Virus record (IMG/VR): IMGVR_UViG_3300023116_000242
Span: 1-28,853 of that record
DNA: 28,853 nt
Origin: a virus
Reading direction: 5' to 3' (one strand)
Under the pieces are notes generated by a model. The model ran no database searches. It worked only from the letters and a program-made list of their open reading frames with translations, and had not been told where the DNA came from. Of the stretch, positions 1 through 28,853 are shown piece after piece (the first letter of the stretch is position 1; each line of letters begins with the position of its first letter). Position numbers and translations under genes: made by a program.

Positions 1-289
1 GGATGGAATCGTCGACGGCGTCGTTTATCGCGTCGACCACATACAACAGCTTCCGAGTCAGATCCGGACCGAGGCGCCCTTCCTCGAGCAGCTCTCCTTG
101 TACCTTGCCAGCATCGCCGACCAGGTCAAAGTGAGGAAGCATCGCCTCGAGCGCAGAGACCAAGCGCTTAGCTCCGGTCTCAGAGAAGTCACCCTCGAGC
201 CGCTGAGAATCGAGGAAGGCGACGTCGACTTCCTCGGCGCGCTTGATGGCATCGCCGAGCATAGCCTCGGCCTGAACTGGAGTCTGCAT
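1..289 (-). CDS. Acidic-tailed virion-module protein, 5' part only (left copy)
   Basis: This is the first 96 codons of the gene that is complete at 28224-28730; it runs off the left edge of the window. The start ATG at 289-287 follows an AGAGGTG Shine-Dalgarno sequence that lies inside the end of the zinc-ribbon gene, whose TAA ends at 291. The protein sequence is identical to the right-hand copy over the shared part, although eight codons differ at their third base. The function is unknown; see the complete copy. Confidence 0.8.
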   Translation of the reverse strand, partial: MQTPVQAEAMLGDAIKRAEEVDVAFLDSQRLEGDFSETGAKRLVSALEAMLPHFDLVGDAGKVQGELLEEGRLGPDLTRKLLYVVDAINDAVDDSI

Positions 290-412
290 GTTACACCTCT
301 TTCCCGGCCAGGATATCACGCGCCGGCATTACCTCAGAGATAGCCCGAGTCATATCGCCGCCGTACTTCTTAGCTGTTGTTTGTAGCTTCTCAGCGAGGC
401 GCTCATCTTTAC
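1..412. repeat. Left copy of imperfect terminal direct repeat
   Basis: Bases 1-412 align without gaps to 28442-28853, with 11 substitutions by direct comparison (97.3% identity). This makes the window a circularly closed phage genome of about 28,441 bp plus 412 redundant bases. Eight differences are synonymous third-position changes in the 168-aa gene. One lies between genes, and two fall in a single codon of the zinc-ribbon gene (Thr to Ser). True terminal repeats of one molecule would be identical, so the two ends most likely come from co-occurring strains joined in an assembly. Confidence 0.9.
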
Positions 413-737
413 GCTTCTCGGCGAGCTGGTCTTCCGTCCGACGGTCCCACCAGTCAGCGCCCATATCTTGCAGCGGGATGAGGCCCCGGTCTCGACACAG
501 CTTCTCACGCTCCATTGTGTTGTGATAGGTCGCGCCGAGGCCCCGGTCATAAAATCCATTGACACCATATCGGCCGGTATTGTCACCCCACCGGCCAGGA
601 GTGTGCGCCGGTAGCGATACGAGTCGGACCAGGTCACCGGCGCAGCGCGGACAGGGGATGGTATCCGGCGCCTCATTCATGCGGAACAGGTCCTCGGCGA
701 GCGCCCCACACTGGCAAGCGTATTCATAAATCGGCAC
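291..737 (-). CDS. FmdB-type zinc-ribbon protein, 148 aa
   Basis: The N-terminus MPIYEYAC, followed by CxC (residues 8 and 10) and CPRC (about 29-32), is the classic FmdB/CxxC_CxxC_SSSS zinc-ribbon layout, which should bind one zinc ion. The rest is charged, predicted mostly helical, and carries no recognised enzyme motif. Such ribbons often sit among phage structural genes, with no established role. The start is GTG at 737-735, chosen because GAGGGG lies just upstream and because the family begins MPIYEY. It lies 57 bp downstream of the portal gene and one base before the next gene, so it belongs to the packaging/capsid transcript. A role in portal or procapsid assembly is inference only. 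The last 40 codons occur again at the right end of the window. Confidence 0.8.
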   Translation of the reverse strand: MPIYEYACQCGALAEDLFRMNEAPDTIPCPRCAGDLVRLVSLPAHTPGRWGDNTGRYGVNGFYDRGLGATYHNTMEREKLCRDRGLIPLQDMGADWWDRRTEDQLAEKRKDERLAEKLQTTAKKYGGDMTRAISEVMPARDILAGKEV

Positions 738-794
738 GACGGCCCCTCATGAACATGGTGGATGATTGTAGAAGCAGGAGTCGCCGCGCCGCCA

Positions 795-2432
795 TCACTG
801 TACCTCACTCTGTAACTGTTGTGCCAGCAGCTCGGCCGGAGTGAGGCCCGACGGCGACCCGACCACATCGGCCGGCGCCGAGCGGATAGACCCGCCGACC
901 GGCGCCTCCGGAGGAGCGTCGAAGTCCTCCGGCAAGTCAAACTCTCGCACGATGTAGCGCCGGACGGCATCCAGAGGAACGCCCACCGCTTGCAAGGCAG
1001 GCAGAAGCGCCAGCACCTGTTGACGCTTGAGCGCCGAGGAGAGAGGCGTCGACGCCTGATCGAGAGCAGCATACCGGAAGCGCCCGTCGAGATCCTCCGG
1101 ACGGACCACCCTCGGCGACCCGTCGACGGCAACGACGGCGCGCTCCCCCTCCTCGGCGAGCAAGTGAACCATGCGAATATACACCGACGACACAAATTCA
1201 ATTGCACCATCACGCTCCCTAGCAAGCCGGCCGATCTCACTTGCCGAATACTGAGCTAACGCCGTTACCTCCGTCGCCGTTGCCCGCGTAGCTTCACCCT
1301 TGACGAACGGCGCCAGGAGCGAGGCACGGTTCAGATCCCCGTCAATCTGAGCGAGGTATCGGTCAAAATCCACCGACAGCGAGGGGTTAGGCACCGGCGC
1401 CAGCAGCGCGCCGAGGGGATCGGTCGACTCAGTTTCGGCGATAGCACCGTCTATTCCGCTGGTTAGTTTCGCCATCTCCTCGGCGTTGAACGCATCTTTA
1501 CGGGCGATGAACTGGCGAGAGTCTCGGCGGCACGCGTTGGCGATGAAGGACCGGAATACGTTTTTTTCGACGAACTGATCATAGACTCGCGACAGTGTCG
1601 AGTATCCCTCGAGCGGACGGTCCGGTTTAGTCGCATACATGAGCGGGACGAGAGTAGGCAACGGCCGTCCATCGTAATCGAGGAGGGGTATCTCAATACG
1701 CTTGAGCAGCTTCTCACCCTCGGCGAGATCCGGAGACCAGGCGAGAAAGCGGTCAGACTCAAGATCCCACAGCTCGACAATTTTCACGTACAGATGCGAC
1801 GACGGCACCTCGGCGCCGGCCCTCGGCGCGCTCCCACTCGGCGACGACCCCGACGGATTGAAGTAGAACGATTTAGCCACTGGCTTGAAGTCTCGAGACC
1901 CATAGAGCCGCCGCGCCTCGGCGATGGGCAGATAGTAAGTATGCCCGACGTACCGGGCATCTTGCCAACGCTCGGCGTCAAGGTCGACGATACATTCCCA
2001 CGGAGGCACAGCGCGCAGCGCCACCCGGTTGACCAGGTCCTCACTCTCTTGAGCTGCCAGCTTCAGACCGGCCCAGGGATAGATAAGCGCAAGGCGCGTT
2101 GCCCGTTCCAGCTCGGCGCGCTGACGGTGCAGCCAGCTATTAACCGTCGCACCGGCGATAGCCGGATCGCCGACGGCGCTGCTATCGTGTGCCACCACCA
2201 CCGACGGCGACCGAGTAAACAGCGCCGCGACGTATGCTTCCACGTATGAGTATGCGTCGGAAGTCTCCACCCGAATACTGTGTTCGCCGAAAACCTCACC
2301 CTTATGAGAGCGCCAGAACTCGGTATCGTACAGCGCACGAAGCCGCCTCATGAGCCCCCGGTCCCGGTCCCAGCGCTGGTTATGCTCGGCGAGCGCCGCC
2401 CGAATGAGGGCTATATCGTCCTTTACACTCAT
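795..2432 (-). CDS. Portal protein, 545 aa
   Basis: This is the probable dodecameric portal, the vertex through which DNA is packaged and ejected and on which the tail assembles. The evidence is its length (545 aa, normal for podovirus portals), its position directly after the large terminase with an ATGA overlap, and its composition. The N-terminus is helical and charged (RDRGLMRRLRALYDTEFW), followed by a segment typical of portals (SDAYSYVEAYVAALFTRSP, about 58-76) in which pairs of helices precede the wing domain. The middle carries WECIVDLDAERWQDARYV, also typical of portal cores, and the C-terminal region is rich in Pro and Ala. No catalytic motif is expected. Another virion protein is unlikely given the gene order. 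No strong Shine-Dalgarno is visible, which fits coupling to the terminase gene. Confidence 0.82.
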   Translation of the reverse strand: MSVKDDIALIRAALAEHNQRWDRDRGLMRRLRALYDTEFWRSHKGEVFGEHSIRVETSDAYSYVEAYVAALFTRSPSVVVAHDSSAVGDPAIAGATVNSWLHRQRAELERATRLALIYPWAGLKLAAQESEDLVNRVALRAVPPWECIVDLDAERWQDARYVGHTYYLPIAEARRLYGSRDFKPVAKSFYFNPSGSSPSGSAPRAGAEVPSSHLYVKIVELWDLESDRFLAWSPDLAEGEKLLKRIEIPLLDYDGRPLPTLVPLMYATKPDRPLEGYSTLSRVYDQFVEKNVFRSFIANACRRDSRQFIARKDAFNAEEMAKLTSGIDGAIAETESTDPLGALLAPVPNPSLSVDFDRYLAQIDGDLNRASLLAPFVKGEATRATATEVTALAQYSASEIGRLARERDGAIEFVSSVYIRMVHLLAEEGERAVVAVDGSPRVVRPEDLDGRFRYAALDQASTPLSSALKRQQVLALLPALQAVGVPLDAVRRYIVREFDLPEDFDAPPEAPVGGSIRSAPADVVGSPSGLTPAELLAQQLQSEVQ

Positions 2433-3925
2433 TTGTACCGCCTTAGCTCGCCACCCGCTCGGCGCCGGAGGCGCTCGGCGCGAGAGGCCTGTATCAGTCT
2501 ATCAACCTCAGATGCACGGCGTACAGATAAACCCGTCGAGGCCAGGACGCACAGAGCCAGAGCGACAGCTCCATCACAATGCCCAGCCGAGGTACGAGGA
2601 AGAACGACTCGGCCGACATCGTCGACGGCCACCATGCGCAAGTCAGACAGGGTAACCGAGTCGACCTCAGTTATCGCCCCGGTCTCTATCGCCGAGCGCA
2701 GGCCGGACCAGAGAAGCGCTCGAGACCTCGGCGACGTCACCGGAGGCTTCCCCTCGATAGTATAGAGCCGGACGCCGGCGCCGGTGTAGCCGGCGCGAAT
2801 GGCCTCAAAATATCCATGACCATGATTATTGTATTCGATAGCGAGCCGTGCATTAAACCGGATGACGGTATCACAGACGATAGATAGGGCATCGTCGAAG
2901 GTGTGAGTATTGGACCGCCAGGTCGCAACGACGGCACCGGCTGTAACATCCAGAACGGTCAAGGCACTGTCATCCAGACCCACGCCGCCGGAGGGATCAA
3001 AGCCGGCGACGTACACATGCCCCGGCCTCGGCGAAGCCAGAAGGCACCGACCCCGAGACGCCCCCTCATGAGCTGCCAGCGCCGAGAGGATATGCTCGGC
3101 GAAGTAGGCGCCCGCCGCTTGACTGTACGCCTCGGCGATGGAGAGCGGATACTCACGCCGGAAGAGGACGTCGCCGATCTTACTAACCTTGTCACGGCGC
3201 CAGAGGACTTGACCGACGGTCAGCCCCTCGGCGACCCGGAGCGCTTCCTCTTCCGTACTCAGCTCCTCGAGCCGGTCGACACTGTACTCCGGCACATCGG
3301 ACCAGGGAAAGAAGAGCACCCGCCACCGCGCCTCACCCCGCTGAACTTTCTGGATTGCCTCATGTAGCGCATCGCCCCAATGATTAGCCGTACTCTCGGC
3401 GACAACCTGACCCCCCGGCGCGAGGCTTCCTTCCGTCGACGCCAGCAGCTCGGCGCCGTTCGGCGCGAAGGCAAACTCAGACAGCCAGATCCCTTGAGCC
3501 GTGAAGGACCTGGTTCCACCGTCATCCTTAGCGCCCATCGCCAAGACCTCGGCGCCGGAGTCTTCCAGCTCCATCGCCGTCGACGAGGACACCGACAGAG
3601 GCCGGCGCAGCTCAGCCGGTAGCGCCTCATAAAAGGACCGGACCATCCGCAGCAGATGCTTAGAGGACTTCTGTTTATAGCTGAGAATCACCAGAGTAAC
3701 GGGATCAGGAGAGGTAAACCAAACCCAAAAGAACCAATAGGCGACGAGGGTTGACGCACCAATCTGGCGAGGTTTCAGGACGAGTACATCCTCCCCAGTC
3801 TCGAGCGCCTCGAGCAGCTCCTCTTGTTGAGCGCTCAGCACGAACGGGACCAGGCGCCCCGCCTTACTCCGGACGGTCAGCCGAGGCGCAAGGCGCCGAA
3901 CCGGAAGCCAGGACCGCCAGCTCAC
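2429..3925 (-). CDS. terL: Terminase large subunit (packaging ATPase/nuclease), 498 aa
   Basis: This is the motor that cuts and pumps phage DNA into the procapsid. In order, it shows an adenine/Q-type segment PFVLSAQQEELL (27-38), Walker A KPRQIGASTL (51-60), a Walker B-like strand ending in LSEFAF (about 148-153), and coupling motif ESTAN (177-181). The C-terminal RNase H-like nuclease follows, with probable metal ligands D310 (AGFDPSGG), E364 (AIEYNNHGHG) and D451 (GHCDGAVALAL). The Walker B region has Ser-Glu in place of the common Asp-Glu, a variant seen in several terminase families. The start is GTG at 3925, overlapping the preceding stop by four bases (GTGA), with GGGGAT upstream. The portal follows by an ATGA overlap. 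All motifs are intact. Confidence 0.95.
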   Translation of the reverse strand: MSWRSWLPVRRLAPRLTVRSKAGRLVPFVLSAQQEELLEALETGEDVLVLKPRQIGASTLVAYWFFWVWFTSPDPVTLVILSYKQKSSKHLLRMVRSFYEALPAELRRPLSVSSSTAMELEDSGAEVLAMGAKDDGGTRSFTAQGIWLSEFAFAPNGAELLASTEGSLAPGGQVVAESTANHWGDALHEAIQKVQRGEARWRVLFFPWSDVPEYSVDRLEELSTEEEALRVAEGLTVGQVLWRRDKVSKIGDVLFRREYPLSIAEAYSQAAGAYFAEHILSALAAHEGASRGRCLLASPRPGHVYVAGFDPSGGVGLDDSALTVLDVTAGAVVATWRSNTHTFDDALSIVCDTVIRFNARLAIEYNNHGHGYFEAIRAGYTGAGVRLYTIEGKPPVTSPRSRALLWSGLRSAIETGAITEVDSVTLSDLRMVAVDDVGRVVLPRTSAGHCDGAVALALCVLASTGLSVRRASEVDRLIQASRAERLRRRAGGELRRYK

Positions 3926-4209
3926 AGATCCCCGAGCAGCCGCAGCACGGACGCCGGAGGCTCAGCCGTCGCCGAGGAAGAGGACGTCGACGAAGGCGCC
4001 GAGGAATCGGACGTCGACGAATCCCGCAACCACTGCACCCGCGCCCGCTCGAGCTTCCCCAGCTCGGACACGACAGTCAGCACCCAAGACGGGACGTCAT
4101 GAGCCTGGAGATCACCCTCGGCAGCAAGAATAAGCGAGTAGCAAAGGGCCTCAAAGTCCCTCGACTTGGTCGCCGCCCGTACCTGAGGCCAGCACTTCCT
4201 GTCACTCAT
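3922..4209 (-). CDS. Putative terminase small subunit, 95 aa
   Basis: The call rests mainly on position: it is the first gene of the leftward late operon and overlaps terL by four bases, the usual place for the DNA-recognition subunit of terminase. The protein has a helical N-terminal half (about 8-60) and a Ser/Thr-rich flexible linker (about 64-80) before a short Leu-rich tail. It is short for the family, and I cannot point to a clear helix-turn-helix, so it could be an unrelated small protein. The ATG at 4209 is preceded by AGGTGA. The region immediately upstream holds TGTCTT boxes and a candidate promoter, so this gene is probably the first target of late-operon control. Confidence 0.5.
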   Translation of the reverse strand: MSDRKCWPQVRAATKSRDFEALCYSLILAAEGDLQAHDVPSWVLTVVSELGKLERARVQWLRDSSTSDSSAPSSTSSSSATAEPPASVLRLLGDL

Positions 4210-4239
4210 GACTCACCTGTCTTGTAAAGTGTCTTGTCT

Positions 4240-4269
4240 ATTGTATCGCAGTCACCGATGCATGGTCCA
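4240..4269 (-). promoter_or_regulatory. Candidate late-operon promoter
   Basis: On the minus strand, TGGACC (4269-4264) lies 18 bp before TACAAT (4245-4240), a fair sigma70-type match. It points at the small-terminase gene, whose ATG is at 4209. The -10 element directly abuts the outer TGTCTT boxes (4218-4235), so a protein bound there could block it. The -35 element is only a 4/6 match. Confidence 0.35.
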
Positions 4270-4476
4270 GAAGCAAGACAGTAAGACAGCAAGATCCGCA
4301 ACCTTTACCAAACACGGAAGCGGAGCGCCGTCGACCAGAGCAGAGACTCTATCCTATTCCCTATTATCTCTGTCTTACTGTCTTAAGAAAATATAATAGG
4401 GGTAAAACCGGCACAATGGCAAGACAGCAGACAAGACACAACCGAGACACAAGACACAACCGGCGCCGGACAGGGA

Positions 4477-4508
4477 TTGTCCTTTACTATGAAAAGGGTT
4501 GCTATATA
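4477..4508 (+). promoter_or_regulatory. Candidate early promoter
   Basis: TTGTCC (4477-4482) is followed at 18-20 bp by GCTATATA (4501-4508), in front of the regulator gene at 4540. A second possible -10, TATAAT at 4392-4397, lacks a good -35 and sits beside the TGTCTT boxes at 4371 and 4379. Either could drive the early block; the assignment is from pattern only. Confidence 0.35.
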
Positions 4509-4525
4509 GAGTGAAGACCACAGAG

Positions 4526-4535
4526 AAGGAGCAAC
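4526..4535 (+). promoter_or_regulatory. Ribosome-binding site block shared by three early genes
   Basis: The ten bases AAGGAGCAAC occur here, at 7235-7244 and at 8249-8258, each just ahead of an ATG (4540, 7250 and 8262). The identity extends beyond the Shine-Dalgarno core (AAGGAG) into CAAC. It supports these three start choices and suggests matched translation or shared descent of the leaders. Confidence 0.6.
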
Positions 4536-4539
4536 CCCC

Positions 4540-5001
4540 ATGCGAAAGACAAAATACATACCCGTCACGCTTCCAATACACGCAGCGATCAAACAGCGCG
4601 CACAGATCGCCGGCCTTTCTATCTCGGCGTATCTTGACCAGGTCCTCACGCCGATACTCCAGCAGCGCCCACCCGAGACCGACAGCCCGTTCCCCCCGTC
4701 GACGCCCGCCCTGCTTCCAGCTCGAGCCATCGCCGAGGCGCTCGGCTGCACCCCCCAATCCATAATGGCAGGATGGAGAGGGCGACGGAGCTGGATGATT
4801 GTGGAGCCACCGCAGCGAGGCGCCGGAGGAAAGCGAGCCCTGTACCCGACCCGGACAGACAGCGTACACAAAGACGACGCACTCGCAGCCGTCCGCTTGC
4901 TTATCCCGGCCGGACGTCTGGTAATCGAGTCGCCGGACGGCGCCCGCTACACCCTGGAGATCACCGGCGAAGTTGAAGAGGAGCACCCGCTCTTTATCTA
5001 A
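4540..5001 (+). CDS. Putative ribbon-helix-helix DNA-binding regulator, 153 aa
   Basis: This first gene of the early block probably binds DNA. Residues 5-37 (KYIPVTLPIHAAIKQRA followed by AGLSISAYLDQVL) fit a ribbon-helix-helix fold: a short beta strand, a helix, a Gly-Leu-Ser turn and a second helix, as in Arc/CopG-type repressors. A second segment, ARAIAEALGCTPQSIMAGW (about 62-80), looks like a small helix-turn-helix. The C-terminal part is of mixed beta character and ends acidic. ATG 4540 is preceded by AAGGAG. The TGTCTT/AAGACA array immediately upstream is an obvious candidate binding site, which would make the gene autoregulatory; this is inference. The VirE-type replication gene follows after 50 bp. 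Confidence 0.55.
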   Translation: MRKTKYIPVTLPIHAAIKQRAQIAGLSISAYLDQVLTPILQQRPPETDSPFPPSTPALLPARAIAEALGCTPQSIMAGWRGRRSWMIVEPPQRGAGGKRALYPTRTDSVHKDDALAAVRLLIPAGRLVIESPDGARYTLEITGEVEEEHPLFI

Positions 5002-5051
5002 AAGAGGCGCCGGCGAGCACCCATCACCGACGCCTCACAGGAGGACAGTAC

Positions 5052-7253
5052 ATGGATAACATAGAAGCGATACAACGGGCATTGTACCCAGCACACCCGG
5101 AGCTGGAGCAGATCCGGTTCCAGCGAGGGACCGACGCTTATCTCAGCACCGGCCTATTCAAACCCGGCGACCCGCGAACCGTTGAAGCGTGCCAGCAGGT
5201 TGTATCCCTGTTGTTCGACGCGGACGCGGTCACCCTGTATCGGGACGAGTACCTCAGAGCCGGAGGCACTCCGCTGGAGAAGATCGCCGAGTACAAGCAG
5301 CAGCTCTATTCACTACCGCAGCCGGAGACGACGGCGCTCCTTATGCGCCTCGAGCAGCTCGCAGGCGACCCGCTCAGAGAACTACTCGGCGAGCCCACCG
5401 CGACGGTATTTTCCGGGTGGGGCTACCATTACTATTACTGTGTTGCCGAAGACGTATGCCAGCAGAAGGACCGGCTAAGCCGGATGCACCAGGCGATACA
5501 GCACCACGTATCCAGCGAAGCCGGTATCGCTCGGCTGCTTGACGCTACCCACGATGTAGGAGCCAGAGTAGCCCGTATCGTCGGAAGCTGGAATAGGCGC
5601 GCCTCCGGACGGCCAAAGCTATGCAGCGTGGTAGCCGGAGACGGTACTCGGCGACTCACAGAAGCGGACGTCGCACACCTCGAGGCGCAGCTCTTTACCC
5701 CGATGCAGCGCAGACCGAAGCCGGCGACGGCATCCAAGCCGCCCACAGAGAAGGCCTCAACAAAGAAGGCCTCAACAAAGAAGGCGCCCGCCGAGCTGGA
5801 TTGGTCGACCATGAAAGCCGACGGCCGCACTTGGTTGGATATCGCTTCCGGCCTCGGCGCCGGAGAGTCGTACAAAATCGTGTGCCCGTTCGGAGGCACC
5901 AGCAAGGGCAGCGGCTTTATAAAGCGCCTCGGCGACGGCCGTTGCTTCTATCGCTCACACCCCCTTGACCGCACATACTGGAGACCGGACGACCGCCGCG
6001 CCCAGCTCAGACGCAACGACGAAGGAAAGCCCCTCCAGACAATCAGCAACGTGTATACCCTGATGGAGCAGGACGCCGATCTGCCGCTATGGTTCGACAG
6101 CTTCCGGCAGCGCCCGATGTTTGGAGACCAGCCCCTCGACACCATCCGACACCAGACCGCCATACGGCGACACACACAAGACGCATACGGGTGGACGTTG
6201 AAAGTCAGCCGAGAGGACGTCGGAGTCGCCATGATGGAGACCGCCGAGGCCACGCAGCGCAACCCCCTGGAGGAGAAGGCGCGCTCGGTACAATGGGACG
6301 GACGGCCCCGCCTCCGGAGCTGGATCACCGAAACGCTCGGCGTTGATGAACCCCTATACGAAGTCATCGGTCATCGCTGGTTTATCAGTGTCGCCGCCCG
6401 CGTATGCCGGCCTGGTTGCAAAGTCGATACAATGCTCATCTTCCAGGGACGGCAGGGCACGTACAAGAGCGAGACGTTTAAAGTAATCGCCGGATATCTC
6501 GGCGAAGACCTTGTCCTCGATACCCGACTTGACTGGAGCAACACAACCAAAAGCCGCCACCTTCTCGCCGGTCGACTCTTCTACGAAGACGCCGAGCTAA
6601 TGAGTATGCAGAAGGCCAGCGGAGACGAGCTGAAAAATCTTCTTTCCTCCAGGACCGATACATACATTCCCCCGTTCGGCCGCGCCGAAGTCAGCCGGCC
6701 ACGTACCGCGCTCATCGTCGGGACCACCAATGATAGAGAAGTCCTCACCGACCAGACCGGCGCCCGCCGTTTCTGGATTGTCGACACCGAGCGCAGCCCG
6801 TACCCGTCAGCGGATCTAAAATGGCTGCGCGCCAACCTGCCTCAAATGTTCGCCGAGGCCGTCTCGTTGTTCGACTCCGGGGAGCAGTGGTGGTTGACAC
6901 CGGAGGAACAGCAGCTCGCAGATATCGCCAATGCCCAGCGGACGGAGGCAGACCCGGTAATCGAAGCAGCCCGCCTTGTATACGACGCCAACAGCGGAGG
7001 ACTATCGGCCGGGTTCACCATCGCCGAGTTTGTGGACGCCTACGGCGTACGAGCTGACACCGTCCGAGACCGGCGCCTCACCAGCCGAGCCGTAAGCAAG
7101 GCCCTACAGACCGCAGGGTTTAGCCGAGGGCGAACCTATCGGTACGGCGTCCAGTGCCGAGTGTACTACCGAGAGGACGTCAGCGACGGCGACAACCTTA
7201 GCGGACTGCACACACTCACCACACCATCACCCATAAGGAGCAACGTAGCATGA
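5052..7253 (+). CDS. Primase-polymerase / SF3 (VirE-like) helicase fusion, 733 aa
   Basis: This is the only recognisable replication enzyme of the phage. The N-terminal part resembles an archaeo-eukaryotic-type primase (prim-pol): a possible metal motif FDAD (55-58), SGWGYHYY (121-128, with the expected His126), and GSWNRRASG (178-186), equivalent to the conserved N-R-K segment. A Lys/Thr/Ser/Ala-rich linker (about 221-247) contains a tandem DNA repeat. Residues 275-300 (YKIVCPFGGTSKGSGFI) form the small connector seen in such fusions. The C-terminal VirE-type SF3 helicase has Walker A FQGRQGTYKS (464-473), a Walker B-like FYEDAEL (510-516), sensor GTTN (557-560) and an Arg-finger region TGARRFWIV (569-577). 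ATG 5052 follows AGGAGGACAG. It overlaps the next gene by ATGA. The host DNA polymerase is presumably recruited for elongation. Confidence 0.9.
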   Translation: MDNIEAIQRALYPAHPELEQIRFQRGTDAYLSTGLFKPGDPRTVEACQQVVSLLFDADAVTLYRDEYLRAGGTPLEKIAEYKQQLYSLPQPETTALLMRLEQLAGDPLRELLGEPTATVFSGWGYHYYYCVAEDVCQQKDRLSRMHQAIQHHVSSEAGIARLLDATHDVGARVARIVGSWNRRASGRPKLCSVVAGDGTRRLTEADVAHLEAQLFTPMQRRPKPATASKPPTEKASTKKASTKKAPAELDWSTMKADGRTWLDIASGLGAGESYKIVCPFGGTSKGSGFIKRLGDGRCFYRSHPLDRTYWRPDDRRAQLRRNDEGKPLQTISNVYTLMEQDADLPLWFDSFRQRPMFGDQPLDTIRHQTAIRRHTQDAYGWTLKVSREDVGVAMMETAEATQRNPLEEKARSVQWDGRPRLRSWITETLGVDEPLYEVIGHRWFISVAARVCRPGCKVDTMLIFQGRQGTYKSETFKVIAGYLGEDLVLDTRLDWSNTTKSRHLLAGRLFYEDAELMSMQKASGDELKNLLSSRTDTYIPPFGRAEVSRPRTALIVGTTNDREVLTDQTGARRFWIVDTERSPYPSADLKWLRANLPQMFAEAVSLFDSGEQWWLTPEEQQLADIANAQRTEADPVIEAARLVYDANSGGLSAGFTIAEFVDAYGVRADTVRDRRLTSRAVSKALQTAGFSRGRTYRYGVQCRVYYREDVSDGDNLSGLHTLTTPSPIRSNVA
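5751..5785 (+). repeat. 15-bp tandem repeat in the primase-helicase linker
   Basis: The 15-base unit AAGGCCTCAACAAAG occurs twice back to back (5751-5765 and 5766-5780), followed by a partial third copy starting AAGGC. It encodes KASTK repeats in the flexible hinge between the primase and helicase parts, where slippage would change linker length without harming either domain. Confidence 0.85.
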
Positions 7254-7576
7254 TAGTTAAACGACAGGCCGAAACCCTGGTTTACCGGGGTAACGAGCCG
7301 CCCACTCTGAAACTTTTAGCCGAGGCGATACTTTCGGTCCGTGCCCGAGCGCCGCTCGGCCAGGACCAGACCATCACCGGGCACCTATCTCCGGAGGATT
7401 GGGGCTGGTTTCTGGAAGACCAGCTCGCGAGGGAGAGCCTACTCATACAGCCCAGCGAGAACGCGATCTATTTTCTCGGCGCTCGGCTGCACGCCACCAG
7501 CGAGATGGCCCCCGGCCAGTACGAGATACGCGGTCACATCGCCACGCAGGAGGAGACGCTATGCTCGGTGCACTGA
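7250..7576 (+). CDS. Early protein of unknown function, 108 aa
   Basis: The family is not recognised. The protein is soluble, of mixed helix/strand character, mildly acidic, and without Cys clusters or membrane segments. It contains LKLLAEAILSVRARAPLGQ (about 21-39), which reads as an amphipathic helix, and WGWFLEDQLA (about 51-60), a compact aromatic patch. It overlaps the replication gene by ATGA and has its own AAGGAG site at 7235-7240. Its last 16 bases overlap the next gene in another frame. Coupling to the primase-helicase suggests a replication accessory role, but nothing in the sequence proves it. Confidence 0.7.
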   Translation: MIVKRQAETLVYRGNEPPTLKLLAEAILSVRARAPLGQDQTITGHLSPEDWGWFLEDQLARESLLIQPSENAIYFLGARLHATSEMAPGQYEIRGHIATQEETLCSVH

Positions 7577-8067
7577 CCCGAATCTATCTGGATGGTCTCG
7601 GCTACGCCGCACGCAACGCAGCCAGCCTCGAGCCCCACACCATCCGAGAGAGCTTGAAGGTACACCACCGAGCAAAGGTGATTGCCGCCGTACTCTCGGC
7701 GCTGGAGATCCACCCCGCATCACAGTGGGGCGTTGAACACTGGTTCGACCGCCACCACCTCGAGCGCTTGTATATCGACCTCGGCCGGCGCCGTGGAACA
7801 ATCGAAGCACACGGTATCAAAACACCAGCAGACCGGCGCCAGGTCCTCGGTTGGGTACGTCAGCTCCTCGGCGCGCTAAATATCCAGCTCGAGCAGCAGG
7901 AGACCGACGAGGGTAAATGCTGGCGAGCCGACCCGGACAGCGTACGCACTTGGCTGGAGTCGACCGAGGAAGAGTACCGGCGCCTCCGGCCCAGCTCCGG
8001 ATACATACCGAACCCGTCAGAAATAGCCCTCTTCCGAATAGGCATACGGAAGAGACCACACCTCTAA
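7561..8067 (+). CDS. Early protein of unknown function, 168 aa
   Basis: The family is not recognised. The frame is open further upstream, but ATG 7561 is preferred because AGGAGG lies 8 bases before it and because an earlier start would run deep inside the previous gene. The protein is rich in Arg, His and Glu, with predicted helices throughout (for example RAKVIAAVLSALEIHP, WGVEHWFDRHHLERLYIDL and VLGWVRQLLGALNIQLEQ) and a basic C-terminus (RIGIRKRPHL). A DNA-associated role is possible from charge and context only. A 194-bp gap with hairpins follows its stop. Confidence 0.7.
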   Translation: MLGALTRIYLDGLGYAARNAASLEPHTIRESLKVHHRAKVIAAVLSALEIHPASQWGVEHWFDRHHLERLYIDLGRRRGTIEAHGIKTPADRRQVLGWVRQLLGALNIQLEQQETDEGKCWRADPDSVRTWLESTEEEYRRLRPSSGYIPNPSEIALFRIGIRKRPHL

Positions 8068-8261
8068 TCAGCTCCTATACAACAAAGATTGTATAAAAAT
8101 GGTTGGCATATCGGGAAGGGACGGATACATACAAATTGTCAGACGGGACGGCAAATAGCCATCCTCTCGGCGCTACCCCAGCCGGTGATAACGACCGCGC
8201 CGTGAAGGGAAGCCCCAACACCACGACAACCCGACCCCGTATGCTAACAAGGAGCAACCCC
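8068..8261 (+). promoter_or_regulatory. Structured intergenic leader before the acidic-protein gene
   Basis: I see three candidate stem structures in this 194-bp gap. The first is a perfect 7-bp dyad TATACAA/TTGTATA (8076-8082 with 8089-8095), which may instead be an operator. The second is GGACGGC/GCCATCC with one mismatch and an AAATA loop (8146-8164). The third is a longer-range CGGCGC/GCGCCG pair (8168-8173 with 8197-8202). An AAGGAGCAAC ribosome site closes the gap. An open frame runs through it from TTG 8103, but that TTG has no Shine-Dalgarno. I do not recognise any riboswitch class. Confidence 0.4.
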
Positions 8262-8447
8262 ATGCAGAACGAAAACGAACTCCCGACAGAGTCGCTCGAC
8301 TTCCTCGCTGACTTCCCCGACTTCAGCGAGACGCCCGAGGCTATCGAGGACATGCTCCTCACGATGGCAGAGGACGAAGAAGTCGAGGACGAGTACCTCG
8401 AGCAGCTCGCAGCGTATGAGCACAGCGACAAAGACTTCTGGTACTGA
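8262..8447 (+). CDS. Very acidic small protein, 61 aa
   Basis: By my count 21 of 61 residues are Asp or Glu, against one Lys, one His and no Arg. The acidic residues cluster in the second half (AEDEEVEDEYLEQ). There are no Cys residues and no membrane segment. ATG 8262 is chosen because AAGGAG lies at 8249-8254; the upstream extension to TTG 8103 has no ribosome site. Small, strongly acidic early phage proteins often act by imitating DNA or by binding basic host proteins (Ocr of T7 and some anti-restriction or anti-CRISPR proteins behave this way). That is an analogy, not a homology claim. A weak terminator-like hairpin follows the stop. Confidence 0.75.
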   Translation: MQNENELPTESLDFLADFPDFSETPEAIEDMLLTMAEDEEVEDEYLEQLAAYEHSDKDFWY

Positions 8448-8463
8448 GACTCAACACCGGAGG

Positions 8464-8487
8464 CCCTCGGCGCGCAATGCCCGAGGG
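8464..8487 (+). terminator. Possible weak terminator or attenuator hairpin
   Basis: CCCTCGG (8464-8470) can pair with CCGAGGG (8481-8487) around a 10-base loop, followed by TCTCTTCATT rather than a clean T run. It lies between the acidic-protein stop and the HNH start, so it may lower readthrough or protect the upstream message. Confidence 0.4.
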
Positions 8488-8512
8488 TCTCTTCATTACA
8501 GGGAGCACGAAA

Positions 8513-8869
8513 ATGGCACACACCAAAAATTGGTGCAGGAAGGACAAGCGACTCGCCATCTATCTACGAGACGGACTTAAGTGCGTGTACTGTCAAGCCA
8601 GCTTGGAGGACGCCCCGCTCAGCTTGGACCACCTGGTTCCACGCAGCGACGGAGGCAGCAACGAAAGCGGAAACTTGGTTACTTGTTGTATCGAATGCAA
8701 CCGGCGCCGAGGAGTCACCCCGTTAGCAATCTGGCTCGCACACACACAGACCGACCCCGCCGCGACAGCTCGGTTCATCGTTGAACACACGGCGCTGGAC
8801 CTGAAGCCGTACCGCGCCGAGGCGAAAGTCATCATCGCCCGTAGACAAGAGGAGAAGGACAATGCTTGA
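8513..8869 (+). CDS. HNH endonuclease, 118 aa
   Basis: A compact HNH nuclease that should cut DNA using one metal ion. A structural zinc site is given by CVYC (residues 24-27) and CIEC (59-62). The catalytic beta-beta-alpha core is LSLDHLVPRSDGG (about 37-49, His40 as general base), then NESGNLVTCC with Asn54, then ECNRRRG. The whole domain is complete. ATG 8513 is preferred over the upstream ATG 8477 because GGGAGC lies just before it and the family homology starts near here. In phages such enzymes help terminase at packaging, or act as free-standing homing nucleases. Its place among early genes, far from terL, leaves both open. Confidence 0.88.
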   Translation: MAHTKNWCRKDKRLAIYLRDGLKCVYCQASLEDAPLSLDHLVPRSDGGSNESGNLVTCCIECNRRRGVTPLAIWLAHTQTDPAATARFIVEHTALDLKPYRAEAKVIIARRQEEKDNA

Positions 8870-9101
8870 CCCTGAGTACCCACACGAAGAATGGATCGCA
8901 GACCTGATCTACTCTCGTTGGCTTGACGAATACGCCGACGCCGGCGCCTCGGTTATCTGGTTCGCTGCTGCTGCTGCGGACCACACGACCAACGGACGCC
9001 ACGGCGCACGGTTCGTTTACTGGTTCGCCGACGGCAGCGGCATGGAGGTAGCCCCCGACGACACCGTCCACACCTACTACCCCAGCGAGCCGACGGTCTA
9101 A
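8862..9101 (+). CDS. Small early protein of unknown function, 79 aa
   Basis: The family is not recognised. The protein is acidic and aromatic-rich (WIADLIYSRWLDEYADAG near the N-terminus and FVYWFADGSG later), with an Ala run (FAAAAADH) but no convincing membrane helix. It overlaps the HNH gene by eight bases and is preceded by AGGAGAAGG, so it is translated from the same message. It is the last gene of the early block; the terminator hairpin begins 36 bases after its stop. Confidence 0.7.
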   Translation: MLDPEYPHEEWIADLIYSRWLDEYADAGASVIWFAAAAADHTTNGRHGARFVYWFADGSGMEVAPDDTVHTYYPSEPTV

Positions 9102-9137
9102 TCCACAGACCTACCCGCAGCTATCGACAACTCACCC

Positions 9138-9169
9138 GGCCCCTACCCCCACAGGTAGGGGCCTTTTTT
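9138..9169 (+). terminator. Rho-independent terminator ending the early block
   Basis: A perfect 10-bp stem, GGCCCCTACC (9138-9147) with GGTAGGGGCC (9154-9163), closes a 6-base loop and is followed by six T. It ends rightward transcription where the two blocks meet. The T run overlaps the TAA stop (9170-9168) of the last leftward gene. On the minus strand no T run follows the stem, so it should act mainly in the plus direction. Confidence 0.93.
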
Positions 9170-9404
9170 ATTTGGCGGTTAGCTCTCGGCGCAGCTCGGC
9201 GAGGCTATCCAGAATCGCCTGATGTTCGGCGCCGTGACGCTCAGACATGGAATCTATTTGCTGTAGATGGCGAGCGACGGTGCCTTCAAGCAGCGGCATC
9301 ACCTTAGAGGCCATGAACTTGTATACGCCCATGCCCACCAGCAAACACACCAGCAGACCGGCGCCAGGTCCAGCGAGGTAGGGTGCCAGGGTCTCGATGT
9401 TCAT
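9168..9404 (-). CDS. Holin-like membrane protein, 78 aa
   Basis: One hydrophobic segment (GAGLLVCLLVGMGVYKFMA, about 14-32) is followed by a helical, charged tail (about 40-76) likely to form a coiled coil. This layout matches small single-span phage holins and holin-associated proteins. It is the last gene of the leftward block, in the same transcript as the amidase but separated from it by four small genes. ATG 9404 has AGGGGGAAC upstream and overlaps the previous gene by ATGA. A holin would open the inner membrane to release the amidase. It could also be a spanin-like or virion membrane protein. Confidence 0.55.
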   Translation of the reverse strand: MNIETLAPYLAGPGAGLLVCLLVGMGVYKFMASKVMPLLEGTVARHLQQIDSMSERHGAEHQAILDSLAELRRELTAK

Positions 9405-9637
9405 TGTTCCCCCTGCCGACGGAGCAGGGCATCGAGTATCGCTCGGCTGAGCGGACGGCTATACGTCACGCTCGGCGATGTACCCGAGCCAGGGTCATAC
9501 GCCGCCAGGAGCTCGGCGATACGGTCGACCGGCACCAACACCGGCACGACCACGACTTCCCCTTCCACCTCGGCGCCGTCGGTATCTTTCACGGCAACGC
9601 TGAGCGTATTGATCTGACTGTAATCGACTGAAACCAT
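9401..9637 (-). CDS. Small protein of unknown function, 78 aa
   Basis: The family is not recognised. The first half is Val-rich and predicted beta (VEGEVVVVPVLVPVDRIAELL, with no charged residue from about 29 to 36), and the second half is helical. There are no Cys residues and no membrane span long enough to be convincing. AGGGGGG precedes ATG 9637. It sits between a structural-looking gene and the holin-like gene with an ATGA overlap, so it is either a small virion part or a lysis accessory. Confidence 0.65.
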   Translation of the reverse strand: MVSVDYSQINTLSVAVKDTDGAEVEGEVVVVPVLVPVDRIAELLAAYDPGSGTSPSVTYSRPLSRAILDALLRRQGEQ

Positions 9638-9646
9638 GCCGCCCCC

Positions 9647-10378
9647 CTATGCCAGCCGCAGGACTTGATACTCGAAATCGAGCGTAACCACATCGCCGGC
9701 GCCAATGGTGATTGCACTCGACTGAGTCGCAATGCCCACCATGAGCTGTAGATTAATCCCCGAGCTGTAGGTCTGGTTAATGTTCCGGTTCTGTTGGTTC
9801 AAGAAGCCCCCGGCAGCGTTGACGTTCCACGATGAGACCGCGACGCCGCGAAGCGGGTTGAACTGTAGTACGGCGAAGGTTGCATCATATGAGGCGTTCG
9901 CTTGAACGGTGACCGCATCAATAGACCAACCGCCGCCGGCCAAGCTACCCGACACAGGTTGACGAGCAACGGCGCCGTATCCCTGCATGGTGTTGTCGAC
10001 GTTGCTTGTTGGATCAGCAGCAATCGCGCACACCAGCTCGCAGGCGAACGGCGCATTACTCGAGCCGCTCAGCTTGACCACGACGAGGAAGCGATCATCG
10101 CTGGTCACCTGAGTGAATGTTCCGTCGCCGTTGTCGGCTTGCAGCGCTGTATACAGCCGGGGCCAGAGATGCGTACCCGTGACGCCGAGGCAGTAATCCC
10201 CCGTACCGGCCCCCGCCGCCATAGTAAACGACGTCGACCCCCCGGCATAGCTCACCGACGTAAGCAGCGAGGAAGGGTCAACCTCAGACCAGGTCGAAGG
10301 GTCTATCGGCTGTAGCGGAATCGAGGCAAAGGAGGCCCCGCCGCCAGAGGCTTTAGGAGGAGGGATTACAATACTCAC
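9647..10378 (-). CDS. Putative virion surface/fibre protein, 243 aa
   Basis: Gly, Ser, Thr, Asn and Val-rich with alternating polar and hydrophobic residues, as in beta-sandwich virion proteins. The N-terminus is Pro/Gly-rich and flexible (IPPPKASGGGASF). The C-terminal third (FNPLRGVAVSSWNV to DVVTLDFEYQVLRLA) reads as beta strands. There are no enzyme motifs. The start is GTG 10378, overlapping the previous stop as GTGA. Its place after the amidase, paired with the 145-aa gene, suggests a capsid or tail fibre component. No family is recognised. Confidence 0.6.
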   Translation of the reverse strand: MSIVIPPPKASGGGASFASIPLQPIDPSTWSEVDPSSLLTSVSYAGGSTSFTMAAGAGTGDYCLGVTGTHLWPRLYTALQADNGDGTFTQVTSDDRFLVVVKLSGSSNAPFACELVCAIAADPTSNVDNTMQGYGAVARQPVSGSLAGGGWSIDAVTVQANASYDATFAVLQFNPLRGVAVSSWNVNAAGGFLNQQNRNINQTYSSGINLQLMVGIATQSSAITIGAGDVVTLDFEYQVLRLA

Positions 10379-10812
10379 TGGCCTGACTCCGCAAACGGCC
10401 GAGCAGTCAGCACGACCGTAACAGAGCCGACGAGGACACCATCCCCCCGGACGGCGAGCAACGGCGCCCAGCTCTCGTCACCGACCCGCGACGGCTGAAG
10501 CCACGCGGCAGCATCGCCCACGACCGCCTGTATATTCGTCCGAGTCGAGACCGTCGCCGACGGCGCCAGGGTGATGGAATCTTCCCGGTATGGGACGACG
10601 TCCTCCGGCAGCGCGGCCACCGTCGCCGAGGAAGCGGAACTCGGCGTCGCCCCGGTAATGAGTCGGACGAACAAGTCGCCCCCGGTCCCGCCGTTGTCAA
10701 GCCGATACCGGCCGGCGAGGAGCGCACCGGACACGCCGAGACCAGAGGCCCGGACGACTTGCCAATCCGTATTGGCTGCAATCGTGAATGTGTGTGTTGT
10801 AGTCTTGACCAT
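10375..10812 (-). CDS. Putative beta-rich structural protein, 145 aa
   Basis: The family is not recognised. The sequence alternates strands and Gly/Ser turns (VVRASGLGVSGALLAGRYRL, then DDLFVRLI-like and VGSVTVVLTARPF), suggesting a small all-beta domain of the kind found on virion surfaces or as fibre anchors. ATG 10812 follows GAGGG; the stop of the upstream gene shares one base with it (TGATG). It is translationally coupled to the 243-aa gene, and the two may form one structure. Confidence 0.6.
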   Translation of the reverse strand: MVKTTTHTFTIAANTDWQVVRASGLGVSGALLAGRYRLDNGGTGGDLFVRLITGATPSSASSATVAALPEDVVPYREDSITLAPSATVSTRTNIQAVVGDAAAWLQPSRVGDESWAPLLAVRGDGVLVGSVTVVLTARPFAESGQ

Positions 10813-11156
10813 CAGAGACCCTCATTCATTTGGCTGAAGACGCGAGACCGCGCCGAGCTATCGAGGCGCCGCCACCGACGCCGGAAGACCCGCACGACCC
10901 GACGGGCCAGGAGTCGGTAAACGCCTCGGTCCACATCCTCGACAAGCCCCGCAGCAGCAGCACCCAGGACGCCAGAGAGCAAGCGCTCGGCGTCGACGGC
11001 CTCATCTATCAGGACGGCGATCCGCTCGATTAACTCCTCTTCCGTATCGGTGTCGATACCGACCACCACCTCAGAGACCACCAGCAGACGAGAGAGGCGA
11101 GCAACCACCGAAGCAGGGACCAGCGCAGCGAGGCGCGGACAGTCTACGAGAACCAC
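10812..11156 (-). CDS. Helical basic-tailed protein of unknown function, 114 aa
   Basis: The family is not recognised. It is Leu/Val/Ala/Arg-rich and strongly helical: residues 8-35 are hydrophobic (LAALVPASVVARLSRLLVV), the centre is acidic (DTEEELIERIAVLIDEAVDAE), and the tail is very basic (RRVVRVFRRRWRRL). It starts at GTG 11156 behind GGAAGGGGG and overlaps the amidase by 13 bases. The amidase context makes a lysis accessory role possible, but the hydrophobic part contains charges and is not a clean membrane helix. Confidence 0.65.
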   Translation of the reverse strand: MVLVDCPRLAALVPASVVARLSRLLVVSEVVVGIDTDTEEELIERIAVLIDEAVDAERLLSGVLGAAAAGLVEDVDRGVYRLLARRVVRVFRRRWRRLDSSARSRVFSQMNEGL

Positions 11157-11779
11157 GACGAGACCCCCTTCCAGTATGCTGCGGATATTCTGGCATGGTT
11201 GCTCGGCTCGAGCAAGAACGACGCATCGCCGATGTTTGTAAAGAATCCGACCTCACCCAAGACGGCAGGCATAGTCGACCGCCGGAGGATGAAGAAGTTA
11301 GCCTCGGCGACACGCCGCCACCGCAGCTCGGCGAGGTTGACCCGGAAGGACTCGGCGAGGGACTCGGCGACGGCATCCGAGCGAGTCGTGCCCCGCGACG
11401 TATAGACCTCGATACCGTTTGCCGGCAGGCTCGGCCCGCGAATGTTGTTGCCCACGGCGTTAGAATGGCAGCTCACCAGCAATCCGCAGGGGTGTTTGTT
11501 CGCCGAGCGCACCCGCAGCGAGAGCGGCACATCGGCCTGTACCAGCTCTGTCCAGATGACAGGCTCAGAGATGCGACGATCCCCGACGCAATCCCAAACA
11601 GGGACGCCCGCCTCGAGCGCCAAGTTCGCCAGCCCCGCCGCAGTCTGTCTATTCGTCACGCCTTCATATATCGAGAGGATAGGATCTTCCTCGATAAAAT
11701 GGTATTGTTTGCCGCCCGGAGTCTGATACACCCCGTCGATAATTCCGCCATGCCCATAGTCCAGAATCAGACATCTCAT
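11144..11779 (-). CDS. N-acetylmuramoyl-L-alanine amidase (endolysin), 211 aa
   Basis: This zinc amidase of the Amidase_3 family cuts the bond between muramic acid and the stem peptide of peptidoglycan. The four landmark regions are present: DYGHGG (7-12, ligand His10), a Glu near 39 (IYEGVTNRQTA), SCHSNA (103-108, ligand His105), and LGEVGFFTN (174-182, catalytic Glu176). There is no signal peptide and no separate cell-wall-binding domain, so it needs a holin for export. The start ATG 11779 overlaps the giant internal-protein gene by ATGA, with AAGGA upstream. It could alternatively be virion-borne because it directly follows ejection-protein genes. It shows the host is a bacterium with a peptidoglycan wall. 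Confidence 0.92.
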   Translation of the reverse strand: MRCLILDYGHGGIIDGVYQTPGGKQYHFIEEDPILSIYEGVTNRQTAAGLANLALEAGVPVWDCVGDRRISEPVIWTELVQADVPLSLRVRSANKHPCGLLVSCHSNAVGNNIRGPSLPANGIEVYTSRGTTRSDAVAESLAESFRVNLAELRWRRVAEANFFILRRSTMPAVLGEVGFFTNIGDASFLLEPSNHARISAAYWKGVSSWFS

Positions 11780-14700
11780 CGCTGTGCATCCTTGATGATG
11801 TACTCGAGGGTACGGAGGTTGCCTCTTTCCCTATCCTCTACCGTCGGCAGGTTTGCAGGAGTCGCCGCGCCGATACTCCGGAAGAAGGTGTCGAGCGCCT
11901 CATTATCGACGAAGCCGGGACGGAGCTGAATCGGCAGGTCATCTTGCCCCGACGTCACCGCCGCATGATAGGCCGGCGCATAGTCACGGAGGGTACGGTC
12001 GAAGCCAGCAAAAAGCATCGCATGGCGTAGGGCCGCATAGTTACGCCTCGAGATGCTGTCATCGGCCACGCGCCATTGACGGCCCAGGTATCGACCACCA
12101 CCGGGATACTCTTCCTCGATAGGTACGCGCTCGACATTGACCAGACCGAGGAAGGTTGCCTCGGCGTCAGGGTTGAGGCGCATATACGCCAGGAGGCGCG
12201 GGTCGAGATAGTCGCCAATCGGCCGCCCCTTCTCATCTCGTTGAATCCCGAGCCCCACCTCAGATACCAGGGTAACCCACGGTGTAGCGGTCTCACTTAG
12301 ACCGTATTGGAGCGCCCGCTCGGTTAGGACCGTCGATGCCTCAAACGCTCGGCGACCAGGTCCAGCGACGTCCGCACCCGGCCGAAACAGCTCCGGAGAA
12401 GCATCATAGCCGAGCGCCGTATACATGACGCCATCCAGAACCAGCACCCCCGCCGAGAGATAGTCGACCAGCTCGGCAGCGGACTGGAGGAGCGGTATCG
12501 AAGGACCGTAGATGCCGACCCGCTTCCGAGTCTCCGGATCTTGTACCATCGCCAGGAAGGGACGAAGAGCCAGATAGTCTTTCGTAGCGACGGTATATTC
12601 CTCATCATCGGAGAACACGCCGAGCGATTGATACGAGGCGCGTATTCGTTCCGGAGACTCAAGAACATTAATGAGGGTAGTACGGAGCGACTCACGCCGG
12701 AACGACCAGAACCAGATGACTCGAGAGATGATGTTCCGTTCAACGTCAGAGACTCGGCCATAGTCAAACAACGCATCGTTTGCAATCCGGACGGCCTCAT
12801 CGACCGAGCGCCCCGCCTCGAGCGCATCCACCAGAGTACCGACACGGAAGTACAAGTCGCTGGCGTTAGCCGCCTGGTTGAATACGTTGACCTGTACCGA
12901 GGCGCCGCCGTCCAGTGTGCCTGTAAGATCCAGCCCGGTCCATTCACGCAGCACCCGACGCGCTCGGCCTTGACCCATCGCCCGAATCGTACGCGCCGAA
13001 GGGTCAGCAGCTCGGCGAGCTGACAGTCCAGACCACGCCACCAGGGAGCGGAGTACATCGTCGGACAGCTCGGCGCCGGTCTGTGTTGCGATCTGAGGAA
13101 TGAGCCGCGCCACATCACCAGCCGTATACACCTGACCAGTAGGCGACCGGGCTACAATCTGGACACCCAGCTCGGTCTGTCCGAAGAACACCCGGAGCGG
13201 AGTCGCCGCGCCGAGAGACAGCCCGACGGACCGGGCAGCAGCTCGAGCACCCGCAGCGAGACCCATTGTAGAATATACAATGCTCGGCGCGGTTATCCAG
13301 TTTACACCCTGATATACAAGGTTCGGCAGGAGTCGACCGGCCAGCAAGCCGCCCTTAGCCCAGCGCTCGAGGCCGGCGCCGACGTTGCCGAACGCATCGC
13401 CGAGCCGACGGAGGAGCCGATTATTACCGGGCTCATCGGCTTTGATCCGCTGCATCATTTTTTTGAACGACTCAGGAGAAGCGAGTCGAGCCAATCGGGA
13501 CCGGGCTTGTTTATCCAAGCCGAGCGCCTCGAGACGGGCTATCGGTGTGTTCACTTTGTTATCAGCGTACAGCTCAATATACCGCTTTAATGCTTCGTTA
13601 TAGTTGCCTCGACTCGGCGACTGTTGCGTCATCTCGATAGCCCGATCACGCACCAGGCTATACAGCTCCTTCTGTTGTGAGTCGCTGAGATCCGACAAGA
13701 GCCGCTGTATCGGTGCCGGGACCGTTGGCCCCAGGTCCGCGAACATCCAGGTCTGTTGTTGGTTCTCAGCGCGTCGATACACCGCCTCATCTTTGAGCGC
13801 ATAGCCGAGCATCTCGACGACGTCGCGATCATTGAGCGGACGGCCGTATCGGGTGGCATTGAGCTGGTCACGCAAGCCGGCCACGAACTCAGCCGGCGCA
13901 TACTCGGCGAGGTAGCCAGAGGACCGGAGGCGCTCAGGAGTGAACACCTCAGAAACTATCGCCGCCGTACGGCGTTGGAAGTAGGAGGCGCACATCAAAT
14001 CGACCAGGCGGTCTACCCCGAACAGAGGAGGGGTATCTATCGTGCCACCGAGACTCTTAAGCGTGACGCCCTCATCGGCCAGCCGGCGACACAGGACCAT
14101 CAACGCCGAGAGGGTTTGCTCTCCCCACTCAGCCCCCGACCCGACCCGCTCAAACAGCGCCACCACCTCGGCGAGCGCCTCCGGAGGAGGGTCTCGGCGT
14201 AGCAGCTCGGCAACCTCGGCACGCAACCGCGCCGGTGAACTCCGGAGGTCAAGCAACACCCGATGCGACGAAGCGCCGAAGACCATATCCCCCATAGTCT
14301 CAAACCCGCCGAATAAGTTTGCCAGCACATCACCCACCATTTGTCTCGGCGAGTCGTACGCCCCGGCCAGCACTCGAGCAAAGGCGACCGGCCGAGGGAC
14401 GCCACGCTCGGCGCGCATGAGTGAGAGGAACTCTTCATCAATCCCGCCCCACCGCCGGCCCAGCTCATCCACCAACGGACGGAGGACCGGGTCGATATCG
14501 TCGAAGGCATCCGGAGATAAACGCGCCTCGAGCGAGGCACGAAGGCGCCCCGGCCGAAGCTCGACAGGACGGAGGATAGACGACAGCTCGGCACCCTCGA
14601 GCGCCGGCGCCTCGGCAGGCATCGCCCGACCGCCCACCGGCGCGACTTCCTCCACCTTGCCTGAGGCTAAGGCCATCCGCTCAAAGTCATCGAGTACCGC

Positions 14701-16806
14701 CTCATTCAGCACCCGGAGCGGAACAGAGTCGGCACCATCACGCAGAGGTAGCCCCAGCGGGACCAGGTCCTCGGCGTCGACGCCGTCCAGATCCGCCACC
14801 AGATCCCCGAGCCGGACGCGCACCTCACCACCCGGCGCCGCCGGTATCAGGTACGAGCTATCCTTCCTAAGCGCTTCCGAAAGCATCGCCGACGGCCGCG
14901 ACGTAAAGCCCCGATACAAAGCATTTGCGACGTCCCGGTCAGCAACCAGCCTCGGCGTAAGCCGCACTCGAGGACCAGCAAGGGACGCGCCCCGGACGGC
15001 ACGCGCACCGGCTTGGAGCGCCAGCACTGAGGCCACCTCATCGGCCGACGGCGACTCGGCACCCGAGACCCGACGCACCGTACCCGGCGCCGGAGCAGCT
15101 CGGCGAAGCGCGCCGAGAGTGTCGCCACCTTCATCTAGCGCCGCCCGCACCGCCCGCCCGACCCGCGCCGGGATGACGTTGGACTCCTCCAAACGGCGGA
15201 CGAAGGTGTCGACGTCCTCTTCTATTCCCACCCGTCGAAGCGCCCGCGTGAGTGTGTCGACTTCCTCGGCGACTTCCTCGGCGACGTCAGCCGCCCGCGC
15301 CGGAGGAGGACCGCCGAACAAGGAGCCCTGAGTAGACGGAGGCTCAGCCGGAGGACCGCCGAACAAGGAGCCCTGAGTAGACGGAGGCTCAGCCGGAGGA
15401 CCGCCAAACAAGCTGGACTGAGTAGACTGAGGCTCAGCCGGAGGACCGCCGAACAAGGAGCCCTGAGTAGACGGAGGCTCAGCCGGAGGAGGAGGCGCCG
15501 TATCGTCTACATCCAGCACACGCGCCAGCCGCTCGGCGCCCCCGCGTACTTCCTCAGACTCGGCGACCAGGTCGATAAGGGAATCATTGACCGTACGACG
15601 AGACGGCCGACGGAGCGCCTCACGCGCCATCCGTACCGCCGTCGACGTATCCGCCCCGGCCCGAGTCGCCACGCCAGCAGCTCGAGCACCACGCGCACCG
15701 GCCCGCGCCGCAGCGCTTAGCCCCAAATCACCAGGGACGAGGAACTCCCCGACCAGGCCCACACCGGCGCCGGTAGTCCGGAGCGCAGCCCGCAACGGTG
15801 CATCACGCTCGAGGCCGAGAAGCTCTCCGGCAGCATCGCCGAGATCCCGGCCCCCACCGACGAAGCCTTCACCCTCACGAATACGTTTACCAGCCGCTTG
15901 CCCGAAGCTCTTGCCAGTGAGGAGCGCTTCCCCAGCACCGACCGCCGCCGAGGGAGGAGCGCTCAATACCCGCAGGGCATACAGTGTCGGAGCCTCCACA
16001 GTCTCACCCGTGCGGAGCGGACGAGTCGCCAGCGAGGACAGCGAGGCCCCCACATCGCCGAGTACCGCACCGGCCATCGAAGCCGGCGAAGGAGGCGCCC
16101 GCCCTGGAGCGCCCACGAACTCAAGAGCCGCCGTAAGCTCCGGTCCCAGATCACCAGCCAGGATAGCCGACCGGCGCTCGGCGTACTCCGCAGAGTCGAC
16201 GATATCGTCCAACGTCAGACCCGGCCGGAAGCCACCCTCGACAAGATACTTCATTTGGCTGAAAGCAGCCCGAGACGCCGCGAACTCACGCGCTTGACGC
16301 GCTCGAGCTGTATCGGCCGACTCTATTGTCTGAGGAAGGAAGCCTGACAGCAGCTCGGCGCCAGGCCGTCCGCTTTCTTGCTGACCTCGAGCAAGCCGGA
16401 CGGCCTCGGCAAAGACGCTCCCCTCACCCGCAGCCCGAGCCCCGGACGTCATCGCCGACGTAACGGCAGGCATACCCGGAGCCACCGCGCCGCCCGGTGT
16501 AAACGGTACAGTTTCCAGAGCCCGCGCCCGAGACTCTCTCTCGGCCACCTCACCCGGTCTCGGCGCGCCGAGCGCCTCAGAGACAAACGCCCGTTGCGTT
16601 GCCATGAGATCCGGTTCCCGGCCTCGAGGAGCTGGAAGCGGAGCCGGAGCAACCGGCGACGACGGCCCCACAGCCGGCGATGAGGGAGGCGCCAGGAGCA
16701 GCGACAGACCGCCAGTAGTAAGAGCAGCTATCTGACCATCAGACAAGCCACGCGCCCGCAAGGAGGTGTACTGTTGCTCGTTGATATCGTCCCGAGGGTT
16801 AGGCAT
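11776..16806 (-). CDS. Giant internal virion (ejection) protein, about 1676 aa
   Basis: The largest gene, last of three putative internal proteins. I start it at ATG 16806; an in-frame TTG at 16821 is possible but lacks a ribosome site. The N-terminal 430 residues are Ala/Arg/Gly/Pro-rich. Residues 448-497 contain four exact 15-aa repeats with QGSLF or QSSLF. The middle is long, charged and helical. Near 1340-1365, LFDYGRVSDVERNIISRV with a following WFW matches a motif seen near the end of large phage polyvalent and internal proteins. No lysozyme, protease or kinase motif is evident. By analogy with podovirus ejection proteins it would enter the host with the DNA. A tape measure is less likely because no long-tail genes are present. 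Confidence 0.75.
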   Translation of the reverse strand: MPNPRDDINEQQYTSLRARGLSDGQIAALTTGGLSLLLAPPSSPAVGPSSPVAPAPLPAPRGREPDLMATQRAFVSEALGAPRPGEVAERESRARALETVPFTPGGAVAPGMPAVTSAMTSGARAAGEGSVFAEAVRLARGQQESGRPGAELLSGFLPQTIESADTARARQAREFAASRAAFSQMKYLVEGGFRPGLTLDDIVDSAEYAERRSAILAGDLGPELTAALEFVGAPGRAPPSPASMAGAVLGDVGASLSSLATRPLRTGETVEAPTLYALRVLSAPPSAAVGAGEALLTGKSFGQAAGKRIREGEGFVGGGRDLGDAAGELLGLERDAPLRAALRTTGAGVGLVGEFLVPGDLGLSAAARAGARGARAAGVATRAGADTSTAVRMAREALRRPSRRTVNDSLIDLVAESEEVRGGAERLARVLDVDDTAPPPPAEPPSTQGSLFGGPPAEPQSTQSSLFGGPPAEPPSTQGSLFGGPPAEPPSTQGSLFGGPPPARAADVAEEVAEEVDTLTRALRRVGIEEDVDTFVRRLEESNVIPARVGRAVRAALDEGGDTLGALRRAAPAPGTVRRVSGAESPSADEVASVLALQAGARAVRGASLAGPRVRLTPRLVADRDVANALYRGFTSRPSAMLSEALRKDSSYLIPAAPGGEVRVRLGDLVADLDGVDAEDLVPLGLPLRDGADSVPLRVLNEAVLDDFERMALASGKVEEVAPVGGRAMPAEAPALEGAELSSILRPVELRPGRLRASLEARLSPDAFDDIDPVLRPLVDELGRRWGGIDEEFLSLMRAERGVPRPVAFARVLAGAYDSPRQMVGDVLANLFGGFETMGDMVFGASSHRVLLDLRSSPARLRAEVAELLRRDPPPEALAEVVALFERVGSGAEWGEQTLSALMVLCRRLADEGVTLKSLGGTIDTPPLFGVDRLVDLMCASYFQRRTAAIVSEVFTPERLRSSGYLAEYAPAEFVAGLRDQLNATRYGRPLNDRDVVEMLGYALKDEAVYRRAENQQQTWMFADLGPTVPAPIQRLLSDLSDSQQKELYSLVRDRAIEMTQQSPSRGNYNEALKRYIELYADNKVNTPIARLEALGLDKQARSRLARLASPESFKKMMQRIKADEPGNNRLLRRLGDAFGNVGAGLERWAKGGLLAGRLLPNLVYQGVNWITAPSIVYSTMGLAAGARAAARSVGLSLGAATPLRVFFGQTELGVQIVARSPTGQVYTAGDVARLIPQIATQTGAELSDDVLRSLVAWSGLSARRAADPSARTIRAMGQGRARRVLREWTGLDLTGTLDGGASVQVNVFNQAANASDLYFRVGTLVDALEAGRSVDEAVRIANDALFDYGRVSDVERNIISRVIWFWSFRRESLRTTLINVLESPERIRASYQSLGVFSDDEEYTVATKDYLALRPFLAMVQDPETRKRVGIYGPSIPLLQSAAELVDYLSAGVLVLDGVMYTALGYDASPELFRPGADVAGPGRRAFEASTVLTERALQYGLSETATPWVTLVSEVGLGIQRDEKGRPIGDYLDPRLLAYMRLNPDAEATFLGLVNVERVPIEEEYPGGGRYLGRQWRVADDSISRRNYAALRHAMLFAGFDRTLRDYAPAYHAAVTSGQDDLPIQLRPGFVDNEALDTFFRSIGAATPANLPTVEDRERGNLRTLEYIIKDAQR
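15305..15484. repeat. Four-copy 45-bp tandem repeat encoding QxSLF motifs
   Basis: Four 45-bp units start at 15305, 15350, 15395 and 15440, in frame with the giant internal protein. Each encodes a Pro-rich spacer plus QGSLF (QSSLF in the third unit by coordinate). Unit three differs from the others at several bases; the other three are nearly identical, pointing to recent copying. The unit length is a multiple of three, so copy changes keep the frame. Confidence 0.95.
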
Positions 16807-18286
16807 CTGAGGCCCCGGCAAGGGTGGATTCAGCTTCCAGCACGGCGAAGCTATGCAAAAGCTCTAGAGCTCGGCGCTGGTCATCGCCGGTATATGTGCG
16901 GATTATCTCATCTTCCAGAGTCGACAGCGGAGCACCGGCCCTCGATTGATACAGCGACGAGACAACCCGGCCCATCGGCCCCGACTCCCTCGGCGCACCG
17001 GACCGGGCCAGCTCAGCACCACGGACGCGGGCATCGAGACGCGCCGAGGTATCACGTACCTCCGGAGTGATGACGGGCTCCTCATCCTGGAAAGTGTCAC
17101 GCACCCGAGGCACCGGAGGAGGAACGTAGCCGAGACCGGCGCGGACGGTAGCGGGCAGCTCCGGAGGTTGAGCCCGTCGGATGACTTCCTCGGCGCCGAG
17201 CGTAGAGACCGCCTCGAGCAGCCGCTCGTAATCCTCGGCGCCAGGTCCTCGGCGAGACCGGAGGCGATCAGCTCCGAAGAGGCGCCGGTATTCCTCACGC
17301 GCTGTATTCACCAACGAGCGGACCTCACGCTCGGGAAGATCCACCGCCTCGAGAGACCGGCGCAGCTCGGCGAGTCGGGCTTCTATCGCCGCTGTCTCTT
17401 CCGTCAAATCGACCGGCCCTTCCATCTCCGGAGTGTAGCCAGTGACCGGAGCAGCAGCGCGACTTGTCACCGAGGTACGAGTACCACCCCCGGCGCCGGC
17501 GCCGTCGGCATCCGTCCGACCGGCAATGCTGTAGATGGTATCGTATTCCGTCGACGTTGCTGGATCGGTTGCAACCTGTAATGCCCGTGCATCATCGACC
17601 GTAATATCCGGACGCGCCGAGGCGAAGCGCTCGTTAACACCCTCACGAACCAGGGAGCGGAGCAGGTCGACTTGTGCAGGGTTGACCCTTGACCCCGTCG
17701 CCGCACCCATCCCCGCCTGTAGCGCTTGAAGCGCCGCCGACGTCTGTTGCTGGAGATCCGTCGCCGAGCTGCCAGAGGAGAACCGAACATCGGCGAGCGC
17801 TCGGCGCGCAACCTCGAGCATGGCCTCACCCTCGATAGCGCTATACGCCTCCTCAAACTCAGCCGGAGTCGGATACGGAGACGGCGCCGCCGGTGTTGTC
17901 GCCGGTGTTGTTGTGGTCGTGGTTGTACTCGGCGCCGAGGCCCGTTGCGCCGCATTGGTCGCCGAGGCTACGAACTCTCTTGAGGCGTTTAATCTATCGA
18001 TGTTGCGCCGGTTACGGGCGACCTCACGGTCTATCGCACCTGACTGGATATCAGCGAGGAGCGCTTCCGTTGACTGAATCTGTTGGAGGATGGCATCCCG
18101 AGTCGCCTCGGCGAGCGCCACCCGCTCGGCGAAGTCTGCATCGTCGACGTCCAGCCGGCGCCGCGCCTCATCCATAGCCACCTGCCAAAGCTCGGCCCGG
18201 TTAGCCGCATATCGACTCACATACTCAGCCGCCCGCGTACCCGCTTGGAGTGTGCCGGGGAGCTGAAGCTCATAGACCCGCGCCAT
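16799..18286 (-). CDS. Putative internal virion protein, 495 aa
   Basis: Ala/Arg/Glu-rich and mostly helical, with heptad-like stretches at about 60-110 and 290-330 and a Thr/Pro/Ala low-complexity linker near 125-140. It contains no catalytic motif that I recognise. It lies between the 219-aa and giant genes, the usual place for the middle one of three podovirus internal proteins. ATG 18286 shares one base with the previous stop (TAATG), and its own stop overlaps the start of the giant gene. It could instead be a neck or tail-tube accessory; no family is recognised. Confidence 0.65.
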   Translation of the reverse strand: MARVYELQLPGTLQAGTRAAEYVSRYAANRAELWQVAMDEARRRLDVDDADFAERVALAEATRDAILQQIQSTEALLADIQSGAIDREVARNRRNIDRLNASREFVASATNAAQRASAPSTTTTTTTPATTPAAPSPYPTPAEFEEAYSAIEGEAMLEVARRALADVRFSSGSSATDLQQQTSAALQALQAGMGAATGSRVNPAQVDLLRSLVREGVNERFASARPDITVDDARALQVATDPATSTEYDTIYSIAGRTDADGAGAGGGTRTSVTSRAAAPVTGYTPEMEGPVDLTEETAAIEARLAELRRSLEAVDLPEREVRSLVNTAREEYRRLFGADRLRSRRGPGAEDYERLLEAVSTLGAEEVIRRAQPPELPATVRAGLGYVPPPVPRVRDTFQDEEPVITPEVRDTSARLDARVRGAELARSGAPRESGPMGRVVSSLYQSRAGAPLSTLEDEIIRTYTGDDQRRALELLHSFAVLEAESTLAGASDA

Positions 18287-18945
18287 TATTCCACCCGCAG
18301 CAAATGAGGATTATCTCGGTAAAACCGGGCCAACTCATCGGCTTGCTCGGCGCTGATGTTCGCCGCCTCAAACCCGGCCCGGTAGCGCTCAAACGTACTC
18401 GGCGCCTCGGCACCAGGCCCCACCGCACCTTGACCGAATAGGCGCAGGTCGCCGAGAAGTGAAGCAGCCTCACGCCCCGCAGTCCGGACAAGCCCAGCAG
18501 CGCCGGCGCGCCGTTGGAGCTGTCGGTTAGCTTGAGCAGCGATGAGCGCTTCCAACTCATCTTGTTGCTCCTCGGCGCGCCGGATATCGGCATCGGCCAG
18601 CCGCTCGGCGAGTCGTTGTTCCCCTTCCAGCTCTCGTTGTTCAGAGGCCAGCGCTTGACTGAGCGCCTCACCAGAGCCGCCCCCAGCAGCAGCCAGGAGC
18701 CGCGCCCGGTCAGCCTCGAGCGCTCGGCGAGCCGCCGCCGTCGCTCGGCGAGACTCTCCCCGGATGGCCTCGGCTTCTTGCTCACTCAGCCCCAGCGCAC
18801 CCGCAGCCGCTCGGCGCTCGAGCGCTCGGCGCCGCTCTCGGTTGCGTCTATCCAACGCCGTCGGCAGCGCAGCCGCACCCGTCGCCACAGCCTCGGCGCC
18901 CAGCTCGGCGACCAACGGAAGCAGCGCCCCCACAGTGATAGCCAT
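18286..18945 (-). CDS. Putative internal virion protein with long coiled coil, 219 aa
   Basis: Residues 1-28 are hydrophobic and Ala/Gly-rich (ITVGALLPLVAELGAEAVATG), possibly membrane-inserting. Residues 30-150 are an almost continuous Ala/Arg/Glu/Leu helix (for example RRALERRAAAGALGLSEQEA and RRAEEQQDELEALIAAQANR). This resembles the small first ejection protein of podoviruses, which helps form the transit channel. ATG 18945 follows GAGGGGTG, three bases after the fibre gene's stop. The assignment is by architecture and gene order; sequence homology is not claimed. Confidence 0.6.
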   Translation of the reverse strand: MAITVGALLPLVAELGAEAVATGAAALPTALDRRNRERRRALERRAAAGALGLSEQEAEAIRGESRRATAAARRALEADRARLLAAAGGGSGEALSQALASEQRELEGEQRLAERLADADIRRAEEQQDELEALIAAQANRQLQRRAGAAGLVRTAGREAASLLGDLRLFGQGAVGPGAEAPSTFERYRAGFEAANISAEQADELARFYRDNPHLLRVE

Positions 18946-18948
18946 AGA

Positions 18949-19710
18949 TCACCCCTCAAACGTATCCAGTCCAGTGTAGGAGGTATACCCGCAGTCAAGC
19001 AAGCACTCACAGCGCATCGAGACCGGCCCCAGGAAGAGCAGCTCGGATCGAGTGTCGACGACCACCTCCACAGTATGCCGACCGGCGCCGAGGTTTTGTT
19101 CCACGTGGAACAGGTACAACGGCCGGCGACAGTCATTGAGCGCCGCAAAGTCGGCAACGCCGGAGGCGATAGACTGAGCGCTCGGCGCGCCGCTTTCCTC
19201 AGTAAAATGGTAAACCCGGCTATTCGCTACCGTCACGCCGTCGATGCGAAGGTATACCCGGCTATCTACTTGGTTCGGCGTTGGAGTCGTTCGACTCTTA
19301 TACACCGAGCCGCTGTCACCGGCGACCACCACCACGTGCCCTGTACACTCCACAAGCAAGGCGCCGGCGCTCTCAAATACCACCTCTCGAGAGACCCCCG
19401 GAAGCGAGAGCAGCAGCTCTTGTTGTGTTATGTCCGACGTCTTGACCGTACCCGTTGAGTATGTCCGCTCGACTGTATCCTCCACCAGCTCGGCGAAGTA
19501 GTACACCGGACCGAGAACGAACCGGCGCCCCTGACCACCGGCAACGCCGACGGACTCGGCGAGCTGGTTAGCCGTCACGGTCCCGACCTGTACGTCAGCC
19601 GACTGGATCTCGGCGTTGAGATAGTCACGCGCCGCGCCGAGGTTTTGCTCCAAGTCGGAGGACTGAAGAGTCGCACCAGTGAGGAAGGTAACAGGAGGAG
19701 AATAGGGCAT
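18949..19710 (-). CDS. Tail fibre/receptor-binding candidate C, 253 aa
   Basis: Third of three neighbours with the same plan: a short N-terminal helix (SSDLEQNLGAARDYLNAEI, about 17-35), a linker with a V-x-T-x-x-Q-L-A pattern (TVTANQLAE, about 44-52), then a beta-rich C-terminal domain of about 190 residues. It contains four Cys residues close to the C-terminus (CECLLDC). This plan is common in fibre or spike proteins that attach through the helix and expose a jelly-roll-like domain. ATG 19710 follows GAGG within the shared stop/ribosome block CCTCAGAAGGT. A receptor-binding role is inferred. Confidence 0.55.
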   Translation of the reverse strand: MPYSPPVTFLTGATLQSSDLEQNLGAARDYLNAEIQSADVQVGTVTANQLAESVGVAGGQGRRFVLGPVYYFAELVEDTVERTYSTGTVKTSDITQQELLLSLPGVSREVVFESAGALLVECTGHVVVVAGDSGSVYKSRTTPTPNQVDSRVYLRIDGVTVANSRVYHFTEESGAPSAQSIASGVADFAALNDCRRPLYLFHVEQNLGAGRHTVEVVVDTRSELLFLGPVSMRCECLLDCGYTSYTGLDTFEG

Positions 19711-19719
19711 CGCCGAACC

Positions 19720-20418
19720 TCAGAAGGTTGAAATATACGCCATGCCGTTGACGTGGCAGGTATCCACCTGGTTCGCTGTACCGGCGTCGTTCACATTCCA
19801 TCGGAGCTGAAGCCGGACGCCTTCATAAGAGCGCCCCGCCGTCCTGTTGATGCTGAGACCCGACAGGCTATTGCGCGTCCAGGCCGCGACGATATCGCCA
19901 TTTGAGCCGGCGACCGAGGCGTCATTCCCCGACCGAGTCGCCAGCCCATAGCCCACCGGCGCCTGTATTGTGGTGGTCAGTGTGCCCCCGCCATCATTGA
20001 AGAGGAGAAGCACCCGCAGGTAGTACACCTGTTGAGCTTTAGTCGACCCGCCGCCAGAGCTGGATACGTCGCCGATTAGCTGGTTAAAGTGATACCGGAG
20101 GACCGCACCCTCGGCGACGGCTACCGGCGCGGTAAAGGACACCGTCAGCAGATCAACCCAGGAAGTAGCCGCCCCGCCCGTACCGCTCGAGCGAGTCGTC
20201 CCACTGGTTACCGAGCCGGCCTCGGCGAAGGTAAGTGAACCGTACGCTATGCCCTCGGCGATATGCTGAGAAGTTACCGCACCTCGGCGAAGGTTGGAGG
20301 CATCCAGCCGCCCGACTGTGCCGTCAGTGTTGTCCTTCAGCTCAGTAAATAGCTCATTCAAAGACGCCGCCGTAATCACGTCCGACGGCGCCGGATACGT
20401 CGGGTTTATCGTGCTCAT
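19720..20418 (-). CDS. Tail fibre/receptor-binding candidate B, 232 aa
   Basis: The N-terminal helix (AASLNELFTELKDNT, about 18-32) and linker (LRRGAVTSQHIAEG, about 43-56) match the plan of its two neighbours. The remainder is Gly/Ser/Thr-rich beta structure (VLRYHFNQLIGDV, GVRLQLRWNVNDAG, ending MAYISTF). It starts at ATG 20418 overlapping the previous stop by ATGA. It probably forms a trimeric tail appendage for host contact. No catalytic residues or depolymerase motif are seen. Confidence 0.6.
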   Translation of the reverse strand: MSTINPTYPAPSDVITAASLNELFTELKDNTDGTVGRLDASNLRRGAVTSQHIAEGIAYGSLTFAEAGSVTSGTTRSSGTGGAATSWVDLLTVSFTAPVAVAEGAVLRYHFNQLIGDVSSSGGGSTKAQQVYYLRVLLLFNDGGGTLTTTIQAPVGYGLATRSGNDASVAGSNGDIVAAWTRNSLSGLSINRTAGRSYEGVRLQLRWNVNDAGTANQVDTCHVNGMAYISTF

Positions 20419-21182
20419 CGGTACTGGTTCCTAATCCAAAGGGACGCATTGTAAACACGGAGGACAGTGTCAGCGCTGTAGCTGTAAGCATTGGAAGTAC
20501 CCGCCCCATCGTACGACGCTTGCCAGCGCACATCGACAACGACGGACCGAGAGGGCACCGGGACAGTAAAGGGTAAGTGTACCGTATGACGGCGCGGAGG
20601 ATACCGGCCCGAACGCGCAACGAGGACACCATCCACAAACACCCCGACTTGCCAGCGCCATTGGCTACCCGTCGGAGCAGCGCCCAGACCATAGCTAGAA
20701 GCATCGCCGAGGTAAAACTCCCAATCAACAAGCAGCGCACCGGACACCACACCAGCCCGCGCCGGCCATTGAAGGTACACACCCTCGGCGACGGTATCCG
20801 AGAGCCGATTCCAACCAGGCCCCCACGCCGAGCTGTTGGTCTGATACGACGCCGACGGAGGCCCCAGGATACCCGTATTGCCGGCGCCCCCGTCCGGAGG
20901 ATTGAAGCCGGCCAAGTCCACGATATCAGTTTGAGTAATGGCGAATATCTGAGAGGCCAGCTCGGAGGCCGTCGCCGTTGTAGCCCCGGCCGGAGTCGTG
21001 CGGACGGTTGAGTCGATATCGGCCGGCGCGACGAACTTGTCAGCGCTGATGGACTCATAGGGCATTTGCTCAGACCCGACGCCGCCGTTCATCGTCCGAG
21101 CGATACGGCGCCCCTCATCCTGTAGGAGCTGAGCATCTACAAAGGCCCGAGGCGCCGGAGGGTATGTGCTGAAGACCTTCAT
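20415..21182 (-). CDS. Tail fibre/receptor-binding candidate A, 255 aa
   Basis: The start is ATG 21182: AGGGG lies upstream, and an earlier in-frame ATG at 21275 would sit inside the previous gene. The N-terminal helix (DAQLLQDEGRRIARTM, about 17-32) and linker (YESISADKFVAP, about 42-53) resemble those of proteins B and C. The C-terminal 130 residues look like a jelly roll (LLVDWEFYLGDASSYG, RWQVGVFVDGVLVARSG, SVVVDVRWQASYDG, ending SLWIRNQYR). It lies directly after the long tail protein gene, fitting an attachment role on it. Confidence 0.6.
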   Translation of the reverse strand: MKVFSTYPPAPRAFVDAQLLQDEGRRIARTMNGGVGSEQMPYESISADKFVAPADIDSTVRTTPAGATTATASELASQIFAITQTDIVDLAGFNPPDGGAGNTGILGPPSASYQTNSSAWGPGWNRLSDTVAEGVYLQWPARAGVVSGALLVDWEFYLGDASSYGLGAAPTGSQWRWQVGVFVDGVLVARSGRYPPRRHTVHLPFTVPVPSRSVVVDVRWQASYDGAGTSNAYSYSADTVLRVYNASLWIRNQYR

Positions 21183-21184
21183 AT

Positions 21185-23359
21185 CTACCCCTGATGCAGC
21201 ACGGAACGAGACCTCGGAACATAAGCCACCTGGTAGCGCACCACATGGAAACGCGCCGAGCTGGTCAGCCGCCACTTAAACCAAGTCGAAGCCGGCGCCC
21301 CCACATCCCAGCGAATACGGGTAACGGTTGTGCCGAGGTAGGTATCCGCACCGATGGAGGCGACCCGGTCACCCGTCGCACCCGGAGCATACACCGCACC
21401 CTGGTTATCACCCCGGAAGCGACTCGAGACGGCGCCGGCTTGAGTACCCGCCGAGGTATACGTCTCGAGATAGTCGACCGCATACTCCATTGTAATCGGG
21501 GCATTCCCGACGGCGACGACGTCGACGAGGATATATCGCACGGACTTGTAGACGCTATCGTCGCCGAAGTCTTCCCACACGCTCACCCATTGACCGGACA
21601 CGCGTGCATTATTGGACACGGCCGACACCGTCCAGATGAGCTGGTCAGCAGTTGTCGCCGTAAAGCGCTCACCCTGCACACCGGACGCCGACCACACCTG
21701 AAGGCCCCGATTGTAAACCGTCGACACCGTCGGAGTATCAACCACCCGTTGAGTCTCCGGCGCCAGGAGGAACCGGCCGGACGGGAGTGTCGCCAGGGCA
21801 TTGAACAGGAAGGCGCCCGGATCACTCGGCGAAGTGAGCGCCGCCCGCACCGACCACGTATCCAGATCCACATGATAGACGAGGCCCCGGTCAGGAGTCG
21901 CCGACCCGTCCGAGCAGTAGTGGCACCACCATTCACGCTCCATTGGAGACCAGGCAGCGGAGGCCCGAGGGAGAGCCGACTCGTTAATCCGTCGCCCCTC
22001 TCGGCTGACTCGAGTATTCGGCGAGGATACGGTCATCGCCGACGGCGAGCCGGAGACCACCCGAGGCCCGTCCGCAGTCAGGAAGAACACCCCGACACCA
22101 GGCACCAGGGTTAGCGTATTCGTTGCAGTAGTCCCGACGTCACGCGACACCACCGAGACTCGGTACAAAATGCCGGCTTGATCAGGAACGACGGCGTCGA
22201 TTCCACGCTCACGGAAGACCAGCAAGACGCCGTAATAGGGAACGAGCCCGGTAATATCGCCAGCGTCGATATTGCCCAGCTCATAGAAGGCGAACGCGCC
22301 GAACTGTTCCGGAGCCCCCTCGTCGCTGTATATGAGACGCTGTTCATAGTCCGGACCACCGGCCAGCCAAATGCGACCGTCCCAGCTCGCACCATAGCGA
22401 AGCGTCGAAGGAATGGTCACCGACTCAGTAAGCGCCGGCGCCTCGGCGATAAGCGCACTATCCGGAGTTATGTCGAGGTAATCGGTACTACTGTTTTCAG
22501 GAATACGCGCCAAGAAGTAGAAGACCGCCTCACCCTGATTATCCAGCGCCTTTAGGTTTTTTGTCCGATAGATGCGCCGAGCCACCGTACCGGCCGGCCC
22601 TCTCGGTATCTCACGAAGGAGCACACCGTATCGCCCTTGCTCAGTTGTTTGAGTAAACGACCACGCCGCCGAGCTGGAGGAGGAAAGCGGAGATATCGAC
22701 CCGGTCTCGGTTTCCCATGCCACCCGGTACAAGTACCTATTGACTTCTGAACCATCCGTCGCCGCATCAGGATCGCCGAGCCCTCGAGGAGCGATGAGTC
22801 GAGCTGCAATCGAGCCCGCCTCGTTACGTGTCGCCACGGTGTTGAAGTACGACGGATCAGGAGGAAACACCAGCGCCGGCGCCGGCGAGCTGGAGAAGCC
22901 GAACGGAACGACCAGCTTATCCCCACGGAAGCGGAGCAACACCTCAGAGCCGAGGACAACCAGGTCAGACCCATGAGCGACGAACTGAGTACCGGGATCA
23001 GTAGACGACGGCACCAACCGCCCCGACTGGAGATACTGTTTTGCCGGCGCGTTGCTTGACGTACCCGCCGAGAGACCGTGCTCATAGAGCAGGAATCCCC
23101 CTTGCTCATAGAGGCAATACAGCTCGGCGCCATTCTGACGAGACCAGACCGCAAGCGAGTATATCGGCTGAAAGTCCAGCGACACCACTTGAGTAAACCC
23201 GGCCGGAGGGTTGTACGGCTCCCACCCCCGGTCACGTACCCACGCACCGCCTTCACGGTCGACCCTCATATTTACGATGAGAGACGCCGCGCCGGGATCG
23301 GCGACGTACCGCTCATCCATCCCACCGGCCAGCCGCTCTTGTAGCTTAATCGTCTGCAC
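21185..23359 (-). CDS. Large tail/nozzle or DNA-stabilisation protein, 724 aa
   Basis: Beta-rich, with many short strands ending in aromatic residues and repeated GxxxxFR/YRVSxV turns (LLRFRGDKLVVPFGFS, LLVFRERGIDAVV, YRVSVVSRDVGT, VGVFFLTADGPRVVSG). These suggest a propeller-like core, as in podovirus tail-tube or nozzle proteins that seal packaged DNA. It follows the adaptor gene. Two GTG starts compete. GTG 23365 overlaps the adaptor stop, but the GAGGGG ribosome site runs into it. GTG 23359 has the same site five bases upstream and is preferred. No enzyme motif is visible. Confidence 0.7.
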   Translation of the reverse strand: MQTIKLQERLAGGMDERYVADPGAASLIVNMRVDREGGAWVRDRGWEPYNPPAGFTQVVSLDFQPIYSLAVWSRQNGAELYCLYEQGGFLLYEHGLSAGTSSNAPAKQYLQSGRLVPSSTDPGTQFVAHGSDLVVLGSEVLLRFRGDKLVVPFGFSSSPAPALVFPPDPSYFNTVATRNEAGSIAARLIAPRGLGDPDAATDGSEVNRYLYRVAWETETGSISPLSSSSSAAWSFTQTTEQGRYGVLLREIPRGPAGTVARRIYRTKNLKALDNQGEAVFYFLARIPENSSTDYLDITPDSALIAEAPALTESVTIPSTLRYGASWDGRIWLAGGPDYEQRLIYSDEGAPEQFGAFAFYELGNIDAGDITGLVPYYGVLLVFRERGIDAVVPDQAGILYRVSVVSRDVGTTATNTLTLVPGVGVFFLTADGPRVVSGSPSAMTVSSPNTRVSREGRRINESALPRASAAWSPMEREWWCHYCSDGSATPDRGLVYHVDLDTWSVRAALTSPSDPGAFLFNALATLPSGRFLLAPETQRVVDTPTVSTVYNRGLQVWSASGVQGERFTATTADQLIWTVSAVSNNARVSGQWVSVWEDFGDDSVYKSVRYILVDVVAVGNAPITMEYAVDYLETYTSAGTQAGAVSSRFRGDNQGAVYAPGATGDRVASIGADTYLGTTVTRIRWDVGAPASTWFKWRLTSSARFHVVRYQVAYVPRSRSVLHQG

Positions 23360-23361
23360 GG

Positions 23362-24921
23362 TCACCCCTCATAGGTGAGGGTGAACTCGGTCGACCAGTA
23401 TTGCCGGTCACGATGTACGTTGAACTGCCCCATCTGCCACGCTGTATCGGTCTTAAACATTCGACGTTTGAACTGATCCACCGCTCGAGAATACCGTCCC
23501 TCATAGAGCTGAGCGAGCGCCTGGTTGTTCGACTTGAGGAAGACGTCAGCGAGCGCCCGGTCCACAATCACCTGATGAAAGGGCCAGGGCATTGACGGAG
23601 AGTCAGTGTCGTACACCAGCGGAGAAGGCTTTACCAAGTACCGCAGCTCGGCGCGCCGGAAGCGCCGCGCCGGACGGTCCCGATAGTTTACCGCCGTCAG
23701 CGGATCGGCCGCACTGTACTCCTGATCGGAGCCGTCCACCCGAGGCCAGGGACGGATACGTCGGATGCTCCCGTCATACTCGATATAGCGCTCATTCCCT
23801 GGATAAAGTCCAAGCACGAACTTAACAAGGAGTGACGACTCGGTATCGAGCGCACGAAGGGGAAGGTTCATCGTGGCATCTGTGCTGGTATTCAGCTCGG
23901 CGCCGGTAGTCACAGCCAGCCAGCGAGGAACGCCGAGGCGTTCGCCGGTTGCATGGTTGTAATTGGCATTGAACCAGAGCCGCTTTTTGAGTCCCTCGAG
24001 GGGCTCTGGTTGCCCCCGCGTTGCATAGCTCGGCGGACGGGCAGCAAAGGCGACCCCGTCGAACGTGACAAAAGAGACCGTCGCCGAATACGTCGCCGCC
24101 GGCGCAACGTCATCCGTCGGCACTTGAGTAACGACGGGCTCAGACAACGGCCCGAACGTACCCTCCGGCGACTCAAGACACCAACACAGCTCATAGTATC
24201 GACCCTGTACGAACGTGCCATCGGCCGGAGCTGCTACCTGGACCCATGCCACCGTGAGCACCTCGGCCGGAGGTATCACTCGAGGCGGGATCGGAAAGTA
24301 CATTTGAGCATACGAGTCGGTACGGTCCTCACGAAGTGAGGCCATCTCCTCCGGCCTATTCGCCACCGACCACATTTTTTGTCCGTTGGTCAGCGCCCCC
24401 GGCGCATCCGGTATCGGGGTATCTCGCTGACCCAGGTTGAGTATCTCGAGGCAATCGGCCGGGAGATTGTAGTATCGGTGTTTGATCTTCCAACCGGCGA
24501 ACCCGGTAATTGTCACCGGCGACGTCGGAGGCGAGCCGGTGACAGGATGACGGATCGGCTCGGTAGTGATTAACTCTTGCGTCGTGTTGACTTCCAGAAT
24601 TTCATAATCCCGGCCATGCAGCTCGATAATATTGCCGACCAATACAGAGCGCTGAGAGTCCAGCTCATAGACCGGCGCCGAGAATGAGACCAGCCGCTCA
24701 CCGTCTTTCGTGGTGACAGTCACCCCGCCGAGGCGAGAGCTGGTCAAGTCCGGATACAGGTCGAAGTACACCAGCTTCTGGGAGAACGGCCACACGGTCT
24801 CGTTCCATACGTGCCGATATGCCTCATTCAGCAGCTCGGTAATCTGATCCCGGTATCGGGTCTCGGTAGGGTCAAAGTCAGTTTTGTTGGCGACCCGTTC
24901 CCGCATTTGTTTAAGGTTCAA
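23362..24921 (-). CDS. Head-tail adaptor/connector protein, 519 aa
   Basis: The N-terminal 40 residues (MRERVANKTDFDP, QITELLNEAYRHVWNETVW) and the C-terminal helices (PWPFHQVIVDRALADVFLKSNNQALAQLYEGRY-like, about 450-485) resemble the helical core of podovirus adaptor (gp4/gp11-like) proteins. A long beta-rich insertion occupies the middle. It starts at TTG 24921: AGGGGGG lies six bases before it, whereas ATG 24906 has no ribosome site. It would sit under the portal and join it to the nozzle. It is larger than simple adaptors, so it may be a fusion with a tail domain. Confidence 0.65.
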   Translation of the reverse strand: MNLKQMRERVANKTDFDPTETRYRDQITELLNEAYRHVWNETVWPFSQKLVYFDLYPDLTSSRLGGVTVTTKDGERLVSFSAPVYELDSQRSVLVGNIIELHGRDYEILEVNTTQELITTEPIRHPVTGSPPTSPVTITGFAGWKIKHRYYNLPADCLEILNLGQRDTPIPDAPGALTNGQKMWSVANRPEEMASLREDRTDSYAQMYFPIPPRVIPPAEVLTVAWVQVAAPADGTFVQGRYYELCWCLESPEGTFGPLSEPVVTQVPTDDVAPAATYSATVSFVTFDGVAFAARPPSYATRGQPEPLEGLKKRLWFNANYNHATGERLGVPRWLAVTTGAELNTSTDATMNLPLRALDTESSLLVKFVLGLYPGNERYIEYDGSIRRIRPWPRVDGSDQEYSAADPLTAVNYRDRPARRFRRAELRYLVKPSPLVYDTDSPSMPWPFHQVIVDRALADVFLKSNNQALAQLYEGRYSRAVDQFKRRMFKTDTAWQMGQFNVHRDRQYWSTEFTLTYEG

Positions 24922-24953
24922 GTCGCCCCCCTACCGAGACACCTCGGCGATGT

Positions 24954-25412
24954 TCAGAACTGCTTGTAAACGATCATGTCCACAGTGCCGCCGGCTTCAG
25001 CCTCGAGCGTGACGCCGAAGGCGTTTGCCAGATCCCCGGTAGCAGCCAGCGCCACTGTACCGATTGCAGCTTTGGCAGCCGCGACCGGCACACCGGAAGC
25101 TGTACCCCCGGCGCACTTGACGTCTTCAGCGTAGCCAGCGATCACGCAGGGTACCAGGTCGCCGGAGGCCGCAGCCTTGAGCGCCACGCCGACGGCCAGA
25201 GGGTTGCCCGTTGCGACAATCGCCGAGGCCGTCACATAGAGCGCACGCTCGGCGCCGGTCTTCGTGGTATCCCACCCGACCACATCACCGGCTGCAATCG
25301 TGCCGCCGGCGAGGAAGGTTTCCACCTGGCGTCGGTGCATCTCGGCGCCGCCGAGAGCTGTACCGTCGGCATCGGTCGAGTCGAGGTACTGAATAATATC
25401 GTCTGTTGCCAT
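24954..25412 (-). CDS. Putative capsid decoration protein, 152 aa
   Basis: Ala/Gly/Val-rich beta sequence with a pattern seen in DUF2190-like capsid-associated proteins: GDVVGWDTTKTGAE (about 42-55), LAVGVALKAAASGDLVPCVI (about 72-91), then VPVAAAKAAIG. It lies immediately after the major capsid gene, the usual place for decoration or stabilising proteins. ATG 25412 follows GGGGG. The fold assignment is from pattern recall; a head fibre base is an alternative. Confidence 0.65.
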   Translation of the reverse strand: MATDDIIQYLDSTDADGTALGGAEMHRRQVETFLAGGTIAAGDVVGWDTTKTGAERALYVTASAIVATGNPLAVGVALKAAASGDLVPCVIAGYAEDVKCAGGTASGVPVAAAKAAIGTVALAATGDLANAFGVTLEAEAGGTVDMIVYKQF

Positions 25413-25426
25413 TGTAGCCCCCAGCC

Positions 25427-26440
25427 TCAGAAGGTGTCAGCGTTGACCAGAACACCTTGCCCGCCGAGATGACGCGCCGTGAGCTGGCATTTGTGGTAAA
25501 TGTGAGCCACCCGAGCCTGGTTGCCCTGACCCATAACGAAGTCACCGGTAGCGTAGTCGGCATCCGAATGGATAACGAGCTTGATACCGGAGAAGTTAAG
25601 GAAGTAGGCCGAGAACTCAGAGACACCGACACCGCCGTTAATCGGCATGTCGCTGTCCTGCTCCACCATCGCCCCGGCGAAGGCCAGCGCCATGCGTCCA
25701 GCGTCGAGGGTTTTTTCGTCGATGTACCGCTCCTGAGCCTGGAGCTTCTTTTTGTAGTTGTTCATGAGCGCCAGAGACGCAATCACGACATTGACCTCAC
25801 CGACCGGCGCGACGTTGTTTGCCGCGATGTAGAGGTCATTCATAGCGCCGAGACCATTGGTCCCGAAGGCGCCCGCCGCCGTTGCGCGCTGGTTCTGCCA
25901 GCCTCGAGTGTTCTGGTACGTCAGCTTACTGACGCCGCCGACCACGTTGGTTTGTGCCCCAGCATCCAGGTTCTCGAGAAAACCAGTCGTGCTGGCTACG
26001 CCGTTGAGCGTGCCGAGGTTGAGGAGCACCGTCGAGTTACCCGCAAGAATCTGCTTATTGGTCTCTCGGCGAAGGATACCGAACACGTTCTGCGTACGTG
26101 CCTCGAGGATGCGAACGATAGCGCGCTCCCCTCGGTTTTCCAGCTCCTCCTTGTGAGTGATGACGACCGGCGCCGAGAAGTCGGTCCAGATGTAGTCAGC
26201 ACCCCGGAGCGCATCCCGTACGGCGATGTTGGTCGGCTCATATCCGGTCGGGTATTCGGTGATGGAACTGTGTTCCACGATGTTGAGGGGCTGAGTGACC
26301 TTCGTACCGCCGTCCTCATACTCAATACCGTTGAACTGTTTTGCCGCAGCGAGGAACGCTGTTTTCTTGTAGAGCTGGTCGACGTACTCATCCCGAATCG
26401 CGCGGAGAGTCGTCGACAGCAAATCGTTTGTAATTGCCAC
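25427..26440 (-). CDS. Major capsid protein, 337 aa
   Basis: This is the main shell protein, probably of HK97 fold. The evidence is its length (337 aa), its order (scaffold, two small genes, this, decoration), and features usual in such proteins. The N-terminal helix TTLRAIRDEYVDQLYKKTAF (about 10-29) is followed by an extended loop with FSAPVVITHKEELENRG (about 88-104), a helical spine with RILEARTQNVFGILRRETNK (about 109-128), and a C-terminal beta region (FVMGQGNQARVAHIYHK). It starts at GTG 26440 behind GAGG. No protease gene or cleavage site is evident. The bases around its stop recur just before its start. Confidence 0.85.
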   Translation of the reverse strand: MAITNDLLSTTLRAIRDEYVDQLYKKTAFLAAAKQFNGIEYEDGGTKVTQPLNIVEHSSITEYPTGYEPTNIAVRDALRGADYIWTDFSAPVVITHKEELENRGERAIVRILEARTQNVFGILRRETNKQILAGNSTVLLNLGTLNGVASTTGFLENLDAGAQTNVVGGVSKLTYQNTRGWQNQRATAAGAFGTNGLGAMNDLYIAANNVAPVGEVNVVIASLALMNNYKKKLQAQERYIDEKTLDAGRMALAFAGAMVEQDSDMPINGGVGVSEFSAYFLNFSGIKLVIHSDADYATGDFVMGQGNQARVAHIYHKCQLTARHLGGQGVLVNADTF

Positions 26441-26553
26441 GATGAGACCTCAGAAGGTGTCAGGGTTGTCGGTATTCGGAAGAGCCGAGTCGAGGATATC
26501 GGTAGTCCGTACGGAGTCGATAGTCGGAGTCTATCGGAGAAGCGCCGGCGCGT
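26441..26553 (-). promoter_or_regulatory. Leader ahead of the major capsid gene
   Basis: This 113-bp gap is one of the longest in the late block. It contains a 10-bp palindrome TCCGTACGGA (26506-26515), the repeated stop block at 26449-26464, and a 26-codon open stretch ending in NPDTF without a start codon. I see no convincing promoter. It may set the higher capsid expression level or be a scar of recombination. Confidence 0.35.
26449..26464 (-). repeat. 16-bp repeat of the capsid gene end
   Basis: CCTCAGAAGGTGTCAG occurs here and across the capsid gene stop near 25431-25446. It encodes ADTF-stop in the capsid and NPDTF-stop here. A shorter form, CCTCAGAAGGT, lies at the stop of the 232-aa gene near 19720. 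On the minus strand the block carries a stop codon and the GAGG ribosome site of the next gene. Confidence 0.7.
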
Positions 26554-26895
26554 CTATCCTTTCTTAAGCGGAGCAGCTCGGCGCCCCGCCTTCTTAGCGG
26601 CTTGACCTCGGCGACGTTCACCAGGTGTCAGCTCGGCGACCGTCTTAGGGGTCTGCTTAGATACTCGGCGCGACGGCCGGCAGTAGGTACTGGAGCGCTT
26701 GACGGAGCCGCACGGCTTACCCGTCCGGACGTCGACCCATTTTTCCTTAGACCATCGCCGAAGCGCAGCACCCGAGGACGACTTCCTCACGGCGCCGGAC
26801 TGCTTCCGACATTTGGCGATAGCCTGAGAAGCCCGCGCCGAGGGGAACTTCTTATACTTCCTCTTTACCTTTTTGTAACAAGCGTCTTTGGGCAT
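26554..26895 (-). CDS. Lys/Arg/Cys-rich DUF5872-like protein, 113 aa
   Basis: Strongly basic, with spaced Cys residues and the pattern WSKEKWVDVRTGKPCG (about 48-63) followed by YCRPSRRVSKQTPKT (about 71-85). I recall this signature from small virus proteins (DUF5872-like) in phages and in large eukaryotic viruses. The C-terminal third is almost all basic and Ala (RRGQAAKKAGRRAAPLKKG). It starts one base after the TAA of its neighbour, without a clear ribosome site, so it is coupled. Its role is unknown. Binding of packaged nucleic acid or a redox/metal function in the virion are possible from charge and Cys content. Confidence 0.7.
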   Translation of the reverse strand: MPKDACYKKVKRKYKKFPSARASQAIAKCRKQSGAVRKSSSGAALRRWSKEKWVDVRTGKPCGSVKRSSTYCRPSRRVSKQTPKTVAELTPGERRRGQAAKKAGRRAAPLKKG

Positions 26896-26896
26896 C

Positions 26897-27133
26897 TTAT
26901 CGCCGCGACCGTTCGCCGGAGCACCGCCACCGCTTACGGCTAAGACGAAGCGGACTGTTCGGATTTTTTGCCGCCGAGGGGAACTTCTTCATCTGAGCAG
27001 CCGAGCGAGCGCAATAGGCATCACCTTTCTTAGTACCCGGCTTGACCTCGGCGCCGGCAGCACCGTACCGAACTGTACGGCGCCGGCCCGTCTTAGGATC
27101 GGTGTACACTTTCTTCCGTGCTTTCTTAGGCAT
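26897..27133 (-). CDS. Lys/Arg-rich small protein related to virus basic proteins, 78 aa
   Basis: Start ATG 27133 is fixed by AGGAGG eight bases before it; the longer open frame to 27358 is ignored because another gene fills that space. It has a basic N-terminus (MPKKARKKVYTDPKTGRRR), then KPGTKKGDAYCARSA (about 30-44) and NSPLRLSRKRWRC (about 57-69). This GDAYCARS ... LSRKRW pair occurs in small proteins of phages and giant viruses. It is probably a partner of the following 113-aa basic protein. The function is not known; it lies between scaffold and capsid genes, so a head-interior location is plausible. Confidence 0.72.
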   Translation of the reverse strand: MPKKARKKVYTDPKTGRRRTVRYGAAGAEVKPGTKKGDAYCARSAAQMKKFPSAAKNPNSPLRLSRKRWRCSGERSRR

Positions 27134-27141
27134 CCTTCCTC

Positions 27142-27210
27142 CTAAAAGACGACGCACCGACGAAGCAGTCCACAAGGAGCAAAGGGCACCGCATCGCCGG
27201 ACGTCGTCAT
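27142..27210 (-). CDS. Possible 22-aa peptide
   Basis: ATG 27210 overlaps the stop of the 54-aa gene by ATGA, and the frame ends at TAG 27142, inside the AGGAGG site of the next gene. The reading is short (contains DAVPFAPCGLLRRC). Its tight fit between two genes is suggestive. It may serve only to carry ribosomes to the next start. Confidence 0.35.
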   Translation of the reverse strand: MTTSGDAVPFAPCGLLRRCVVF

Positions 27211-27371
27211 CCTCGGCGCGCCTCCGGACCACGCCCTCGGCGATGAGTCGCAGGTATAGTGACGTCATGTACCCAATCCGCCCACCAGTCAGACCCGAAC
27301 AGGTACAGCAGCTCGGCGAGGGGATGAGCCACCAGGTTGTGTACGGTCCAGAGGTCAAGACGCCGGATCAT
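27207..27371 (-). CDS. Small conserved phage protein (HNLVAHPL type), 54 aa
   Basis: Too short for common length cut-offs but well supported. ATG 27371 overlaps the scaffold stop by ATGA, and TGA 27209-27207 overlaps the next ATG the same way. Residues 11-21 (HNLVAHPLAEL) and WADWVHDVTIP (about 30-40) match a small protein I know from many phages, in which H-N-x-x-A-H-P-L is followed by W-x-H-D-x-T-x-P. The centre is hydrophobic (LAELLYLFG), perhaps membrane-associated. The function of that family is unknown. The tail is basic (THRRGRGPEARRG). Confidence 0.72.
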   Translation of the reverse strand: MIRRLDLWTVHNLVAHPLAELLYLFGSDWWADWVHDVTIPATHRRGRGPEARRG

Positions 27372-28201
27372 CCGTTACCCCTATCTTGTTGCGCCTTAGC
27401 ATCGAGATAGGCGTCCCACGCCGACCGAGGACGGGCAGCTCGGCGCGTTGCACCGTTGACCCGACGGCCTGTACTGGTCTGTTGCCGCAGCTCATCAGCC
27501 CGACGGCGCCGCTCACGCTCGGCGCGCTCAGCCTCGAGCGCCGAGCGCCGTGCACCGAGCTGCCCACGCGCCGCCCAGTACGCGGTCTCGAGCCTCATAT
27601 CCGGATTGCTCTTGAGCATATCGACAATGCTTGACTTTAGCTCGGAGTCTTCCACCATATCGGGATGGTCTCGCTTGAAGGCATCCAGCTCGGACCGGCG
27701 CTGTTGTGCCGCCAGGTCCTCTTGCAGAGGTTGCATGAGCTTGGCAACCATCGACGCCGCACGTTGTTCCACCAGTGCAGATAGCCCCTCTTGAGACCAG
27801 GGATCGAAGCCCTCGGCGGAAGTAGGGTCAGCCTCGGCGCGCTCGGCGATAGCTTTAGCGGCATCGCTATTCGCAAACACAGAACGCTGACGCTGGAACT
27901 CGGCGCGCTCAGCCTCGAGAGACCGGCGCAGCTCGGCCAGCTCTTGAGTCTTGCGAGTGAACGCCGCCCGCATATTCCCCATGAGGCGCCGCCCGTCCTC
28001 CGGAATACGAGCCAGTATGTCTTGATATGCCGGCAGTCCGGAGTGTTCAGCGTTGAGGAGGGGATCGTCAACCTCGGCGCCGAGCAGGTCATCTATAGAC
28101 GGCCCCGCCTCGGCGACGGTCTCTTCCTCGGCGACGGTCTCGGCGACGGCCCCTTCCTCGGCGACGGTCTCGGCGACGGCCTCCGGCGTATCGTGTTCCA
28201 T
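27368..28201 (-). CDS. Capsid scaffolding protein, 277 aa
   Basis: Acidic N-terminus made of AETVAEE repeats (about 9-32), then a long charged helical region (AFTRKTQELAELRRSLEAERAEF-type, about 85-110), a second helix rich in Glu/Arg, and a basic C-terminus (GRRVNGATRRAARPRSAWDAY) suited to bind capsid protein. This is the usual make-up of podovirus scaffolds, which guide shell assembly and then leave. It lies two to three genes before the major capsid gene. ATG 28201 follows AAGGAGC. The gene overlaps the 54-aa gene by ATGA. The 5' end is a DNA tandem repeat of CTCGGCGACGGTCT-like units. Confidence 0.8.
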   Translation of the reverse strand: MEHDTPEAVAETVAEEGAVAETVAEEETVAEAGPSIDDLLGAEVDDPLLNAEHSGLPAYQDILARIPEDGRRLMGNMRAAFTRKTQELAELRRSLEAERAEFQRQRSVFANSDAAKAIAERAEADPTSAEGFDPWSQEGLSALVEQRAASMVAKLMQPLQEDLAAQQRRSELDAFKRDHPDMVEDSELKSSIVDMLKSNPDMRLETAYWAARGQLGARRSALEAERAERERRRRADELRQQTSTGRRVNGATRRAARPRSAWDAYLDAKAQQDRGNG

Positions 28202-28223
28202 GTGTGCTCCTTGCTTGTCAGTG

Positions 28224-28730
28224 TCACATACGCGCCATGAACAGCGCCTCGGCGCCGTCCTCTTCCTCGGCTGGTTTGCTCGCCATCATCTCGGCGCGCT
28301 CCTCTTCCTCTTCCTCGATTTCTTCCTCCAACCAGCGCCGGAAGCCCCGGTCGGATGCAGCTCGGCGAATCTTGCCGGCCAGATAGGTAAGGTCCTCATC
28401 TCGGCGGATGGTCTCGAGGTCGCACTCCATCTCGGCAGAGAGGATGGAATCGTCGACGGCGTCGTTTATCGCGTCGACCACATACAACAGCTTCCGAGTC
28501 AGATCCGGACCGAGGCGCCCTTCCTCGAGCAGCTCTCCTTGTACCTTGCCAGCATCGCCGACCAGGTCGAAGTGAGGGAGCATCGCCTCGAGCGCAGAGA
28601 CCAAGCGTTTAGCTCCTGTTTCTGAGAAGTCACCCTCGAGCCGCTGAGAATCGAGGAAGGCGACGTCGACTTCCTCGGCGCGCTTGATGGCATCGCCGAG
28701 CATAGCCTCGGCCTGTACTGGGGTCTGCAT
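28224..28730 (-). CDS. Acidic-tailed virion-module protein, 168 aa
   Basis: ATG 28730 is preferred over the open frame to 28760 because AGAGGTG precedes it. The protein is helical, with an unbroken acidic stretch near the end (EEEIEEEEEERAEMM) and MASKPAEEEDGAEALFMARM as the tail. There are no Cys residues or enzyme motifs. It stands between the zinc-ribbon and scaffold genes, so it is probably a head-assembly factor or minor virion protein. The family is not recognised. A second copy of the first 96 codons at the left window edge has identical protein sequence. Confidence 0.75.
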   Translation of the reverse strand: MQTPVQAEAMLGDAIKRAEEVDVAFLDSQRLEGDFSETGAKRLVSALEAMLPHFDLVGDAGKVQGELLEEGRLGPDLTRKLLYVVDAINDAVDDSILSAEMECDLETIRRDEDLTYLAGKIRRAASDRGFRRWLEEEIEEEEEERAEMMASKPAEEEDGAEALFMARM

Positions 28731-28853
28731 CTTACACCTCTTTCCCGGCCAGGATATCACGCGCCGGCATTACCTCAGAGATAGCCCGCGACATATCGCC
28801 GCCGTACTTCTTAGCTGTTGTTTGTAGCTTCTCAGCGAGGCGCTCATCTTTAC
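28442..28853. repeat. Right copy of imperfect terminal direct repeat
   Basis: Matches bases 1-412 without gaps, with 11 substitutions. It marks closure of the genome. Physical ends or a pac/cos site cannot be placed from this alone. Confidence 0.9.
28732..28853 (-). CDS. FmdB-type zinc-ribbon protein, 3' part only (right copy)
   Basis: The last 40 codons plus stop of the gene that is complete at 291-737; it runs off the right edge. It differs from the left copy in one codon (ACT to TCG, Thr to Ser) and is otherwise identical. It carries the ribosome site of the 168-aa gene in its final codons. Confidence 0.8.
   Translation of the reverse strand, partial: KDERLAEKLQTTAKKYGGDMSRAISEVMPARDILAGKEV

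Follow-up and report, generated by a model that had tools for sequence, protein, structure and literature searches.

A putative PICI-type iteron origin beside the VapE-like helicase operon of an uncultured tailed phage

INTRODUCTION

In PICIs the replication origin directly follows the 3′ end of rep and consists of an AT-rich region with an iteron set on either side, and function of the pri-rep-ori unit has been tested (PMC6092414). Here we describe an array of short boxes in a 28.9 kb IMG/VR contig (IMGVR_UViG_3300023116_000242; its whole length of 28,853 nucleotides is called the window). Like the PICI/SaPI origin, represented by that of PriRep1 (PDB 7pds), this locus has two sets of short iterons and an AT-rich stretch within about 250 bp together with a self-loading helicase of the VapE family, and its AAGACA box is itself found in some SaPI-like elements. 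Unlike these elements, the window belongs to a tailed phage that encodes a terminase and portal of its own, and its array, a near-palindrome, occupies a divergent promoter region 5′ of the replication operon. Moreover, its VapE shares only about 25% identity with the SaPI type, and its wing residues misfit the SaPI rule described below. The window also resembles pRN1, in which a small repressor (orf56) precedes a primase/SF3-helicase initiator (orf904), but the pRN1 origin, located 3′ of the helicase gene, is a stem-loop and no iteron array (PMC4234260). We consider it likely that positions 4218–4456 are a PICI-type iteron origin used by the VapE-like self-loading helicase of this phage, and we hold the origin function alone, leaving its user unnamed, with still greater confidence.

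RESULTS

A nested box array between divergent gene blocks

The two ends of the window (1–412 and 28442–28853) match without gaps at 401 of 412 positions (97.3%), thus the record is probably a nearly complete genome, terminally redundant or circular, assembled from a mixed population. Leftward of the array lie a 95-aa ORF (3922–4209, minus strand), the terminase large subunit gene (2429–3925, minus strand; phrog_2, E = 1.6e-25; 83% identical in the close relative L003) and the portal gene, and rightward lie the genes of a 153-aa protein (4540–5001, plus strand) and a 733-aa VapE-like helicase (5052–7253, plus strand), further early genes and an HNH nuclease gene. The 95-aa ORF, which is the first gene of the leftward block, had no match in family and PHROGs searches and is a putative terminase small subunit by position only; it is conserved in L003 at 4874–5149. 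Searches of named phages with the window terminase and VapE gave distant matches only. Elsewhere in the window, a 1681-aa ORF (11776–16821, minus strand) has no PHROGs match and contains internal near-repeats GGPPAEPPSTQGSLF at about 15300–15480, and a cluster of CTCGGC/CGCCGA at 28072–28360 reflects a tandem repeat (ETVAEE...) encoded in the ORF at 27368–28201.

The initial annotation of this DNA had described nine copies of TGTCTT or AAGACA in 4210–4460 as nested inverted repeats. The exact-match count is indeed nine, spanning 239 bp (4218–4456), with boxes at 4218, 4230, 4371 and 4379 on the plus strand and at 4275, 4283, 4421, 4433 and 4451 on the minus strand; they form two iteron sets, of four boxes at 4218–4288 and five at 4371–4456. 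The left outer pair TGTCTTGTAAAGTGTCTT (4218–4235, plus strand) has its boxes 12 bp apart, and the left inner pair AAGACAGTAAGACAG (4275–4289, minus strand) has them 8 bp apart, as does the right inner pair CTGTCTTACTGTCTT (4370–4384, plus strand), which is the exact complement of the left inner pair over all 15 nt (100%). The outer arms (4218–4236 and 4420–4438) are less perfect, being 79% complementary over 19 nt. The right outer boxes (AAGACA at 4421, 4433 and 4451; 4421–4456, minus strand) include the direct repeat ACAAGACACAACCG (4431/4449), and one-mismatch boxes occur inside the array at 4235, 4428 and 4444. The annotated centres (4329.5 for the inner and 4328 for the outer repeats) and box spacings (8 bp inside, 12 bp outside) were likewise correct. 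A tenth exact box at 4546, within the beginning of the 153-aa ORF, is probably a chance match. Over the whole window the box total does not exceed chance (12 versus 7.95 expected). What exceeds chance is the clustering, nine boxes falling within 240 bp where 300 Markov shuffles of the record gave two at most, and AAGACA at 4218 had the lowest Poisson P (6e-17) among all hexamer clusters of the record.

L003 (contig IMGVR_UViG_3300025671_000925), with a VapE 62% identical to that of the window, is the only close relative known; when close relatives of VapE were sought a second time, only this contig and one distant locus were found. Its array occupies the same intergenic place and its left boxes have the same distances (12, 57 and 8 bp), with the left outer boxes at 5160/5172, the left inner pair at 5217–5231 and the right inner pair at 5302–5316, both identical to those of the window and the right one still followed by AAGAAA. 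The right outer boxes of L003 are also 12 bp apart and are present in more copies, and the spacer is mostly diverged and 10 bp shorter. A helical-phasing reading of the 10-bp difference in centre spacing (96 versus 86 bp) was dropped, because independent lineages were too few and the spacing distribution was truncated at 96 by the search range.

The AT-rich stretch reported in this region is present, with 27.5% GC at 4360–4399 and 39% at 4385–4420 compared with 61.8% overall, and on GC content 4360–4420 is a candidate DNA-unwinding element. The GC minimum extends over the right inner pair into the gap before the right outer boxes, and the 82-bp array centre (4289–4370) has 52% GC. No DnaA box (TTATNCACA, up to one mismatch) was found at 3900–5100 of the window, so the locus does not present as a DnaA-type origin. 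Cumulative GC skew, proposed earlier as a check for an origin, falls almost steadily without a turning point and is therefore uninformative in this respect.

Between the outer and inner left boxes, a consensus scan gave a leftward promoter-like sequence, TGGACC-18-TACAAT (4240–4269, minus strand), which is a weak match. L003 has TATAAT at the corresponding place, and the consensus scan of L003 listed no promoter at this spot. Since promoter-like hexamers, weak consensus matches only, lie among the boxes of both contigs, a regulatory side role is possible. The array might then be an origin at which VapE, alone or together with the 153-aa protein, represses the overlapping divergent promoters as well, coupling replication to the early/late switch. 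We regard such dual use as possible but rather doubtful: the array fills the divergent early/late gap in the window and L003 and abuts terminase genes in L108, L132 and marine phages, but the promoters are weak matches and most VapE loci have the array 3′ of rep, away from a divergent promoter.

Elements with dense AAGACA arrays have a primase-helicase in common

A scan with AAGACAGTAAGACAG returned 88 viral contigs, about equal to chance expectation by our rough estimate, and about a dozen of them had dense box clusters. Two inverted 8-bp-spaced pairs were found in 41 viral contigs, where we estimate well under one by chance, and most of these contigs come from one marine podovirus group. Dense AAGACA arrays do not belong to the window and L003 alone; they are also found in unrelated phages and SaPI-like satellites, and the factor they have in common with the window is a self-loading primase-helicase, not the 153-aa regulator. 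In the SaPI-like L015, L038, L077 and L085, where VapE is the only protein shared with the window, the array starts at the VapE stop or no more than about 30 bp from it, and in a PF05272 family scan of 50 records all five matches over the cut-off fell in array-bearing contigs. The Prim-Pol+D5/DUF5906 helicase of L058 stops about 20 bp short of the array, and that of L117 abuts it; primase-helicases of 611 and 618 aa are transcribed towards the array in L108 and L132; L025 and L064 have primase proteins of about 1000 aa with weak helicase matches; and L133, of the marine podovirus group, has a 989-aa DUF927 protein (L320). SaPI and SCC Rep helicases also occur in D5_N and DUF927 forms (PMC10061031). 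No primase-helicase gene was found in the sequence examined of L046 and L023.

These comparisons bear on the earlier proposal that the boxes are bound by the 153-aa protein, which has a weak ribbon-helix-helix (RHH, NikA-like) N-terminus (PF21983, E = 0.0011, below cut-off) and a second region that is possibly a helix-turn-helix. As an operator of this protein, the boxes would be occupied by tandem dimers on both arms, possibly looping the DNA, and would switch the leftward late and rightward early promoters. The 8-bp tandem spacing of the inner pairs recalls operators of RHH proteins, for example met boxes, and the regulator gene lies directly downstream of boxes that have promoter-like hexamers among them in both the window and L003. 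Moreover, pRN1 has a repressor gene and a primase-helicase gene in one operon (PMC4234260). Against this, the SaPI-like elements with the same boxes have VapE as their sole protein in common with the window, and the predicted RHH strand changes from RKTKYIPV in the window to PRYKQLAI in L003, the whole proteins being 38% identical, although the boxes are identical. Binding by the 153-aa protein is thus disfavoured, and we judge the operator explanation improbable. L003 keeps the 153-aa gene as well as the boxes; a search for related loci with the 153-aa protein found no relatives. By this comparison, the boxes are probably bound by the window VapE rather than by the 153-aa regulator.

VapE genes are often followed by short-repeat arrays

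From a VapE alignment we took 80 loci and located the densest repeated hexamer at each without a preset motif. After dereplication, 31 of 41 VapE loci had a hexamer array that beats shuffles, and 28 of these 31 arrays were centred between −60 and +300 bp of the VapE stop, nearly all of them at +60 to +150, an arrangement that matches the PICI origin in position and form. The repeats occur in the dialects AAGACA, TAGACA, AGGACA, GGGACA, GGAACA, GGCAAC, GTATCA, GGACACA, GGAATCA and CTACAA, and the AAGACA dialect itself is present in the SaPI-like L038, L241 and L247–L252. Among named phages, arrays lie beside VapE in Corynebacterium phage Dina (GGGACA, nine copies), Paenibacillus phage GaryLarson (10 copies), Pseudomonas phage LPPA36 (nine copies, 381–645 bp past the stop) and Streptococcus phage Javan645 (seven copies); two Bacteroides phages had no array beside VapE, and R1988 and RcPescado were borderline. 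Dense hexamer arrays (GATGCA, 12 copies; GAACAA, 11 copies) were also seen 3.2–3.6 kb beyond VapE in L294, L298 and L310, and may represent the origins of a different replicon, or repeats of another kind.

Dialects switch between near-identical helicases, as in L038 versus L242. In 28 SaPI-like VapEs, residue 463 is Q where base 2 of the box is A and R or K where it is G (28/28, nine parsimony changes), and residue 472 is K or R where base 3 is G and P or L where it is A (28/28, three parsimony changes); where resolution of the tree is poor, these numbers of changes are upper estimates. In the AF2 model, both residues are located on the wing hairpin (457–465/472–478) of a predicted C-terminal winged helix (pLDDT mostly >80), and PriRep1 (7pds), a helicase whose structure was solved with dsDNA, shares its Q/K wing type with the VapEs that have AAGACA arrays. 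Because the 3′ end of rep adjoins the array in SaPI-like elements, this co-variation could partly reflect block exchange. In the larger VapE class, position x of a YGxQ motif also follows the dialect in most members, L284 being one of the exceptions.

RHH-type partition proteins likewise use tandem short repeats as their centromeres, and the array of the window could in principle be a partition (centromere-like) or host-factor site instead of an origin. However, no gene for a partition ATPase was found in the vicinity, and the repeat varies by lineage and co-varies with Rep in SaPI-like elements, unlike the site of a conserved host factor; we regard this explanation as very improbable.

The VapE-like helicase of the window

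The window contains a VapE/D5/DUF927-type helicase, the proposed initiator, in cis, as judged from its PF05272 match (E = 5e-58) and from a fold that is closest to SaPI PriRep1 7pds (E = 9.6e-22), a structure which itself matches the VapE family profile with E = 4.5e-197. Its predicted C-terminal winged helix appears in the AF2 model as helices and a hairpin (690–697/700–707; pLDDT about 60–70). The SaPI wing code was tried on this protein and rejected: the YGxQ motif reads YGVQ in the window and HGQQ in L003, and neither V nor Q at x fits the K/R-to-G rule. Thus, VapE binding in the window is suggested by association and not by the code, and the box binder is named here by inference.

In contrast to the PICI arrangement, the array of the window does not directly follow rep; it ends about 600 bp upstream of the VapE start, and near the VapE stop no comparable hexamer array was found. 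The phage contig L004 (IMGVR_UViG_3300030372_005415, 28.7 kb), whose VapE scored highest after that of L003 in a search with the window VapE (33% identity over the best segment), likewise has its array at the 5′ end of the VapE gene, where GTGACA boxes form inverted sets of pairs spaced by 8 bp, and L011 also has an array upstream of VapE. The 5′ placement is therefore a recurring variant. L004 has a VapE of the same kind as the window and the same array geometry, but differs in its GTGACA box and in seven exact DnaA boxes that adjoin the array (0.12 expected), where the window has none. These DnaA boxes independently support such arrays being origins.

DISCUSSION

The VapE/SaPI-type replicon comparison, the PICI origin description (PMC6092414) and L004 with its DnaA boxes together support the part of the initial annotation that had suggested an iteron origin. 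We suggest that the origin separates the leftward packaging genes from the rightward replication operon, in which the 153-aa regulator precedes VapE, and that its two iteron sets of AAGACA/TGTCTT, with spacings of 8 and 12 bp and facing each other, are arranged around and beside the AT-rich stretch. The VapE-like protein would bind the boxes via its C-terminal winged helix, assemble on both box sets, melt the AT-rich DNA and load itself as replicative helicase. Against this reading stand the position of the array 5′, not 3′, of the helicase gene, the lack of nearby DnaA boxes, the wing misfit, the GC skew without turning point and the fact that the lone relative keeps the 153-aa gene as well.

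Phages that encode structural genes of their own, and also named phages, have similar arrays beside VapE, and VapE-linked arrays offer a way to locate replication origins of uncultured phages by sequence alone. Moreover, the co-variation of box and wing makes origin specificity directly testable. As a tentative proposal, VapE-type helicases may read their iterons by a wing code (Gln for A, Arg or Lys for G), with origins and helicases evolving as matched pairs, and in the lineage of this phage the origin may have moved into the divergent early/late promoter, where one initiator would both fire replication and set the switch.

Among genome contigs, most matches proved to be ACCACRAAGACACRAAG palindromes in MAGs, which are another repeat, and these were left aside. 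Intergenic palindromes of the form ACCACRAAGACACRAAGACACRAAG ... CTTYGTGTCTTYGTGTCTTYGTGGT, also a different repeat, occur several per genome in Deltaproteobacteria, Acidobacteria, Elusimicrobia, Holophagaceae and Azospirillum (L155 7113–7218, L163 2790–2899, L164 7632–7734, L169 5387–5482, L178 388–491 and many more). Dense tandem arrays of AAGACA type were seen in Prevotella and Muribaculaceae MAGs (L154 4940–5190, L160 3000–3120, L172 277–389 and L229 5826–5990).
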